Assembly (NCBI GenBank): GCA_027920525.1
Contig: CP115858.1
Span: forward strand, 806,001 to 870,000
Source: Chryseobacterium daecheongense
GTDB lineage: Bacteria; Bacteroidota; Bacteroidia; Flavobacteriales; Weeksellaceae
Length of the DNA stretch: 64,000 nucleotides
Reading direction: 5' to 3'
A program made the translations under genes and the position numbers. Under the pieces are notes generated by a model that ran no database searches, was not told the DNA's origin, and worked only from the letters and a program-made list of their open reading frames with translations. Position 1 is the stretch's first letter; every line of letters begins with the position of its first letter. Shown in pieces: positions 1 through 64,000 of this stretch.

Positions 1-132
1 CATCTTCTTATAGTAGAAGCATTGGAACAGTTCTACCAAATAAAGTTTGATTTTAATGATATTCTTGAAATGGGAACTGTAGGAAAGATCCGCGACAAAA
101 TGAAAAAATACGATGTACTCGTAGAAAACTAA
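1..132 (+). CDS. Acyl carrier protein, C-terminal fragment (cut by window edge)
   Basis: The reading frame is open from base 1 to a TAA at 130-132. It encodes HLLIVEALEQFYQ, then a hydrophobic/acidic run ending in KMKKYDVLVEN. This matches helices II-IV of phosphopantetheine carrier proteins, where a Leu-Ile-Val-Glu helix follows the modified serine and a short GT-hydrophobic motif precedes the last helix (here GTVGKIRDKM). The serine lies upstream of the window. The next gene, an adenylating enzyme, starts 4 bases later, so the two probably act together: the ligase would load an acyl or aminoacyl group onto this carrier. Family assignment is from pattern only; only 43 residues are visible. 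Confidence 0.6.
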   Translation, partial: HLLIVEALEQFYQIKFDFNDILEMGTVGKIRDKMKKYDVLVEN

Positions 133-136
133 GTAT

Positions 137-1525
137 ATGAAAATTTTAGAAAATGTAATTGCCAACAGAAGCCTCTCTTTTATAGAGGCTTCCAGTGGCA
201 AAAGTGTTCCGGTAGGAACATTGTACCGGTCATTAGGCCTGAATCCTGTAGAAAAAGGATTGATTTTTTTATACAATGACAATCAGCTGTCCAGTATTGA
301 AGTTTTACTGAACTTCTATGGTACGGCTCATGCCATTGCAATTCTGGGACAAAAGCTTCACCCGGACTTCAAAGAACGCCTGGAAGTAGAATACCGTCCG
401 AAATACATCTTTGATCCGTCACGGGAAGAGCTTCAGGGATATTCATCCAGAGAATTCTCAGAAACCATTAAAATCTTTGTTAAAGAAGATTATAAACCGG
501 AAGTTTCCATTCATCCGGATATTAAGATTCTTTTAAGCACCTCGGGAACAACAGGAGTTCCTAAGCTGGTTAAGCTTTCGGATGAGAGTCTTTATAAAAA
601 TGCGGTGAGTATTCTGCAATATATGCCTATCCTGGAATCGGATGTAGTTCCGTTAAATGTCCCGATTAATTTCGTGTATGGTTTTTCGATTTTCACTACC
701 AACTGTATGCGGGCAGGGAAAATAGTATGCACGGATAAAGATATTATGCAAAAGGCATTCTGGGATGAAATGGAAGAGTACGGATACAGTACACTGGGTG
801 GCGTTCCATACCTTTATGAAAATCTGAACCGAATAGGCTTCTTCAGAAAAGACAGTAAAAGCCTACGATACATGACCCATACAGGAGGGGTGATCAACGG
901 AGAACTTCGAAAAACGATCTTCAATTACTGTCATGAATTTGAAAAACAATTCTTTGCCCAATATGGACAGACAGAAGCCGGAGGAAGAATGGCTTACCTC
1001 AGTACCGATGGACTTCTTGAAGAAGAAACGTCTATTGGTAGCCCGGTACACGGCGCAAGCTTTGAGATCGATCCGGAAACAGATGAACTTCTTTTCTTCC
1101 ATGAAAGTATATGTGGAGGATATGCCAATACACTCCATGATCTTGCGTCTTATGAGCAACCCAAAGTGCTTCGTACAGGAGACACCGCCAGGAGAGGACA
1201 AAATGGACTGTATTATATTACAGGAAGAATAAAACGCATCATGAAGCTATTCGGAATTCGTCTCAACCTGGATGAGGTTGAATTTATTCTTAAAAATGAA
1301 CTGGAGGGAAACACATTTGTATGCCTTAATTCCAATGACAAAAAGATCATTGTATTATATGACAACAATGAAATTGATCCCCAAATTATCACTGAAACCA
1401 TAAAGAATAAATTACGCATCAATCCTCAATATGTACGCACGGAACATATAGAGACATTTCCATTATCCCAAAACGGCAAAATAAATTATCCCCTGTTACA
1501 AAACCTTCAGCATGAAAACATTTAG
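137..1525 (+). CDS. AMP-dependent acyl/aminoacyl synthetase (adenylating enzyme)
   Basis: A 462-residue member of the ANL (acyl-CoA synthetase/NRPS adenylation) superfamily. Visible core motifs in order are STSGTTGVPK (residues 134-143, phosphate loop), YGQTEAGGRM (A5-like), RTGDTARRGQNGLYYITGR (A7/A8 hinge) and a C-terminal SQNGKINY with the catalytic lysine at about 448 (A10). It is shorter than typical stand-alone CoA ligases (500-560 aa), closer to carrier-protein-loading enzymes. It starts 4 bases after the carrier-protein fragment and its 3' end overlaps the TonB receptor gene by 14 bases, so the three are probably one transcript. Substrate is unknown; the receptor and PepSY reductase downstream suggest a siderophore-like product (inference). 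Confidence 0.8.
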   Translation: MKILENVIANRSLSFIEASSGKSVPVGTLYRSLGLNPVEKGLIFLYNDNQLSSIEVLLNFYGTAHAIAILGQKLHPDFKERLEVEYRPKYIFDPSREELQGYSSREFSETIKIFVKEDYKPEVSIHPDIKILLSTSGTTGVPKLVKLSDESLYKNAVSILQYMPILESDVVPLNVPINFVYGFSIFTTNCMRAGKIVCTDKDIMQKAFWDEMEEYGYSTLGGVPYLYENLNRIGFFRKDSKSLRYMTHTGGVINGELRKTIFNYCHEFEKQFFAQYGQTEAGGRMAYLSTDGLLEEETSIGSPVHGASFEIDPETDELLFFHESICGGYANTLHDLASYEQPKVLRTGDTARRGQNGLYYITGRIKRIMKLFGIRLNLDEVEFILKNELEGNTFVCLNSNDKKIIVLYDNNEIDPQIITETIKNKLRINPQYVRTEHIETFPLSQNGKINYPLLQNLQHENI

Positions 1526-3956
1526 AACCCTTATATTACTTTTACTTCTTGTCAGCTTTCCCGTAATTGTCTCTGCACAACAGAGCGAACGTGTCAACGG
1601 CAAGATCATGCTGTCTGATAAAGCACCGGTAAAAAACGCGCTTTTAAGACTAGTAAATACGCCTTATCAGGCAAAAACCAATAATTCAGGAGAATATTAT
1701 TTTGACAACGTGCCGCCTGGGGAGTATACTCTTCAGGTGGTTTTAAATGATATCGAACTCACACGTGAAACCATTCGTATTGAGAAAGATGTCTATGAAA
1801 TCCCGGTTATTTATACCGCGGTGGAGAACAATGTTATTGAAGGAATTACCGTATATGCTGTAAGCAGAAATAAATTTCTCGATAAGGACAGTACTTCAAT
1901 TGCTAAAATGCCGTTGAAAAACCTGGAAAATCCACAGATGTACACCAGCATCAATCAGCAGATCCTTAAAGAACAGCTTGTTTATGATGTTTCAGATGCC
2001 TTGAAAAACGTTCCTGGTGTTGTGAAAATGCAGGGAAGCGCCGGAAGAGCAGGAGACGGAAGTTTCTACTATAATTTAAGAGGTTTTCCAACAAGAGTTT
2101 CGATGGTAGACGGTGTCCCGGCAACCACCAACTCTGAAATTGATCCTTCAGATATTGAACGTATTGATGTAATCAAAGGACCTTCCGGAACATTATATGG
2201 TGGAGCGGTAACATCATTTGGCGGACTGATCAATGTTGTAACCAAAAAACCAAAAGATTATTTCGGGGGAGAAGTTTCCTATTTATTGGGAAGCTATAAC
2301 CTGAATCGTGTTACAGCTGATGTTTATGGTCCGATCACCGATTCCAGAAAAACTTTATTCCGATTAAATGCAGCATATCAGTATCAGAACGGATTCAGAG
2401 ATTCTGAGTTCAGAAAGTCTATGTTTGTGGCTCCTACACTGAGTTACCAGGTTAATGACAGATTAAAGTTCAATCTTGGAGCGCAGATTTATACCTACGA
2501 AGGAACGAATACGCCGATTATTTTCCTTGCCAGAACACGCCCGTTTGAAGCACATACTCCCCAGGAGCTCGGATTTGACTGGAAAAGATCATATTCCAAC
2601 AATGATATGAGTTTAAAAGCTCCGTCTATCAATGTAAAAGCTGAGGTTAATTATAAAATTTCCGACAACTGGAGTTCGCAGACTTTGATTTCGAGAAACT
2701 ACAGAAAAACAGAGGGATTATACCAGTATCAATTTATCCGATCACCTAAAAGAGACGATATGCTGGAACGTAACGTACAATGGCAGAATTCCGAAGGAGC
2801 TTCCACAAGTATCCAGCAGAATTTTAACGGACAATTTAAAATTGGGAAAATTAAAAATAAACTCCTGATCGGATTGGATTATTTAAATCAGTCACTGAAC
2901 AATAATAATTCTCCAATCGTTAAGTATGATACGATCAACGGAAGGGATCTTACGGGTAAATACGGTGCAATATCAAAAGATCTGGCTCTTCAGAAAATAC
3001 AGATTTTCACACAAAATGCTATTACTAAAACAGGAAAATCGCCATTGGAAAGAAATACAATTTCAAGCAATATGTATGGGGCTTATATTTCTGATGCCGT
3101 TTATATTACCGACCGTTTAATTACATTGCTTAGTTTACGTTTTGATCATTATGAAAGTAAAGGTCAACTTGACCTCAATACCAATACGAATACAGGTGCA
3201 TTCAATCAGAATGCCTGGTCACCGAAACTGGGTATTGTTTACCAGGTATTTAAAGATCGCCTGTCTGCATACGCCAACTATATGAATGGTTTTAGCTATG
3301 TAGCTCCGAGCTCTCAGCCGCTTCCAGATTATAGCGGAGATTTTAAACCTCAAAGATCTAATCAATGGGAAGCTGGAATTAAAGGAAATTTGTGGAGAAA
3401 CAAGGTGAATTTTACGATCGGATATTACAATATCCTTGTCGACAATATGCTAAGGGCAGACGTTGTGATTCGAGATGGAAAAGGGTATAATGTAACCATT
3501 CAGGATGGAGAACAAAGAAGTAAAGGAATTGAAATTGAAACCATTTTAAACCCTATCCATGGTTTAAATATTATGGCAGGATATTCATACAATGACAGTA
3601 AATTTGTAAGATCCGCGGCCAATGTGGAAGGCCGCCGTCCTTCATCTTCCGGTCCTGCAAATGTATTCAATTCATGGATCAGTTACATACTCCCAATCAA
3701 CGGACTACAGGGATTAGGTATAGGTTTCGGACTTAATCGTGTAGGTAAACAAATAACAGTGGATAATGCAACTACAGGACAATTTATATTTCCTGCCTAT
3801 ACATTGATCAATGCTTCTGTCTCTCTTGAAAAAGAAAGATACAGACTAGGATTTAAAATGAATAATTTAGGGAATGCCCAATATTTTGCAGGGCAAGGTG
3901 TTGTAGTAGCCCAAATGCCTCGTAATTTTGTAGCTGAGGTTAGCCTTAAGTTTTAA
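1512..3956 (+). CDS. TonB-dependent outer-membrane receptor, siderophore type
   Basis: An 814-residue outer-membrane receptor. It has an N-terminal signal peptide ending near VSAQ (residue 23), a carboxypeptidase-regulatory-like beta domain (about 25-110, with the NNSGEYYFDNVPPGEY signature common in Bacteroidota receptors), a plug (about 135-250, with IERIDVIKGPSGTLYGG and FGGLINVVTKKP) and a 22-strand barrel ending in Phe (AEVSLKF). The plug motif is that of siderophore receptors. The start ATG lies inside the end of the ligase gene (14-base overlap), implying translational coupling, and the PepSY gene follows after 2 bases. The inferred role is uptake of a ferric chelate, perhaps the product of the upstream ligase/carrier genes. 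Confidence 0.88.
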   Translation: MKTFRTLILLLLLVSFPVIVSAQQSERVNGKIMLSDKAPVKNALLRLVNTPYQAKTNNSGEYYFDNVPPGEYTLQVVLNDIELTRETIRIEKDVYEIPVIYTAVENNVIEGITVYAVSRNKFLDKDSTSIAKMPLKNLENPQMYTSINQQILKEQLVYDVSDALKNVPGVVKMQGSAGRAGDGSFYYNLRGFPTRVSMVDGVPATTNSEIDPSDIERIDVIKGPSGTLYGGAVTSFGGLINVVTKKPKDYFGGEVSYLLGSYNLNRVTADVYGPITDSRKTLFRLNAAYQYQNGFRDSEFRKSMFVAPTLSYQVNDRLKFNLGAQIYTYEGTNTPIIFLARTRPFEAHTPQELGFDWKRSYSNNDMSLKAPSINVKAEVNYKISDNWSSQTLISRNYRKTEGLYQYQFIRSPKRDDMLERNVQWQNSEGASTSIQQNFNGQFKIGKIKNKLLIGLDYLNQSLNNNNSPIVKYDTINGRDLTGKYGAISKDLALQKIQIFTQNAITKTGKSPLERNTISSNMYGAYISDAVYITDRLITLLSLRFDHYESKGQLDLNTNTNTGAFNQNAWSPKLGIVYQVFKDRLSAYANYMNGFSYVAPSSQPLPDYSGDFKPQRSNQWEAGIKGNLWRNKVNFTIGYYNILVDNMLRADVVIRDGKGYNVTIQDGEQRSKGIEIETILNPIHGLNIMAGYSYNDSKFVRSAANVEGRRPSSSGPANVFNSWISYILPINGLQGLGIGFGLNRVGKQITVDNATTGQFIFPAYTLINASVSLEKERYRLGFKMNNLGNAQYFAGQGVVVAQMPRNFVAEVSLKF

Positions 3957-3958
3957 TA

Positions 3959-5167
3959 ATGAATTCTAAATTGAGAAAAATCACATATCAATTACATCTA
4001 TGGCTCGGACTAATGTCCGGGCTTATAGTTGTAATAATGGCAGTTACCGGTTGCATCCTGGCATTTGAAAAAGAATTAAAACATACGTTCTATCCTGAAA
4101 AATATTTTGTCAGATCAGTTAAAAATGAAAAGCTCCCATTTTCGGAACTAAAATTGAAAGCTAAACAGGCATTACCTGACAGCTTAAAACTTAGCAGGGT
4201 AGAAATATCTTCCGATCCTTACCGCAGTTATGCATTCCGTTCCCTGAAAATGAATGACGAAGCATGGACATATTGGGGAACTTATATTTATTATTACAGG
4301 GTTTATATAGATCCTTATACCGGAAAAGTTCTTGCAGTTGAGAACGCCAAAACCGACTTTTTTGAAATTGTGATGGATCTCCACAGAAGATTATTGCTTG
4401 GAGAAAAAATAGGAAAGACCATTACGGGATATTCCACACTGATTTTAGCGATCATGCTTTTTTCCGGCTTAGTGATCTGGTATCCCCGTAAAATGAATAA
4501 AAATGCATTGAAAGGCATGTTTTTTATTAAAACATCAGCTAACTGGAAAAGAATTAATTATGACAGTCACAATGTTCTGGGTTTTTATGCTGTGATCCCT
4601 CTGCTTCTGATCTGCTATTCCGCAGTGATATGGAATTTTGAAAATATTGATCAATGGGTAAAGAAAACTTTAAACGGAAAGGCCCACACTGAACAAAAAG
4701 CTAAGAGTACAGTACCCGCCACCGGGTTCTCCAATCAAAAAATGATCCTGGATATCGTAGGGAATAAAGTGGAAAAAAGTCTGGCAGGTAAAAAATCCGC
4801 ATTGATCAGTTTTCCCAAAAAAGAAGAGGGAACGTACTATGCAGAGATAACATATGGTGATAAACAATACCAGAATGAGCAATTCAATTTTGATCAATAT
4901 ACCGGGGAAACTTTAAAACATCAATTGTATAATGACAAAAATATCGGGAACGGAACCGCTCTAAGAGGAAGAAATTACGATCTGCATACAGGAAGTATTC
5001 TGGGTACGGCAGGCAGAATTTTATATCTCATTGCTGGTTTAATTGCGGCATCACTTCCCATTACAGGATTTATGATTTATCTAAACAGGAAAAAAAAGAA
5101 ACCAACAAAAAGGAGTCATGCAAAAATTCATAAGCGAAGACATTCCTTTTTTCAAAATAGCCACTAA
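3959..5167 (+). CDS. PepSY-domain inner-membrane reductase-like protein
   Basis: A 402-residue PepSY-associated transmembrane protein. Membrane segments lie at about 15-37, 157-175, 208-226 and 350-375, with PepSY-type periplasmic domains between. Histidines sit at membrane edges in typical contexts: LHLWLGL (H13), DLHRRLLLG (H142), DSHNVLGFY (H204) and DLHTGSILG (H343). In the related FpvG/FoxB-type proteins such histidines bind heme and the protein reduces ferric siderophores. The C-terminus is a Lys/Arg/His-rich cytosolic tail. It begins 2 bases after the TonB receptor, so a role in iron release from the imported chelate is likely. Reductase activity is inferred from family and context. 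Confidence 0.8.
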   Translation: MNSKLRKITYQLHLWLGLMSGLIVVIMAVTGCILAFEKELKHTFYPEKYFVRSVKNEKLPFSELKLKAKQALPDSLKLSRVEISSDPYRSYAFRSLKMNDEAWTYWGTYIYYYRVYIDPYTGKVLAVENAKTDFFEIVMDLHRRLLLGEKIGKTITGYSTLILAIMLFSGLVIWYPRKMNKNALKGMFFIKTSANWKRINYDSHNVLGFYAVIPLLLICYSAVIWNFENIDQWVKKTLNGKAHTEQKAKSTVPATGFSNQKMILDIVGNKVEKSLAGKKSALISFPKKEEGTYYAEITYGDKQYQNEQFNFDQYTGETLKHQLYNDKNIGNGTALRGRNYDLHTGSILGTAGRILYLIAGLIAASLPITGFMIYLNRKKKKPTKRSHAKIHKRRHSFFQNSH

Positions 5168-5196
5168 AAAGAGTAATAAAAATAGTACTCATTTTT
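5166..5196. terminator. Weak stem-loop between convergent genes
   Basis: AAAAAGAGTA and TACTCATTTTT form a short stem with one unpaired base, flanked by A and T runs on both sides. It sits just at the end of the PepSY gene and before the end of the convergent MocR gene, as expected for a bidirectional terminator. The G+C content of the stem is low. Confidence 0.4.
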
Positions 5197-5210
5197 ATGG
5201 GCTTAAAAAA

Positions 5211-6701
5211 TTATGAAATCAGTCTCTTTACATTTTCAGATAAAATTCTGATACTTTGTTCCATTTCTTCGAAAGTTAAGTTTCCAAATCCCAGCCTCAT
5301 TGCCGTAAGATTTTTGTTTTGATACAATAATGTTTTAGGAATGAATAGGTTATTTTGAGCGCAATTCCTGCTGAGCTGCATAAGGTTCAGGGGAACATTC
5401 CACTCAATCCAGATCGCTAAGCCACCTGATGGTTTTTGGAACCGTATATATTCCCCAAGATATTCTTCCAGTAAAAGAGCGAACTGGTCCCTTCTTTCCT
5501 GATAAATCTTGACCGATTTCTTAAGATAACGATGAATTTCTCCTTCAGCAATCATTTCACCCAATACCTGCTCCATAAGAATATCACCCTGACGGTCTAT
5601 AATTCCCAAATATTTACGCAATTCAGTCATCAGGTTTTCCGGAGCCACAATAAATCCTGTCCGGAATCCCGGGGCAAGTGATTTTCCGAAAGAACCGGTG
5701 TAAACAACCATTCCGTTTGTATCTGCACTTGCTAAAGGAAGGATAGGACTCTTATCATAATGGAAGTCATAATCGTAATCATCCTCCAGGATCACAAATC
5801 CAAATTCGTTCGCCAGATTCAACAGCTCTAGTCTTCTTTGAGCACTTAACGTTACCGTGGTAGGATAGTGGTGGTGAGGAGTGAGATATAACATCCGTAT
5901 CTTTTGCTTTTTACAGGCCTCCCTTACATATTCCACCATAATTCCTTCTTCATCGATAGGAACAGGAACAATATGAACCCTGGCTTTCTCCAGTATCATA
6001 TTAACCGAAAAATAGCTCAGTGCGCCTACCAATACAGTGTCGCCTTCTGATAAAAGTACTTCCGAGACAATATAGATGCTCATTTCCGTACTTCTTGTAA
6101 TAAGCAGATTTTTTTTGGAAATAGGAAGCCCTCTTGATAGATTCAGGTAATGAGAAAGGTTCTTTTTAAAGAATTCACTTCCGTCATGATTATAATGGCC
6201 AAGCATTTTATGATGTGCTTTACGCTTGAGAATAGCACTGTAAATCTTGGAATGCTGGTCAATCTGTGTTATCCTGATATCCGGTACCCCATCATTCAAC
6301 AGATATTCACATGCAGAATGCTCAAATGGGTTATCGAGGATATTGGACGTTTTAAAAGAAAAGCCTGTTGTTTTCGGATAATGTTCAAGGTCATTGGTTT
6401 CAAAATTTTTAACCTTTGTAGGCTCATCCTTATTTTTCCCGATAACAAATGTCCCCTTATTCGGGATGCTGTCCACCCAGCCCTGAGCAAACAGCTCATC
6501 ATATACGGCAACAATCGTATTACGGTGCACTTCAAGGGTTTGACTTAAAGCCCTGGTTCCCGGAAGTTTGGTCCCAAAAGGTAGGTAACCACGCTGAATC
6601 GCATTGATCAGCTGATTGGCAATCTGCATATATATTGAAGCGTCTGAACTTCTGTTAATTTTGACAAAACTCTGATAAGGAATTTCAACCGGACTATCCA
6701 T
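5211..6701 (-). CDS. MocR-type transcriptional regulator (GntR HTH fused to aminotransferase-like domain)
   Basis: A 496-residue fusion. Residues 10-80 form a GntR winged helix (YMQIANQLINAIQRGYLPFG...LPGTRALSQ...HRNTIVAVYDEL). The rest is a fold-type I PLP domain with EDDYDYDFHY and the PLP lysine in SFGKSLAPGFR. I chose ATG at 6701; an in-frame TTG at 6725 would add 8 unconserved-looking residues. MocR proteins bind PLP or an amino compound and usually control the divergent gene, which here starts at 6767, only 65 bp away, and is the first gene of a biotin operon. BioF and BioA in that operon are themselves PLP enzymes. Control of biotin synthesis is therefore a reasonable inference, but other MocR targets (vitamin B6, GABA, taurine) are known. 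Confidence 0.85.
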   Translation of the reverse strand: MDSPVEIPYQSFVKINRSSDASIYMQIANQLINAIQRGYLPFGTKLPGTRALSQTLEVHRNTIVAVYDELFAQGWVDSIPNKGTFVIGKNKDEPTKVKNFETNDLEHYPKTTGFSFKTSNILDNPFEHSACEYLLNDGVPDIRITQIDQHSKIYSAILKRKAHHKMLGHYNHDGSEFFKKNLSHYLNLSRGLPISKKNLLITRSTEMSIYIVSEVLLSEGDTVLVGALSYFSVNMILEKARVHIVPVPIDEEGIMVEYVREACKKQKIRMLYLTPHHHYPTTVTLSAQRRLELLNLANEFGFVILEDDYDYDFHYDKSPILPLASADTNGMVVYTGSFGKSLAPGFRTGFIVAPENLMTELRKYLGIIDRQGDILMEQVLGEMIAEGEIHRYLKKSVKIYQERRDQFALLLEEYLGEYIRFQKPSGGLAIWIEWNVPLNLMQLSRNCAQNNLFIPKTLLYQNKNLTAMRLGFGNLTFEEMEQSIRILSENVKRLIS

Positions 6702-6741
6702 AATATTAAAACTGGCACCATTCAACCATCCGGCAATATAC

Positions 6742-6749
6742 TACATTTG
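6742..6749 (+). promoter_or_regulatory. Candidate -7 box of the biotin operon
   Basis: TACATTTG matches the Bacteroidota sigma-70 -7 consensus TAnnTTTG exactly and ends 17 bases before the ATG at 6767. I see no good TTG -33 element at the usual spacing, so this promoter may need an activator, for which the divergent MocR protein is the candidate. Confidence 0.45.
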
Positions 6750-6766
6750 AATCAAAATAAAAATAC

Positions 6767-7384
6767 ATGGAATTTTACAATCTATTAGAACGTATTGTAA
6801 AAAATAATGAGGTTCATGCCAAATGGCTGAATACATTATCTTTTATGGAGAATGCAGGAGCCAGAAAAATTTCCAGCTGTGAGCATCCTACCCAGGTGAG
6901 CCAGATCCAGCTAAAACATGCAGCAGAAGAACACCGCCATGCCTACTATCTGAAAAAGCAGATCGGAAAGCTTAATCCCGACTTTTGTAAAACCTATGAA
7001 AAAGAAGAGCTTCTGGCTTCATTGGCAACCCGTCAATATCTGCACTCTTTGGATATTAAAGCGTGTAAATATTTACAAAAAGCATTTTCCTTAACCAAAG
7101 AAGAGCTAAAATATGCGGCTTACCTTTTTGTAACCTATGCCATTGAAGTACGTGCCGATGAGCTATATCCCGTATATCAGGATATCCTGACTAAAGAATC
7201 TTCTAAAATTATGGTAAAGTCAATCATTCTTGAAGAAGAAGGACACTTAGAGGAAATGATCAATCAACTGAATGAGTTTTCACCAGACTGGCAGCTTCAT
7301 GCAGAAGAGATTCTTAAAATTGAACATCAGTTACATGAACAATGGATCAGTTCCATTACAAAAGAAGTAATAGAGCTGAATTAA
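6767..7384 (+). CDS. Ferritin-like diiron-type protein at the head of the biotin operon
   Basis: A 205-residue, all-helical protein with two ExxH motifs in the right order for a diiron carboxylate site: E55-H-R-H58 in HAAEEHRHAYY and E157-E-G-H160 in ILEEEGHLEEM. Further glutamates in the first helix (about E28) and third helix (E127 or E132, in AIEVRADELYPVY) are placed to complete it. No signal peptide or membrane segment. The bioF start codon lies 2 bases after its stop, so the two are co-translated. No known biotin enzyme (BioC, BioH, BioG, BioI, BioW, BioZ) has this fold, and no pimelate-forming gene is present in this operon. A role as an oxygenase in pimeloyl supply, analogous in chemistry to the P450 BioI, is hypothesis only. 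Iron storage or an unrelated oxidase role remains possible. Confidence 0.65.
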   Translation: MEFYNLLERIVKNNEVHAKWLNTLSFMENAGARKISSCEHPTQVSQIQLKHAAEEHRHAYYLKKQIGKLNPDFCKTYEKEELLASLATRQYLHSLDIKACKYLQKAFSLTKEELKYAAYLFVTYAIEVRADELYPVYQDILTKESSKIMVKSIILEEEGHLEEMINQLNEFSPDWQLHAEEILKIEHQLHEQWISSITKEVIELN

Positions 7385-7386
7385 AA

Positions 7387-8499
7387 ATGGGAGGCGGTCA
7401 ATTAGCTCATTTCCAGCAGGCATTGGATAAAAGAAGAGAGCAGGGAATCTTCAGGTCTCTCCGGCCTAAGCTTGAAGGAACAGATTTTTATTCTAATGAT
7501 TATCTGGGTCTGGCACAAAATAAAGCATTTCAGCATTATTTGCTCGGGCAGGTTCAGAATAATCCTGCATTATTAGCAGGCAGCACAGGATCAAGACTAA
7601 TCAGTGGTAATAGTACAGTAGCCGTTCACACGGAGGAATTTATTGCCCACCAACATCAATACGATTCAGCATTGCTTTTTTCTTCCGGATACAATGCCAA
7701 TCTGGCTTTGTTCTCAGCCCTGCCAGGAAGACAGGATAGTATTATTGTAGACGAACACATCCACAGATCGGTACACGATGCCTGCTGCATCACCCATGCA
7801 AAAAAGATCAAGTTTAAACATAATGACCTTATCAGCTTAGAAGAAAAATTAAGCAAAATTCAGGGAAACTGTTATATTGGCATTGAAAGCCTGTATTCGA
7901 TGGAAGGTGATTTTGCTCCTATCCAAAAAATCGTTGAGCTGGCAGAACAATACAATGCCCATCTCATCGTGGATGAAGCTCATTGTTTTGGTGTTTTAGG
8001 ATATGGATTAGTTAATGAAAATCAATTACAGGACAGGGTTTTGGCTACTGTGATAACCTATGGTAAAGCTTTAGGAGCACATGGAGCAGCTATTTTAAGC
8101 AGTCGGCTGATCAAAGACTACCTCATTAATTTTGCGTCTCCTTTTATTTATACCACATCAGCACAGGATGTCCAATGGAACTCTGTAAAAGCCGGATATG
8201 ATTTCCTGAAAATCCATCCTGAATTAGCATTAGAACTACAGCACAATATCACCCTTTTTAGAAAACAAGGACTTCAAAGCCCTTCATCAGAAAGCAGCCC
8301 GGTACAGGCTATTGTTATTCCTGATAACCACCAATTACAATTGCTGCAAAAAACATTATCGGAAAAGGGAATGCTCACCTATGCAGTCTACAGTCCAACC
8401 GTGAAAGAAGGAACAGAAAGATTGAGGGTCTGTCTGCACAATTTTAATACCGAAGAAGATATTATTGAGCTTGCCACAACAATCAGAGAAATTATGTGA
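7387..8499 (+). CDS. bioF: 8-amino-7-oxononanoate synthase
   Basis: A 370-residue PLP enzyme of the alpha-oxoamine synthase family, condensing pimeloyl-ACP (or -CoA) with L-alanine. Typical features are the N-terminal FQQALDKRREQGIFRS, FYSNDYLGLAQN, the glycine-rich LLAGSTGSRLISGNS, VDEAHCFGVLG, and the PLP lysine in ITYGKALGAHGA. The ATG at 7387, two bases after the preceding stop, gives the standard BioF N-terminus; an earlier in-frame ATG at 7342 lies within the ferritin-like gene. Family members are about 385 residues, so this one is a little short but complete. BioF versus the similar KBL is decided by the biotin context. Confidence 0.9.
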   Translation: MGGGQLAHFQQALDKRREQGIFRSLRPKLEGTDFYSNDYLGLAQNKAFQHYLLGQVQNNPALLAGSTGSRLISGNSTVAVHTEEFIAHQHQYDSALLFSSGYNANLALFSALPGRQDSIIVDEHIHRSVHDACCITHAKKIKFKHNDLISLEEKLSKIQGNCYIGIESLYSMEGDFAPIQKIVELAEQYNAHLIVDEAHCFGVLGYGLVNENQLQDRVLATVITYGKALGAHGAAILSSRLIKDYLINFASPFIYTTSAQDVQWNSVKAGYDFLKIHPELALELQHNITLFRKQGLQSPSSESSPVQAIVIPDNHQLQLLQKTLSEKGMLTYAVYSPTVKEGTERLRVCLHNFNTEEDIIELATTIREIM

Positions 8500-8650
8500 A
8501 TATAAAATAACGAAATCACAGAATTGAGGATTTGTAAGTTGATTATCAAGAGGTAAAAACCTTCTACTTTTTAACACATTATAAATCCACAATTTTAAGA
8601 TTCAGCAAGTAAGCTGTTCAGCGATTTCGCCTTTAAACAATATTAAACCT

Positions 8651-9268
8651 ATGAAATTATTTGTCACCGGAATAGGAACCGAAATAGGAAAAACAGTTTG
8701 TTCAGCAATTTTAACCAACCATTTTAAAGCAGATTACTGGAAACCCGTTCAATCCGGAGATCTGCATTATACGGACAGTATGAAAATTAATAATTGGGTG
8801 GGACATGAGGTCTGTTGTTATCCCGAAACCTACCGTTTACACCTCGCGGCTTCTCCTCATCAATCTGCAGCAGCAGAAGGAAAACAAATCAGTGTTGACG
8901 ATTTTCAGTTACCGGATACATCAAACACCCTGGTCGTAGAGGGAGCCGGAGGATTAATGGTACCACTTTCGGATCATGAATTTATGATTGACCTGATAGA
9001 AAAACTGCAGTTACCTGTTGCCCTGGTAGTCAGAAATTATTTAGGATGTATCAATCACACTTTGTTATCCATAATGGCTTTAAGAGAAAGAGGGTTTTCA
9101 TTAAAATACCTGATCCTTAACGGATCTTTTCCCACCGATACAGAACGGGTGATCATCAACTATATAGAAAAAGAAACCCATATCATCAGAATACCTGAGA
9201 TAGATTCAATTACAAAAGAAAACATAGAAACAATATCAAACAATTTAAAACACGTATACAATGGATAA
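8651..9268 (+). CDS. bioD: Dethiobiotin synthetase
   Basis: A 205-residue ATP-dependent enzyme closing the ureido ring of biotin from 7,8-diaminononanoate and CO2. Shows the BioD P-loop GTEIGKT at residues 9-15 (family GTDTxVGKT), WKPVQSGD carrying the lysine that binds substrate, and VEGAGGLMVPL. There is a 151-base gap after bioF, with no obvious terminator, and its end overlaps bioB by 8 bases. The acidic residue in the P-loop (T-E instead of T-D) is a conservative change. Confidence 0.9.
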   Translation: MKLFVTGIGTEIGKTVCSAILTNHFKADYWKPVQSGDLHYTDSMKINNWVGHEVCCYPETYRLHLAASPHQSAAAEGKQISVDDFQLPDTSNTLVVEGAGGLMVPLSDHEFMIDLIEKLQLPVALVVRNYLGCINHTLLSIMALRERGFSLKYLILNGSFPTDTERVIINYIEKETHIIRIPEIDSITKENIETISNNLKHVYNG

Positions 9269-10259
9269 AACAACAAAACTTAGAAATGACTGGACGAAAG
9301 AGCAGATAGAGGAAATATTTAACCTGCCTCTATTAGAACTTGTATACAAAGCTGCGACCGTTCACCGGGAATGGCATAACCCTGAAGAAGTACAGATCTC
9401 AACGTTATTATCAATAAAAACAGGAGGTTGCGTGGAAGACTGTTCCTATTGCGGACAAGCTGCACGCTATCATACGAATATCAAAGTACAGGCCTTACTT
9501 CCTACAGAAAAAGTAATTGAACATGCTCAAAAAGCCAAAGATTCTGGATCTTCAAGGTTCTGTATGGCTGCTGCGTGGCGTGAAGTACGCAACAACAAGG
9601 ATTTTGATCGCGTAATCGATATGGTGAAAGGAGTAAACGAGCTCGGATTAGAAGTTTGCTGCACATTGGGAATGCTGACAGAAGAGCAGGCAATACGTTT
9701 ACAGGAAGCAGGGCTATATGCTTATAACCACAATCTGGATACCTCTGAACAGTATTATGAAGAAATTATTTCAACGCGTACATTCGATAACAGGATCAAT
9801 ACCATTAATAACGTTAGAAAAGCAGGAATTACTGTATGCTCCGGAGGGATTATCGGTCTTGGGGAAACCAATGGGGATCGTATTTCCATGCTGCTGACAT
9901 TAGCTACAATGCCTAAACACCCGGAATCCGTTCCGATCAATGCCTTAGCCAGAGTAGCCGGAACCCCTCTTGAAAACAATCCCAAAGTAGATACCTGGGA
10001 AATGGTGAGAATGATCGCTACCGCAAGAATTGTAATGCCATCATCAATGGTTCGTTTGAGCGCGGGACGCATCGAGATGACCGAAACCGAACAGGCATGG
10101 TGCTTTATGGCAGGAGCTAATTCCATTTTTACCGGAGAAAGGGAAACTCTTTTAGTAACGCCAAACCCAGGAGTTTCGGAAGATATGCAAATGCTCAATA
10201 CCCTCGGATTGAAACCGATGAAAAAAAGAGAAGAAGCCTTTGTGAATAGTGAAAGTTAG
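9261..10259 (+). CDS. bioB: Biotin synthase (radical SAM)
   Basis: A 332-residue radical-SAM enzyme inserting sulfur into dethiobiotin. The [4Fe-4S] CxxxCxxC motif is GGCVEDCSYCGQ (C57, C61, C64); YNHNLDTS and GETNGDR and the RLSAGR strand (arginine and neighbouring residues that ligate the auxiliary [2Fe-2S] cluster) are present. The gene starts 8 bases before the bioD stop, indicating translational coupling. Its TAG stop lies inside the first copy of a heptamer repeat described separately. Confidence 0.95.
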   Translation: MDKTTKLRNDWTKEQIEEIFNLPLLELVYKAATVHREWHNPEEVQISTLLSIKTGGCVEDCSYCGQAARYHTNIKVQALLPTEKVIEHAQKAKDSGSSRFCMAAAWREVRNNKDFDRVIDMVKGVNELGLEVCCTLGMLTEEQAIRLQEAGLYAYNHNLDTSEQYYEEIISTRTFDNRINTINNVRKAGITVCSGGIIGLGETNGDRISMLLTLATMPKHPESVPINALARVAGTPLENNPKVDTWEMVRMIATARIVMPSSMVRLSAGRIEMTETEQAWCFMAGANSIFTGERETLLVTPNPGVSEDMQMLNTLGLKPMKKREEAFVNSES

Positions 10260-10289
10260 AAGTTAGAGGTTAGAGGTTAGAGGTTAGAG
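10255..10289 (+). repeat. Tandem heptamer repeat (GTTAGAR x5)
   Basis: Five contiguous seven-base units: GTTAGAA then four identical GTTAGAG, followed by a decayed GCTAAAT. The first unit contains the TAG stop codon of bioB. The tract lies between bioB and bioA and is followed by a pyrimidine-rich stretch (about 10317-10358, C/T only apart from a few A). Copy number is likely to vary between strains by slippage; an effect on bioA expression is speculative. Confidence 0.85.
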
Positions 10290-10398
10290 GCTAAATTACA
10301 GATAAGTCCAGATCTTTATTCTTTATTCTTTTCTCTTTTCTCCTCTTTTTCTCCCCTTCATCATACACACTAAAACAACACACAATATAAATCAATCT

Positions 10399-11682
10399 AT
10401 GCCGAACGAATTACAAAAAAGAGACCGGGCCGTGAACTGGCACCCGTATACTCAGATGAAAACAGCTGACGATGCAATTCCTATCGTCAAAGGAAAAGGA
10501 GTATATCTCTACGACAATGAAGGTAAAAAATATATCGATGCTGTTTCATCATGGTGGGTTACTTTGCACGGACATGCTAATGAGCATATTGCCGAACGTG
10601 TTTACAGTCAGCTGAATACATTAGAGCAAGTTATTTTTGCCGGATTTACCCACGAACCGGCGATACAGCTTTCTGAAAACCTCCTGAAGCTATTACCGGA
10701 TAATCAGGAGAAGGTTTTTTATTCAGATAACGGATCAACTGCGGTAGAAGTTGCTTTAAAAATGAGCATTCAGCATGCTTACAATCAGGGAAAATCAAAA
10801 ACAAAGATACTTGCTTTCAAAGATGCTTATCATGGAGATACCTTTGGTGCAATGTCAGTGAGCGGAAGAAGCATCTGGACCCAGCCTTTTGGCGAAATGC
10901 TGTTTGAAGTGATCTTCATAGATACTCCGAATTCTGAAAATCTGGAAGAATTAAAAATCCGGATTGAAGATTTTGCCGATGATGTGGCCTGTTTTATTTA
11001 CGAACCATTGATACAGGGAGCTGCCGGAATGCTGGTACACCATGCTGAAGATCTTAGTAAGCTTATGAAGTTCTGCAGGGAAAAAGAAATCATTCTGGTC
11101 CAGGATGAAGTTTTTACAGGATTCGGAAGAACGGGAAAACTTTTTGCATCGAATCACCTGTCCGAACAACCTGATATCATGTGTTTTTCAAAAGGATTAA
11201 CAGGCGGAACAATGCCAATGGGTATTACAACCTGCTCAGAAGTGATTTTCAATGCTTTCTTATCCGATGATAAATATAAAACTTTATTCCATGGTCATTC
11301 CTTTACAGCAAATCCTTTAGCCTGTGCTGCGGCACTTGCCAGTATGGAGCTTTTATTACAGCAAGATACACAACTTGCCATTGAAAGAATCTCCCAACAA
11401 CATGCTGATTTTACAAAAATCCTTCAGCAGCATAAGAAAGTGGAAAATGTCCGCCAAATGGGAACCATTCTGGCTTGGGAGCTCAAAACGGATCAGGGAA
11501 CTTCGTATTTTAATGAAACCGGAAAAAAGATCTACAATGAATTTCTGTCCAGAGGAATTATCATGCGCCCGCTGGGAAATGTGATGTATCTGGTTCCTCC
11601 TTATTGCATTACCTCAGGAGAGCTTGATTTCATTTATGAAAATATCATAGACGTTCTTAACCTATTTCTGAAAATGAAATAG
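10399..11682 (+). CDS. bioA: Adenosylmethionine--8-amino-7-oxononanoate transaminase
   Basis: A 427-residue fold-type I aminotransferase (class III) that uses SAM as amino donor to make 7,8-diaminononanoate. The N-terminal NWHPYTQMKT is the BioA signature; SSWWVTLHGHAN, the PLP-facing AYHGDTFGAMS, LVQDEVFTGFGRTG and PLP lysine in CFSKGLTGGTMP follow. It lies 139 bases after bioB, beyond the heptamer repeats, so it may be read through from the operon or have its own start site. No bioC, bioG or bioH is seen before or after it. Confidence 0.93.
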   Translation: MPNELQKRDRAVNWHPYTQMKTADDAIPIVKGKGVYLYDNEGKKYIDAVSSWWVTLHGHANEHIAERVYSQLNTLEQVIFAGFTHEPAIQLSENLLKLLPDNQEKVFYSDNGSTAVEVALKMSIQHAYNQGKSKTKILAFKDAYHGDTFGAMSVSGRSIWTQPFGEMLFEVIFIDTPNSENLEELKIRIEDFADDVACFIYEPLIQGAAGMLVHHAEDLSKLMKFCREKEIILVQDEVFTGFGRTGKLFASNHLSEQPDIMCFSKGLTGGTMPMGITTCSEVIFNAFLSDDKYKTLFHGHSFTANPLACAAALASMELLLQQDTQLAIERISQQHADFTKILQQHKKVENVRQMGTILAWELKTDQGTSYFNETGKKIYNEFLSRGIIMRPLGNVMYLVPPYCITSGELDFIYENIIDVLNLFLKMK

Positions 11683-11929
11683 CCCATACTCTCGCTGCCG
11701 GCAACGATACACAGATTTAAAAAAACACAAAATTATGATCTGTTACATTAAGCATGGTATGCGGGAGTATATTTTTGCATCTTTTTTCGCTGATTGGAGG
11801 AGATACTGAAGAAAAGTAAATCTTTAATTCCACGCTGTCTAAATTTAAAGTTTAATGATCAATTTTTCCCTTGAATATTGATTCTTACCCCTTAAACTCT
11901 TAAATTAGCTCCTCATAATAACTATTACA

Positions 11930-12466
11930 ATGATTCTTGAAACAGAGAGATTAGTCCTCAGAAACCTCCATGTAAGTGATAAAGAAGCTCTTTTCGAATA
12001 CCGGTCAGATGCTGAAACCAATGAATTCCAAAGCTGGATCCCCAAAACAATAGATGAAGTGGAAGCTTTTATCCTTAGAAATCCTAAAGAATTCAATCAA
12101 CCGGAAACCTGGTATCAGCTTTTGATTACGGACAGGAAGACAAATGACGTGATCGGGGATGTTGGCATCCATTTTATAGACAGTGACAACAAGCAGGTTG
12201 AATTTGGAATTACCCTGAACAAAAAACACCACCATAAAGGGTATGCTTCAGAAACATTGAAAAGCCTCATTGATTTGATGTTCAAAGACCTTAACAAGCA
12301 TAGAATTACAACCTCTGTTGACCCCGCAAACAAAAGTTCAATTGATCTCATGAATCGTATAGGTTTCAGAAAAGAAGCTCATTTTGTTGAAAGCTTATAT
12401 ATAAATGGTGTTTGGGTTGATGATCTCGTTTTTGCTTTATTACAAAAAGAATGGCTTAATAAATAG
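11930..12466 (+). CDS. GNAT-family N-acetyltransferase (RimJ/RimL-like)
   Basis: A 178-residue acetyltransferase of the Acetyltransf_3 type. It opens with the characteristic METERLVLRNL-like start (MILETERLVLRNLHVSD) and carries VEFGITLNKKHHHKGYASE, which is motif A with the acetyl-CoA pyrophosphate loop (KGYASE, family Q/RxxGxG/A), then DPANKSSIDLMNRIGFRKEAH. Such proteins acetylate N-terminal amines of ribosomal proteins or small amines; substrate cannot be read from sequence. It stands alone, about 250 bases after bioA. A TATTTTTG box at 11770-11777 is a possible but distant promoter element. Confidence 0.85.
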   Translation: MILETERLVLRNLHVSDKEALFEYRSDAETNEFQSWIPKTIDEVEAFILRNPKEFNQPETWYQLLITDRKTNDVIGDVGIHFIDSDNKQVEFGITLNKKHHHKGYASETLKSLIDLMFKDLNKHRITTSVDPANKSSIDLMNRIGFRKEAHFVESLYINGVWVDDLVFALLQKEWLNK

Positions 12467-12544
12467 CTTTTTGAATATATCTGGCACAATTTTGCCATGC
12501 TATTTCACAATATCACTACGTATTTAATTAAATATCTTTAGCGC

Positions 12545-13360
12545 ATGAAAAATTTGGTAAACCTGCTTCTGGTACTGATCACTTTCGGGCTTACACCCGC
12601 ACAAAAACTCATCCACAAAGAAATTTTCAGCCCACGGATGAACAAAAATATTAAAACCATTATCATTACACCCGATATTAAGCCTAAAGAAACGTATAAA
12701 ACAGTTTATATTCTTCACGGGTTCAGTGGGAATCCGGACAGGCTTGTAAAGGAAGACCTGCCTAATCTGCTTGACAAAGCCAAAACCTACAACACGATTT
12801 ATATCCTACCTGATGGCAATTACAGCAGTTGGTATGTAGACAGTCCTTTGAAAAAAGACTCACAATATCAGACTTTTATCGGAAAAGAGCTGGTAGACTA
12901 TATCGATAAGAATTATCCTGTAAAAAAAGAGAAAAAGTACCGTGGTATCTTAGGATGGAGTATGGGTGGCTATGGTGCGGTAAACATCGGCGTAACTTAT
13001 CAGGACACTTTTGGGATTGTGGGAAGTTCATGTGGAGCTTTAGACCTAAAATCTATTGGAAAAGGTTACGAACAATACAAAGTTAATGAGGTTTTAGGCC
13101 CTTTGGAAAAGCTTGATCCAAAGTTTCTTACGGACAGTAAAATAGAGAAAATGATCGGTGCCAACCAAACCTATATTTTCGATTGTGGTACTGAAGATCA
13201 GCAAATGATCATGATGAACAGGAAATTTCATGAAAAACTTGTAGCCAATAAAATCCAGCATCTATACATAGAATCACTGGGCGGCCACACTACGGAATAC
13301 TGGAGCAGATCATTATCAGATCAACTGGCTTTGTTCAATAAATATTTTGATAACAAATAA
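12545..13360 (+). CDS. Secreted alpha/beta-hydrolase esterase
   Basis: A 271-residue putative esterase (esterase D/tributyrin esterase family). A signal peptide ends near residue 19 (TPAQK). The oxyanion segment is YILHGFSG, the nucleophile elbow is GWSMGGYG with S139, and candidate acid and base are D213 or D218 (FDCGTEDQ) and H248 (LGGHTTEYW). The protein should act in the periplasm or at the surface on small acyl esters. It is transcribed alone and ends in front of a strong terminator at 13458. Confidence 0.82.
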   Translation: MKNLVNLLLVLITFGLTPAQKLIHKEIFSPRMNKNIKTIIITPDIKPKETYKTVYILHGFSGNPDRLVKEDLPNLLDKAKTYNTIYILPDGNYSSWYVDSPLKKDSQYQTFIGKELVDYIDKNYPVKKEKKYRGILGWSMGGYGAVNIGVTYQDTFGIVGSSCGALDLKSIGKGYEQYKVNEVLGPLEKLDPKFLTDSKIEKMIGANQTYIFDCGTEDQQMIMMNRKFHEKLVANKIQHLYIESLGGHTTEYWSRSLSDQLALFNKYFDNK

Positions 13361-13457
13361 TCAAAAATAATTTGAGATAGTGATTTCAAAAATCTAAGAA
13401 ATCGCACTTACTATAAAGTATGGAATAAGCCTTATATAAAGCAAACTAATCTTTTAC

Positions 13458-13492
13458 AGCCATTTCATTTCCTATTGAAATGGCTTATTTTT
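13458..13492 (+). terminator. Rho-independent terminator of the esterase gene
   Basis: AGCCATTTCA (13458-13467) pairs perfectly with TGAAATGGCT (13476-13485), with an 8-base loop, followed by TATTTTTTGG. An ATG at 13480 lies in the right arm, so it is unlikely to be the start of the next gene. Confidence 0.8.
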
Positions 13493-13518
13493 TGGATGTT
13501 CATTCTAAATTAATTTCT

Positions 13519-14226
13519 ATGATATCCATATTGCTCTTAGAACTCAACTGGAAAGAATTACTGATGGGACATGAGGAATGGTCATTTATTCTTGAAATCA
13601 TTCTTCGTACAGCTATTATGTTTCTGACAATCATTATTGGCCTCCGTGTTTTAGGCAAAAGGGGTGTAAAACAACTCTCTATTTTTGAACTTGTTGTTAT
13701 TATCGGTTTAGGTTCTGCCGCCGGAGACCCCATGTTCAATAAAGATGTCGGAATTATTTCTTCCATCATTGTTTTCCTAGTGATCATCATTATGTACAGC
13801 ATCATTACCTATCTGATCGGAAAATACAAAAACGTTGAAAAAATCATTGAAGGAACTTCTATCTGCCTTATTAAAAATGGGAAGTTTGCTATTGAGAACT
13901 TCAAAAAAGAAAATCTGGGAAGCGATGAATTTTTTGCAGAGTTAAGATTAAAAGGCATATCACAGCTGGGACAGATCGAAACAGCTATTGAAGAAATTTC
14001 AGGAGAAATCAGCGTATTTTATTTTGAAGATACCCAGGTAAAATATGGCCTTCCTATTATGCCGGACTCTTTAAAAAAAACCGTAAAGTACATCGATGAA
14101 GAAGGATATTATTCATGTACTTTCTGTGGACAAACGGAAATAAAAAATCAGGGAAATGCAGGAGATTGTCCGGTTTGTAAAAAAGATGAATGGGTATTGG
14201 CAAGCAATAGGAAAAGAGTGACATAA
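13519..14226 (+). CDS. DUF421 (YetF/YcaP-like) membrane protein with C-terminal zinc ribbon
   Basis: A 235-residue protein from the ATG at 13519. Three membrane helices (about 22-42, 50-68 and 75-95) surround GLRVLGKRGVKQLSIFELVVIIGLGSAAGDPMF, the core of DUF421, followed by the soluble beta domain with ICLIKNGK and GSDEFFAELRLKG. After the usual end of the family there is an extra module YSCTFCGQ...GDCPVCKKDEW: two CxxC pairs about 16 residues apart, as in rubredoxin-like zinc ribbons. The upstream ATG at 13480 overlaps a terminator stem and would add only 13 poorly conserved-looking residues. Function of DUF421 proteins is not firmly known. Confidence 0.8.
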   Translation: MISILLLELNWKELLMGHEEWSFILEIILRTAIMFLTIIIGLRVLGKRGVKQLSIFELVVIIGLGSAAGDPMFNKDVGIISSIIVFLVIIIMYSIITYLIGKYKNVEKIIEGTSICLIKNGKFAIENFKKENLGSDEFFAELRLKGISQLGQIETAIEEISGEISVFYFEDTQVKYGLPIMPDSLKKTVKYIDEEGYYSCTFCGQTEIKNQGNAGDCPVCKKDEWVLASNRKRVT

Positions 14227-14560
14227 ACATCAATTGAAGTTTAAAAAAATTCCTAAACTGTAAAAATTGAGTTCTAGTAAAAACTTTTTTTTATTTAGCA
14301 ATCTTTATAAATCGCGGTACTCCTGGCAAACTTAAAAAAACAATCCTGATCATCTCATGATAATTAAAGTTTCCTAAAATCTAAGTGTTCTTTTTTCCTT
14401 ATATTTGTTATCCCAAGTATCAGTTTTAAATAAAAACTGTGAAAAGTCTCATTAATCATTAACCCTTTTTATAACATTAATTTCCTCTTTACATGGTAAT
14501 ATCTGTGTAAAGCAATGGAAGAATACTTGTAAAAAACACTCAAATACCCGATAATTACAC
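14227..14560. other. 334-base intergenic region before the ClC gene
   Basis: AT-rich spacer with no convincing coding frame. It contains an exact -7 box TATATTTG at 14400-14407 and a 7-bp hairpin CAGTTTT/AAAACTG at 14421-14439. If the box is used, the ClC transcript has a leader of about 150 bases. No terminator with a T run is evident for the DUF421 gene. Confidence 0.4.
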
Positions 14561-16408
14561 GTGAAGATTCACAATAAAAGAAAATACCTCAGTTTTCTTA
14601 AGTTTAAAAGAGATTTTCAGAAATATGGTCTCGAGAAAGTACGCAGCTATGAACTTGTCCTTCATTGGCTAAGCAACAGACTCAGCCGCAGCCAGTTTCT
14701 TATTCTTTCGGGTATCCTGGTTGGATGCACTGCCGGACTGGCAGGTGTGATCCTTAAAACATTGGTTCATACCATCCATTATTTCATTGTCAATAAAGTC
14801 CATTTCGAATATCAGATCCTTTTTTATATTGTTTTTCCTTTTTTAGGAATTGTACTGACTACCAGTATTGTTCTTACTTTATTTAAAGGGCAGGACAGGA
14901 AAGGAATCGGCGCCATTCTTTATGAGATAGCTCAAAACTCCAGTATCGTTTCTTCAGTAAAAATGTACTCGCAGATTGTGCAGAGTGCCATTACCGTAGG
15001 ATTGGGAGGATCTGCAGGGCTGGAAAGCCCTATCGCCGTTACCGGTGCTGCCATAGGATCAAATTATGCGCAGACTTATCGTTTAGGATATAAAGAAAGA
15101 ACTTTGCTTTTAGCTGCAGGAGCAACAGCAGGTATTGCGTCCGCATTCAATGCCCCGATAGCAGGAGTAATGTTCGCATTTGAGATCCTGTTGACGGGAG
15201 TTGTCTTTTCCGATTTTATTCCGCTTGTAGTTGCTGCGGTCTGCGGAAGTCTTTTATCCAGGATATTGCTTCAGGAGGATATCCTTTTCAGGTTTCACGC
15301 CAGAGAATCTTTTAATTACCACAATGTTCCGTATTATCTGATATTAGGTATTGTTACAGGTTTATATGCCAGATATTTTGTGATCATCTCCCAGAAAGTA
15401 GAACATTTTATTAAGGAACTGAAAGTTTCCCGCATACGCAAGGCAATGATCGGAGGAGCTGCGTTGTCCTTACTTTGCGTCCTGTTTCCTCCGTTATTTG
15501 GTGAAGGTTATGAAACAGTAAAGGATTTCACCAATGGAAATACCCATTTTATAATTGAAAACAGTCTTTTCAGATACTTTGAAATCGGAAACTGGACGGT
15601 CATTATTTTTCTGGTCCTGATATGCCTGTTAAAAGCTTTTGCGACTTCTATTACCATTTTCAGTGGCGGGAACGGGGGGAACTTTGCACCTTCACTTTTT
15701 GCGGGAGGTACTGTCGGTTTTCTTTTTGCCATGATCTGCCAGCAAATAGGGTTTGAGGATGTTCCTGTTACCAATCTGGTTCTTGTAGGAATGGCAGGCG
15801 CGATGAGTGGCGTACTATATGCACCTCTTACGGCTATATTTCTTATTGCCGAATCCAGTTTCGGATATGATCTGTTCATTCCGTTAATGATCGTTTCTGT
15901 AATGTCTTATTTAATGGCAAAATGGTTTTCCCCGATATCTCCGGAGCTAAAAAACATGGCTGATGAGGGCAAAATATTTACCCATGAGCATGATAAAAAC
16001 CTGATGTCTTCACTTCGTACAAAAGAATTGATAGACAGGGACTCCCAGACTATTAGCCAGGATGCTCCCATTAATGATTTGTATGAACTGATCAAAAATG
16101 GAAAAAAGAACATATTTGCAATAACGGATGATGAAAAAATGCTGAAAGGAATTCTAACATTGGACGATATCCGGCCTTTGCTTTTTAACAGGGATAAAGA
16201 TGCGTCATTCACCATCCAGCAGCTTATGAAAGCTCCGCCGGCAGTTATTCACCCCGAAGATGAGCCTTTGAAGATCATTCAGGTTTTCGATGAAACAGGG
16301 GTTTGGAATTTACCTGTTGTGGATGCTCAAAACCGTTTTATCGGCTTCATTTCAAAATCTACCGTTTTAATGAGCTACAGAGAATTGCTGAAGGAATATT
16401 CCGATTAG
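14561..16408 (+). CDS. ClC-family chloride channel/transporter with CBS domains
   Basis: A 615-residue protein. Residues about 45-465 are the ClC membrane domain, including GLGGSAGLESPIAVTGAAIG with the gating glutamate at E155 (family GREGP), and the later GGNGGNFAPSLFAGG anion-site loop. Residues about 490-610 contain two CBS motifs (TISQDAPINDLYELI... and PPAVIHPEDEPLKIIQVF...WNLPVVD), usually nucleotide sensing. The start is GTG at 14561; no ATG is available before the membrane domain. It precedes a two-component system by 43 bases, so co-regulation is possible. Whether it is a channel or H+/Cl- antiporter is not decided here. Confidence 0.88.
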   Translation: MKIHNKRKYLSFLKFKRDFQKYGLEKVRSYELVLHWLSNRLSRSQFLILSGILVGCTAGLAGVILKTLVHTIHYFIVNKVHFEYQILFYIVFPFLGIVLTTSIVLTLFKGQDRKGIGAILYEIAQNSSIVSSVKMYSQIVQSAITVGLGGSAGLESPIAVTGAAIGSNYAQTYRLGYKERTLLLAAGATAGIASAFNAPIAGVMFAFEILLTGVVFSDFIPLVVAAVCGSLLSRILLQEDILFRFHARESFNYHNVPYYLILGIVTGLYARYFVIISQKVEHFIKELKVSRIRKAMIGGAALSLLCVLFPPLFGEGYETVKDFTNGNTHFIIENSLFRYFEIGNWTVIIFLVLICLLKAFATSITIFSGGNGGNFAPSLFAGGTVGFLFAMICQQIGFEDVPVTNLVLVGMAGAMSGVLYAPLTAIFLIAESSFGYDLFIPLMIVSVMSYLMAKWFSPISPELKNMADEGKIFTHEHDKNLMSSLRTKELIDRDSQTISQDAPINDLYELIKNGKKNIFAITDDEKMLKGILTLDDIRPLLFNRDKDASFTIQQLMKAPPAVIHPEDEPLKIIQVFDETGVWNLPVVDAQNRFIGFISKSTVLMSYRELLKEYSD

Positions 16409-16438
16409 AATCCTTTTATTTTAAGAAACAATATTTGA

Positions 16439-16446
16439 TATCTTTG
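16439..16446 (+). promoter_or_regulatory. Candidate -7 box of the two-component operon
   Basis: TATCTTTG, an exact TAnnTTTG match, ends only 5 bases before the ATG at 16452. Transcription would begin at or within a base or two of the start codon, so the message would be leaderless or nearly so. Confidence 0.5.
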
Positions 16447-16451
16447 TATCC

Positions 16452-17132
16452 ATGAATATCCTAATCATAGAAGACGATCAGAGAGTTGCCCAGCTTACCC
16501 AAAGAGGTCTGGAAGAACAGGGATTTACGGTAACTCTGGCTTATGACGGGTTGTCCGGAAAGAAATTGGCCTTACAGAATGATTACGATCTTGTGATAAC
16601 GGATATCGTTCTTCCTAAAATGGATGGAATCGACCTTTGCCGGGAAGTACGCCTGATCAAGCCTGACCTTGCGATCATTATGCTTACCGCATTGGGAACA
16701 ACGGACGATAAGGTAGAGGGTTTTGATGCCGGTGCAGACGACTATCTTGTAAAACCGTTTGAAATGAGGGAATTACTGGTAAGAATAAGAGCTTTACTGA
16801 AACGCAACAACAAAGCTGCTCAGAATTCGGGATTTATCCTGCGTTACGCTGACCTGGAAATGAACCTTCATACCAAGATAGTTAAAAGGAATACAAAAGA
16901 TATCAACCTCACTCCGAAAGAATTCAAACTGCTCGAATACATGATGCACAACCCGGAAAGAGTGCTGTCAAGAGTAGAAATTGCCGAAAAAGTATGGGAT
17001 ACCCATTTTGATACGGGAACTAATTTTATCGATGTATATATCAATTACCTTCGTAAGAAAATAGATAAAGATTTTGATCAGAAACTCATCCATACCAAAT
17101 CCGGTATGGGATTTATTCTTAAATTGGAGTGA
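16452..17132 (+). CDS. OmpR/PhoB-family response regulator
   Basis: A 226-residue regulator. The receiver domain (1-120) has the acidic pair ED at 7-9, phospho-acceptor D51 (VITDIVLPKMDG), a conserved Thr/Ala in IMLTALGTTDD and the switch lysine in DDYLVKPFEMREL. The C-terminal winged helix (about 128-224) shows INLTPKEFKLLEYMMHNPERVLSR and VDVYINYLRKKID. Its stop overlaps the kinase start by one base (TGATG). By position it could control the downstream mgtC/mgtA genes or the upstream ClC gene. Confidence 0.93.
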   Translation: MNILIIEDDQRVAQLTQRGLEEQGFTVTLAYDGLSGKKLALQNDYDLVITDIVLPKMDGIDLCREVRLIKPDLAIIMLTALGTTDDKVEGFDAGADDYLVKPFEMRELLVRIRALLKRNNKAAQNSGFILRYADLEMNLHTKIVKRNTKDINLTPKEFKLLEYMMHNPERVLSRVEIAEKVWDTHFDTGTNFIDVYINYLRKKIDKDFDQKLIHTKSGMGFILKLE

Positions 17133-18499
17133 TGCAAATCAAAACCAGGCTTACCATATTATTCACCATTATTACAGCAACTATTTTGCTGGTATTTGCT
17201 TTTGTAATCTATTTTTCCGCAAGCCAAAGCAGGGAAACCGAATTTTATGCGCTTTTAAAAAAAGAAGCCTACACCAAAGCCAATCTGTTCCTGAATGCTA
17301 AAGTAGACAAACATACCCTCCAGGAAATCTATCACAATAACCGTAAAACCCTGAATGAGGTTGAAGTAGCTATTTATAATACAGATCATCAGCTTTTATA
17401 TCATGATGCAGTGGATATTGATTTCGTAAAGGAAACCTCAAAAATGCTTGATGATATCAATTCCAAAGGAAACATTCAGTTTTATCAGGATAACTGGCAG
17501 GTGATTGGGGTTACTTATACGTACCAGGGACAAAAATATCTGGTTACGGCGGCAGCGTATGACCAATATGGATACAGCAAAGTCAGTAATTTATTGAAAA
17601 CGATTGTCATTGTTTTTATATTTTCAATCATCATCATTTTTCTGGCAGGAAGAATCTTCTCAAGAAAAGCGTTTCAGCCCGTAAATGAAATGACGGAAAA
17701 AGCTCGGAATATTTCAGCAACAAATCTCGATCTTAGACTGGAAACTACAGGAAATAAGGATGAGTTATCGGAACTGGCCAATACCTTTAATGACATGCTC
17801 AATCGTCTGGAAAGCTCTTTTGATGCCCAGAAAAATTTTGTTTCCAATATTTCCCATGAACTGAGAACCCCTCTGGCCGCAATCATTACCGAACTGGAAC
17901 TTTCCATTAATAAGGAGAGGACCAATGACGAATATAAAACTGTGATCAGCAATGTATTAGACGACTCCAAAAAGCTGGTCCGTTTATCAAACAGCCTTCT
18001 GGATTTTGCCAAAGCAAGTTATGATCCTACGGAAATTTCCTTTAAACCTGTAAGGATCGATGAGATATTGCTGGATGCCCGACAGCAGGTTCAGAATTAT
18101 AACTATGATTATAAGATTGACCTCAATTTCAAAGCTGATATTGATGATGAAAACCAGATTACGGTAAATGGAAATGAGTATCTTTTAAAAGTGGCATTTG
18201 TAAACCTTCTTGAAAACGGATGTAAATTCTCCGATGACCATAAAAGCACAGTCTCCATTATATTCAGTAATGAAAAAATTATCCTTACATTTTCAGACCT
18301 TGGAATTGGTATTTCAGAAACAGATATGAACTTTATTTTTGCTCCTTTCCATCGAGGTGAAAATAAAGAATTTGCGGATGGAAACGGAATAGGGCTTCCT
18401 CTTACCAAAAAAATAGTTGATCTGCATAAAGGCAGCATCACCGTATCTTCGCAAAAAAACAAAGGGACAACCTTCACGGTAGAGCTCCCGCATTTATAA
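17132..18499 (+). CDS. Membrane sensor histidine kinase (HAMP-HisKA-HATPase)
   Basis: A 455-residue kinase. TM helices lie at about 8-30 and 153-173, enclosing a periplasmic sensor of about 120 residues without a family I recognise. A HAMP linker (about 174-226), HisKA with H242 in FVSNISHELRTPLA, and a HATPase domain with the N box NLLENGCKFS, G1 DLGIGI and G2 GNGIGLPLTKKI follow. ATG at 17132 is preferred to the in-frame GTG at 17129. It is the partner of the OmpR-type regulator immediately upstream. Acidic residues are frequent in the sensor (e.g. DAVDIDFVKE), as in divalent-cation sensors, but this alone is weak evidence. Confidence 0.92.
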   Translation: MQIKTRLTILFTIITATILLVFAFVIYFSASQSRETEFYALLKKEAYTKANLFLNAKVDKHTLQEIYHNNRKTLNEVEVAIYNTDHQLLYHDAVDIDFVKETSKMLDDINSKGNIQFYQDNWQVIGVTYTYQGQKYLVTAAAYDQYGYSKVSNLLKTIVIVFIFSIIIIFLAGRIFSRKAFQPVNEMTEKARNISATNLDLRLETTGNKDELSELANTFNDMLNRLESSFDAQKNFVSNISHELRTPLAAIITELELSINKERTNDEYKTVISNVLDDSKKLVRLSNSLLDFAKASYDPTEISFKPVRIDEILLDARQQVQNYNYDYKIDLNFKADIDDENQITVNGNEYLLKVAFVNLLENGCKFSDDHKSTVSIIFSNEKIILTFSDLGIGISETDMNFIFAPFHRGENKEFADGNGIGLPLTKKIVDLHKGSITVSSQKNKGTTFTVELPHL

Positions 18500-18599
18500 A
18501 ATTTCTAATAAAATTCTAATTTTTTTCTAGTGGTTCTCTAACCGTGTTTGTGGCAGATTGTAAAGACCTTTGTGCCAGCAAAATAAAAGAAGAGGAATC

Positions 18600-19298
18600 A
18601 TGGGATTATTGGAATTTACAATCAGACTTTTAAGCGGAATGTTATTAGGTTCCGCCATCGGTATCGAAAGACATTGGCGTCAGAAAAGTGCGGGTTTACG
18701 TACCAATGCTCTGGTTTCCCTGGGTGCTACGGCCTTCATTCTTCTTTCCATTAAAATCGGTGGCGATGCTACCGGAAGGATTGCTTCATATATTGTAAGC
18801 GGTATAGGCTTTCTCGGTGCCGGAGTAATCATGAAAGACGGACTCAATGTACAGGGATTGAATACCGCTGCAACCATATGGTGTTCTGCCGCTGTAGGTG
18901 CTCTTAGCGGAATGGGTCTTCAGATGGAAGCCGCGGTAGTTACTGTTACCGTTATGTTCACCCACATTATCCTTCGTCCTATAGGTATTCACCTAAACAG
19001 ATTCACTTTCGTAAAATCCGGAAATGTACAGACAGACTATCTCTTTACAATAAAATGTACGGCCGAAGTGGAAAACCATATCCGTGTACTGCTCATGCAG
19101 ATGCTGGGAAATGATGAAAAATTGTTACTGAAATCCCTGTCAAGCGATGATGTAGATGATAATGTTATCATCACCGCTGTAATCGTTACCGCAACGCCTC
19201 AGGACAGCCTTATAGAACGTACGGCAAGCCGTCTTACCATAGAGGAAAAAGTACATAAGGTCAGTTGGGAGATTATAGGTACCCAGTCGGAATTATAA
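18600..19298 (+). CDS. mgtC: MgtC/SapB-family inner-membrane protein
   Basis: A 232-residue protein. The N-terminal half is the MgtC/SapB domain: LSGMLLGSAIGIERHW, KSAGLRTNALVSLGATAF, YIVSGIGFLGAGVIMKDG, GLNTAATIWCSAAVGALSG, with about five membrane helices; the C-terminal 85 residues resemble the ACT-like domain of longer MgtC proteins. The ATG at 18600 is preceded by AGAAGAGG, a good purine-rich site, and is favoured over a TTG at 18570. In pathogens MgtC restrains the F-type ATP synthase and aids growth at low Mg2+. Here it lies directly before an MgtA-type ATPase and after a two-component system, an arrangement like the PhoPQ-controlled mgtCB operon. Confidence 0.85.
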   Translation: MGLLEFTIRLLSGMLLGSAIGIERHWRQKSAGLRTNALVSLGATAFILLSIKIGGDATGRIASYIVSGIGFLGAGVIMKDGLNVQGLNTAATIWCSAAVGALSGMGLQMEAAVVTVTVMFTHIILRPIGIHLNRFTFVKSGNVQTDYLFTIKCTAEVENHIRVLLMQMLGNDEKLLLKSLSSDDVDDNVIITAVIVTATPQDSLIERTASRLTIEEKVHKVSWEIIGTQSEL

Positions 19299-19317
19299 TC
19301 TCTCTCTTTAACCCAAA

Positions 19318-19372
19318 ATTACCTTTTCGGGTAATGATCTACTAAACATGCATCCATCCTGTGATGCAGGAT
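19318..19372 (+). promoter_or_regulatory. Possible structured leader before mgtA
   Basis: The 110-base gap between mgtC and mgtA contains a hairpin ATTACC/GGTAAT (19318-19335) and two overlapping, mutually exclusive stems: TGCATC/GATGCA (19349-19368) and ATCCTG/CAGGAT (19356-19372). Alternative pairing of this kind is typical of leader switches, but each stem is only 6 bp, so chance is possible. Confidence 0.3.
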
Positions 19373-19408
19373 ATTCTGTTCCTTTTTAACTCATTAATAC
19401 CATGAGTC

Positions 19409-22114
19409 ATGATAAAACTAAAAGAAAAAATTAAAAACCCATTTCATTCTGTAATCAATTCAGACGGAATGAATATCGGAACCATTACCAAGCTGCAAAA
19501 TGCATCCAGCCAGGATGATAAATTTGTATATGTTATGCTGGAAACCAGTGAAGAAGGTATAACAAAGATAACGGCTGATGAACGTAAAGCCAGGTTCGGA
19601 CACAATGAAATTCAACATCAGAAAGCTCCCAAATGGTACATCCAGCTGTTAAAAGCTTTTGCCAACCCTTTTATCTATATTCTGCTGGCTATTGCTGCAG
19701 TATCCTTTATCATTGATGTATGGCTCCCCCCCGCAGAAGAACGTGACTTTAAGACGGTAATCGTGGTTTCGGTTATGATCCTGGTCAGTACGCTATTGCG
19801 TTTCGTACAGGAATACAGGAGCAATGCTGCTGCTGAAAAGTTGAAAAGCATGGTAAAAACAACGGCTACTGTACTCAGGAAATTTCAATCTAAACAAGAA
19901 ATACCCATCAGCGAGCTTGTTCCGGGCGATATTATTTATCTGTCTGCCGGAGATATGATTCCTGCGGATTGCAGGATTGTACAGAGTAAAGATTTGTTCG
20001 TCAGCGAAAGTATGCTTACAGGCGAAGCATTACCTGTGGAAAAGAACCATCTTCCGATCCGCGATGCAGAAACTAAACAGGTCATAGAACTTAATAACCT
20101 GTGCTTTATGGGAACTAATGTGGTAAGCGGCTCAGCGACGGCAGTTATTGTGGTGACCGGAGGCTACACCTATTTTGGTAGCATCAGTAAATCCATCACT
20201 GGAGAACGTCCTGAAACCAGTTTTGATAAAGGAATCAATAAAGTCAGCTTTCTATTGATCCGTTTTATGCTGGTTATGGTTCCCGTGATTTTTTTGGTAA
20301 ACGGACTTATAAAGGGAAACTGGCTGGAAGCCCTGTTGTTTGCTATTGCCGTTGCCGTAGGATTAACTCCGGAAATGCTTCCGATGATCGTTACAGCTAA
20401 CCTGGCGAAAGGAGCCGTAAACATGAGCAAACGTAAAGTGATTGTAAAGCGCCTGAATTCCATCCAGAATATCGGTGCTATGGATATCCTGTGTACAGAT
20501 AAAACCGGAACTCTTACTTTGGATAAAATTGTCCTTGAAAAACACCTTAATGTCCATGGAATAGAGGATGACGAAGTATTGAAATGGGCATATCTGAACA
20601 GCTATCATCAGACAGGACTAAAGAATCTTTTAGACAAAGCTGTTCTTGAGCATGTTGAGCTTCACGATTATTTAAAAGTGGAAGAACAATACCTGAAGGT
20701 AGATGAAATACCATTTGATTTTCAGCGTCGCAGAATGTCTGTTATCCTTAAAATGCACAACGGAAACCATCTCCTTATCTGCAAAGGAGCCGTAGAAGAA
20801 ATGCTGGAACTATGCAGTAAAACTTTCGATCCGGGAGATAACAGGAATATTCATATTGAAAATGACAAAGCCGTTCCCATGGACGACGCCATGCGTAAGA
20901 TCGTGCTGAAAACTTCAAAAAAAATGAATGAGAAAGGACTCCGGGTGATCCTTGTTGCCATCAGGGAATTTGATGCCTCTCATCCGCTTACTTATACATT
21001 GGAAAGTGAAAAAGACCTTACCCTTACCGGATTCATCGGTTTTCTTGATCCTGCCAAGCCATCAGCTCAGCCGGCGATAGAAGCCTTACATAAATTGGGT
21101 GTTGGGGTAAAAGTACTTACCGGTGATAATGAAATTGTAACCCGGAAAATTTGCAAAGATGTAGGAATTCCTGTTCACCATATTATCAACGGAAGGGATC
21201 TGGATGAAATATCAGACGAAGTTCTGGCAGAACGAATGGATTCTGTTTCTGTATTTGCCAAACTAAATCCTTTACAAAAAGTAAGAGTTGTAAGAATTTT
21301 ACGCGATCAGGGACATACGGTGGGCTTTATGGGAGATGGAATTAATGATGCAGCGGCCCTTAAAGAGTCGGATGTAGGGATCAGTGTAGATACGGCAGTG
21401 GATGTGGCAAAAGAAAGCGCAGATATTATCCTTCTTGAAAAAGACCTTATGGTTCTCAGAAAAGGGGTGATCTACGGGCGAAGAACCTTTGGGAATATTA
21501 TCAAATATATTAAAATGACTGCGAGCAGTAATTTTGGGAATATGTTCAGTATGCTGGGAGCCAGTGCATTTCTGCCTTTTCTTCCTATGCTGCCTGTTCA
21601 TTTGCTGATCCAGAATTTATTGTACGATATCTCCCAGATTTCTATTCCCTGGGACAGAATGGATGAAGAATTCCTTGAAACACCAAAAAAATGGGATGCA
21701 GGCGGAGTGGCTAAATTTATGTTCTTTATAGGACCTATAAGCTCTATTTTCGATTTCGCCACATTTGCCGTGATGTATTTTGTGTTCAAAGCCAATACAC
21801 CAGAACATCAGACCCTGTTTCAAAGCGGATGGTTCATTGAAGGTTTACTTTCGCAGACCCTTATCATTCATATGATCCGTACAAGGAAAATTCCTTTCAT
21901 ACAAAGCTGGGCCACCGCTCCGGTAGTTGCCTTAACAACTTTAATCATGATTATAGGGATTGCTATACCTTTCTCACCATTTGCAGCAGCTTTAAAGATG
22001 CAGCCTTTACCATTAAGCTATTTCCCATGGCTGTTAGGTATACTCACTTGTTATTGCGTGCTCACTCAATGGGTGAAAAACTGGTTTATCAGAAAATTCA
22101 ATACCTGGTTGTAA
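19409..22114 (+). CDS. mgtA: Magnesium-translocating P-type ATPase (P3B type)
   Basis: A 901-residue P-ATPase importing Mg2+ across the inner membrane. Actuator motif LTGEALPVEK (204-212), TM4 AVGLTPEMLPMIVTANLAKGA (the PEMLP signature of MgtA/MgtB), phosphorylation site D364 in CTDKTGTLT, hinge MGDGINDAAALKESDVGISV and a C-terminal bundle of six helices. Length equals that of MgtA. The family usually carries an N-terminal extension, as here. It follows mgtC after a 110-base gap that may hold a leader structure. Regulation by the two-component pair at 16452-18499 is likely but inferred. Confidence 0.93.
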   Translation: MIKLKEKIKNPFHSVINSDGMNIGTITKLQNASSQDDKFVYVMLETSEEGITKITADERKARFGHNEIQHQKAPKWYIQLLKAFANPFIYILLAIAAVSFIIDVWLPPAEERDFKTVIVVSVMILVSTLLRFVQEYRSNAAAEKLKSMVKTTATVLRKFQSKQEIPISELVPGDIIYLSAGDMIPADCRIVQSKDLFVSESMLTGEALPVEKNHLPIRDAETKQVIELNNLCFMGTNVVSGSATAVIVVTGGYTYFGSISKSITGERPETSFDKGINKVSFLLIRFMLVMVPVIFLVNGLIKGNWLEALLFAIAVAVGLTPEMLPMIVTANLAKGAVNMSKRKVIVKRLNSIQNIGAMDILCTDKTGTLTLDKIVLEKHLNVHGIEDDEVLKWAYLNSYHQTGLKNLLDKAVLEHVELHDYLKVEEQYLKVDEIPFDFQRRRMSVILKMHNGNHLLICKGAVEEMLELCSKTFDPGDNRNIHIENDKAVPMDDAMRKIVLKTSKKMNEKGLRVILVAIREFDASHPLTYTLESEKDLTLTGFIGFLDPAKPSAQPAIEALHKLGVGVKVLTGDNEIVTRKICKDVGIPVHHIINGRDLDEISDEVLAERMDSVSVFAKLNPLQKVRVVRILRDQGHTVGFMGDGINDAAALKESDVGISVDTAVDVAKESADIILLEKDLMVLRKGVIYGRRTFGNIIKYIKMTASSNFGNMFSMLGASAFLPFLPMLPVHLLIQNLLYDISQISIPWDRMDEEFLETPKKWDAGGVAKFMFFIGPISSIFDFATFAVMYFVFKANTPEHQTLFQSGWFIEGLLSQTLIIHMIRTRKIPFIQSWATAPVVALTTLIMIIGIAIPFSPFAAALKMQPLPLSYFPWLLGILTCYCVLTQWVKNWFIRKFNTWL

Positions 22115-22178
22115 GAAAAAGAATTCCTTTTCAAGTATTTATCGATCCAATTTCAAAACAATTAAAACTATAAACGTA

Positions 22179-23318
22179 ATGACTATTAAATCAGCACGAT
22201 TGAAAAGCAATATGTCCGCAATGATATGGCTGACAACTGCATCAATCTTTCTTTATTCCTGTAATAATAAGAAAGAACAGTCTGAAAACACAGCACCGTA
22301 TATCACAAAAGGAGATACGATCATTTTGCAGAAAAATACTCCGATACTTTCCAAACTAGTTTTGCATAAAGTACAGGAAGAAGAATACAATCCCAATTTA
22401 CTTACCGTAGGAACGGTTAAAGCGATTCCCAATACCTATGCAGAAGTTGCCTCACCATTTGCCGGAAGGATATTGAAATCATACGTTAAACTAGGGCAGA
22501 AGGTAAATTCCGGATCGCCTTTATTTTCAATAAGTTCCAGAGACTATCTCGCTGCACAAAAAGAATACCGTGACGCCCAGCAGGAATACCGTCAGGCCGA
22601 ACTGAACCTTAAGCGTCAACAGGATTTATTACACCACGGCGTGGGTATCCGGCGTGAAACGGAAGAAGCTGCCACAGAATTCCAGATTAAGAAAACAGCA
22701 CTCGACAACGCATCGGGAGCTTTGCAGATTTTTAAAAATGGTAAAAATATGTCTCCGAATACTCCTCTTGTCGTTGTATCTCCAATACAAGGAGAAGTGG
22801 TAACGAATAATATTGTTATGGGACAATACCTGAAAGAAGACGCTCCGCCTATTGCCGTAATTGCAGAGCTTTCCAAAGTATGGATAGCAGGACAGGTAAA
22901 AGAAAAGGACATTCGTTTTCTGCAAAATTTAACCTCGGTGGAAGTCAATATCAGCGCATTACCGGATAAAAAAATTATGGGAAAAATTTATCATATCAAT
23001 GAAATTGTCAATGAGGAAACCCGAAGTGTGGAAGTCCTGGTGGAGTGTGAAAATGATGACCGGCTTTTAAAACCCGGGATGTTTGTGAATGTAAAGTTCA
23101 TTAACACCGCGGAGAAAAAAATTTTTGTTCCTGCTAAGGCTGTCCTTCAGTTCAATGATAAAAATTATGTGCTGGTACAGACCTCTCGTAACCAATATGT
23201 AAAAAGGTATGTAGAAACAGGAATTACGGAAAATGATAAAATACAGGTCCTCAACGGGCTGAAACCTGGCGAAACGATCATCAGTGAAGGAGCTTTCTAT
23301 CTTCTGGATGCTAAATAA
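22179..23318 (+). CDS. RND efflux periplasmic adaptor (CusB/CzcB type), lipoprotein
   Basis: A 379-residue membrane-fusion protein. The N-terminus ends in a lipobox-like LYSC (cysteine near residue 28), so it is probably a lipoprotein. The order is barrel-sandwich (ASPFAGRILKSYVKLGQKVNSGSPLFSI), a long coiled hairpin (DYLAAQKEYRDAQQEYRQAELNLKRQ...), second lipoyl half (VVSPIQGEVVTNNIVMGQYL) and a beta barrel with LVECENDDRLLKPGMFVNVKF. Starts 64 bases after mgtA and is followed after 8 bases by the pump gene, so it belongs to a heavy-metal export operon with the two genes downstream. Confidence 0.9.
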   Translation: MTIKSARLKSNMSAMIWLTTASIFLYSCNNKKEQSENTAPYITKGDTIILQKNTPILSKLVLHKVQEEEYNPNLLTVGTVKAIPNTYAEVASPFAGRILKSYVKLGQKVNSGSPLFSISSRDYLAAQKEYRDAQQEYRQAELNLKRQQDLLHHGVGIRRETEEAATEFQIKKTALDNASGALQIFKNGKNMSPNTPLVVVSPIQGEVVTNNIVMGQYLKEDAPPIAVIAELSKVWIAGQVKEKDIRFLQNLTSVEVNISALPDKKIMGKIYHINEIVNEETRSVEVLVECENDDRLLKPGMFVNVKFINTAEKKIFVPAKAVLQFNDKNYVLVQTSRNQYVKRYVETGITENDKIQVLNGLKPGETIISEGAFYLLDAK

Positions 23319-23326
23319 GGAACCCA

Positions 23327-26300
23327 ATGAAAAACATATTAAACAATATCATTGCTAAACGATGGCTGATACTGGCATTGTTTGCACTGCTTGCTCTTTT
23401 CGGATATTATTCATGGAAACAACTTTCTATAGAAGCTTATCCCGATATCGGAGATGTTACTTCCCAGGTTGTTACTCAGGTACCCGGTTTAGCTGCCGAG
23501 GAAATTGAACAGCAAATTACCATACCTATTGAACAGGCAATAAATGGACTCCCAGGAATGCATGTCATGCGAAGCAAAAGTACCTTCGGATTATCCATGG
23601 TAACCATCGTTTTCAATGACGGGGTCGATGATTACTGGGCAAGGACCAGAATTAAAGAAAGGCTGGGGGATCTCGAACTTCCGTATGGAGTAACTCCTGG
23701 GCTGGATCCGCTCACCTCTCCAACAGGAGAGATTTACCGCTATATCATTGAGAGTAAAACCCATGATCTACGTGAGCTTACTGATCTTCAGAATTTTGTA
23801 ATCATCCCGAAAATAAAACAGGTTTCTGGAGTGGCAGACGTTACCAATTTTGGTGGGATTACCACCCAGTTTCAGGTAGAACTGGATCCGGTAAAGCTGG
23901 AACAATACAATATTAGCCTTAAAGAGGTGGCAGAAAAGCTTGAGGCCAACAATGCCAACTCAGGTGGAAGTGTTATGAACAGGGGAGACCAGTCTTACGT
24001 TATCCGTGGAATCGGCCTGGTTAAATCTCTCGAAGACATGGGTAGGGTTGTCGTAAAATCAGTTAATGGCTCTCCCATATACATGAATGACATTGGCAAA
24101 ATAAAATATGGGAACCTTGAACGTAAAGGAGCGCTAGGCTACTCAGATCAGCGGGGTGTTAATTACTCGGACAACATAGAAGGTATTGTTCTGTTGCTCA
24201 AAGGAGAAAATCCATCTGTCGTATTAAAAGGAGTAAATGATGCTGTTGATGATCTTAATAAAAACATCCTTCCAAAAGGTGTTCAGATCCATGTTGTATT
24301 AGACAGAACCAACCTTGTTGATAATACATTACATACCGTATCTAAAACTTTACTTGAAGGAATGACCTTGGTTATCATCGTATTGATTGTATTCCTTGGA
24401 AGCTGGCGCGGCGCCCTGCTTGTGGCCATTACCATCCCCCTGTCTTTGCTTATTGCATTTATATTAATGCATTTCACTAATATTCCGGCTAACCTTTTAT
24501 CCCTTGGGGCTATCGATTTCGGGATTATTGTAGATGGGGCTATTGTAATGCTTGAAACGATTTTAAAGAAACGGGAAGATCATCCTGAAGAGGAACTGGA
24601 AGAAAAAACCATTACTCAAAAAGTAAAAGAAGTAGCCAAACCCATATTCTTTGCCACCATCATTATCATCACCGCTTATTTGCCATTGTTTGCTTTTGAA
24701 AGAGTAGAAAAGAAATTATTTACGCCAATGGCATTTACAGTAGGTTACGCATTGCTGGGTGCCCTTGCTGTTGCATTATTCCTCATTCCGGGACTGGCTT
24801 TTGTCATCTACCGGAAACCACGGAAGATTTACCACAACCGCTGGCTTGAGAAAATAGGGACGGCATATCATAACAGAGTTCAAAAGATCATGAGCCGTCC
24901 TAAACGGATATTTATTCCATTGATTGCTATCCTGCTGACGACAGGCGTTTTAACAGCCCTGGTAGGAAAAGACTTTTTACCTCCGCTGGATGAAGGATCA
25001 ATATGGCTTCAGGTTTCTTTACCACCAGGCATTACAGTAGAAAAATCAAGAGAAATGAGTGATACGCTCAGGGCGCATACTCTTAAGCACAAAGAAGTAA
25101 CGTATGTAATGGTACAGGCTGGAAGAAATGACGACGGAACTGACGCCTGGACACCTTCCCATTTTGAGGTGAGTGTGGGACTAAAACCGTATAGCGAATG
25201 GAAATGGGGAAGAAGTAAAGCGGATCTTATCAAAGAACTTGAAGCAGAATACGCAACCATGCCGGGATACAATATTGCTTTCACCCAACCGATGATCGAT
25301 GGCGTAATGGACAAAATTTCCGGGGCCCATAGTGAACTCGTTGTTAAGGTATATGGAAATGATTTTAAAGAAACAAGACGAATAGCAGAAGAAGTAATGG
25401 CTACTTTAAAAAAGGTAAAAGGAGCCGTGGACCTTGCTATAGATCAGGAGCCTCCATTGCCCCAGTTACAGATAAAGGTAGATCGCGAAAAAATCGCCCA
25501 ATATGGACTCAATGTATCTGATGTTTCAGATCTTATAGAAGTAGCAATCGGGGGAAAAGCTGTTTCAAAAGTATATCAGGGAATCAAAGTATACGATATT
25601 ATTACGAGGTATAACGAAACCAGCAGAAATACGCCGGAAAAAATAGGTAGCCTGATGCTTACCAATGAATCCGGGGCGAAAATCCCACTATCCCAGGTTG
25701 CGGATATACAGTTGAATACAGGGGAAAGTATGATCGCACGTGAAATGAACAAGCGTCATCTCACCGTACGCCTTAACCTTCGTGGTACCGATTTAACGTC
25801 ATTTTTATCACAAGCAGAAAATGCCATCGAAAAAAATGTAAAATATGATCACGAAAAATACAGCATCAAATGGGGTGGTCAGTTTGAAAACCAGAACCGT
25901 GCCTACGGAAGGCTTTCTGTTATTGTTCCCCTGGCGCTTTCCATTATGTTTATTTTGTTGTATGGAGCTTTCCAGTCATTCCGTCAGGCCGGGCTTTTAA
26001 TCAGTATAGTTCCGCTGGCTCTTTTCGGAGGAATGCTTGCTCTCAATCTTCGGGGCATGACCCTGAATATTTCATCAGCAGTAGGTTTTATTGCTTTATT
26101 TGGAGTCGCCATACAAAATGGGGTAATCATGATCTCCCACATCAATGACCTGCGAAAGAAAGGGTACGACCTGAAAAAAGCAGTAACAGAAGGAGCTTTC
26201 CATCGCTTCCGTCCGGTTCTGATGACCGCTACTGTCGCTATATTGGGGTTATTTCCTGCCTCATTGGCTACAGGTATTGGCTCTGATGTACAAAGACCTC

Positions 26301-26425
26301 TGGCCACTGTAATTGTGTATGGACTCCTGTTTTCTACCATCATTACCCTGTTTGCACTTCCTGCACTTTACTATCTGATAGAAAATAAATGGGGAAAGAA
26401 TTTTAATGTACCAAAAGAAGATTAA
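23327..26425 (+). CDS. Heavy-metal efflux RND pump (CusA/CzcA family)
   Basis: A 1032-residue inner-membrane proton antiporter with twelve predicted helices. TM4 carries LGAIDFGIIVDGAIVMLE, the two aspartates and glutamate that mark the HME (heavy-metal) RND group. The N-terminus IIAKRWLILALFALLALFGYYSW and repeated large periplasmic loops (PDIGDVTSQVVTQVPGLAAEEIEQQ) are standard. It is the second gene of an adaptor-pump-channel operon. The exported ion (Cu/Ag, Zn/Co/Cd, Ni) cannot be told from the residues I can check. Confidence 0.93.
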   Translation: MKNILNNIIAKRWLILALFALLALFGYYSWKQLSIEAYPDIGDVTSQVVTQVPGLAAEEIEQQITIPIEQAINGLPGMHVMRSKSTFGLSMVTIVFNDGVDDYWARTRIKERLGDLELPYGVTPGLDPLTSPTGEIYRYIIESKTHDLRELTDLQNFVIIPKIKQVSGVADVTNFGGITTQFQVELDPVKLEQYNISLKEVAEKLEANNANSGGSVMNRGDQSYVIRGIGLVKSLEDMGRVVVKSVNGSPIYMNDIGKIKYGNLERKGALGYSDQRGVNYSDNIEGIVLLLKGENPSVVLKGVNDAVDDLNKNILPKGVQIHVVLDRTNLVDNTLHTVSKTLLEGMTLVIIVLIVFLGSWRGALLVAITIPLSLLIAFILMHFTNIPANLLSLGAIDFGIIVDGAIVMLETILKKREDHPEEELEEKTITQKVKEVAKPIFFATIIIITAYLPLFAFERVEKKLFTPMAFTVGYALLGALAVALFLIPGLAFVIYRKPRKIYHNRWLEKIGTAYHNRVQKIMSRPKRIFIPLIAILLTTGVLTALVGKDFLPPLDEGSIWLQVSLPPGITVEKSREMSDTLRAHTLKHKEVTYVMVQAGRNDDGTDAWTPSHFEVSVGLKPYSEWKWGRSKADLIKELEAEYATMPGYNIAFTQPMIDGVMDKISGAHSELVVKVYGNDFKETRRIAEEVMATLKKVKGAVDLAIDQEPPLPQLQIKVDREKIAQYGLNVSDVSDLIEVAIGGKAVSKVYQGIKVYDIITRYNETSRNTPEKIGSLMLTNESGAKIPLSQVADIQLNTGESMIAREMNKRHLTVRLNLRGTDLTSFLSQAENAIEKNVKYDHEKYSIKWGGQFENQNRAYGRLSVIVPLALSIMFILLYGAFQSFRQAGLLISIVPLALFGGMLALNLRGMTLNISSAVGFIALFGVAIQNGVIMISHINDLRKKGYDLKKAVTEGAFHRFRPVLMTATVAILGLFPASLATGIGSDVQRPLATVIVYGLLFSTIITLFALPALYYLIENKWGKNFNVPKED

Positions 26426-26426
26426 A

Positions 26427-27722
26427 ATGATCACAATAAAAAAATATACACAGCTTTTTATCATAATATTCCTCGTTTCAGCCTTCAATATAAAGGCCCA
26501 GAAGATTGATACTGCATTCGCTAAAAAACCAATTGATTATATGACCTATATCAATCTGGTCGGAAAAAACAATCTGGCATATTCTGCAGAAAAATTCAAT
26601 ATCAATATTGCCGATGCCGCGATACAAACCGCCCGGATTTTTCCGGATCCACAATTAGGCTTCGGATGGTTTGATAACGGACAAAGAAGAATGAAGATGG
26701 GCTATGGTTTTAACTCTGAAGTAAGCTGGACATTGGAAATGGGTGGCAAAAGAAAAGCCCGTATAGAAGTTGCTCGAAATCAGGCACAGCTTAGCCGTCT
26801 TCTTCTGGATGATTATTTCCGTAATCTCCGGGCAGATGCTACACTGGCGTATCTCTCTGCTATCCAGAATAGGATCGTGCTGGATGTAGAATCCAATTCT
26901 TATCTGCAGATGAAAAAACTGGCGGAATCCGACAGTATCCGCTTCAAATTAGGAGTGATCACCCAGGTAGATGCCAGGCAATCAAAGCTGGAAGCAGGTA
27001 CTATGCTGAACGATGTATTTTCTGCAGAAGCAGAGTGGAAAGCTTCATTAGCTAACCTTTCACTTTTGTCGGGAAAAGCTAAAAGTGATTCTTTATGGTA
27101 TCCTCAGGGCGATTTTTCAGGGTTTGAACGTCAATTTTCCTTATCGGATCTGGTTATTGAAGCTCAAAACAACAGGGCAGATTTAAAAGCAGCCCTGCAA
27201 AGCAAAACCGTTTCTCAAAGTCTGCTTAAGCAAGCTAAGGCTGACCGCGCGATTGACCTGGGACTGTCATTTGGTGTTAATAATGCTTCTTACGTGAGAA
27301 ATACCATCGCTCCCACACCTGCAATGACTACTGTAAATGCAGGAATCAGTGTTCCCCTGAAATTTTCAAACAACAGATCGGGAGATCTGAAAGCAGCACA
27401 ATACGGTACCTTACAGGCAGAAACAACCTACAAACAGACTGAGCTCCAGATTCAAACCGAAGTTACCCAGGCATATTACACCTATATCGCAGCTCAAAAG
27501 CAGGTGAATCAGTTTAAATCCGGTTTGCTTACAGAAGCTAAAGCTATCCTTGAGGGCAAAATATACAGCTATAAGAGAGGTCAGTCTTCCTTACTGGAAG
27601 TCCTGAATGCACAACGTACCTATAATGATGTACAGCACGATTATTACGGAACACTTTACAACTATGCCGTTGCATTGGTAGAGCTTGAAAGAGCTGCCGG
27701 AATATGGGATATTAATTTATAA
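26427..27722 (+). CDS. TolC-family outer-membrane channel of metal RND system 1
   Basis: A 431-residue outer-membrane efflux protein. The ATG at 26427, directly after the pump stop, opens a signal peptide (KKYTQLFIIIFLVSAFNIKAQ); an upstream in-frame ATG at 26406 lies inside the pump gene. Two OEP repeats with long amphipathic coiled helices are visible (FRNLRADATLAYLSAIQNRIVLDVE... and QLQIQTEVTQAYYTYIAAQKQVNQF), each with YKRG/FKLG-type turns before QSSLLEVLNAQRTYNDV. It completes the tripartite system. Confidence 0.88.
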   Translation: MITIKKYTQLFIIIFLVSAFNIKAQKIDTAFAKKPIDYMTYINLVGKNNLAYSAEKFNINIADAAIQTARIFPDPQLGFGWFDNGQRRMKMGYGFNSEVSWTLEMGGKRKARIEVARNQAQLSRLLLDDYFRNLRADATLAYLSAIQNRIVLDVESNSYLQMKKLAESDSIRFKLGVITQVDARQSKLEAGTMLNDVFSAEAEWKASLANLSLLSGKAKSDSLWYPQGDFSGFERQFSLSDLVIEAQNNRADLKAALQSKTVSQSLLKQAKADRAIDLGLSFGVNNASYVRNTIAPTPAMTTVNAGISVPLKFSNNRSGDLKAAQYGTLQAETTYKQTELQIQTEVTQAYYTYIAAQKQVNQFKSGLLTEAKAILEGKIYSYKRGQSSLLEVLNAQRTYNDVQHDYYGTLYNYAVALVELERAAGIWDINL

Positions 27723-27731
27723 TTAAAAACA

Positions 27732-28481
27732 ATGAAAAAAATATTTTTTATACTGATCATATTATTTGAAGGGCATTTTATATATGCTCAACAGAATTCT
27801 GATACGTTAAAAACAGATTCCATAGAATCAAACACAAACAAAGTAAGCTGGGGTGTGAAAGCGGGTATTAATTCTTATAATTTTTACGGCAAAGAGAGGG
27901 ATTTTATTTTTGCAAATCCAGACACAAAATTCAAACCGGGCTTCCATGCAGGCGTATTTGTTAACACCCGGATAAGCAAAAATATAGAACTGACCCATGA
28001 ATTGATTTTCAGCCAAAGAAGGGTAGGTGTCTCCTATAAGGATAGTTCTGACAAAACTTATAACTCAGTGATCAACAGTTCTTATATTGATATTATTCCT
28101 GTGAACATGAATTACCGCCTATCCGGATTTAAATTCTATGCGGGGCCGTATGTAAGTGTTTTAGCAGCAGCCAATACAAAACGAAAAGATGAAAATGGTA
28201 ACGTTTTCCGGGATAAAAGCATTTTCGGAGATGCGGCCAATGATGAAAGCAAAAGCTATTATCTTCAGAAATTTGATTTTGGAATGAATATCGGTCTGGA
28301 CTACCAACTAAAAGACAGATGGTCGGTAGGGCTAAGATACACACATGGTTTTACAGATCTTTTTCAGAATGCCAACAGTTCAGCAAACGGCAATGCTAAA
28401 AAAGATAAAATTAAAATATACAATCGGGGACTTATGCTTTCTTTAGCATATGACCTGACATCATATCATTCTTATAAATAA
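27732..28481 (+). CDS. Outer-membrane beta-barrel protein (PorT-like)
   Basis: A 249-residue protein with a signal peptide (ending near IYAQ, residue 20) and alternating hydrophobic strands typical of the Bacteroidota outer-membrane beta-barrel family: WGVKAGINSYNF, FKPGFHAGVFVNTRIS, LTHELIFSQRRVGVSY, YIDIIPVNMNYRL, FKFYAGPYVSVLAAA, KFDFGMNIGLDYQL, RWSVGLRYTHGFTDLF, LMLSLAYDL. It starts 9 bases after the TolC gene and is the last gene before a strong terminator. Function unknown; possibly an accessory of the metal-efflux operon. Confidence 0.75.
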   Translation: MKKIFFILIILFEGHFIYAQQNSDTLKTDSIESNTNKVSWGVKAGINSYNFYGKERDFIFANPDTKFKPGFHAGVFVNTRISKNIELTHELIFSQRRVGVSYKDSSDKTYNSVINSSYIDIIPVNMNYRLSGFKFYAGPYVSVLAAANTKRKDENGNVFRDKSIFGDAANDESKSYYLQKFDFGMNIGLDYQLKDRWSVGLRYTHGFTDLFQNANSSANGNAKKDKIKIYNRGLMLSLAYDLTSYHSYK

Positions 28482-28617
28482 TGCAAAAAGGAATCAAAAT
28501 CTCAAAGTTCTACAACAGAACAGTAAAAACACAAAGAAACTATATATATTTTTTGGTTCCTTTTAATCCAATACGATCATCTTATATCGTAGATTATTTA
28601 TTTCTAAATTAGTGTTA

Positions 28618-28646
28618 AAGCCGGGTTTTAACCCGGCTTATTTTAG
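28618..28646 (+). terminator. Rho-independent terminator of metal efflux operon 1
   Basis: AAGCCGGGTT (28618-28627) and AACCCGGCTT (28630-28639) form a perfect 10-bp GC-rich stem with a two-base loop, followed by ATTTTAG. It lies between convergent genes and could also slow transcripts from the other strand. Confidence 0.85.
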
Positions 28647-28747
28647 TTCCAAAATGTATTAACACGCTAAAACCTGCATAAAGAATTCTATAAAACTATA
28701 GCGTCTTTGTGCTCAAATTCTTAGATGTAAGTTGCCTAAGGAAACTA

Positions 28748-29824
28748 TCATCCAGGAAGTATTTTTGAGGCTTCAGTAATTAAACTATCCATCAATACCG
28801 TTGCGCTTTTATGCTTAAGAACCGGTGCGATCTGCCCACCCCAGAAAAATACCATTTCATTTTTCCCTTGTTCCAGAGCGGCCTTACGCAAAGATGACAT
28901 AAAAGTAGTTTGTAATGGAAAAGGTAAGTGAGGAATCTGTTTTTCTGAAAGATCCTTTAAAATTTCATTGGTTATTCCTCTGCCTAAACGTCCGGTATAA
29001 GCTCTTGACAGCCTCGTGTTTTTTGACGACTCTGAAAAAAGAGCCTCTCTATGAACAGGCAAAGCACCGGATTCCTCACAAGCCAGAAACGCAGTTCCGA
29101 TTTGCACTCCTTCCGCTCCTAATGTAAGCGCAGCTGCAATTCCGGTCCCATTAGCAATTCCACCGGCAGCAATTACCGGTATTTTAATCCTATCTTTTAT
29201 CAACTGTACAAGAACGAATGTGCCCGTAGTTGAATATTCAGCCTTATCCAAAAATGAAGGTCTGTGACCGCCGCTTTCAAACCCTGAAGCAACAATAATA
29301 TCTACTCCAATATTCTCCAGAGCTATCGCTTCGTCCAATGTCGTTGCGTTTCCCGCCAAAAGAATTCCTCTTTTATGGCATTCCTCGACAACAGTTGGAT
29401 CCAGCAACCCAAACATAAAGCTGAAAACCTTTGGTTTAATATCCAAAACCGTCTGCAGCTGATTCTGAAACCTGGATTCAAAAGAGGGTGGAAGAGCGGG
29501 AACATCTATTTGCAGTCGGTCAAAATAAGGTCTAAAAGCCTCCACAGTTTCTTTATAGCTTTTTTCATTGTCTTCCGCACTTACAAAATCTGTATCGGAA
29601 ACCCAAAGATTAAGATTATAGGGCTGGGACGTTTGAGATCTTATTTTCTGATCGACCTCATAAATTTCCTGCGGACTAAGGGTATATGCTCCAAAACCAC
29701 CTAATCCACCCTTATTGCTTACCCGTGAAGTGAGTTCTACTGTAGATAAGCCTCCTCCGAAAGGTCCCTGCCAGATAGGGTATTCAATTCCAAGTAAATC
29801 TGTAATTCTGTTTTTATTCCACAT
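28748..29824 (-). CDS. Nitronate monooxygenase (2-nitropropane dioxygenase family)
   Basis: A 358-residue FMN-dependent TIM-barrel enzyme oxidising toxic alkyl nitronates. Typical features: LGIEYPIWQGPFGGG at the N-terminus (FMN contact), LGGFGAYTLSP, IIVASGFESGGHRPSF (phosphate-binding GxEAGGH region), PVIAAGGIANGTGIAAALTLGAEGVQIGTAFLACEESG. The sequence ends at a usual length. It is the last gene of a minus-strand group that also holds an NTF2-like protein, SDR, 4-OT-like tautomerase and YceI protein. Physiological substrate is unknown. Confidence 0.9.
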   Translation of the reverse strand: MWNKNRITDLLGIEYPIWQGPFGGGLSTVELTSRVSNKGGLGGFGAYTLSPQEIYEVDQKIRSQTSQPYNLNLWVSDTDFVSAEDNEKSYKETVEAFRPYFDRLQIDVPALPPSFESRFQNQLQTVLDIKPKVFSFMFGLLDPTVVEECHKRGILLAGNATTLDEAIALENIGVDIIVASGFESGGHRPSFLDKAEYSTTGTFVLVQLIKDRIKIPVIAAGGIANGTGIAAALTLGAEGVQIGTAFLACEESGALPVHREALFSESSKNTRLSRAYTGRLGRGITNEILKDLSEKQIPHLPFPLQTTFMSSLRKAALEQGKNEMVFFWGGQIAPVLKHKSATVLMDSLITEASKILPG

Positions 29825-29850
29825 AATAAGTGATTTGATTGGGTTACCAA

Positions 29851-30297
29851 TTATTCAACATCCGTAAGGGTTTTGTTTACGATCAGCCATTTCCCGTTTA
29901 TTTTATGGAAAGTAATAAAATTATAGTAATTATAATCGTACATCTTCACATTGAGCTTTACTGAAGCAATAGAATTGATCACGTCGATGGAAATAATCTC
30001 CGGATGAAACGGTGCTCCTACCTTTTCCGGGCTGACCCGATTGCCTACACCTTCGATGTATTGTTCCGCTGTTTTATAATACGCTACTCCTTTTATATCT
30101 CCGAATAGAAGGGCGTCTTTGAAGAAGACTTCCTTCAAAAGTGTTGTATTCCCTTCAAAAATGCCTTTGAAGTAATATTGCTCAAGTGCGGTTCTTATAG
30201 CGGTTTCTTCTGTACTATTTTTCATAGTGTTGATTTTTTGAGCATGGCTGCTTAGTGGAATACCCAGCAACCATGCTATTAATAATACAATTTTCAT
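29851..30297 (-). CDS. Secreted NTF2-like (lumazine-binding-type) protein
   Basis: A 148-residue protein from ATG at 30297. It has a signal peptide (IVLLIAWLLGIPLSSHAQ) and then an NTF2-like cone fold: TAIRTALEQYYFKGIFEGNTTLLKEVFFKDALLFG and a C-terminal NYYNFITFHKINGKWLIVNKTLTDV. These domains are often small enzymes or ligand binders; no catalytic residues are obvious. Its start overlaps the SDR stop by one base (TAATG), so translation is coupled. Upstream in-frame starts within the SDR gene are not credible. Confidence 0.75.
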   Translation of the reverse strand: MKIVLLIAWLLGIPLSSHAQKINTMKNSTEETAIRTALEQYYFKGIFEGNTTLLKEVFFKDALLFGDIKGVAYYKTAEQYIEGVGNRVSPEKVGAPFHPEIISIDVINSIASVKLNVKMYDYNYYNFITFHKINGKWLIVNKTLTDVE

Positions 30298-31028
30298 TAT
30301 AGGTAATGTCCGGCTCCCATGCCGCCATCCACATTGATTATCGCTCCCGTGATCAGTTTGTTGCATGCAATGCTGTAAACCATTTGTGCAACTTCTTCAG
30401 GTTCACCGATACGGTTCAGTAAATGAATTCCTGCTGCCTGATCGATATTTTCATCGTGCATAGGGGTTCTGATCAGCCCGGCGGCAACGGTATTTACTCT
30501 GATATTATCTTTTCCAAACTCGGCGGCAAGCTGATGTGTTAAAGCATGGATCGCACCCTTACTCGATATCGGAGCCGTAGAAGGAGATCCTGCCATAGCG
30601 TGATATACCAATGGAGAACCTATATTAATAATAACTCCATTTCTCTGCTTCTGCATCTGAGGAATAACCGACTGTGTCGTAAAAAAGGTCCCTTTAAGGT
30701 TTGTTCTTAAAAACCTGTCCAGATGATCTTCTGTTACTTCAAGAAATGGTTTGTTTTCATAAATTCCTGCATTATTGACAAGAACATCTGCTGAACCAAA
30801 TCGCTCAATCGCTGTTTTTACAAGTAATTCACCAATAGCTTTGTCGGCAACATCCCCTGCAATCATTGCCAAATGATCTCCACCTCCCAATTCATTAAAA
30901 ACCTCCTGCAATTTAGATTCTGTTCTTGAATTAATAACTACATTACTTCCTTTTTCCAGAAAATACCTGGCGATCTCCAATCCGATTCCTGAGGATGCAC
31001 CTGTTATGATGACCGTTTGTTTTTCCAT
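30297..31028 (-). CDS. Short-chain dehydrogenase/reductase lacking the catalytic tyrosine
   Basis: A 243-residue classical-length SDR. It has the NAD(P) loop TGASSGIG (9-16), NNAG (85-88), IINIGS with S138, and ISSKGAIHALT with K157, and the C-terminal IRVNTVAAGLIRTPM. The YxxxK tyrosine, expected at 153, is proline here (TAPISSK), so ordinary dehydrogenase chemistry is doubtful, although a nearby Y142 exists. It lies 4 bases after the tautomerase gene and overlaps the NTF2-like gene, in one operon. It may be a binding or non-redox variant; this is inference. Confidence 0.85.
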   Translation of the reverse strand: MEKQTVIITGASSGIGLEIARYFLEKGSNVVINSRTESKLQEVFNELGGGDHLAMIAGDVADKAIGELLVKTAIERFGSADVLVNNAGIYENKPFLEVTEDHLDRFLRTNLKGTFFTTQSVIPQMQKQRNGVIINIGSPLVYHAMAGSPSTAPISSKGAIHALTHQLAAEFGKDNIRVNTVAAGLIRTPMHDENIDQAAGIHLLNRIGEPEEVAQMVYSIACNKLITGAIINVDGGMGAGHYL

Positions 31029-31032
31029 TTTT

Positions 31033-31251
31033 CTATTTTTTATCGGTGGAAAATCCCTGTTCTTTCAACGCAGATACCTGCTCTCCGGCATATCCCCAGT
31101 TATCATCTTCTATTTCATCAATCACTACATGGGTAAGATGCGGATCTTTATTCAAAACTGAAGTTACCAGTTCTGTTACTCCTTTTATCAAAAGTTGTTT
31201 TTGTTCTCTTGTAACTCCGTCACGCAGAACTTCTATTTTTATATAAGGCAT
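31033..31251 (-). CDS. 4-Oxalocrotonate tautomerase-like protein
   Basis: A 72-residue protein starting Met-Pro (MPYIKIEVLRDGVTREQKQ), so removal of methionine exposes the catalytic Pro1 of the tautomerase superfamily. LIKGVTELVTSVLNKDPHLTHVVIDEI is the usual helix-strand unit, and EDDNWGYAG the C-terminal region. It is slightly longer than the typical 62-residue 4-OT and would act as a hexamer of small subunits in the cytosol. It lies 4 bases before the SDR gene and 21 bases after YceI in the same direction. Confidence 0.85.
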   Translation of the reverse strand: MPYIKIEVLRDGVTREQKQLLIKGVTELVTSVLNKDPHLTHVVIDEIEDDNWGYAGEQVSALKEQGFSTDKK

Positions 31252-31272
31252 GATTGTAAATTTTTAAGGTTA

Positions 31273-31815
31273 TTAATTATTTTCAACTGATTCAGCAACC
31301 AGATTAATGGTGAGGTCAAAATTGTTGTATATCAAGGTATCCCCTAAATCCGTAAAGAAATTACCTGATCTGAATTTCATATTATACTTAGTACGGTCAA
31401 GAACAATTTTACTTTGAATAGTTGCTGAGTTTGGAGTGTTCTCGATTTTTAATACAGTATCAATAGGATGGGTGATTCCCTTAATCGTAAGATCTCCGTT
31501 TACATAATACAGATGATCATCACCAGGCTCTATATGCCTGATTTCAAAGGTAGATTCCGGAAACTGATCCGAATTAAAGAAATCATCGGAAGCTAAATGA
31601 CCCGCAAACTGAGCGTTGGTCTCAGCATCTTCGATATCAAGAATTTTTATAGAACGGGTATCTATAATAAATGTTCCTGAAGATAGTTGGTTGTCTTTAA
31701 AAGTAAATGACCCCTCTTTGATTCCGATGGTCCCATTATGAGCACCAGTTATTTTTCTTCCGGTCCATTCTATTGTACTTTTTTCATGGTCTACTTTAAA
31801 ATTTTGTGTATTCAT
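31273..31815 (-). CDS. YceI-family lipid-binding-like protein
   Basis: A 180-residue YceI-domain protein from ATG at 31815: FKVDHEKSTIEWTGRKITGAHNGTIGIKEG, then a central NAQFAGHLASDDFFNSDQFPESTFEIRHIEP and GDLTIKGITHPIDTVLKI, the family signature. YceI proteins form an eight-strand lipocalin-like barrel binding polyisoprenoids. No signal peptide is visible, in contrast to E. coli YceI, so it may be cytosolic. First gene of the minus-strand operon; a palindromic operator candidate lies 56 bp upstream. Confidence 0.88.
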   Translation of the reverse strand: MNTQNFKVDHEKSTIEWTGRKITGAHNGTIGIKEGSFTFKDNQLSSGTFIIDTRSIKILDIEDAETNAQFAGHLASDDFFNSDQFPESTFEIRHIEPGDDHLYYVNGDLTIKGITHPIDTVLKIENTPNSATIQSKIVLDRTKYNMKFRSGNFFTDLGDTLIYNNFDLTINLVAESVENN

Positions 31816-31839
31816 TTTTTCTATGTTTAAATGTTGACA

Positions 31840-31847
31840 CAAAGTTC
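31840..31847 (-). promoter_or_regulatory. Candidate (imperfect) -7 box of the yceI operon
   Basis: Read on the minus strand this is GAACTTTG, one mismatch from TAnnTTTG. It lies 25-32 bases before the yceI ATG. No -33 TTG is seen, so activation from the palindrome at 31871-31884 would fit. The same 11 bases CTGAACTTTGT occur before the AhpD-like gene near 44257. Confidence 0.35.
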
Positions 31848-31870
31848 AGAAGGGGACGTTAAAAAGTTAC

Positions 31871-31884
31871 GTGACCTGGGTCAC
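31871..31884. promoter_or_regulatory. Crp/Fnr-type operator candidate (perfect dyad)
   Basis: GTGACC-TG-GGTCAC is a perfect 6+2+6 inverted repeat between the regulator gene (ends 31924) and yceI (starts 31815). Its centre is about 42 bp upstream of the start site expected from the -7-like box, the position of class II Crp/Fnr activators. The neighbouring Crp/Fnr-family protein is the natural candidate to bind it. Confidence 0.55.
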
Positions 31885-31923
31885 AATTTAATTTTACTGA
31901 AAAGCAATGAGTAAATTAAGAGA

Positions 31924-32499
31924 TCAGGATTGATACAAACGGCTTAAGGTTTCTCTGGAAACACCGAGATAAGCAGCTATAAGATGTTTAGGGACAAGAT
32001 TATACAATTGAGGATACATTGATAAAAGTTCTTCGTATCTGAATTTAGCATCGTTATTCATTAGTGAAAGAAGGCGTTTCTGTACTGCAACATAGCCTTT
32101 ATTGGTTCTCCACCTGAAAAAATGCTCCATTTCATGAATTTCGCTGCATATCTTTTCTCTGTTTTTATTGGATATGGCCAATACGGTTGCATGGGTAATG
32201 CAATCAATATTTATGGTTGCCTTCTGATGACTGTACAGTGCATTATAATCGGAAACCCACCAATTTGGCATTGCAAATTGTAAAATAAACATCTTCATGG
32301 CATCATTTAGATAAAACGCCTTAAGGCAACCCTCAAGGACAAAATATTCGTGATCTACATGATTTCCTTCCGACAAAAGCATCTGTCCTTTTTTCAGACT
32401 GATCAGGGTAAAATGCGAAAATACATAATCCAGTTGCTCTTCATTAAGAGAAACAAATTGTGACAGATGTTGCTGTAATATCTCTTTAGGATGGGTCAT
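31924..32499 (-). CDS. Crp/Fnr-family transcriptional regulator
   Basis: A 191-residue regulator from ATG at 32499. The N-terminal cyclic-nucleotide-binding-like beta roll (ISLKKGQMLLSEGNHVDHEYFVLEGCLKAFYL) is followed by a dimer helix and a C-terminal HTH (YNLVPKHLIAAYLGVSRETLSRLYQ). No cysteine cluster like that of Fnr is present, and the cAMP-contact residues of Crp are not evident, so the ligand is unknown. Longer in-frame extension to 32667 is unlikely, because the promoter lies inside it. It reads toward the yceI operon and probably controls it. Confidence 0.88.
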   Translation of the reverse strand: MTHPKEILQQHLSQFVSLNEEQLDYVFSHFTLISLKKGQMLLSEGNHVDHEYFVLEGCLKAFYLNDAMKMFILQFAMPNWWVSDYNALYSHQKATINIDCITHATVLAISNKNREKICSEIHEMEHFFRWRTNKGYVAVQKRLLSLMNNDAKFRYEELLSMYPQLYNLVPKHLIAAYLGVSRETLSRLYQS

Positions 32500-32518
32500 C
32501 AATTTTTTAATTGAATTA

Positions 32519-32548
32519 CAAATATACAATGTAAAACATTTCCCCAAA
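32519..32548 (-). promoter_or_regulatory. Bacteroidota-type promoter of the Crp/Fnr gene
   Basis: On the minus strand TTTG (32548-32545), an 18-base spacer and TATATTTG (32526-32519) match the -33/-7 consensus of Bacteroidota sigma-70 promoters. The -7 box ends 19 bases before the ATG at 32499. This is the best two-element promoter I found in the window. Confidence 0.6.
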
Positions 32549-32836
32549 ACAGCCCTTAACTTTATCTTATCCATTAAGAAGAACTTCAGTCTAATTTTAG
32601 TAGGGTAAAGAAAACAATTGCAATAATACCTAAATACCAAAAACGGATGATCCAGGTACAGCAGCAAAAAAATGTAAAATATTGAAAATCAAAAATTATC
32701 ATCTCAAAAAACATGGGGTTATAAAACCCTAACTTTGATTGTTATCGTATTAATCAAACTTTAGTAAAAAGAGTAAAACATGCATGAATAAAGTATTTTT
32801 TAACAATTAATTCACGTAAAAAAGACCAAAAAACCT

Positions 32837-32844
32837 TATCTTTG
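32837..32844 (+). promoter_or_regulatory. Candidate -7 box of the 32851 gene
   Basis: TATCTTTG ends 6 bases before the ATG at 32851, so the transcript would start almost at the start codon. No clear -33 element is seen. Confidence 0.45.
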
Positions 32845-32850
32845 TCACCT

Positions 32851-33213
32851 ATGCTGAAGTGGATTTCTATATTTTGTTCTATGACTTACGTATTTGCGAC
32901 AACAAATATGGCGGAAGTATTGAAGGCTCCGGTCTTTATAGAACATCTGATGGAATATGACGGCAATTGTGTAGAATTTCTGGTAGAACATTATGATAAT
33001 CATAAAAAAGACCAGGATTGGGATACCGATCAGAAACTGCCCTTCATCAATCCTCCTGTTGTGCTTATGGTATATGCACAACTTCCGGAAACCCTATTTC
33101 ATATTGAAAAAATAAAAGAATTTCCGGTTCAGCAAAAAAACACTTTTTATCAGGAAAAAGATTTTTCCGGACTCTATCTTTCCAGCATTTTCCAGCCTCC
33201 ACGCCATTCTTAA
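32851..33213 (+). CDS. Hypothetical secreted protein ahead of metal efflux operon 2
   Basis: A 120-residue protein from ATG at 32851. Hydrophobic N-terminus (LKWISIFCSMTYVFATT) suggests a signal peptide; the mature part is acidic and contains FIEHLMEYDGNCVEFLVEHYDNHKKDQDWDTDQ with several Asp, His and Glu residues, then LPFINPPVVLM. I do not recognise the family. It lies 82 bases before the CzcA-type pump on the same strand, and the acidic/His-rich middle could bind metal, so a periplasmic metal-associated role is a possible but unproven reading. Confidence 0.65.
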   Translation: MLKWISIFCSMTYVFATTNMAEVLKAPVFIEHLMEYDGNCVEFLVEHYDNHKKDQDWDTDQKLPFINPPVVLMVYAQLPETLFHIEKIKEFPVQQKNTFYQEKDFSGLYLSSIFQPPRHS

Positions 33214-33295
33214 TTAATCTCTGCACAATAACTATGCTTTAAAATACTTTTTAGAGCAGCTTAATCTTGTTATCTATCAATTAATTAATTTTTTC

Positions 33296-36200
33296 ATGTT
33301 AAATAAAATTATTGAGTTTTCTGTAAAGAATAAACTCATTATTGCCCTTTTTACAATGGGGCTGATTCTTCTTGGAATCTATGAAACAACAAAGCTTCCA
33401 ATTGATGCCCAGCCTGATATTACCAATAATCAGGTACAGATTATCACTGTCGCACCCTCATATGGAGCAGCTGATATCGAACGTCTGGTGACCTTTCCCA
33501 TTGAACAGGCTACCAGTAACATCAATGGCATAACAGAGCTCCGAAGTTTTTCACGGTTCGGCTTATCCCTTGTTACGGTGGTATTTAATGATAATACCGA
33601 TGTATATTGGGCAAGACAACAGGTTCAGGAACGTCTGCAGATAGTCCAGGATAATATACCGGAAGGAATCGGAAAACCGGAATTGGGACCTATCTCCAGT
33701 GGATTAGGTGAAATATTCCAATATGTGGTGCGGGCAAAAAAAGGCTACGAGAACATCTACGATGAGACCGAACTGAGAACCATCCAGGACTGGATCATCC
33801 GCCGCCAGCTTCTGGGAACAAAAGGAGTTGCGGATGTCAGCAGCTTTGGAGGAAAACTGAAACAATATGAGATTGCTATCAATCCCAATAAATTACAAGC
33901 ATTTGATATTACCATCAATGACGTTTTTGATGCCCTGGAGCGGAATAATCAAAATACCGGCGGGGCTTATATTGAAAAGAAGGAGACTGTATTATTCATT
34001 AGGACAGAGGGGCTTCTGGGAAGTACTGAAGATATAGGTAATATTGAAGTATCAGCAACAGGAGAGGGGATTCCTGTTCTTATCAGGGATGTGGCGGAAG
34101 TAAAAACAGGATATGCCACACGGTATGGAGCGATGACCTATAATGACACAGGAGAGGTCTCGGGAGCTATTGTACTAATGCTTAAAGGAGAAAATGCCAA
34201 TGAAGTAATTGGTAATATTAAACAGCGTCTGGAAAAAATTCAGGAAACCTTACCGGAAGGTGTTGTTATTGAGCCTTTCCTGGATCGTGCGAAAATGGTT
34301 AACAATACTATCAGTACCGTAAAAACCAATCTGATGGAAGGAGCCCTGATTGTTGTTTTCATTCTTGTTCTCTTTTTAGGAAACTTCCGTGCCGGTCTGC
34401 TTGTCGCTTCTGTAATTCCACTGGCAATGCTTTTTGCCATAATCATGATGAACCTTTTTGGAGTCGGAGGAAACCTCATGAGCCTCGGTGCTCTTGATTT
34501 CGGACTTATCGTTGATGGGGCTGTTATTATCGTAGAAGCTGTGTTGCATCAGCTTGCCCATAAAAAACATTTCGGGAAAGATCATATCCTCAGCAAAAAA
34601 GAAATGGATACACAGGTTTCAGATTCCGCTACCAAGATGGTAAATAGTGCGGTTTTCGGGCAGATTATTATTCTGATCGTATACCTTCCTATTTTCACAT
34701 TACAAGGGATTGAAGGTAAAATGTTCAAACCCATGGCTCAGACTGTCGCGTTTGCATTGATCGGGGCCTTCCTGCTTTCCCTTACTTATATTCCAATGAT
34801 GAGTTCCCTGGTTCTTAGCAGAAAGAAAAAGACCAAAGACAATATTTCAGACAAGGTGATGACCAGGGTAGAAACCGGGCATCAAAAGCTTCTGATAAAA
34901 GCATTGAAGTACAGAAAAACCATTATTATCACAGTGCTTCTCCTTTTCGCAGGAGCTGTTTTCACCCTTTCCCGGATGGGAGGAGAGTTTATTCCATCAT
35001 TGGAGGAAGGTGATTTTGCTGTAGAAATGCGTATCCTGCAGGGAAGTAATATTAATGAAACGAAAAAAGCAACCACCCAGGCGGCGCACATTCTTTTAAA
35101 ACAGTTTCCAGAGGTGCAAAAGGTAGTCACTAAAATAGGAAGTGCCGAAATTCCCACAGAGCCGATGCCAATGGATGCGGGTGATATGATCATTGTTCTG
35201 AAGCCTAAAAAAGAATGGTCGTCTGCACGATCATTCCCGGAATTATCCGAAAAGATGAGCAAAGCATTGCAGGTTATTCCCGGGCTCAAAACAGGTTTTC
35301 AGTTCCCGGTACAAATGCGCTTTAATGAATTAATGACCGGAGCAAGACAGGATGTGGTGTGTAAAATTTATGGAGAAGATCTGGACAGCCTTGCTGTATA
35401 TGCCAAAAAGCTGGGTGGGATTATCAATACAGTAAAAGGTGCACAGGATCTTTATCTGGAGCCTGTTGTCGGAGCGCCACAGGTAGTTATCGGTTATAAC
35501 CGTGCCGAGCTCTCGCGTTACCATATTTCCGTAATGGAAATCAATAGGGTGATCAATATGGCTTTTGCCGGACAAACTGCTGGAGCCTTGTATGAAGGTG
35601 AAAGAAAATTTGATGTCGTGGTAAGAATGGACAGTGAACATAAAAAAGATATAACAAGTATTCAAAATCTTCTGGTTCCGACTGCTTCTGGTGAGCAGAT
35701 TCCTTTACACCAGCTGGCCAGCATAGAATTGAAAAGCAGTCCCAACCAAATCCAGAGGGAAGATACCAAAAGAAGAATTGTTGTCGGATTTAATGTCCGT
35801 GGAAGAGATGTTCAAAGTATCGTGGAGGAACTTCAGCAAAAGACCGATAAAGAATTGAAACTCTCTTCAGGTTATACCATCTCTTATGGTGGAGCCTTTG
35901 AAAACTTAAATGAAGCTAAAGCAAGATTAGGTGTCGCTGTTCCTATTTCATTGGTAATGATCTTTTTGCTTCTTTTCTTCGCATTTGGTTCCGTAAAACA
36001 CAGTTTGCTGATCTACACCGCAATTCCGCTATCAGCCATTGGTGGAGTTTATTTTCTGGCCCTCAGGGGAATGCCTTTCAGCATCAGTGCAGGAGTAGGA
36101 TTTATTGCATTATTTGGTGTTGCGGTACTTAATGGAATTGTTTTGATATCAGAATTCAACCGATTAAAAAATAATGGAATAACCAATCTCAGCAGAATTG

Positions 36201-37633
36201 TTTTAATGGGCACAAGAATCCGGCTTCGTCCCGTACTGATGACTGCTTTTGTCGCTTCGCTGGGCTTTCTTCCTATGGCGTTAAGCAGTGGTGCAGGGGC
36301 AGAAGTACAGAGACCTCTGGCTACCGTGGTTATAGGAGGCTTAATGCTTGCTACGCTCTTAACCTTATTTGTCCTGCCTATTTTGTATGTCTTATTTGAA
36401 CGAATCAATAAAAATAAAATGAAATTCTCAAAAAAAAGAAACTTTAAAAAACTAACCATACTCCTGTTATTCATTTCTTTCGGAAGTATTCAGGCACAGG
36501 AAAACATTACACTGGATCAGGCATTGGAAGCTGCCTTCCGGCAAAACGGAAACTATAAGAATTCCAGACTCATTTCAGCCTATCAGGAAAAACTGAAATC
36601 AAGCTATCTCGACATTCCTCAACTGGAAGTGACAGCAGGTATCGGCCAGATACAGGGAATCGAAACCGATAATTCGTTTTCCGTATCTCAACGCATTAGT
36701 TTTCCGACTGTTTATTCCAGAAGAAAACAATTGCTGGATGCGGAATGGGCTTCAGGTCTTATGAATCAGCAGCTCACCCAAGCCCAACTGACTAAAGAAG
36801 TTTCAGAAGTTTTTTACAGAATTATTATTCTAAAGGAAAAGAAAAAAGTGCTGGATTACATCAGTGAGCTGTACAATGGCTTTGCCGACAAAGCAAGTTT
36901 ACGTTTGAAAAAAGGAGAAGCCAATATTCTCGAGGAGTCAACGGCCGAAATTCAAAGGGAACAGGCCGCAGTGCAGCTGAATATTCTTGAAAACGACCTC
37001 AATATTGCACAGCTCCAGCTTCAGGTATTGCTTCAGTCGGAAAAAAGATACCTGCCGCTTACTGATCAACCCGTCCTGAATGTTGACTTTCAAATTCCGG
37101 GGGATGTCTTAAGAAATCATCCGCAGCTCCAGTATCTGAATCAGCAAATCAAGGTGAATGAAGCAGAAGCCCGTTTAGAACAAAGCAAACTCCTTCCGGA
37201 TCTTCTTGTAGGATACACTAATCAGAGCATGAAGAATATCAATAACAACCGTTTCAATTCCGTTCAGGTCGGTGTTGGGATCCCTCTATTTACAAAAGGA
37301 CAGCGAGCACTGGCAAAAGCAACAAAAGCAAAAGTGGCCATTGCAGAAAATCAATACCAAAGAAAAGAAACCGAACTGAAAAACAGGTATGAACAGCTGG
37401 CCAATACCTATGCTAACCAGCTTGCGATCATACAAAATTACGAACAGAAGCAACTGCCCAAAGCTGAAACAATTCTTAAAGCAGCCCAAAAACAAATGGA
37501 AGCAGGAGAGATCGATTTCCTCAATTGGGTTATTTTAACCAATCAGGCTGTTAAAATAAAGGTTGATTATATCGAAAATTTAGATCGACTCAATCAAACG
37601 GGGGCCGAGCTTAATTTCTTAATTTCAAAATAA
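33296..37633 (+). CDS. Fused heavy-metal RND pump and TolC-like channel (CzcA-OMF fusion)
   Basis: A single 1445-residue frame. Residues 1 to about 1035 are a complete CusA/CzcA-type pump, with LGALDFGLIVDGAVIIVE in TM4 (HME acidic residues). Residues 1042-1445 are an outer-membrane-factor domain with ENITLDQALEAAFRQNGNYKN, two coiled repeats (KEVSEVFYRIIILKEKKKVL..., ELKNRYEQLANTYANQ...) and GEIDFLNWVILTN. The junction keeps an in-frame ATG at 36419 followed by a signal-peptide-like stretch (KKLTILLLFISFGSIQAQ), which could act as an extra membrane helix delivering the channel part to the periplasm, or as a separate start. The adaptor gene follows after 7 bases. Confidence 0.9.
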   Translation: MLNKIIEFSVKNKLIIALFTMGLILLGIYETTKLPIDAQPDITNNQVQIITVAPSYGAADIERLVTFPIEQATSNINGITELRSFSRFGLSLVTVVFNDNTDVYWARQQVQERLQIVQDNIPEGIGKPELGPISSGLGEIFQYVVRAKKGYENIYDETELRTIQDWIIRRQLLGTKGVADVSSFGGKLKQYEIAINPNKLQAFDITINDVFDALERNNQNTGGAYIEKKETVLFIRTEGLLGSTEDIGNIEVSATGEGIPVLIRDVAEVKTGYATRYGAMTYNDTGEVSGAIVLMLKGENANEVIGNIKQRLEKIQETLPEGVVIEPFLDRAKMVNNTISTVKTNLMEGALIVVFILVLFLGNFRAGLLVASVIPLAMLFAIIMMNLFGVGGNLMSLGALDFGLIVDGAVIIVEAVLHQLAHKKHFGKDHILSKKEMDTQVSDSATKMVNSAVFGQIIILIVYLPIFTLQGIEGKMFKPMAQTVAFALIGAFLLSLTYIPMMSSLVLSRKKKTKDNISDKVMTRVETGHQKLLIKALKYRKTIIITVLLLFAGAVFTLSRMGGEFIPSLEEGDFAVEMRILQGSNINETKKATTQAAHILLKQFPEVQKVVTKIGSAEIPTEPMPMDAGDMIIVLKPKKEWSSARSFPELSEKMSKALQVIPGLKTGFQFPVQMRFNELMTGARQDVVCKIYGEDLDSLAVYAKKLGGIINTVKGAQDLYLEPVVGAPQVVIGYNRAELSRYHISVMEINRVINMAFAGQTAGALYEGERKFDVVVRMDSEHKKDITSIQNLLVPTASGEQIPLHQLASIELKSSPNQIQREDTKRRIVVGFNVRGRDVQSIVEELQQKTDKELKLSSGYTISYGGAFENLNEAKARLGVAVPISLVMIFLLLFFAFGSVKHSLLIYTAIPLSAIGGVYFLALRGMPFSISAGVGFIALFGVAVLNGIVLISEFNRLKNNGITNLSRIVLMGTRIRLRPVLMTAFVASLGFLPMALSSGAGAEVQRPLATVVIGGLMLATLLTLFVLPILYVLFERINKNKMKFSKKRNFKKLTILLLFISFGSIQAQENITLDQALEAAFRQNGNYKNSRLISAYQEKLKSSYLDIPQLEVTAGIGQIQGIETDNSFSVSQRISFPTVYSRRKQLLDAEWASGLMNQQLTQAQLTKEVSEVFYRIIILKEKKKVLDYISELYNGFADKASLRLKKGEANILEESTAEIQREQAAVQLNILENDLNIAQLQLQVLLQSEKRYLPLTDQPVLNVDFQIPGDVLRNHPQLQYLNQQIKVNEAEARLEQSKLLPDLLVGYTNQSMKNINNNRFNSVQVGVGIPLFTKGQRALAKATKAKVAIAENQYQRKETELKNRYEQLANTYANQLAIIQNYEQKQLPKAETILKAAQKQMEAGEIDFLNWVILTNQAVKIKVDYIENLDRLNQTGAELNFLISK

Positions 37634-37640
37634 TAATATC

Positions 37641-38789
37641 ATGTATTTCAGAAAATCATCATTATACATCATTGTTGCGGCCTTATTTTTAACCTCATGT
37701 TCGGGAAAGAAAGAGGAAACCACAGTCTATGAAAATAAAAAACTGGCATCAAAAAACCAGAATATCGTTCAGTTAAGTGATCAGCAGATCAAAATTACAG
37801 GGCTTACCTTGACAGGTATTCAAAACAGGATCATGGAAAAAACGGTACGGCTGAACGGAAAAGCAGACATAGCTCCGTCTCATATCAGTTCTCTTTCCAG
37901 TATTATGGGAGGACATATAAAATCGATCAATGTTATTAACGGGAGTCATTTCAGAAAAGGACAGGTACTGGCTGTAGTAGAAGATCCTCAGTTCATACAG
38001 CTTCAGCAGGATTATCTCGTTACAAAGGCCCAGCTTGAATCAGCAAGATTGAACTTCAACAGGCAAAAAGACCTCAACACCAGCAAAGCCAGTAGTGACA
38101 AAACATTACAGACCGCCCAGGCGGATTATTCCACACTGAACGCTACATTGAAGGGACTGGAAGAAAAACTCAGGATCATAGGCATCAATGCGAAAGGACT
38201 AAATTCCGGAAATATTAAAAGCAGAATAAGCATTCATGCCCCTTTTAGCGGTTTTGTAAGTAAAATATGGGTTAATAATGGTCAGTATATCAATCCTTCC
38301 GATACCTTATTTGAACTGATTGACCCTGCTGGTCTGTTATTGGAATTAAAAGTATTTGAAAATGACGTAAATGATATAAAAACCGGGCAGGAGATCCTGG
38401 TGTATAATAATCAGAACCCGGACCAGAAATATCCTGCCAAAATTATAAGCCTTGTTCCCAATATCGAAAATGGAGGATCCTCGGTAGCTATAGCCAAATT
38501 GTCCGCATCCAGCACAGAGTTTGTGCGCGGAATGTACATCAATGCAGAAGTAAGCATTAGTGGTAGAAATACGACCGGCTTACCCGGCGAATCTATAGTA
38601 TCATTTGAAAATAAGAACTATATCTTTGAAGACCTTGGAAATCACCGGTATAAAATGATCCCCGTAATCACAGGAATTTCAGATAATGGATTTACGGAAA
38701 TTCTCAAATCTGAATCGTTAAAAAATAAAAGACTGGTACAAAAAGGAGCTTACAATCTCCTGATGATCCTTAAAAATAAAGCAGAATAA
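37641..38789 (+). CDS. RND efflux periplasmic adaptor of metal system 2, lipoprotein
   Basis: A 382-residue membrane-fusion protein. The signal ends in the lipobox LTSC (cysteine near residue 20). Barrel-sandwich halves are visible (SSIMGGHIKSINVINGSHFRKGQVLAVVEDP and HAPFSGFVSKIWVNNGQYINPSDTLFELI) flanking a coiled hairpin (QLQQDYLVTKAQLESARLNFNRQ). It starts 7 bases after the fused pump and is followed by a terminator. In this operon the order is pump-channel then adaptor, unlike system 1. Confidence 0.9.
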   Translation: MYFRKSSLYIIVAALFLTSCSGKKEETTVYENKKLASKNQNIVQLSDQQIKITGLTLTGIQNRIMEKTVRLNGKADIAPSHISSLSSIMGGHIKSINVINGSHFRKGQVLAVVEDPQFIQLQQDYLVTKAQLESARLNFNRQKDLNTSKASSDKTLQTAQADYSTLNATLKGLEEKLRIIGINAKGLNSGNIKSRISIHAPFSGFVSKIWVNNGQYINPSDTLFELIDPAGLLLELKVFENDVNDIKTGQEILVYNNQNPDQKYPAKIISLVPNIENGGSSVAIAKLSASSTEFVRGMYINAEVSISGRNTTGLPGESIVSFENKNYIFEDLGNHRYKMIPVITGISDNGFTEILKSESLKNKRLVQKGAYNLLMILKNKAE

Positions 38790-38802
38790 TCATTTTAGCA
38801 CA

Positions 38803-38832
38803 AAGCCGTTCAACCGTTTGAACGGCTTTTTA
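38803..38832 (+). terminator. Rho-independent terminator of metal efflux operon 2
   Basis: AAGCCGTTCAA (38803-38813) pairs perfectly with TTGAACGGCTT (38818-38828), with a CCGT loop and a following T run. It separates the efflux operon from the MFS gene's control region. Confidence 0.88.
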
Positions 38833-38840
38833 TGATTCCG

Positions 38841-38872
38841 AAAATAAATATACCGATTGGTATATTTATTTT
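38841..38872. promoter_or_regulatory. TetR-type operator candidate 1
   Basis: Two perfect 14-base arms, AAAATAAATATACC and GGTATATTTATTTT, flank a central GATT. The core ATACCGATTGGTAT has the size and CCG/CGG-like symmetry of TetR-family sites. It ends directly before the -7 box at 38874, so a bound protein would block polymerase. Confidence 0.65.
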
Positions 38873-38873
38873 A

Positions 38874-38881
38874 TATCTTTG
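38874..38881 (+). promoter_or_regulatory. Candidate -7 box of the MFS pump gene
   Basis: TATCTTTG, exact TAnnTTTG, placed between the two palindromes. It implies a leader of about 100 bases before the ATG at 38991. Confidence 0.5.
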
Positions 38882-38955
38882 CCATTTAAAAATGGAACTA
38901 CTGAATTAAAGACGGTTTATTCCTTTTGTTTGAATCATAAAATTTTTTAATTCAA

Positions 38956-38975
38956 AATATACCGATCGGTATATT
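38956..38975. promoter_or_regulatory. TetR-type operator candidate 2
   Basis: AATATACCGA followed directly by TCGGTATATT is a perfect 20-base palindrome. Its core ATACCGATCGGTAT differs from operator 1 by one base. It lies in the inferred leader, 15 bases before the MFS start codon. Confidence 0.65.
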
Positions 38976-38990
38976 AAATAGTAAAATGCT

Positions 38991-40532
38991 ATGAAAAGAA
39001 TCATTCTTATTATCACGGTAATCTCCGCAGCCATTATGGAGCTTATAGACACTTCCATAGTAAATGTTGCCCTCAATTATATGAGCGGAAACCTGGGGGC
39101 AACATTAGAAGACATTTCCTGGGTGGTTACAGCTTATGGAATTGCCAACGTTATTATTATTCCGATGACCAGCTTTCTGGTCAATAACCTTGGCCGGCGG
39201 AATTATTACATCGGCTCTATTATCCTGTTTACCTTTTGTTCTTTTATGTGCGGCAACTCCACAAACCTATGGGAACTCGTCATGTTCCGGTTTCTGCAGG
39301 GAATTGGAGGTGGAGCATTATTATCTGTATCTGCCATGGTTGTATACGAGTGTTTTCCAAAAGAAAAACAGAATATTGCCAGCGCTTTATTTGGGATCGG
39401 GGTTTTTATAGGACCCACGATCGGGCCTACACTCGGTGGATTTATTACGGATAACTTTTCATGGCGATGGATCTTTTACATCAACATTCCTTTAGGAATA
39501 CTGGCCGCTATTCTATGTTTAAAATTATTACCCGAATCTCCGACCCGGCAAAAGGTTAAAAAGATCGACTGGCCAGGAATTATTCTCTTAATTATTGGTA
39601 TCGGCTCTTTACAAACGGTTTTGGAGCGTGGGGAAACGGAAGACTGGTTTGCTGCCCGTTATATTATTTTCCTCACTGTAGCAGCTGTCCTTTCACTCGT
39701 TCTTTTCGTTCACAGGGAGCTCACTATACCACATCCCGTGGTAAAGCTATCGGTTCTTAAGCACCCTTCACTCAGTATCTCTGCCATACTTACCTTTATA
39801 ACCGGGATTGGCATGTTTACTTCCATTTACCTCACTCCTGTACTGGCACAACGCTTTTTAGGATTCAACCCGGCTCAGGCTGGTCTTTTACTGCTTCCGG
39901 GTTCCATTATTGCCGTATTTGCGCTGATCATTACCGGGAAAGTTTTGCAAAAAGGAGTTCCTCCTGCATTGGTAGTATTTCTTGGTTTTTGTTGTTTTAT
40001 TTATTTTAACTGGTCTATGGCACAGGTAAACCTGGATGTTTCTTTTGCTACAATTTCCATTAATCTTATATTCAGAGCACTGGGAATGGCTTTACTTACC
40101 GTTCCGCTTGCATCACTTGCCGTTTCTTCTTTAAAAGCTGAAGATATGCCCCAGGGAACCGCTATTAACAACATGATGCGCCAGTTGGGTGGTTCATTTG
40201 GAATATCCATTATCAATACATATATCGCAAGAAGGGTTGCCCTTCACCGTACCGACCTTATCTCCAACCTTACTCCGGATAACCGTTCGGTAATGGATCG
40301 TCTTCAAACCTATACTTCACTTTTTCAGAGCAAGGGATTTGGTCTTCCTGAAGCACAGCAAAAAGCAATAGGTCTGGTGGAAAAAATTGTGGTGAAACAA
40401 TCATTTTTTTTAAGCTATATCGATGCCTATATGGTTATTGGTCTGGCATTTATATTTGTCTTACCTTTATTATTATTTTTCCTGAAGAGGAATAAAAATA
40501 AAAAAATAGTAATCGTATCAGCAGACCATTAA
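38991..40532 (+). CDS. DHA2-family MFS multidrug exporter (EmrB/QacA type)
   Basis: A 513-residue, fourteen-helix drug:H+ antiporter. Motifs are LIDTSIVNVALNYMSGNLGATLEDISWVVTAYG (motif D1 with the membrane Asp), NNLGRRNYYIGSI (motif A), RFLQGIGGGALL (motif B) and IGPTIGPTLGGFITDNFSWRWIFYINIPLG (motif C, antiporter). EmrB proteins usually work with an EmrA adaptor; none is adjacent here, the nearest adaptor being in the separate RND operon upstream. Two TetR-like operators in front suggest drug-inducible control by a repressor that is not encoded in this window. Confidence 0.9.
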   Translation: MKRIILIITVISAAIMELIDTSIVNVALNYMSGNLGATLEDISWVVTAYGIANVIIIPMTSFLVNNLGRRNYYIGSIILFTFCSFMCGNSTNLWELVMFRFLQGIGGGALLSVSAMVVYECFPKEKQNIASALFGIGVFIGPTIGPTLGGFITDNFSWRWIFYINIPLGILAAILCLKLLPESPTRQKVKKIDWPGIILLIIGIGSLQTVLERGETEDWFAARYIIFLTVAAVLSLVLFVHRELTIPHPVVKLSVLKHPSLSISAILTFITGIGMFTSIYLTPVLAQRFLGFNPAQAGLLLLPGSIIAVFALIITGKVLQKGVPPALVVFLGFCCFIYFNWSMAQVNLDVSFATISINLIFRALGMALLTVPLASLAVSSLKAEDMPQGTAINNMMRQLGGSFGISIINTYIARRVALHRTDLISNLTPDNRSVMDRLQTYTSLFQSKGFGLPEAQQKAIGLVEKIVVKQSFFLSYIDAYMVIGLAFIFVLPLLLFFLKRNKNKKIVIVSADH

Positions 40533-40567
40533 AACAGAATCATATAAAATATAATAAAATCAATATC

Positions 40568-41746
40568 ATGAAAGAAGTATTCATTGTATCAGCAAAACGT
40601 ACTCCCGTCGGAGGATTACTTGGGAATCTGTCCACTTTTACAGCCACACAGCTGGGTGCTCTGGCCATTCGGGAAGCTTATAAAAACATTTCTCTGGAAC
40701 CGGAATTACTGGACAGTGTTTATATGGGAAATGTACTGAGTGCAGGAGTAGGACAGGCTCCGGCAAGACAAGCTGCTATTTTTGCTGATATCCCGTATGA
40801 TAAAGATGCCACGACCATCAATAAGGTATGTGCTTCAGGAATGAAGGCAACTTCATTGGGAGCACAGCAAATCCAGACAGGCCTTGAACATCTCATCGTA
40901 ACAGGCGGAATGGAAAGTATGAGCAATACACCACATTATGCCTTCATAAGAAACGGAAAAAAATTAGGAGACCTTACCCTTACTGATGGGATGACTAAAG
41001 ACGGTTTATGGGACGTTTATCATAATTTCCATATGGGAAGTGCGGCAGAGCTGGGAATTAAAAAATATGGACATACCCGGCAGGAACTGGATGATTATGC
41101 ATTGTCTTCTTATCAGAAATCACAAAACGCAACTGCACAGGGGAAATTTAAAAATGAAATTGTTCCTGTAGAATTCACCAAAGGAAAAGAAACCATTACC
41201 ATCGATAAAGATGAAGATATTTTTAAGCTTATTCCTGAAAAAATGGCTCAGCTGAAGCCTGTTTTTGAACGGGACGGATTGCTTACCGCGGCCAACTCCA
41301 GTAATCTGAATGACGGTGCCGCAGCTTTGATTCTCGCTTCGGCAGAAGCTGTAGAAAAATATCAGCTGAAACCGCTTGCCAAAATTATCGGTTACGCAGA
41401 TGCCGCCCAGGCACCGGAATGGTTCACAACATCTCCGGCTCTTGCTATTCCAAAAGCTCTTTTAAGTGCCAACCTTGACCTTTCAGCAGTAGATTATTTT
41501 GAGATCAATGAAGCTTATGCCTCAGTTGTACTTTCCAATCAGAAGATCTTAGGTTTTGATCCTGAAAAAGTGAATGTATATGGCGGCGCAGTAGCCATCG
41601 GACATCCTATAGGAGCTTCCGGGGCCAGAATTCTTGTGACGCTTGTCAATGTCCTTCAACAGGAAAAGGGAAAATATGGTGTAGCTGCCATTTGTAATGG
41701 CGGCGGCGGAGCTTCCGCTATGGTTATCGAAAATATGAATATATAA
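40568..41746 (+). CDS. Thiolase (acetyl-CoA C-acyltransferase)
   Basis: A 392-residue thiolase. The nucleophilic cysteine is C88 in NKVCASGMKA; NEAYASV, GGAVAIGHPIGASGARI with the catalytic His, and the second cysteine in AAICNGGGGASAM complete the active site. Biosynthetic (acetoacetyl-CoA forming) and degradative thiolases are not safely separated by these motifs; the length and central MGSAAEL resemble the acetyl-CoA acetyltransferase group. It begins 35 bases after the MFS gene and could share its transcript, though no functional link is evident. Confidence 0.9.
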   Translation: MKEVFIVSAKRTPVGGLLGNLSTFTATQLGALAIREAYKNISLEPELLDSVYMGNVLSAGVGQAPARQAAIFADIPYDKDATTINKVCASGMKATSLGAQQIQTGLEHLIVTGGMESMSNTPHYAFIRNGKKLGDLTLTDGMTKDGLWDVYHNFHMGSAAELGIKKYGHTRQELDDYALSSYQKSQNATAQGKFKNEIVPVEFTKGKETITIDKDEDIFKLIPEKMAQLKPVFERDGLLTAANSSNLNDGAAALILASAEAVEKYQLKPLAKIIGYADAAQAPEWFTTSPALAIPKALLSANLDLSAVDYFEINEAYASVVLSNQKILGFDPEKVNVYGGAVAIGHPIGASGARILVTLVNVLQQEKGKYGVAAICNGGGGASAMVIENMNI

Positions 41747-41773
41747 CTAAAGTATTTTTAATTTCCATTAAAA

Positions 41774-41808
41774 AATGTCTGGCCAGATGAATGACCGGAC
41801 ATTTTTTT
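41774..41808 (+). terminator. Rho-independent terminator after the thiolase gene
   Basis: AATGTCTGGCCA (41774-41785) and TGACCGGACATT (41792-41803) pair with one G-U and one mismatch, followed by a run of T. It lies between convergent genes. Confidence 0.75.
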
Positions 41809-41828
41809 ATGAATACAATATTCCAGGC

Positions 41829-42695
41829 TTACGAAGGCAGGCCTTTTAAAAACTCCCTGATGTCATTACTTATTTCTTCTGTATGGGTTTCCAGTGCGAA
41901 ATGTCCGGTTTCATAAAATTTTACAATAGCATCAGGAATATCTTTTTTGTAAGCTTCCGCTCCCGGAGGCAAAAAGAAAGGATCATATTTTCCCCATGCA
42001 GCCAGGAACCGGGGCTGGTATTTTCTGAAATATGCCTGAAATTCAGGATATAATGCCACATTAGTCCGGTAATCCAGCATCAGGTCAATCTGAATATCAT
42101 TCATTCCCGGGCGGTCCAGAAAATGCTGATCCAGAGCATAAGATTCAGGGGCGATAAGCGAAAGATCCTTAACACCTTCCTGGTACTGGAATTTGGTCAT
42201 CTTTTCAGAAGTAAAATCACTTAAGAGCTTACGGTTTTCCGGAGTAGGATCTTCCCAGTATTTTCTTATCGAACTCCAGCTGTCACTAAGACCTTCTTCA
42301 TATGCATTCCCATTCTGAGAAATAATTCCCGTTATTTTTTCGGGATTGGCTAAAGCTAACCTAAGACCGGTAGGAGCACCATAATCAAAAATATAAAGGG
42401 CAAATCTTTTTAATTCCAATCTATCAATAAATCCCTGCATTATCCTGGCAAGATTATCAAACGTATAGCTGAAGTGGTCAGAATCCGGAGCATCACTAAA
42501 CCCGAAACCCGGTAGATCCGGTGCAATGATATGATATTGATCATTCAGCTTAGGAATCAGGTTGCGGAACATGTGTGAAGACGTAGGAAATCCATGAAGA
42601 AGCAAAAGAACAGGAGCATCTTCAGGCCCGGATTCACGGTAAAAAATATTCAGACCATCAACGTCTGTATTGTTGTAATAAATGGTTGGGTTCAT
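41829..42695 (-). CDS. Alpha/beta hydrolase (epoxide hydrolase/haloalkane dehalogenase-like)
   Basis: A 288-residue hydrolase. LLLHGFPTSSHMFR is the oxyanion-hole HGxP motif, APDLPGFGFSD a typical strand-loop, and the nucleophile elbow FDYGAPTG has aspartate D104 rather than serine, which points to the epoxide hydrolase/dehalogenase/fluoroacetate dehalogenase group. The base histidine is in YETGHFALETH near the C-terminus. No signal peptide, so cytosolic. It diverges from a LysR regulator, and an inverted repeat lies between them; control by that regulator is likely. Confidence 0.85.
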   Translation of the reverse strand: MNPTIYYNNTDVDGLNIFYRESGPEDAPVLLLLHGFPTSSHMFRNLIPKLNDQYHIIAPDLPGFGFSDAPDSDHFSYTFDNLARIMQGFIDRLELKRFALYIFDYGAPTGLRLALANPEKITGIISQNGNAYEEGLSDSWSSIRKYWEDPTPENRKLLSDFTSEKMTKFQYQEGVKDLSLIAPESYALDQHFLDRPGMNDIQIDLMLDYRTNVALYPEFQAYFRKYQPRFLAAWGKYDPFFLPPGAEAYKKDIPDAIVKFYETGHFALETHTEEISNDIREFLKGLPS

Positions 42696-42720
42696 AATTG
42701 TTTTTATTTTTTTGTTATTT

Positions 42721-42728
42721 CAAAATTA
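42721..42728 (-). promoter_or_regulatory. Candidate -7 box of the hydrolase gene
   Basis: On the minus strand the sequence is TAATTTTG, an exact TAnnTTTG match, 25 bases before the ATG at 42695. Confidence 0.4.
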
Positions 42729-42733
42729 CGCCA

Positions 42734-42741
42734 TACATTTG
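42734..42741 (+). promoter_or_regulatory. Candidate -7 box of the LysR gene
   Basis: TACATTTG, identical to the box before the biotin operon, 49 bases before the ATG at 42791. The inverted repeat at 42760-42780 would then lie in the leader, suited to autoregulation. Confidence 0.4.
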
Positions 42742-42759
42742 ATTACATAAAACGATTAA

Positions 42760-42780
42760 TTATGATATGAATAATCATAA
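42760..42780. promoter_or_regulatory. Inverted repeat, possible LysR binding site
   Basis: TTATGAT, seven bases, then ATCATAA: perfect 7-bp arms in the divergent region of the hydrolase and LysR genes. The size fits a LysR-type T-N11-A box, although AT-rich dyads are common by chance in such DNA. Confidence 0.4.
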
Positions 42781-42790
42781 AAAATGATAC

Positions 42791-43675
42791 ATGAATTTAA
42801 ATGATTTAAAAATATTTGAAGCAGTAGCTGCTTCCGGCAGTTTTACAAAAGCTGCGGAAGTTATGTGTACCGTACAATCCAATGTTACCGCAAGGATAAA
42901 AACGCTCGAAGAAGAACTGGAAGCTCAGCTTTTTACGCGTACTTCCAGAAAAGTTTCTTTAACCACGGCCGGACATGCATTTATTCAATATGCCCGTAAG
43001 ATTTCACACACAATAGAAGAAGCCAAAAAGGAAATTAAAAATTCTGATCAGATAGGAGGGAACCTGTGCATAGGATGTATAGAGACAACACTGGTATTTA
43101 AAGCCCCCGAAATCCTTTCGGGTTTTATGAATGCTTATCCTCATGTCCAGCTGGAATTTAAATCGGACACCCGCTCAAAGCTTATTGATGATGTTCTGAA
43201 TTATAAGCTGGATGCGGCGTTTGTTTCTGCACCTATTCATTCCGCACAACTCGAGCAGATCCACATCAAGCAGGATGAGCTGGTTATTGTGACTTCTCTG
43301 GATGAAAGATCAGTCAATCAAATTCTCAAAAAGGACAATCTGAATATTGTTGTTTTTGACCAGGGTTGCGTTTACAGGGCAAGGCTTGAAACTTTGCTCA
43401 ATGCAAGGGGAGTGATACAATACAAGAGCATGGTCATGAATTCTATTGAAGGGATCATTAATTTCGTTGAAGCAGGCCTGGGAATTACCTTGCTTCCGCT
43501 TGAGCTGATTGAAAAGTATTACGGTGGCAGGAAATTGAAAACCTTTAAGCTCAGTAAGGAGATCAATACCATATCCACTTCTCTCATCTACCTGAAAAGC
43601 ATTCCCAAATCCCAAGCTTTGGAATCTTTTATCGGGATGTATGCAACAGGTAATAAAAAAGCAATCTCTTTTTGA
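42791..43675 (+). CDS. LysR-family transcriptional regulator
   Basis: A 294-residue LTTR. The N-terminal winged HTH is canonical: LNDLKIFEAVAASGSFTKAAEVMCTVQSNVTARIKTLEEELEAQLF (residues 2-47), followed by a linker helix and the effector domain starting LCIGCIETTLVFKAPEIL. The effector is unknown. The divergent hydrolase gene is the likely main target. The last codons overlap a bidirectional terminator stem. Confidence 0.9.
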   Translation: MNLNDLKIFEAVAASGSFTKAAEVMCTVQSNVTARIKTLEEELEAQLFTRTSRKVSLTTAGHAFIQYARKISHTIEEAKKEIKNSDQIGGNLCIGCIETTLVFKAPEILSGFMNAYPHVQLEFKSDTRSKLIDDVLNYKLDAAFVSAPIHSAQLEQIHIKQDELVIVTSLDERSVNQILKKDNLNIVVFDQGCVYRARLETLLNARGVIQYKSMVMNSIEGIINFVEAGLGITLLPLELIEKYYGGRKLKTFKLSKEINTISTSLIYLKSIPKSQALESFIGMYATGNKKAISF

Positions 43676-43686
43676 GATTGCCTTTT
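43661..43686. terminator. Bidirectional terminator between LysR and AhpD-like genes
   Basis: GCAATCTC (43661-43668) and GAGATTGC (43674-43681) pair perfectly around a TTTTT loop, with A-rich DNA on the left and TTTT on the right, so both convergent genes can be terminated. The LysR stop codon TGA lies inside it. Confidence 0.75.
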
Positions 43687-43694
43687 GTAATTAT

Positions 43695-44228
43695 TTACAG
43701 TTCCGGAGCTAATGGCCAGTCTACGGGAATTTTTGTAGCTGCAAACAAGTAATTGGTTATTGTTTTATCACCGATCGCAATAATCACATCTACCAAATGT
43801 CCTTCGGTATATCCTTCATTGAAAAACTGATTTTTTGTCTCCTCAGAAATCTCACCCTTATTGCTTACTGCCTCATAAACCAGTTGCCCTAAGGAATTGA
43901 GTTTTGAATCAAAAGATATTTTTGCTTTTCTGATTTCAAGGATCTGATCATCATCAAATCCGTTCAGCTTTGCAATAGCAGTGTGAGCACTTAAACAATA
44001 CAGGCAATTGTTATACTGGCTGACAATAAGGTTCACTACTTCTTTTTCTTTTGCTTTTAAGGATGACTTGGCATTTTGCAAGGCAAGATAAGTGGCAAGC
44101 CCATTTTCCGAATGTGCAAAAGTTGCATACAGATTAGGAACAAAGCCAACCCCTTTTTCTAATTGGTTAAAAATATTTTGATTTGCTTCTGAAAGCTGCT
44201 CTTTTTGAGGAATCTGAAAATTTTTCAT
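43695..44228 (-). CDS. AhpD-like carboxymuconolactone decarboxylase-family protein
   Basis: A 177-residue protein from ATG at 44228. The redox motif EVVNLIVSQYNNCLYCLSAHTAIA contains CxxC followed by His (ExxxxCxYCxxxH class), as in alkylhydroperoxidase AhpD, giving peroxidase or disulfide-relay activity. Two CMD repeats fit the length. An in-frame start further upstream at 44282 adds an unlikely basic stretch. The divergent AraC gene is 152 bases away and is the probable regulator. Confidence 0.85.
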   Translation of the reverse strand: MKNFQIPQKEQLSEANQNIFNQLEKGVGFVPNLYATFAHSENGLATYLALQNAKSSLKAKEKEVVNLIVSQYNNCLYCLSAHTAIAKLNGFDDDQILEIRKAKISFDSKLNSLGQLVYEAVSNKGEISEETKNQFFNEGYTEGHLVDVIIAIGDKTITNYLFAATKIPVDWPLAPEL

Positions 44229-44333
44229 TTGTAATTGTTGTTTAAAATTAATACGACAAAGTTCAGTGATCCCTGACCTCAAAAAAATAGAACAATTTCC
44301 CGAAGATGTATGCTTTTTTCCCTTTCCAAATGA

Positions 44334-44341
44334 TACATTTG
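44334..44341 (+). promoter_or_regulatory. Candidate -7 box of the AraC gene at 44381
   Basis: TACATTTG, an exact consensus match and the third copy of this octamer in regulated divergent regions of the window; it ends 39 bases before the ATG. Confidence 0.4.
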
Positions 44342-44380
44342 TTCAAATAAGACTTTTATTAAAAATTAGTGAGATAAAAG

Positions 44381-45238
44381 ATGATCTATAATTTCTATAA
44401 TAAACAGACGGAAGCAGCTTGCCGGCTTCTTGTCCATGAAGAAAAATTTGACAGGGTTTTCTACGGAAAAGATCGTAAAGACAAATTTCTGACATTGGCA
44501 TGGAACCAGGGTCCGGACATTTTTATTACAATAGATAAAATATCCTATCTATTCAAATCAGGCAGCATACTTTGCTTAATGGTCAATCAGTCATTTGATT
44601 TTCCCGACAATTCACAAATCATCGTATGGCAGTTTAATAAAGATTTCTACTGCATTGAAAGTCATGATTCCGAAGTAGGGTGTGTAGGATTTCTTTTTTA
44701 TGGTTTGTCTCAAAGTATGTTTGTTTCCGTGGAGGATCAGGTCCGTGATAAACTCACATTGCTACTGCGTATTTTTATTGAAGAATTCCAGGATGTAGAT
44801 GATATCCAGGAGGACATGCTCCGGATGCTGTTGAAGCGCCTGATCATCCTGATTACACGGTCGGCAAAAAAACAATTTGTTGCAGATCAATTTCCTGAAC
44901 AAAAACTGGATATTATCCGCCAATTCAGTTTACTGGTTGAAAAGAATTATAAGTCGGAACATTCCGTAAAGTTTTATGCAGATCAGCTTCATAAGTCTCC
45001 CAAAACCCTTTCCAATCTTTTTAATCTCTATAATAACGGAACTCCCTCTGAAATCATTCAGCAAAGGATTATACTGGAAGCTAAAAGATTACTGCTCTTT
45101 ACCAACAGCTCAGCCAAAGAAATTGCTTATGAATTAGGATATGAAGATGTTGCTTATTTCAGTAGCTTTTTCAAAAGGGTAACGGGGCTTTCACCTCTGG
45201 TGTTCAAAAAGCAATCAGCCGGAATTTCCACTCCATAA
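44381..45238 (+). CDS. AraC-family transcriptional regulator
   Basis: A 285-residue regulator. The C-terminal double HTH is clear: VEKNYKSEHSVKFYADQLHKSPKTLSNLFN and SSAKEIAYELGYEDVAYFSSFFKRVTGLSPLVFKK. The N-terminal 150 residues form a cupin-like sensing domain of no specific family I can name (KSGSILCLMVNQSFDFP...). It diverges from the AhpD-like gene, which is the likely target. Confidence 0.9.
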   Translation: MIYNFYNKQTEAACRLLVHEEKFDRVFYGKDRKDKFLTLAWNQGPDIFITIDKISYLFKSGSILCLMVNQSFDFPDNSQIIVWQFNKDFYCIESHDSEVGCVGFLFYGLSQSMFVSVEDQVRDKLTLLLRIFIEEFQDVDDIQEDMLRMLLKRLIILITRSAKKQFVADQFPEQKLDIIRQFSLLVEKNYKSEHSVKFYADQLHKSPKTLSNLFNLYNNGTPSEIIQQRIILEAKRLLLFTNSSAKEIAYELGYEDVAYFSSFFKRVTGLSPLVFKKQSAGISTP

Positions 45239-45242
45239 AAAA

Positions 45243-45258
45243 GCCTCCCGAGGGAGGC
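45243..45258 (-). terminator. GC-rich stem-loop after the AraC gene
   Basis: GCCTCCC-GA-GGGAGGC is a perfect 7-bp stem. Its T run (TTTTTTA) is on the minus strand, so it fits transcripts from the lectin side better than the AraC gene; on the plus strand it is followed by CTTAAAAAA. Confidence 0.6.
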
Positions 45259-45480
45259 CTTAAAAAACACAAATGATGAAAAAAAATTATTTCGAAGTGC
45301 AAATATAATAAAATATATTATGTAATACATTATAATTTTATTAATATTTTAATTCAATTTTAAATAACATATTAATATTATGCATACATACTATTAATAT
45401 ATTTTTCAAATATAGGTATAATTCTTTAAGAGGAGTTTTTTCTATTTAAACATACAGGAAGTATTTCAGATCCATAAAAA

Positions 45481-45506
45481 AACCTCCGGGAAAAATCCCG
45501 GAGGTT
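45481..45506 (-). terminator. Rho-independent terminator of the lectin gene
   Basis: AACCTCCGGGA and TCCCGGAGGTT form a perfect 11-bp stem around AAAA, followed on the minus strand by a run of T. With the stem at 45243 this gives the small lectin gene two terminators in series. Confidence 0.85.
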
Positions 45507-45522
45507 TGAAACTTTTTATTGA

Positions 45523-45867
45523 CTAAAATTTGAATACACAGCCGCAAACGCTCATTTTACCTTCAACGACTGTTGTCCATTGTCCGTTCCAGGTACCTCC
45601 GTAAGAGGCACAAATGGAAGGGCATATTTCTTTTGCATCTTCATTGCTCCAGATAGGACCTGCCAGAACATCCAATGTATATTCTGTGCTTCCTGTAGGA
45701 ACCGTATCGTACTCAACTTCGATTACACTCATTTCCCCCTCAACAATGGTAGACCATTGTCCGGTAAATTTTCCTAAATGTGCCGCAGCAATACGACCTC
45801 CTAATTTCTGAGCCTGATCGTTGCTCCAAAGCGGACCTGCAACGATGTTGATTTTGAATTTTGACAT
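45523..45867 (-). CDS. MVL-type mannan-binding lectin (two tandem repeats)
   Basis: A 114-residue protein made of two homologous units, residues about 8-52 and 67-111. The shared pattern is AGPLWSNDQAQ/AGPIWSNEDAK, an alanine-rich turn, then FTGQWSTIVEGEMSV/WNGQWTTVVEGKMSV. This matches what I recall of the oligomannose-binding lectin MVL of the cyanobacterium Microcystis viridis in length, repeat number and motif order. The second repeat has four cysteines (ICPSIC, CGC) that the first lacks. No signal peptide is visible. It is a single-gene unit in AT-rich DNA with two terminators. Sugar binding is from family; biological role unknown. Confidence 0.82.
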   Translation of the reverse strand: MSKFKINIVAGPLWSNDQAQKLGGRIAAAHLGKFTGQWSTIVEGEMSVIEVEYDTVPTGSTEYTLDVLAGPIWSNEDAKEICPSICASYGGTWNGQWTTVVEGKMSVCGCVFKF

Positions 45868-46246
45868 GGTGTTTGTTTTTTATGTTTTAACATACCAAAG
45901 GTGCAACTATAATAAAACAAACAATAGAGTAGAAAACACCATTTTTTTTGGTCAGTATTTATACCTACAGCTTTAAAAAAAATTGGGTTAACCCCCATCA
46001 ATAAAGGGCTAATAGGTTTAAATTATTTCTCCTAAATTAGATATATCAGATTGATCAATGGAAAATAACAGAAAAAAACAAAAGAAGTTAATTTTTTTAA
46101 GAGAAAAGGACATAAAAAAAGACGAAGCTATAATTATTACTTATAGCCTCATCAATTTTTTCAATCATTTGGTTTTGTTGGTACAAATTTAGAGCAATCC
46201 GTACGACAGGTACAGATACAGTTGCTGTTTTTTATTAGGGCACAGA
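45868..46246. other. 379-base AT-rich intergenic region
   Basis: Contains the promoter side of the lectin gene (read on the minus strand, a CACCTTTG box at 45891-45898 with TTG about 18 bases further upstream, one base off the -7 consensus) and the terminator of the MocR gene. No coding frame with supporting features is seen. AT content is clearly higher than in the flanking genes. Confidence 0.4.
46114..46150 (-). terminator. Terminator of the MocR gene at 46247
   Basis: GAAGCTATAA (46124-46133) and TTATAGCCTC (46141-46150) pair with one G-U, and on the minus strand are followed by a run of seven T (complement of 46114-46120). Confidence 0.7.
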
Positions 46247-47659
46247 TTACCAATTACTGGCAATTTCCCCAAGAGTCTTAAGATCGGAGTTAACTTTATC
46301 CGTCCATTCCATCGCAAAATTCAGCCTCATACAGTTGTTATACTGATTGTATTGGGTAAACATTCTTCCCGGAGCGAAAGTAATATTCCGCCTGATGGCC
46401 ATATCAAACAGTTTGACAGTATCAATTTTTTTATCAAGTTCCAGCCATACCATAAATCCACCTTCCGGCTGGGAAACTTTAGTATTATCAGGAAAATAAT
46501 CCTCAATGCCCTGCTGAAGCTTCAGACAATTATTTTGTACTATTTTCCGGAATGTACGAAGATGATGATCATACCTTCCGTTTTCTAAAAAATGGGATAT
46601 GGCTTCCTGATACAAAGCAGGGGTAGAAAGCGTTTGTATCAGCTTCTGCTGGATAATTTTATCCTTATACTTGCCCGGGATAATCCATCCGAGCCTGTAA
46701 CCCGGTGCCAGTGTTTTGGATATAGAATTCACCAACATCACAATACCGGCTTGATCAAATGCTTTACAGGGTTTCGGCCTCTCGGCTCCATAATACACAT
46801 TCCTGAAGATATCATTTTCAACTAATGGAATATCCCATTCCGTAAGCATTTTTACAAGCTCCTTTTTATGATCGTCCGGCATGAGTGTGCCTAAAGGATT
46901 ATTGAAGTTAACCACAAAACAGCATGCACTTATAACAGGCAAAACCTTTTTCAATGCTTCGAGATCTAAACCTGTAGAAGGGTCTGAAGGGATTTCTACA
47001 GCTTCAAGTCCCATGGCATTTATCATTTTAAGAATACCAAAGTAAGCGGGACTTTCTACAGCAACCTTATCTCCGGGTTTGGTAACCGCCATCAGGCAGG
47101 TAAACATTCCGTTCATCGCTCCGGACGTTGCTATCACATCATCTTCTGTAACTTTACCCTCCAGCATAAATGCCCATCTGGCAACCGTTCTTCTAAAATT
47201 GAGATTTCCCTGAACAGATTCATAGGTTGCCCCGCCATTTGCCAGGCTTCGCATAACTGTAGTCACGCTCTTATTAAGCTGGGCGATGGGCAGCAGGCTT
47301 TTTTCCGGCAGCCCGAGGGAAAAATGGGTAATGTCCGTATTTTCCGAAGAAGCAAATGTCTTAAGGAAAAGATGTTCCGGGTACTGCTCTTTTTGCAGGG
47401 ATTCCAGGATAATAACAGAAGGAAGAGAAAATTTCCTTTGTGAAGCTTTACTTACATAATAGCCGGATTTAGGTCGTGGTTCTATCAACGATTTACTTTC
47501 TAATTCCAGAAATGCCTGCCGAACGGTATTGATGCTTACATTATATACTTTCTGTAAGGTCCGTATAGAAGGCAATTTATCACCAAGCCTTAACGTTCCA
47601 CTGAGAATCTGCTGCTCAATGATCCCGGCAATTTTCAGATAAAGGATTTCTTTTTTCAT
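46247..47659 (-). CDS. MocR-type regulator / PLP-dependent aminotransferase-like protein
   Basis: A 470-residue fusion: GntR winged helix at 1-75 (YLKIAGIIEQQILSGTLRLGDKLPSIRTLQKVYNVSINTVRQAFLELE) and a fold-type I PLP domain with ATSGAMNGMF, NFNNPLGTLMP, ENDIFRNVYYG and PLP lysine in SISKTLAPGYRLG. The gene next to it is transcribed divergently (DUF3078, 293 bases away) and is not an obvious target. Distinct in sequence from the MocR at 5211. Could act as regulator or, less likely, as a free aminotransferase. Confidence 0.87.
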   Translation of the reverse strand: MKKEILYLKIAGIIEQQILSGTLRLGDKLPSIRTLQKVYNVSINTVRQAFLELESKSLIEPRPKSGYYVSKASQRKFSLPSVIILESLQKEQYPEHLFLKTFASSENTDITHFSLGLPEKSLLPIAQLNKSVTTVMRSLANGGATYESVQGNLNFRRTVARWAFMLEGKVTEDDVIATSGAMNGMFTCLMAVTKPGDKVAVESPAYFGILKMINAMGLEAVEIPSDPSTGLDLEALKKVLPVISACCFVVNFNNPLGTLMPDDHKKELVKMLTEWDIPLVENDIFRNVYYGAERPKPCKAFDQAGIVMLVNSISKTLAPGYRLGWIIPGKYKDKIIQQKLIQTLSTPALYQEAISHFLENGRYDHHLRTFRKIVQNNCLKLQQGIEDYFPDNTKVSQPEGGFMVWLELDKKIDTVKLFDMAIRRNITFAPGRMFTQYNQYNNCMRLNFAMEWTDKVNSDLKTLGEIASNW

Positions 47660-47685
47660 TCAATCGGTATTATTTCTGTGTAGTT

Positions 47686-47693
47686 CAAAATTA
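47686..47693 (-). promoter_or_regulatory. Candidate -7 box of the MocR gene at 46247
   Basis: On the minus strand TAATTTTG, exact consensus, 26 bases before the ATG at 47659. Confidence 0.4.
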
Positions 47694-47925
47694 AGAAATT
47701 AAATCCCCGTTTAATAATTTATCATGCAGATAAAGAGTCACAAGCACTGCGTTAGTTCATAAAAAATGATTTCTATCAGAAATACCGCTCAATACGATAT
47801 ATTTCATACAAAAGTGAATGATCTGTAAAATATTGTTCTATAACTTTTTAAAATTGTATTATAAAAAATCTTAATTTTAAGTAATTTTAGATTTTTTTAA
47901 TATTTTTTAACAAAATTTATATTTC

Positions 47926-47933
47926 TATTTTTG
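47926..47933 (+). promoter_or_regulatory. Candidate -7 box of the DUF3078 gene
   Basis: TATTTTTG, exact TAnnTTTG, 19 bases before the ATG at 47953, in a very AT-rich upstream region with long T and A tracts that could act as an UP element. Confidence 0.5.
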
Positions 47934-47952
47934 CAACCAAATCTTATAAATT

Positions 47953-48876
47953 ATGAAAAAAATTTTATTAACCCTTTCTCTTTCTTTGGGAATTTTTGCT
48001 GCAGCACAAGAAGCAAAAACAGAGGCTCCGGCTGTTGATACGACAAAAGCATGGAGCATTCAAGGTCAAAACACATTAATGCTGAACCAGGCGGCATTCT
48101 CGAACTGGGTAGGTGGTGGAGCAAACAACGTGGGTTGGCTTGCCGGTGTGAATTATAACCTTACCTATGAAAAAGGGAAGGACCTTTGGGAAAATATTAT
48201 TATCCTTGGATACGGACAAAACAATACCCAGGGCGTAGGAACAAGAAAGACCCAGGATGTAATTAATCTTTCAAGTAACTATGGGAGGGAAATCGCTAAA
48301 AATTGGTACGCATCCGGTGGTGTAAGTTTACAAACTCAATTTGCTCCGGGCTATGAGGACGGAAATAATCCTGATGCGAAAAAGATATCCAACTTTATGG
48401 CTCCGGGATACCTTAATGTAGGGGCTGGTTTTACATATAGACCAAATGATAACTTCACCATGACATTACGTCCGGCAAATGCAAGGGTAACTTTTGTACT
48501 GGATAAAGACCTTCAGTATGCAGGAACTTACGGCTTAAAGAATGATGGAGATTCTTCACTATTTCAGTTCGGTTTCCTTGGAACAGCCATTTATAAAATA
48601 AAGATCATGGAAAACATTAACCTTACGAATACAGGGTCTGTCTTTTCCAATTATTTAGATCATCCTGAAAGACTGGTCCTGTCTTATAGCGGAATTTTAA
48701 ATATGAAGATCAACAAATTTATTTCAACCAACATAACGCTGGATCTTTTATATGATCACAACCAGATCAGAAGAACACAGCTGAAACAGACTTTGGGAGT
48801 TGGTTTTGCCTATAATATTGATAACGGGAAAAAACGTTCTGATAAAAAAGACAATCAATCCTGGATGAAGAAGTAG
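47953..48876 (+). CDS. DUF3078 outer-membrane-type protein
   Basis: A 307-residue protein with a signal peptide (KKILLTLSLSLGIFAAAQ) and a DUF3078 body: WSIQGQNTLMLNQAAFSNWVGGGANNVGWLAGVNYNLTYEKGKDLWEN, RKTQDVINLSSNYGREI, KISNFMAPGYLNVGAGFTYRP, and alternating strands to the end. The family is common in Bacteroidota and predicted to be a beta-barrel in the outer membrane; function unknown. The AT-rich promoter and bidirectional terminator suggest a strongly expressed single gene. Confidence 0.88.
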   Translation: MKKILLTLSLSLGIFAAAQEAKTEAPAVDTTKAWSIQGQNTLMLNQAAFSNWVGGGANNVGWLAGVNYNLTYEKGKDLWENIIILGYGQNNTQGVGTRKTQDVINLSSNYGREIAKNWYASGGVSLQTQFAPGYEDGNNPDAKKISNFMAPGYLNVGAGFTYRPNDNFTMTLRPANARVTFVLDKDLQYAGTYGLKNDGDSSLFQFGFLGTAIYKIKIMENINLTNTGSVFSNYLDHPERLVLSYSGILNMKINKFISTNITLDLLYDHNQIRRTQLKQTLGVGFAYNIDNGKKRSDKKDNQSWMKK

Positions 48877-48895
48877 CACTATTCATCGAAAAAAT

Positions 48896-48930
48896 AAAAA
48901 AGACTAACCGAAGAATGGTTAGTCTTTTTT
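48896..48930. terminator. Bidirectional terminator after DUF3078 gene
   Basis: AAAAAAGACTAACC (48896-48909) and GGTTAGTCTTTTTT (48917-48930) form a perfect 14-bp stem with A and T runs, serving both the DUF3078 gene and the convergent MFS gene. Confidence 0.88.
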
Positions 48931-48954
48931 ATTTAGTATGGAGAAAAATGAAAA

Positions 48955-50172
48955 TTATTGATGTCCGCTTTTTCTGCCCATTAAAGTCAGCATAGCCAGA
49001 AGCCCACTGATCGCGCCAAAAAAATAAATAGACTGATATCCCAGCCAGCCTGCAATAATCCCCGCTATCGGACCAGCCAAGCCTAGTGAAAGATCGAAAA
49101 AAGCTGAATAAGCTCCCAGTGCTGTTCCTCTCATCTGCGGAGTTACCTTTTTAATGGCAAGTACTCCCAAAGATGGAAATACCAGGGAAAAACCAATTCC
49201 CGTAAGTGCACAGCCTACGATTGCCATCCATCCCGAATGAGAAAAACCTATCAATAGCTGTCCTATGATCTCAATAGCAAAAGACCCTAAGGCTACTTTA
49301 TAACCACCGTACTTGTCGGGAAGGGAGGCAAATAATATTCTGGTAAGAATGTAAAATCCACCAAAACAAACAAAAGCAAGAGAAGCATGCTCCCAGTTTT
49401 TCTCAGCGAAAAGCAAAGCAATAAAGGAAGCTATGCATGCAAATCCTATGGAAGAGAAAGCCAGTGCCAATCCCTGATCGGAGACTTTTGCAATCACTTT
49501 ATAAAAAGGAGTTCTTATATGAGTAGGATCCGCTTCAAGGGTTGGCAGCCAGACTGTTGATAACCAACTCACTACAGAAAGGACCAGAATTAATGTAAAA
49601 GGAACAACACTACCGAATTGGCTTCCCATCCATATACTTAACGGGGCTCCTAAAGCGATTCCTCCATACATTGAAATTCCGTTCCAGGTCATTACTTTGC
49701 CGGAATTGTGTGCTCCCACCAGTCCAATTCCCCAGGTTAGCGCTCCCGTTACCATCATACTTTCAGAAATACCATGAATAATTCTTGACAGAATCAGCAA
49801 TCCTAATGCTAAAATTGGGAAATGTACAGAGGAACTTCCTGCAATATAAAGGATCCCGGCTACAAAAACCATAAATATCCCTCTGTGATTACTGATTTTA
49901 GCCCCAAGTGTATCGGTTATTTTACCGGCATAAGCCCTTGTTAATAAAGTAGCTAAAAACTGAAGCCCCATCACACCCCCCACGATAAAGGAGTCGAATT
50001 TCAGTTCATTTTTAATCAGAGCTGGTAAAGCTCCCAGTGTAATTCCAATTGTAAGATATACCGCAAATACGGAAATTACGATCGGAGCGAGAACTTTTTT
50101 TAAAGGTATGTTGTTGTGATGATGAGTATCTCCAATCTTAGGAGTTACCATAGTTGTACTTTTGATTGCCAT
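48955..50172 (-). CDS. MFS transporter (YfcJ/arabinose-efflux-like)
   Basis: A 405-residue, twelve-helix transporter. IVGGVMGLQFLATLLTRAYAGKITDTLGAK is the motif A region, LILSRIIHGISESMMVTGALTWGIG motif B-like, and ALTGIGFSLVFPSLGVLAIKKVTPQMRGTALGAYSAFFDLSLGLAGPIAG the C-half counterpart. It belongs to the group annotated as YfcJ/YhhS-like or arabinose efflux permeases; substrate unknown. It is followed upstream (same strand) by an AraC regulator 77 bases away, a plausible controller. Confidence 0.85.
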   Translation of the reverse strand: MAIKSTTMVTPKIGDTHHHNNIPLKKVLAPIVISVFAVYLTIGITLGALPALIKNELKFDSFIVGGVMGLQFLATLLTRAYAGKITDTLGAKISNHRGIFMVFVAGILYIAGSSSVHFPILALGLLILSRIIHGISESMMVTGALTWGIGLVGAHNSGKVMTWNGISMYGGIALGAPLSIWMGSQFGSVVPFTLILVLSVVSWLSTVWLPTLEADPTHIRTPFYKVIAKVSDQGLALAFSSIGFACIASFIALLFAEKNWEHASLAFVCFGGFYILTRILFASLPDKYGGYKVALGSFAIEIIGQLLIGFSHSGWMAIVGCALTGIGFSLVFPSLGVLAIKKVTPQMRGTALGAYSAFFDLSLGLAGPIAGIIAGWLGYQSIYFFGAISGLLAMLTLMGRKSGHQ

Positions 50173-50204
50173 ATTGCATCGTTTTTTTAGTTATTTTTCG
50201 AGTA

Positions 50205-50212
50205 CAAAAGTA
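50205..50212 (-). promoter_or_regulatory. Candidate -7 box of the MFS gene at 48955
   Basis: On the minus strand TACTTTTG, exact TAnnTTTG, 32 bases before the ATG at 50172. A short ATAGC/GCTAT repeat spaced by 9 bases (about 50233-50251) lies just upstream and could be an AraC site. Confidence 0.4.
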
Positions 50213-50249
50213 GATCGGCAACATACAATTAGCGATAGCTATTCAATGG

Positions 50250-51098
50250 CTATAATTGGACAAATAATGGTTTTCTTTTGCGGAATTCAGATGCTGTATA
50301 ACCGGTATTCTTTTTAAAAAAGCGCGAAAAATAAGTATAATCATCATATCCAAGGTCAAAAGCAATTTCCTTAATATCCATGTCAGTATAGTACAAAAGA
50401 CGCTGAGACTCCAGGATAATTTCCTGTTGTATCCAATGACTGGCTGCAAAACCTGTGATTTCTTTTACCACCTCATTCAGATACAGAGGGGTGATATGAA
50501 GTTTCACGGCGTATTCCTTTACCTGTTTCAATTCCCTGTAATGCGAGTGAATCATTTGTTTAAAAAGCAATACTGTCTTATATTTCTGTCCGCCAATGAC
50601 TTTTTCAGAATGCTTGTTTCTGACCAACGCTCTTACCATAAGACCTGCCAGGCTATCCGTAAATGAATTGATAAGATTATTTTGAAAAGAAACTTCATTA
50701 TGAGCCAATACAGCATCAAAAACCGGAATAAACGAAAACAGACTGTCATTCTTTTCAACTTCTGCAGCCTGGTTAGAATTGAGGTAAGTAGTGAAAATCT
50801 CAAGATAAGTTTTAGGAATCAGTGCCGTTTCTATAAATACTAACCAGCCTGTACAATGCTCATTTTTTATATACCGGTGAACCTGTCCGGGTGCAACATA
50901 TAACACTGCAGCTCCATGAAGTTCAACCTTACGGAAATCCAGTTCTAATGAAGAATATCCTTCCTGCTGAATAACAAACATAAAATGTTCATCGCGGTGA
51001 GCTGCCTGTACAGATTCTTCAAGTTCACCCATAGGACAAATTTCTATACCGGTGCTGTTGAGTTCGTTTGTATGGAGTAAAATGTTCGATTTTGCCAT
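50250..51098 (-). CDS. AraC-family transcriptional regulator
   Basis: A 282-residue regulator from ATG at 51098 (a GTG one codon upstream is less likely). An N-terminal cupin sensor (HRDEHFMFVIQQEGYSSLELDFRKVELHGAAVLYVAPGQVHRY) is followed by a double HTH, LKQVKEYAVKLHITPLYLNEVVKEITGFAASHW and DIKEIAFDLGYDDYTYFSRFFKKNTGYTASEFR. The same-strand MFS transporter downstream is the likely target. Confidence 0.9.
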   Translation of the reverse strand: MAKSNILLHTNELNSTGIEICPMGELEESVQAAHRDEHFMFVIQQEGYSSLELDFRKVELHGAAVLYVAPGQVHRYIKNEHCTGWLVFIETALIPKTYLEIFTTYLNSNQAAEVEKNDSLFSFIPVFDAVLAHNEVSFQNNLINSFTDSLAGLMVRALVRNKHSEKVIGGQKYKTVLLFKQMIHSHYRELKQVKEYAVKLHITPLYLNEVVKEITGFAASHWIQQEIILESQRLLYYTDMDIKEIAFDLGYDDYTYFSRFFKKNTGYTASEFRKRKPLFVQL

Positions 51099-51141
51099 CA
51101 CTGAAACATTGGGCTGTTAGAGCGTGTAAATGTAATCATAT

Positions 51142-51203
51142 TGCCTCATATTTTAATAAAAGCAACACTTTCTTTCATATGATATATATGGTGATGTGAG
51201 GCA
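51142..51203. repeat. Widely spaced inverted repeat TGCCTCA...TGAGGCA
   Basis: TGCCTCA at 51142-51148 and TGAGGCA at 51197-51203, extended to TGCCTCAYAT on both strands, in the divergent region of the AraC gene and the LytS-type kinase gene. Spacing of 48 bases suggests two half-sites or sites in opposite orientation rather than a hairpin. Confidence 0.35.
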
Positions 51204-51306
51204 TTCGTTTTAAACCATTTATTTTACATTTCATCTTAAATTTTTCCTGCTTGACTCAAAAAACAGATGCGCATTTAGAAAATCAATATTTATATTTACA
51301 GAATTA

Positions 51307-52431
51307 ATGGTTCCAAAACCTACTTGCTCTATGATGAGAAAAACCCAAATAAGGAAAAAAAAATTATTATCTGCCACCAAAAAACGCCTGGTCATATGGG
51401 CTGTGGCAATCATTTCATTTTATTTATTTTCCTATCTCATGGATCCTTTTGATCCGGTATGGGAAGACTATGTTAAAGATCCGTTGGATTTTCTGATCAG
51501 TGATTTTCTTTGGGTGCTTCTTTTTTCAGTTATTATTTCGGAGGTAAGCATATTGATCGATAGCCAGCTTAATAAGTTGCTTCCATGGAGTAACCGGGGA
51601 ATAAAACGCTTATGCATACAAGGCATTCTGCAAATTGCCGTAAGCATTCTTTTTGTGGCCATTATCATTAATATTTTTTCCAATACTCCCGACATAGCCA
51701 AAATGGATTATCGTAAAGAAATGACCTTGTTGGGACAATGGGTAGCTACCAATATCATTATTTCCCTGCTCATCAGTGCCGTAAATACAGGAGATTATTT
51801 ACTGGAAAATTGGAAAAAATCTGCCATAGAAGTAACCCAGCACAAGCTAAGGGCTTCTAAACACAAACAGGCTGCAATGGCTGCAGAGCTACAGGCTCTG
51901 AAACTACAGATAGACCCTCATTTTATTTTTAATAACCTAAGCGTTTTATCGGAACTTATTCTGGAAAACCAGCAATTAGGTTATGAGTACGCTGAAAATT
52001 TCTCTAAAGTTTACCGCTATCTTGTTATTAATTCAAAAAAAGATGTGATCTCTTTAGACGAAGAATTGAAATTTTTAGACTCTTACATTTTCCTGATAAA
52101 AAAAAGAATCGGTGACGGAGTCAATTTCGAGATCTCTATTAATCCGGAATTAAGGAATATGATGATCCCTCCTTTAACTCTGCAGTTTTTGGTAGAAAAT
52201 GCCATCAAGCACAATCAAACACTCAGATCCAATCCTCTACAAATAAAAATTTATACATTAACCAGCAAAAATCTTGTTGTCTGCAACACTTTGATCCCTC
52301 TCATCAATAAAGCCGAATCTTCCAAAGTGGGTATTAAAAACATCATGAACCGGTTTGAATTGCTTGGAGATAAAAAGCCGTTGATCCTTCAAACAGAAAA
52401 AGATTTCCTTGCCAAAATACCATTATTATGA
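51307..52431 (+). CDS. LytS/YehU-type sensor histidine kinase
   Basis: A 374-residue membrane kinase. Four hydrophobic helices lie at about 28-45, 62-82, 103-122 and 140-158, then a coiled region and the His_kinase domain with H205 in LQIDPHFIFNNLSVLSELI and ATP-binding PPLTLQFLVENAIKHN. Start codons at 51307, 51331 or 51334 are all possible; the first is used here. It overlaps the response-regulator gene by 4 bases (ATGA). Confidence 0.88.
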   Translation: MVPKPTCSMMRKTQIRKKKLLSATKKRLVIWAVAIISFYLFSYLMDPFDPVWEDYVKDPLDFLISDFLWVLLFSVIISEVSILIDSQLNKLLPWSNRGIKRLCIQGILQIAVSILFVAIIINIFSNTPDIAKMDYRKEMTLLGQWVATNIIISLLISAVNTGDYLLENWKKSAIEVTQHKLRASKHKQAAMAAELQALKLQIDPHFIFNNLSVLSELILENQQLGYEYAENFSKVYRYLVINSKKDVISLDEELKFLDSYIFLIKKRIGDGVNFEISINPELRNMMIPPLTLQFLVENAIKHNQTLRSNPLQIKIYTLTSKNLVVCNTLIPLINKAESSKVGIKNIMNRFELLGDKKPLILQTEKDFLAKIPLL

Positions 52432-53192
52432 AGCTCAATAAGATCTTAATCGTAGAAGATGAAAAGCCTAATGCGGACCGCCTAAAAAGGTTATTGCTGA
52501 AATTGCGGCCCCACGCTGAAATTGTATCTGTTGAAGATTCCGTAGCATCAGCAGTACAATGGTTGGAAGAAAATCCGGCTCCTGATATCATTATGATGGA
52601 TATCCAGCTGGCAGACGGCTTAAGTTTTGAAATTTTCAATCAGACAGAAATTAAATGTCCTGTGATCTTCACCACCGCTTATGATGAATATGCAGTAAAA
52701 GCATTTAAATACAACAGCATCGATTATCTTTTAAAACCTGTTGAGGAAGAGGAGCTCGAAACCGCATTAAAGAATTATGAAACCTTTATGGAAACCATTC
52801 CATATGTAGGAACTGCTATAGAGGGACTGCTGAACTACATCCAGCCCAAGGATTACAGGAAGCGTTTCCTTTTAGCCCACAGAGACGGTTATAAAACCCT
52901 GCTCTCGGAAGATATCCTGTATTTTTTTACCGAACTGGGCGTCAGCAGGGCTGTTGTAAAAAACGGAAACACAGAAATTGTTCCCCAGACCTTAGAGGAA
53001 CTGGAAAAACAGCTGGATCCTAAAATGTTTTTCAGAGCCAACAGGCAGTTTATCATCAACATAGATTCCGTACAGCATATTTCCAATTACTTTAACGGAA
53101 AGCTAAAACTCGACCTGGTCAGGCATCCGGATATTGAAGTCATTGTAAGCAGGGAAAAAGCTTCGGCACTGAAGTCCTGGATGGATTATTAG
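52428..53192 (+). CDS. LytTR-family response regulator
   Basis: A 254-residue regulator: receiver with VEDEKPNADRLKR, phospho-acceptor D58 (IIMMDIQLADG), TTAYDEYAVKAFKYNSIDYLLKPV, and a C-terminal LytTR DNA-binding domain (RFLLAHRDGYKTLLSEDILYFFTE... MFFRANRQFIINIDSVQHISNYFNGKLKL). Partner of the kinase it overlaps. The HAE1 efflux operon starts 255 bases downstream on the same strand and may be its target. Confidence 0.92.
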   Translation: MKLNKILIVEDEKPNADRLKRLLLKLRPHAEIVSVEDSVASAVQWLEENPAPDIIMMDIQLADGLSFEIFNQTEIKCPVIFTTAYDEYAVKAFKYNSIDYLLKPVEEEELETALKNYETFMETIPYVGTAIEGLLNYIQPKDYRKRFLLAHRDGYKTLLSEDILYFFTELGVSRAVVKNGNTEIVPQTLEELEKQLDPKMFFRANRQFIINIDSVQHISNYFNGKLKLDLVRHPDIEVIVSREKASALKSWMDY

Positions 53193-53447
53193 ATCACCTA
53201 TATGATTTCTACGATAGTGGAAATCTTTTTTTTATCATACAATTTAAAATTCTTCATCCCAAACATTTGTTCGGGGTAATACTCTTTATCATTTCAGTAA
53301 TAGGAAAAATCTCGTTTTATGCCCTTTTCTTTTCATTTCAGCTATTAAACGCTTCATCCCCGAATAATTACGTTTCACTGAAATTCTCCCTATCAATGCC
53401 CTTTTTTTGCGATTATTTTGTAGTCAACAAATAGTAAATCGTATATT

Positions 53448-54569
53448 ATGAATTGTAAAAAAGGTTATTTCGTACTGCTATTGACAGCAGCTGTTTTTCT
53501 CCAGTCCTGCAACTCCGGAAAGAGCCAGGAAACAGGTGAGCAAATGTCTGCACTTCCTACCGATTTTATACAGCTGAAATCAGGAAATGCTGATATTTCT
53601 TCCGGATATCCGGGAAGTATCGAAGGACAGGATAATGTGGATATCAAAGCCCAGGTCACAGGCTATCTGGAAACGGTATACGTAAAAGAAGGGCAATATG
53701 TACAAAAAGGGCAGACGCTTTTCAGGATCAATCCTTCAGTCTATAATGAACAGGTAAATAATAGTGACGCTGCATTAAAAATAGCATTGGCCAACCAGGC
53801 GAGTGCCAGACTTGAAGTAGAAAAACTGAAACCATTGGTGGAAGGAAATGTGGTTTCCGATATGCAGCTGAAAACAGCTCAGGCAAGCTACGCAGCAGCA
53901 ACAGCTCAGGTCGCACAGGCTAAATCTGCATTAGGCTCTTCAAAGATCAATGCCGGATTTGCATATATAAAAGCTCCTGTATCGGGATATATTGGCAGGA
54001 TCGTCAACAGAACCGGAAATCTGATTACCCCTTCTGATGCCACTCCGCTTACCACACTTTCCGATATCCATACAGTGAATGTCTATTTTGCAATGAACGA
54101 AGCCGATTTCCTTCGCTATACCAAAGCCAGAATGGCCTCCGAAGATCAAAACGGAAACGTTGAACTGATCCTTCCGGATGGTTCTACCTATCCATATAAA
54201 GGAAAGTTGGAAAATGCCAGTGGAAATTTTGACCGGATGACAGGAAGTATGCAGCTGAAAGCAATATTTCAAAATCCTGATCAACTTCTTCGTGCAGGAG
54301 GTACAGCACGGGTAAAGATTCATCAGTATGTGGATGATGTCATTAAATTACCTAAAACAGCTGTAAAGGATATTCAGGACAGATTTTTTGTTTACAAACT
54401 GAATGCTCAGAACAAAGTTGTTATGACTCCAATTGAAATCTCAGGAGGAACCATCTCGGATTATTTCGTTTCATCAGGAGTGCAGCCGGGAGATAAAATA
54501 GCTATCAACAGGATTGATGTCCTTAACGAAGGAGCATCAGTACTCCCTAAAATCATCCCTTCAAAATAG
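53448..54569 (+). CDS. Multidrug RND periplasmic adaptor (AcrA/MexA type), lipoprotein
   Basis: A 373-residue membrane-fusion lipoprotein with lipobox LQSC (cysteine near 21). Order: SAxPxDF-like linker, barrel-sandwich (YPGSIEGQDNVDIKAQVTGYLETVYVKEGQYVQKGQTLFRI), coiled hairpin (QVNNSDAALKIALANQASARLEVEKL), second half (FAYIKAPVSGYIGRIVNRTGNLI) and beta barrel. It is the first gene of the adaptor-pump-channel operon 53448-59180. Confidence 0.9.
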   Translation: MNCKKGYFVLLLTAAVFLQSCNSGKSQETGEQMSALPTDFIQLKSGNADISSGYPGSIEGQDNVDIKAQVTGYLETVYVKEGQYVQKGQTLFRINPSVYNEQVNNSDAALKIALANQASARLEVEKLKPLVEGNVVSDMQLKTAQASYAAATAQVAQAKSALGSSKINAGFAYIKAPVSGYIGRIVNRTGNLITPSDATPLTTLSDIHTVNVYFAMNEADFLRYTKARMASEDQNGNVELILPDGSTYPYKGKLENASGNFDRMTGSMQLKAIFQNPDQLLRAGGTARVKIHQYVDDVIKLPKTAVKDIQDRFFVYKLNAQNKVVMTPIEISGGTISDYFVSSGVQPGDKIAINRIDVLNEGASVLPKIIPSK

Positions 54570-54609
54570 ATTCTAAAAACACAATGTACTCATCCAAAGA
54601 AATTAAGAC

Positions 54610-57600
54610 ATGCTAAAAAAGATCATAGACCGACCGGTATTGGCCACTGTAATTTCCCTTATTATTGTCATATTGGGAATCATAGGCCTCAGCAAACTTG
54701 CGGTAAGCCGGTTTCCGGATATTTCGCCGCCTACCATTATGGTTTCCGGATCTTATCCGGGAGGAAATAGTGAAACCGTTATCCGCTCCGTAGTAACACC
54801 TTTAGAAGAGCAGATCAATGGAGTGGAAGATATGCAATATATTAAGTCAAATGCCAGTAATGACGGAACTTTTTCCATTTCAATTATATTCAAACAAGGA
54901 GTTAATCCCGATCAGGCTGCCGTAAATGTACAGAACAGAGTGCAGCAGGCAACCCCTATTTTACCTCAGGAAGTTGTGAGAATGGGATTAACCACCTCCA
55001 AGCAGCAAAACAGTATGATCATGCTGTTTAACATTTATACTGACGATAATAAAAAGTATGATGAAACCTTTTTACAGAATTATGCCAACATCAATCTTAT
55101 TCCACAGGTAAAAAGGGTAAAGGGTGTAGGGCAGGCTCAGGTTTTCGGAGCTAAAGATTATTCAATGAGAATCTGGCTGAATCCGCAGAAAATGTCATCT
55201 TACGGACTGGAACCTGCTGATATTTCCAATGCTGTAGCTGATCACAGTCTGGAATCTGCTCCCGGTAAACTGGGTGAGGAATCCAATGCTTCCCTTGAAT
55301 ATGTTATCCGGTACAAAGGAAAGAAAAACAAACCTGAACAATTTGAAAACATCGTTGTTAAAAATGACGGAACCAAACTGATCCGCCTTAAAGACGTAGC
55401 AAGAGTAGAATTCGGATCAATTTCTTACAGCGGGGATAATCTTTCAAATGGTAAAAATGCCGTGACTGTTGCTATCATGCAGACTACGGGATCCAATGCC
55501 AATGAAATTGAAATTGGAATCAACAAATCCATTGAACAGCTCTCCAAATCTTTTCCTCCCGGAATTAAATACTCTAAAGTGATCAGTACCAAAGAAAGAT
55601 TAGACGAAGCAACGGGACAGGTAAAATCTACGTTGATAGAAGCATTTATTCTGGTGTTTATTGTTGTGTTTATTTTCTTACAGGACTTCAGGTCTACCAT
55701 TATTCCTGCTATTGCGGTTCCCGTAGCGATTGTCGGAACTTTCTTTTTCCTTCTTGTACTAGGGTTCACGATTAATGTACTGACACTTTTTGCATTGGTT
55801 CTGGCCATCGGTATTGTCGTTGATGATGCAATCGTTGTCGTAGAAGCGGTACACAGTAATATGGAAGGAACCAGCCTTACCGGTAAGGAAGCAACACACA
55901 AAGCCATGAATGAAATTACCGGAGCTGTTATTTCAATTACCCTGGTTATGTCTGCCGTATTTATTCCGATCGGATTCATGTCGGGTTCAGCAGGATTATT
56001 TTATAAACAGTTTGCCTATACGCTGGCTATTGCAATTATTATTTCGGCAGTGAATGCATTAACATTAACACCTGCATTATGTGCCGTTTTTCTTAAAAAT
56101 AACCATTCCCATGAGGAAAATGGTAAGAAGAAAGGATTTGGAAAGAGATTCGCTACCGCTTTCAATGCCAGCTTTAATAATTTAACGGGCAGATATGTAA
56201 AAGGCGTACGCTTTCTGATCAACAGAAAATGGATTGCCGGAGGTCTGATCATAGGGATTATCGGGGGAGCCGCATGGCTGATGACTTCTACGTCCAAAAG
56301 TTTTGTGCCTATGGAAGACGACGGACTGTTTATGTATACCTTAAGTATGCCGCCAGGGACAGGATTAACGAAAACAACAGAAGTATCTGATAAAATGAAT
56401 GCCATGCTGAAAAAACTGGATGCTATTCAGGAAAATACATCTATCACAGGTTATAATTTATTGAGTAACAGCTCAGGGCCGGCCTATGCTATGGGATTTG
56501 TAAAATTGAAGCCTAAAAAAGAAAGAGGAGAAACCCAGGATATTGATGAAATCATGGCCATTGTTAACGAGAAGTTTTCAGGCATCAAAGAGGGAAGTGT
56601 CATGACATTCAGAATGCCTCCGGTGGAAGGATATGGTATGACCAACGATGCAGAAATTGTACTTCAGGACCGCATGGGGCGTGACCCACAGATTTTAAAG
56701 GCTAAAGCTGATGAGCTGATCGGACAGCTGATGCAAAATCCCAACGTAGCTTTTGCCTACACCATGTTCCGGGCAGATTATCCGCAAATGGAGCTGGAAG
56801 TGGATGAAGACAAAGCCAAACAGCTAGGTGTAAGCATTTCCAATCTTTTAGGAAGTATACAGACTTATTTTTCAGGAGACCAGTCTCAAAACTTTTCAAG
56901 ATTCGGGAAATTCTACCGGGTAAATATTAAAGCGGATGGAGTTTTCAGGATGGATGCTGAAGCCTTTAATGATATCTTCGTGAAAAACAACAAAGGTGAA
57001 ATGGTTCCCGCTAACACCTTGATCACTTTAAAGAAAGTGTATGGCCCTGAATCTGTTGGACGATATAACCTATACAATTCATTAAACATCAACGTGACCC
57101 CAAAACCGGGAGTAAGTAACGGAGCATTAATGACATCCCTGGAAAAAACACTGGATAAACTTCCATCTGATTATAGTTACGAATGGACCGGATTGAGCTT
57201 AGAGGAAAAGTCATCAGGAAATCAGACTATTGCAATCTTCGGTCTCTGTCTATTGTTTGTTTATCTCCTCCTTGCTGCCCAATACGAAAGTTATATACTT
57301 CCATTAGCTGTAATGCTTTCCATTCCTACAGGAATTGTTGGAGCGTTCCTTGGAATAAAAGCAATAGGATTCGACAACAATATTTATGTACAGGTTGGCT
57401 TGATCATGCTGATAGGACTTTTAGCCAAAAATGCCATTCTGATCGTTGAATTCGCTGTCCAGCGGAGAAAATCAGGAATGTCTCTTCTCGAGTCGGCTCT
57501 TGAAGGGGCGAAGTCCAGATTACGCCCTATTATTATGACTTCACTGGCATTTATTGTGGGAATGATTCCTTTGATGTTATCCTCCGGAGGAATGGCTTCA

Positions 57601-57762
57601 GGAAATAAATCCATCAGCGTGAGTGCGGCAATGGGAATGCTGAGCGGGGTTGTTCTGGGAGTATTTGTGATTCCAGTATTATATATGTTCTTTCAATATA
57701 TCGATGAAAAGATTTCGGCAAAGAATCCTAATGTTTCTAATGTTTCATCACTAAATCAATAA
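54610..57762 (+). CDS. Multidrug efflux RND pump (HAE1 family, AcrB-like)
   Basis: A 1050-residue inner-membrane pump. MLKKIIDRPVLATVISLIIVILG is the standard first helix; TM4 carries LALVLAIGIVVDDAIVVVEAV with the DD pair of hydrophobe/amphiphile exporters, distinguishing it from the two metal pumps in this window. DFRSTIIPAIAVPVAIVGTF and SGGMASGNKSISVSAAMG are also typical. Located 40 bases after the adaptor and 2 bases before the channel gene. Substrates unknown. Confidence 0.94.
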   Translation: MLKKIIDRPVLATVISLIIVILGIIGLSKLAVSRFPDISPPTIMVSGSYPGGNSETVIRSVVTPLEEQINGVEDMQYIKSNASNDGTFSISIIFKQGVNPDQAAVNVQNRVQQATPILPQEVVRMGLTTSKQQNSMIMLFNIYTDDNKKYDETFLQNYANINLIPQVKRVKGVGQAQVFGAKDYSMRIWLNPQKMSSYGLEPADISNAVADHSLESAPGKLGEESNASLEYVIRYKGKKNKPEQFENIVVKNDGTKLIRLKDVARVEFGSISYSGDNLSNGKNAVTVAIMQTTGSNANEIEIGINKSIEQLSKSFPPGIKYSKVISTKERLDEATGQVKSTLIEAFILVFIVVFIFLQDFRSTIIPAIAVPVAIVGTFFFLLVLGFTINVLTLFALVLAIGIVVDDAIVVVEAVHSNMEGTSLTGKEATHKAMNEITGAVISITLVMSAVFIPIGFMSGSAGLFYKQFAYTLAIAIIISAVNALTLTPALCAVFLKNNHSHEENGKKKGFGKRFATAFNASFNNLTGRYVKGVRFLINRKWIAGGLIIGIIGGAAWLMTSTSKSFVPMEDDGLFMYTLSMPPGTGLTKTTEVSDKMNAMLKKLDAIQENTSITGYNLLSNSSGPAYAMGFVKLKPKKERGETQDIDEIMAIVNEKFSGIKEGSVMTFRMPPVEGYGMTNDAEIVLQDRMGRDPQILKAKADELIGQLMQNPNVAFAYTMFRADYPQMELEVDEDKAKQLGVSISNLLGSIQTYFSGDQSQNFSRFGKFYRVNIKADGVFRMDAEAFNDIFVKNNKGEMVPANTLITLKKVYGPESVGRYNLYNSLNINVTPKPGVSNGALMTSLEKTLDKLPSDYSYEWTGLSLEEKSSGNQTIAIFGLCLLFVYLLLAAQYESYILPLAVMLSIPTGIVGAFLGIKAIGFDNNIYVQVGLIMLIGLLAKNAILIVEFAVQRRKSGMSLLESALEGAKSRLRPIIMTSLAFIVGMIPLMLSSGGMASGNKSISVSAAMGMLSGVVLGVFVIPVLYMFFQYIDEKISAKNPNVSNVSSLNQ

Positions 57763-57764
57763 AA

Positions 57765-59180
57765 ATGAACACATTTCATATAAAAAATTTCCTTTTATCG
57801 GGATTGGTAGCAATACTCCTGTTGTCCTGCGCCGTAGGAAAAGAATATAAGAGACCGGACCTTAATGTCCCTCAAACATATAAAGAGTCCACGAAAGTAA
57901 CCGGAGATACGGTTATACTTCCCTGGAAAACATTTTTTAAGGATCCTCAGCTGATTAACCTTATCGATAAGGCTCTCCTGAAGAATAATGAGATCCATAC
58001 CGCGCTTAAAAATATGGAGCAGCTTGATCTCGCCTACAAGCAGGCCAAAAACAACCTTATGCCAACTGTAGACTTCAGTGCAGGGGCCAACAGGGCATGG
58101 GCTTCAAAAAACAGTCTGAATGGTTCCCTTAATGAACAGTTTACCGGAACCAAGTATATTGATGATTTCAGCGCAACGCTAAGGTTGTCGTGGGAAGTGG
58201 ATATATGGGGAAAGACCAAAATGCAGAAAGAATCCGCTGCAGCTGATTATTTTGCTCAAAAAGAAAATATGAATGCTCTTAAAACACGCATCATCGTACA
58301 GGTAGCTCAGGCCTACTACAATCTGATCAGCCTTGATGAACAGCTGAAAATAGCAGAAAAAAATATTGAGCTAAGTGATAATACCCTAAAAATAATGAAG
58401 CTGCAATATACGGCAGGACAGATCAATTCATTGGCAATTCAGCAATCTGAAGCCCAAAAGAAAACAGCTGAACTTCTGATCCCTTTGGCCAGGCAGAATA
58501 TTTCAATACAGGAAAATGCTTTAAGTATTTTGTGTGGCGAATATCCTGGAAAAATCGACAGGGGAAACTCCATGAAAAATATGATCCCCGAAAATACATT
58601 GTCAGAAGGAGTTCCTGCCCAGCTTTTAAGCAGACGTCCAGACCTGAAAGCAGCAGAACTGGCTGTTATCAGCCTGAATGCTAAAACAGGTCTTTCAAAG
58701 GCCGCCATGTATCCGAGCATAAGCCTTACTCCACAAATTGGGATCAACTCGAATAAGTTTAATACATGGTTTGATCTCCCGGGATCCATCACCAAGACCC
58801 TGGCCGCTAACTTAGCCATGCCTTTGTTACAGAAAAGGCAGCTGAAAACAGCTTATGAAACAGCTATTATTGAACAGGAAAAAGCGGTGATAGCATTCCG
58901 GCAATCCATGATGACAGCAGTAAGTGAGGTTTCCGATGCAATGGCCAAATCTAAAGGAACATCAGAAAGGCTCGCATTACTGGAACAGAGAACTGCTATT
59001 CTGGACAAAGGAATCAATGATGCGCTTAAATTATATAAAAGTGGTATGGCAACTTATCTGGAGGTAATCACTGCACAGAATAACAAGCTCCAGAATGATC
59101 TTGAGTATGTAAACATTACCCTGGAAAAGCTAAATGCAGAAGTAGACCTTTACCGGTCTTTAGGAGGAGGGGTTAATTGA
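57765..59180 (+). CDS. RND outer-membrane channel lipoprotein (OprM/NodT family)
   Basis: A 471-residue outer-membrane factor. The signal ends at lipobox LLSC (cysteine near 22), followed by the family's VGKEYKRPDLNVPQTYKES. WEVDIWGKTKMQKESAAADYFAQKEN, the VAQAYYNLISLDEQLKIAEKNIEL coil, LLSRRPDLKAAELAV and YKSGMATYLEVITAQN are characteristic NodT/OprM landmarks. It completes the tripartite pump and is followed by a strong terminator. Confidence 0.93.
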   Translation: MNTFHIKNFLLSGLVAILLLSCAVGKEYKRPDLNVPQTYKESTKVTGDTVILPWKTFFKDPQLINLIDKALLKNNEIHTALKNMEQLDLAYKQAKNNLMPTVDFSAGANRAWASKNSLNGSLNEQFTGTKYIDDFSATLRLSWEVDIWGKTKMQKESAAADYFAQKENMNALKTRIIVQVAQAYYNLISLDEQLKIAEKNIELSDNTLKIMKLQYTAGQINSLAIQQSEAQKKTAELLIPLARQNISIQENALSILCGEYPGKIDRGNSMKNMIPENTLSEGVPAQLLSRRPDLKAAELAVISLNAKTGLSKAAMYPSISLTPQIGINSNKFNTWFDLPGSITKTLAANLAMPLLQKRQLKTAYETAIIEQEKAVIAFRQSMMTAVSEVSDAMAKSKGTSERLALLEQRTAILDKGINDALKLYKSGMATYLEVITAQNNKLQNDLEYVNITLEKLNAEVDLYRSLGGGVN

Positions 59181-59205
59181 TACTCAAAATACGATTACTT
59201 TTGTG

Positions 59206-59240
59206 AAACTGCCTTGTAAAATGAGGCAGTTTTTATTTTT
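59206..59240 (+). terminator. Rho-independent terminator of the HAE1 efflux operon
   Basis: AAACTGCCT (59206-59214) and AGGCAGTTT (59224-59232) pair perfectly with a 9-base loop, followed by TTATTTTTTTT. Confidence 0.85.
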
Positions 59241-59276
59241 TTTAATTGATCCCTTTTACAAGCTACAAACAATAAT

Positions 59277-59828
59277 CTACCGGTCAGAATCAATCATCTT
59301 TATATACTCTTCAATAGTTCCTAAATTCATGGATTTTCTCCTCGCGTTTACGTGGCTTGAATCTGCAATATCTTTAAAAAAAACCTTGCCCTTGTCATCT
59401 ATAGAATATTGGGTTCCATATATCTGTTTTCTGTTATTTAAAATCTCAACCCTGTCGATAAGGTAAGCCAGCTGAGACCTTTCAGCATTTCCTCTTTTAA
59501 CGGCTTCCTTCATTATGGGAAGATATTTTTCCATTACAGATAATTTCCCCGCGTGTTGTATCGTAACGAACAAAGCAAGATTAGCATCATTTCCGATCTT
59601 ATCCTTTCCCAACCAACCCAGACTATCAATAATTTTTGTAACGATCATCAAATTATTTCGATCTATCGGATTTTGCTTTTGTGGATTGTATACGGGTGTC
59701 CTGTACTTTTGATCATCAACCAATACTTTTTCCAGCTGATATTTTATAATACGGTATTCATCATCCTTCTTTTTACAGGAAGAAATAAGCAATACATTTA
59801 ATAACAGGATAAAACAACTATGTCTCAT
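59277..59828 (-). CDS. DUF6624-like lipoprotein
   Basis: A 183-residue protein with lipoprotein signal (ILLLNVLLISSC). The mature part has the pattern seen in DUF6624 proteins: LVDDQKYR, NLMIVTKIIDSLGWLGKDKIG, ANLALFVTIQHA, a run of acidic and basic helices and AYLIDRVEILNNRKQIYGTQY. The gene is alone on the minus strand, convergent with the efflux operon. Function unknown. Confidence 0.7.
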   Translation of the reverse strand: MRHSCFILLLNVLLISSCKKKDDEYRIIKYQLEKVLVDDQKYRTPVYNPQKQNPIDRNNLMIVTKIIDSLGWLGKDKIGNDANLALFVTIQHAGKLSVMEKYLPIMKEAVKRGNAERSQLAYLIDRVEILNNRKQIYGTQYSIDDKGKVFFKDIADSSHVNARRKSMNLGTIEEYIKMIDSDR

Positions 59829-59863
59829 GGTATTGATGACAAATTCATGAACTAAAAGTCAGA

Positions 59864-60328
59864 TTACTTTTTCTCATTAAACATTTTTTCCAGAATCTGA
59901 TAACGATAATTAAAAATATGTTCAATTTTCTTTTTCACAAAAAGCCCATGGGCTACTTCTCCTAAAACACCCATTGGCAGCTCATAATTAATCGTGTCCC
60001 TCATTAAAACACCTTTTTCGTTGGGAATGAATTCGTGAAAGTGATTCCAAAGTTTATAAGGTCCTTTTTTCTGAAAATCAGTAAAACTTTTTTGAAAAGA
60101 AACCTGAATGATCTCAGTTTGCCAGCTCATCTTAATCCCCAGCAATGGAGAAACATAATAATCAATTATCATCCCTTCATAAATTTCATCATTCTCCAGC
60201 TTGGTCAGGACAATAAAGTTCATATCTTTTGGAGTAATTTTTGAAAGATTATTGGCTGAAGAAAAAAATCTCCATGCTGTTTCCAGATCACAATAAAGCT
60301 GCTGTTCACGTTGAAGTTGATGTACCAT
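59864..60328 (-). CDS. SRPBCC-fold (START-like) protein
   Basis: A 154-residue cytosolic protein of the polyketide cyclase/SRPBCC type: LYCDLETAWRFFSSANNLSKITPKDMNF at the N-terminus, YYVSPLLGIKMSWQTEI, GPYKLWNHFHEFIPNEKGVLMRDTINYELPMG and a C-terminal helix IEHIFNYRYQILEKMF. Such proteins bind lipids or small hydrophobic molecules and are often annotated as cell-division inhibitor-like. No catalytic residues can be assigned. Starts 35 bases before the DUF6624 gene in the same direction and may be co-transcribed. Confidence 0.8.
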   Translation of the reverse strand: MVHQLQREQQLYCDLETAWRFFSSANNLSKITPKDMNFIVLTKLENDEIYEGMIIDYYVSPLLGIKMSWQTEIIQVSFQKSFTDFQKKGPYKLWNHFHEFIPNEKGVLMRDTINYELPMGVLGEVAHGLFVKKKIEHIFNYRYQILEKMFNEKK

Positions 60329-60566
60329 TTTGTATCGTCAATTTTAAAAGTTTGAGTCCTTAGGGAAAAGTTAAGTCATTAGTTTTAAAAAACAAGTGTT
60401 CTTTTTATTTTTTTTCATAAATAAAAGGTCAACATGAATAAATTCTCTGTTTACCCTTTTAATAAAGGAAAATGTAATATACCATATCCGTATACTTTAG
60501 TAGAAAAGGGTATAAAATAACCCACTATTTCAGGCTATCTTTCCGTCCTATTTTTATCAAAACAAA

Positions 60567-62375
60567 ATGACAAATAAACCCTTACACAGTTTCCATATTC
60601 CGGTGATGGGACTAGCCTATACTATTGACAGTCCGATACGGGTTGCACAATATGGAATTTCCTCCGTTATTTCGATCATAGATGACGAGATTATAGAAAA
60701 AATGAAGAATTTTTACGCTGGAAAATTTAATCTCAATTATCCATTCATCTCTACAAAAACTGAAGATTACAGAGCTAGAAGAATAACGGACTACCTTAAT
60801 ATGGTAGATGACGTCGTTAACAAAAAGTTCGAATCCTTTAAGCAGGAGATTATCAAGAATGCAGAAACACTCAGAGAATTTATAGGCATACTACCGAATA
60901 CTTCTTCTATTAAAAGCAGATTGCAGGATTTTGCAGATCAAAAAGACTATGTAGGTTCTGGTATCAGAAAATTTATTGACGCTCATCTCAGTCCCGGGAA
61001 TATAGATGTGAATATTATGACAAAAGTAGATAAGGATAATTTCGCGAAAAATGAACAGCTTCCTGTAATGCATAATGACGCCCACGCGTCGTTACGGGGC
61101 TTTGCTCATAGCAGACTCTCTTCATCTGTAGTACTTTCTGCAGGAATGAATCCACGTTTATACAGCTACCTCGAAGAATTTGATGATTTTTTTCCTGACA
61201 AAAATGGAAATCTGAAAAAAAAGATCATCCTCAAGGTAAGTGATTTCCGTTCCGCCATGATCCAGGGAAATTTTTTAGCAAAAAAGGGATTATGGGTCTC
61301 AGAATACAGAGTTGAATCCGGGCTCAACTGTGGTGGTCACGCTTTTGCAACGGAGGGCTTATTATTAGGTCCCATTTTAGAAGAATTCAAACAGAAAAAG
61401 AATGAACTCATAAATTCTGCTTATACTCTTATGATTGCAGCTTTAGAACAAAAAGACAGATATACGGCTACTCAACCGCCGGAAGTAAAAATTACCGTTC
61501 AGGGAGGAGTAGGAACTTCCGAAGAACATGATTTTTTACTTGAATATTATCATGCAGACAGTGTAGGATGGGGCTCTCCATTTTTACTGGTTCCTGAAGC
61601 GACATCTGTAGATAAAGTAACCCGTGATCTCCTGGCCCGATCTAAAGAAAATGATTTTTATCTCAGTACCATTTCACCATTAGGAGTTCCTTTTAACACT
61701 GTCCGGGGAACCTCCAATGAACTTCTTAAACATCAAAAAGAGGCTCACGGAAAGTACGGTAGTTCCTGTCCAAAAAAACTGCTTGCACTAAACAAAGAAT
61801 ATTCCTCCAAAGGAAACTGCACGGCATCACGGAAATACCAAGCTATCAAATTAAAAGAGCTTGAGAAAGAAAAAGAAACCCTCAGTGAAGAAGAGTTTAA
61901 CAACAGGAAAAAAGAAATAACTAATAAGGCCTGCTTATGTGTGGGGCTTGTGAATGCAGCCTATATGGAACAGGAGATTCAAATAAAAGGAGAGGATCAA
62001 GGTGTAGTTATTTGTCCGGGACCTAATCTGGCTTATTTTGATAAAGAAGTTTCTCTCACTGAAATGGTTCAGCACATCTATGGCAACGGCAATATCCTTC
62101 CGGACAATAAACGCCCGAATATGTTCATTAATGAGCTGAAAATGTATGTAGAACACCTGAAAAAGGAAATCAAAGCGGTAACTGACACGGTTACTCTTTC
62201 CCAAACAAAGAAATGGAATATCTTCAGAAAAAATTTACTGGAAGGCATTGCTTACTACGAAAACCTGTTCTGTACCACAGGATTTTTTAATAAAGAAAAA
62301 GAAAATATGAAACATCAACTTGAAGAGTGTAAAGTAATGATCTTACAAATTATAATTCCACAGATAGAAAAATAA
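60567..62375 (+). CDS. Uncharacterised TIM-barrel-like protein with cysteine-rich insertion (nitronate monooxygenase-like?)
   Basis: A 602-residue protein with no signal peptide. Features recalling FMN-binding nitronate monooxygenase-like barrels are an N-terminal strand HIPVMGLAYTIDSPIRVAQYG, a central VESGLNCGGHAF (about 250-260, compare the GxEAGGH loop) and VKITVQGGVGTSEEHDFLLEYYHADSVGWGSPFLLVPEA (308-345, compare the AAGGIGxxxxxxxALxxGADGVQxGTxFL phosphate loop). After this comes a segment absent from ordinary members, with cysteines at 401, 418, 456, 458 and 483 (GSSCPKKLL, KGNCTASRK, KACLCVGLV, VVICPGPN), a plausible [4Fe-4S] set, and a helical C-terminus. It is a lone gene. Fold and cofactors are inference; function unknown. 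Confidence 0.6.
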   Translation: MTNKPLHSFHIPVMGLAYTIDSPIRVAQYGISSVISIIDDEIIEKMKNFYAGKFNLNYPFISTKTEDYRARRITDYLNMVDDVVNKKFESFKQEIIKNAETLREFIGILPNTSSIKSRLQDFADQKDYVGSGIRKFIDAHLSPGNIDVNIMTKVDKDNFAKNEQLPVMHNDAHASLRGFAHSRLSSSVVLSAGMNPRLYSYLEEFDDFFPDKNGNLKKKIILKVSDFRSAMIQGNFLAKKGLWVSEYRVESGLNCGGHAFATEGLLLGPILEEFKQKKNELINSAYTLMIAALEQKDRYTATQPPEVKITVQGGVGTSEEHDFLLEYYHADSVGWGSPFLLVPEATSVDKVTRDLLARSKENDFYLSTISPLGVPFNTVRGTSNELLKHQKEAHGKYGSSCPKKLLALNKEYSSKGNCTASRKYQAIKLKELEKEKETLSEEEFNNRKKEITNKACLCVGLVNAAYMEQEIQIKGEDQGVVICPGPNLAYFDKEVSLTEMVQHIYGNGNILPDNKRPNMFINELKMYVEHLKKEIKAVTDTVTLSQTKKWNIFRKNLLEGIAYYENLFCTTGFFNKEKENMKHQLEECKVMILQIIIPQIEK

Positions 62376-62452
62376 AAACTAACATACCTGTAATTCTATA
62401 ATAAGGATAATTCAAATCCAAATACCAGAAAATATTCAGGATGGCTTTTAAT

Positions 62453-62480
62453 AAAAGACACCACAATGGGTGTCTTTTTA
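62453..62480. terminator. Bidirectional terminator
   Basis: AAAAGACACC (62453-62462) and GGTGTCTTTT (62469-62478) pair perfectly around a 6-base loop, flanked by A and T runs, between the convergent 602-residue gene and GLPGLI gene. It overlaps the last codon of the GLPGLI gene by about one stop codon. Confidence 0.85.
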
Positions 62481-63194
62481 ATTTTTTTCTATAGGATTTA
62501 TTTTTATATTTCCTTTTGTAAACTTCTTGATTACATTCATTCTAGCCTCAATCATTTTCTTACGGTCAATAAAATTGATATTCTCATCGTACAGAATATT
62601 TTGGGACTTTTTTGTAATAGCTAAAAGTTTATAATGAAAGTTTTCCTGATCATCATATACTTCAAGAATAAGCCCCGGTAAACCGGCAAATTTATATGGG
62701 CCATCAGCTATTGGGATATCTTTTGTGTACCATGCAATAAATTTTCGACCTCTAAATGTAGCTTCTGCCTTATAACATTCGTATGTTAAAACATTTTTTT
62801 TCTCATCAATAAGTTTCCACTGCATCGCAGGACTTTTTTCCTTATAGCCAAAGTTTATATTTTCAATTTTATCACTATATATCAAATCAGATTGTTGATA
62901 ATCTTTTTTTATTACATGAGACACCTTGAACATTGGTCTTGATGACATTTGAAAAAACGGCTGACTATCTATTATTGAATCAATTTTATATTTTTTATCA
63001 TTTTGAAAAATTGATTCATTATCACCAATATATAAAGTAAGCATATCATCACTTTTAGTACTTAGTGTTGAATCTGCTTTAAAATCAACATTGTAAATTA
63101 TTTGAGTATGAGACTTAAACACTTTAAATTTCTTATTCTGTGAAAGCACAATCCCAAATAAAAATATAGAAACAATGGAGAGTATTTTTTTCAT
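62478..63194 (-). CDS. GLPGLI family protein
   Basis: A 238-residue secreted protein with signal peptide (LSIVSIFLFGIVLSQ) and the family signature in YKFAGLPGLILEVYDDQENFHYKLL, preceded by YECYKAEATFRGRKFIAWYTKDIPIADGPYKF, also conserved. GLPGLI proteins are periplasmic or surface proteins of Bacteroidota with unknown function, often next to TonB receptors or small exported peptides. It is the last of three minus-strand genes (63897-62478), 46 bases after the plug-motif lipoprotein. Confidence 0.88.
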   Translation of the reverse strand: MKKILSIVSIFLFGIVLSQNKKFKVFKSHTQIIYNVDFKADSTLSTKSDDMLTLYIGDNESIFQNDKKYKIDSIIDSQPFFQMSSRPMFKVSHVIKKDYQQSDLIYSDKIENINFGYKEKSPAMQWKLIDEKKNVLTYECYKAEATFRGRKFIAWYTKDIPIADGPYKFAGLPGLILEVYDDQENFHYKLLAITKKSQNILYDENINFIDRKKMIEARMNVIKKFTKGNIKINPIEKN

Positions 63195-63240
63195 ATTTTA
63201 TTATATAAAAGGTGGCTGATATAACAGCCACCTGGATAGT

Positions 63241-63579
63241 TTATTTTTTGGTTACAATAATAATTTTTTTGACATCATTATACGGGTAATTTAATTTACT
63301 TATTTCTGTACTGTCCTCAATTACTTTTATTGTACGCACCTTTTCTGTATCCATTAATTTATGAAAGGTTTCAAAATCTATAACCTTATCATTAGCAATT
63401 ATTACCGTTTGCTTTTTTTGTTTGTCAAAGTAACCTTTAACTTTACCGGAATTCTTAAAAAATTCATCAGAATTATTATAATCAACAATTGGTAATTTTT
63501 GAAATTCTAATGCTTGAGCATTTTTTCTGCTGCAAGAAAAAAGTAAAAAGAAAGTAGATAAAATAAGTAAGTTTTTCAT
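63241..63579 (-). CDS. Small lipoprotein with a TonB-plug-like C-terminal motif
   Basis: A 112-residue lipoprotein (signal LSTFFLLFSC, lipobox LFSC). The C-terminal half, FHKLMDTEKVRTIKVIEDSTEISKLNYPYNDVKKIIIVTKK, follows the layout of a TonB-receptor plug (I-x-V-x-x-D...Y...G/K-x-I-I-I-x-T-K-K), but there is no barrel. It lies between a Cys-rich secreted protein gene (12 bases) and a GLPGLI gene (46 bases). Family not recognised; partner function with a receptor is speculation. Confidence 0.65.
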   Translation of the reverse strand: MKNLLILSTFFLLFSCSRKNAQALEFQKLPIVDYNNSDEFFKNSGKVKGYFDKQKKQTVIIANDKVIDFETFHKLMDTEKVRTIKVIEDSTEISKLNYPYNDVKKIIIVTKK

Positions 63580-63591
63580 ATTAATTTAATA

Positions 63592-63897
63592 TTAACCCAT
63601 GTATGATCCTGCTCCAGTACAAGGAGGTGTGATAACAGTCGATGATGTAGCTTGACTAGCTGACTCAAATTCCCAATATGTAATACCCCCCACAGTTTGC
63701 TCTGTATAAGTTCCGTATTGATAGCATGTGCCACAACAGGTAGTATCATAAGCTATAAACCCATTAAAGCTAATTTTTTTAATACTATTTTGCGCTGCAT
63801 TAATCGTTTCAGCAGATTTTACATCACTTTTTGTTGGGGAAGCGGCACACAATATACCTGATGTAGCAATACCTAAAATAAGAATTAATTTTTTCAT
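63592..63897 (-). CDS. Small Cys-rich secreted protein
   Basis: A 101-residue protein from ATG at 63897. Signal peptide ILILGIATSGILCAAS, then a neutral linker, and a C-terminal region with cysteines at 54, 55, 58 and 93 (DTTCCGTCYQYG and PPCTGAG) plus aromatic/Gly residues (YGTYTEQTVGGITYWEF). It looks like a secreted disulfide-containing small protein or precursor peptide rather than an enzyme. Longer in-frame starts up to 63954 cross the likely promoter. First gene of the three-gene minus-strand unit; family unknown. Confidence 0.65.
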   Translation of the reverse strand: MKKLILILGIATSGILCAASPTKSDVKSAETINAAQNSIKKISFNGFIAYDTTCCGTCYQYGTYTEQTVGGITYWEFESASQATSSTVITPPCTGAGSYMG

Positions 63898-63928
63898 TTT
63901 GATCGTTTTTAATTTTAATATTTTTTTG

Positions 63929-63940
63929 TGATTGCAATCA
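63929..63940. promoter_or_regulatory. Palindrome TGATTG-CAATCA in the leader of the Cys-rich peptide gene
   Basis: A perfect 12-base palindrome 32 bases upstream of the ATG at 63897, between it and the candidate -7 box. Its size suits a dimeric regulator, though the number of such short palindromes expected by chance in this DNA is not negligible. Confidence 0.35.
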
Positions 63941-63951
63941 TTACAATAGTA

Positions 63952-63959
63952 CAAAATTA
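63952..63959 (-). promoter_or_regulatory. Candidate -7 box of the Cys-rich peptide operon
   Basis: On the minus strand TAATTTTG, exact TAnnTTTG, 54 bases before the ATG at 63897. The upstream -33 region is near the window edge and shows no clear TTG. Confidence 0.4.
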
Positions 63960-64000
63960 TTTTTATTCACCATTACGGGAAGCCCTATTTACTAAAACTT

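Follow-up and report, generated by a model that had tools for sequence, protein, structure and literature searches.

A predicted ferritin-like diiron protein at the head of a Chryseobacterium biotin operon is very probably the pimeloyl-supplying oxygenase BioE

BioE and its counterpart in Chryseobacterium daecheongense

BioE is a ferritin-like diiron oxygenase, published in 2025 from Elizabethkingia and Chryseobacterium, that cleaves long-chain acyl-ACP or acyl-CoA at the C7-C8 bond to give a pimeloyl thioester (PMC12915131; other literature used: PMC13336041, PMC7645780 and PMC9909488). The Elizabethkingia meningoseptica enzyme, EmBioE (PNAS 2025 122(49) 2501226122, as summarised in PMC12915131), and the Chlamydia psittaci enzyme, CpBioE, carry out O2-dependent cleavage of long-chain acyl thioesters and replace BioC-BioH in Escherichia coli, and deletion of bioE in a relative leads to biotin auxotrophy; for relatives of the protein studied here, iron content, ligand mutants, cleavage products and complementation are in print (PMC12915131). 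The iron ligands of EmBioE are E26, E53, H56, E125, E155 and H158 (PMC12915131, section 2.3), and the reaction is presented as desaturation, hydroxylation and oxidative cleavage leading to the pimeloyl thioester, a series that the authors themselves call hypothetical. CpBioE, whose published identity to EmBioE is about 40%, is not accompanied by bioL and acts on acyl-ACP only (PMC12915131). Other routes reach the same intermediate by different means. For example, BioI of Bacillus subtilis is a heme P450 with a fold unrelated to that of BioE, whereas the BioC-BioH/BioG route, which like BioE feeds a pimeloyl thioester to BioF, relies on methylation and fatty-acid elongation and, unlike BioE, involves no oxygenase.

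The window analyzed here is a stretch of 64,000 nucleotides of the C. daecheongense genome, and it carries at 6767..7384 (+ strand) a gene with an ATG start encoding a protein of 205 amino acids, hereafter X. An initial annotation made from the DNA alone had pointed to two ExxH motifs in X, both of which are present in the translated open reading frame (E55-H58 and E157-H160), and had proposed as its leading idea that X is a diiron oxygenase cleaving a fatty acyl-ACP in the manner of the P450 BioI. Comparison with the published enzymes agrees with this idea, as do the tests of sequence, iron ligands, neighboring genes and co-occurrence. Against an E. meningoseptica homologue, X shows 67% identity across 198 of its 205 residues, EmBioE itself being known here by its published residues rather than by accession; with this homologue, X falls within the authors' own search rule for BioE (EmBioE matched at >40% identity with 85% coverage; PMC12915131). 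X is two residues longer at the N terminus than the homologue and shorter at the C terminus. When the published EmBioE residues, ligands included, were placed on X, 16 of 17 matched at an offset of +2, whereas eight other offsets gave at most 2 of 17. The sole miss among the acyl- and CoA-site residues is K46, which is Q48 in X and likewise Q in the two E. meningoseptica homologues compared, so that the published K46 may be a numbering slip and the residue meant (PMC12915131, section 2.4) may be K48. The published residues of CpBioE matched X at 17 of 23 positions at an offset of -13, with all 6 of 6 ligands among them, as against at most 4 matches at six other offsets. All six published iron ligands are therefore kept in X, as E28, E55, H58, E127, E157 and H160.

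None of these six residues varies across a 20-row alignment in which X stands with 19 sequences hand-picked from the matches, at 59-84% identity to X. A protein identical to X is encoded in Chryseobacterium sp. LAM-KRS1. General family models leave X unnamed: Pfam gave a rubrerythrin match only, below threshold (19.9 vs 22.8 bits) and shared at E<=0.1 by 5 of the 20 homologues, NCBIfam gave no match, and single-sequence and profile look-ups found no solved structure related to X by sequence. Taken with the published work, these comparisons strongly suggest, with little room for doubt, that X is BioE, the diiron oxygenase supplying the pimeloyl thioester, the function of this particular copy being assigned by orthology. 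The initial annotation's statement that ferritin-like folds do not occur among pimeloyl-supplying enzymes no longer holds since the publication of BioE in 2025. The BioE system is already in print, and the finding on X is itself not new; a reading of the sequence alone had nevertheless pointed to the published route.

The four genes downstream of X, all on the + strand, follow the order bioF-bioD-bioB-bioA given in the initial annotation, and NCBIfam models name each of them: bioF (7387..8499; 8-amino-7-oxononanoate synthase, with TIGR00858 as best match, whose strict cut-off of 426.45 bits is not reached by the score of 285.9), bioD (8651..9268; dethiobiotin synthase, TIGR00347), bioB (9261..10259; biotin synthase, TIGR00433) and bioA (10399..11682; adenosylmethionine-8-amino-7-oxononanoate transaminase, TIGR00508), the last three above cut-off. 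The tight coupling of X to bioF was also described correctly, the TAA stop of X (7382-7384) being separated by 2 bases from the bioF ATG at 7387. This start is likely rather than proven because bioF could also begin farther upstream, at the in-frame ATG at 7342, which would lengthen it and make it overlap X. Further along, bioD runs 8 bases into bioB, and gaps of 151 and 139 bases separate bioF from bioD and bioB from bioA, respectively. Beyond bioL, a gene on the other side of X that is described below, lie a gene for a TonB-dependent siderophore receptor and an adjoining 402-amino acid gene next to bioL (1512-5167, + strand); the latter has no NCBIfam match and looks by eye like a PepSY-type membrane protein, and 43 of the 85 loci contain both genes as well.

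By analogy with the published enzymes, a long-chain acyl-ACP or acyl-CoA would be bound by X, its acyl tail lying within the hydrophobic channel of a predicted ferritin-like helical protein, and the two-iron site formed by E28, E55, H58, E127, E157 and H160 would activate O2 with electrons from a donor. X would then oxidize the chain and cut its C7-C8 bond, handing the resulting pimeloyl thioester to BioF, after which BioA, BioD and BioB would complete biotin. At the CoA-contact positions, X shares R33, R89, Q90 and H93 with EmBioE, the Chlamydia enzyme having different residues at this part of the CoA site; F26 and K34 are common to all three proteins. The four residues shared with EmBioE suggest that X may accept acyl-CoA as well as acyl-ACP, which would fit the report that EmBioF uses only pimeloyl-CoA in vivo (PMC12915131).

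A probable BioL gene and its candidate operator

Upstream of bioE and divergent from it lies a gene on which the initial annotation was silent, the probable bioL (5211..6701, - strand), located 65 bases from bioE. The listed open reading frame opens at a TTG at 6725, and the start is taken here as the ATG at 6701. The product combines a GntR domain with an aminotransferase-like domain, as in MocR-type regulators (Pfam, NCBIfam), and in NCBIfam it scores highest against the MocR-type PdxR, narrowly missing the cut-off of 320 with 319.9 bits. In E. meningoseptica, the repressor BioL binds the bioE promoter in EMSA and senses 8-amino-7-oxononanoate (PMC12915131), and bioL and biotin genes are also neighbors in Elizabethkingia-like loci. 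Two residues published for EmBioL, the DNA contact R50 and the PLP residue K340, both align with the window's protein when it is read from ATG 6701, and none of the other offsets between -12 and +29 places both. The divergent gene is therefore likely to be an orthologue of bioL, an assignment based on family membership and these two residues.

Between bioL and bioE, positions 6712..6736 hold an imperfect inverted repeat, CTGGCACC-N9-TCCGGCAA, which is a likely, predicted BioL site and from which BioL would repress the operon. The repeat is clearer in Elizabethkingia-like loci, where it reads CTGGTACC-N6-GGTCCGG. Of 84 loci, 72 have an element of the form CTGG(C/T)ACC...TCCGGCAA in the interval that separates bioL from bioE, and it is absent from this interval in the other 12, including that of Chryseobacterium indologenes AA5 (L073); because the pattern was derived from the same loci, this count is a description and not an independent test. 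The pattern occurs once in the window, between the two genes, and its occurrences elsewhere in the 84 other loci are 6 inside the bioL match, which are probably the same site, 1 between bioB and bioA and 1 inside bioF. The operator element in the window is followed at 6742..6749 (+ strand) by a TAnnTTTG-like box. We take TAnnTTTG to be the -7 promoter consensus of Bacteroidota, and the box is accordingly a likely, predicted promoter of bioE.

Distribution of bioE and of other pimeloyl sources

The initial annotation had described the operon as lacking a pimelate-forming gene. This held in that no other such gene was detected among those searched for, and failed in that X is very probably that gene itself. 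The search of the 4.86-Mb genome covered BioW, P450, BioG and BioC. BioW and P450, the family of BioI, gave 0 matches each, the best BioG match scored 15.1 bits (cut-off 27) and the best BioC match 82.3 bits (cut-off 184.95), so that X adjoins biotin genes in a genome without BioC, BioG, BioW or BioI above their cut-offs. A divergent BioC below the cut-off is possible, the 17 matches to the generic methyltransferase model PF13489 in this genome being uninformative on BioC. The BioG model exceeded its cut-off in 0 of 14 control genomes and in 63 of 296 survey genomes, the latter showing that this search works.

The gene order was checked across 80 named genomes. An alignment of 11 rows was used to scan species-representative genomes; the 311 stretches that matched included 291 relatives, of which the best 80 were kept (by title, 78 Chryseobacterium, 1 Soonwooa and 1 Paenimyroides); in these best 80 of 291, bioL, bioE and bioF lie together in 80 of 80 loci. 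Because the ligands are invariant in 20/20 rows and this arrangement recurs in 80/80 named loci, the motif pattern and gene order of X reflect more than chance. With five further loci added to the best 80, bioE adjoins bioF in 84 of 85 and bioL is present in 83 of 85. One exception, L112, has a truncated bioE without any other bio gene in 13 kb, and L113 has no bioL in the stretch examined. The L112 copy (L028 / L112:6444-6812, + strand) is a remnant with about 80 residues matched, from a genome of the window's family that is 83% complete, and apparently represents decay of the BioE route. Within the window's family, X was matched in 12 of 80 genomes, counting its own genome and the truncated remnant.

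A wider survey covered 296 Bacteroidota genomes that were at least 90% complete, with limits of E<=1e-10 for BioE, E<=1e-50 for bioB, E<=1e-5 for BioG and E<=1e-30 for BioC. At these limits, BioE was found in 11 genomes, bioB in 151, BioG in 63 and BioC in 97 (61 of these over the model cut-off). The initial annotation had suggested looking for co-occurrence of X with bioF in genomes lacking other pimeloyl genes. In the survey, all 11 BioE genomes carry bioB, 0 of 11 carry BioG (E<=1e-5) or BioC (E<=1e-30), and each of the 11 has a bio gene next to bioE, eight times with bioL, bioF and bioD, twice at bioA and once at bioF on the opposite strand. These searches thus gave neither a BioC or BioG elsewhere in the same genomes nor an X commonly found outside biotin loci. 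For comparison, bioB is present in 63 of 63 BioG genomes and 88 of 97 BioC genomes. Among bioB carriers, the chance that BioE would coincide with neither BioC nor BioG comes to 4e-5, a naive value, as the genomes are related and the counts are not independent. In the genus g58, represented by three survey genomes (L130, L132 and L133), bioE has bioA or bioF as its neighbor and bioB lies at another place in the genome, and bioL was not found in the stretch examined. One survey match (G352) reads with one TAA inside, probably the natural stop at the protein end.

BioB is an oxygen-sensitive iron-sulfur enzyme, and its gene lies in the same operon as X. It could therefore be proposed that X is a rubrerythrin-like iron store or peroxide scavenger that protects or supplies BioB, along the lines of an alternative raised in the initial annotation (protection or supply of an oxygen- or iron-dependent step near BioB), and the weak Pfam match of X, shared by a quarter-fraction of its homologues as given above (5/20), points the same way. 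The neighbor that X keeps in 84 of 85 loci is bioF, however, and in the three survey genomes of g58 X stays at bioA or bioF while bioB is elsewhere. Protection of BioB would also not predict that X and BioC (E<=1e-30) never occur together in 296 genomes, and the published BioE proteins stand in for BioC-BioH in E. coli (PMC12915131). We regard such a role as very improbable and reject a rubrerythrin or iron-storage function on the strength of gene order, co-occurrence and published complementation; the alternative of the initial annotation finds no support here.

X might instead be an acyl oxygenase, whether aldehyde-deformylating or of another kind, that was recruited to the biotin genes, with pimelate coming from an unseen BioC-BioH pair. 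The authors do liken the BioE site to the diiron-carboxylate site of the cyanobacterial aldehyde-deformylating oxygenase (PMC12915131), and the genome holds weak BioC-like methyltransferases, the best being that at 82.3 bits. Unlike BioE, the cyanobacterial enzyme acts on an aldehyde with loss of one carbon. X retains the six ligands together with most of the published acyl-pocket residues, which argues against a recruited oxygenase of another kind, as does the auxotrophy of the bioE deletion in a relative (PMC12915131), and an unseen BioC is at odds with the 0 of 11 BioE genomes with BioC at E<=1e-30. This explanation appears even more remote than protection of BioB, and the identification of X as BioE is the one retained here.

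Biotin operons with a FabF-like ketosynthase

The survey also bears on biotin synthesis beyond the BioE genomes. The sister family f2, of the same order (presumably Flavobacteriaceae), includes bioB genomes without BioE, BioG or BioC, and one of these encodes, between bioA and bioB, a FabF-like beta-ketoacyl synthase of 385 amino acids (L127:7077-8234, + strand; outside the window). With a limit of E<=1e-55, chosen by us to separate this protein from housekeeping FabF, it was found in 22 of 296 genomes, comprising 19 of the 23 bioB-bearing f2 genomes and three in other families, whose matches are weaker or partial. All 22 genomes carry bioB, and in 21 of the 22 loci (L136-L157) a bio gene lies within about 1.5 kb, the exception being L150, for which a shorter stretch was available. 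At the limits used, the ketosynthase never occurs together with BioE, BioG or BioC in the 296 genomes. The 151 bioB genomes form groups that do not overlap: BioC at E<=1e-30 is present in 88 (63 also with BioG), BioE in 11, the FabF-like ketosynthase in 22 and none of these in 30.

In the FabF-like protein, a Cys-His-His triad seems, on our reading, to be conserved. The ketosynthase already known from biotin synthesis, BioZ, is a FabH-type enzyme with Cys-His-Asn, and no account of the FabF-like gene was found in the open-licence literature searched. The FabF-like ketosynthase is an obvious candidate in sister-family genomes that have bioB but lack BioE, BioG and a strong BioC. BioE may thus be one of at least three mutually exclusive routes in Bacteroidota, with the FabF-like ketosynthase as perhaps an undescribed pimeloyl-supplying enzyme, a tentative proposal to which we give slightly under an even chance.
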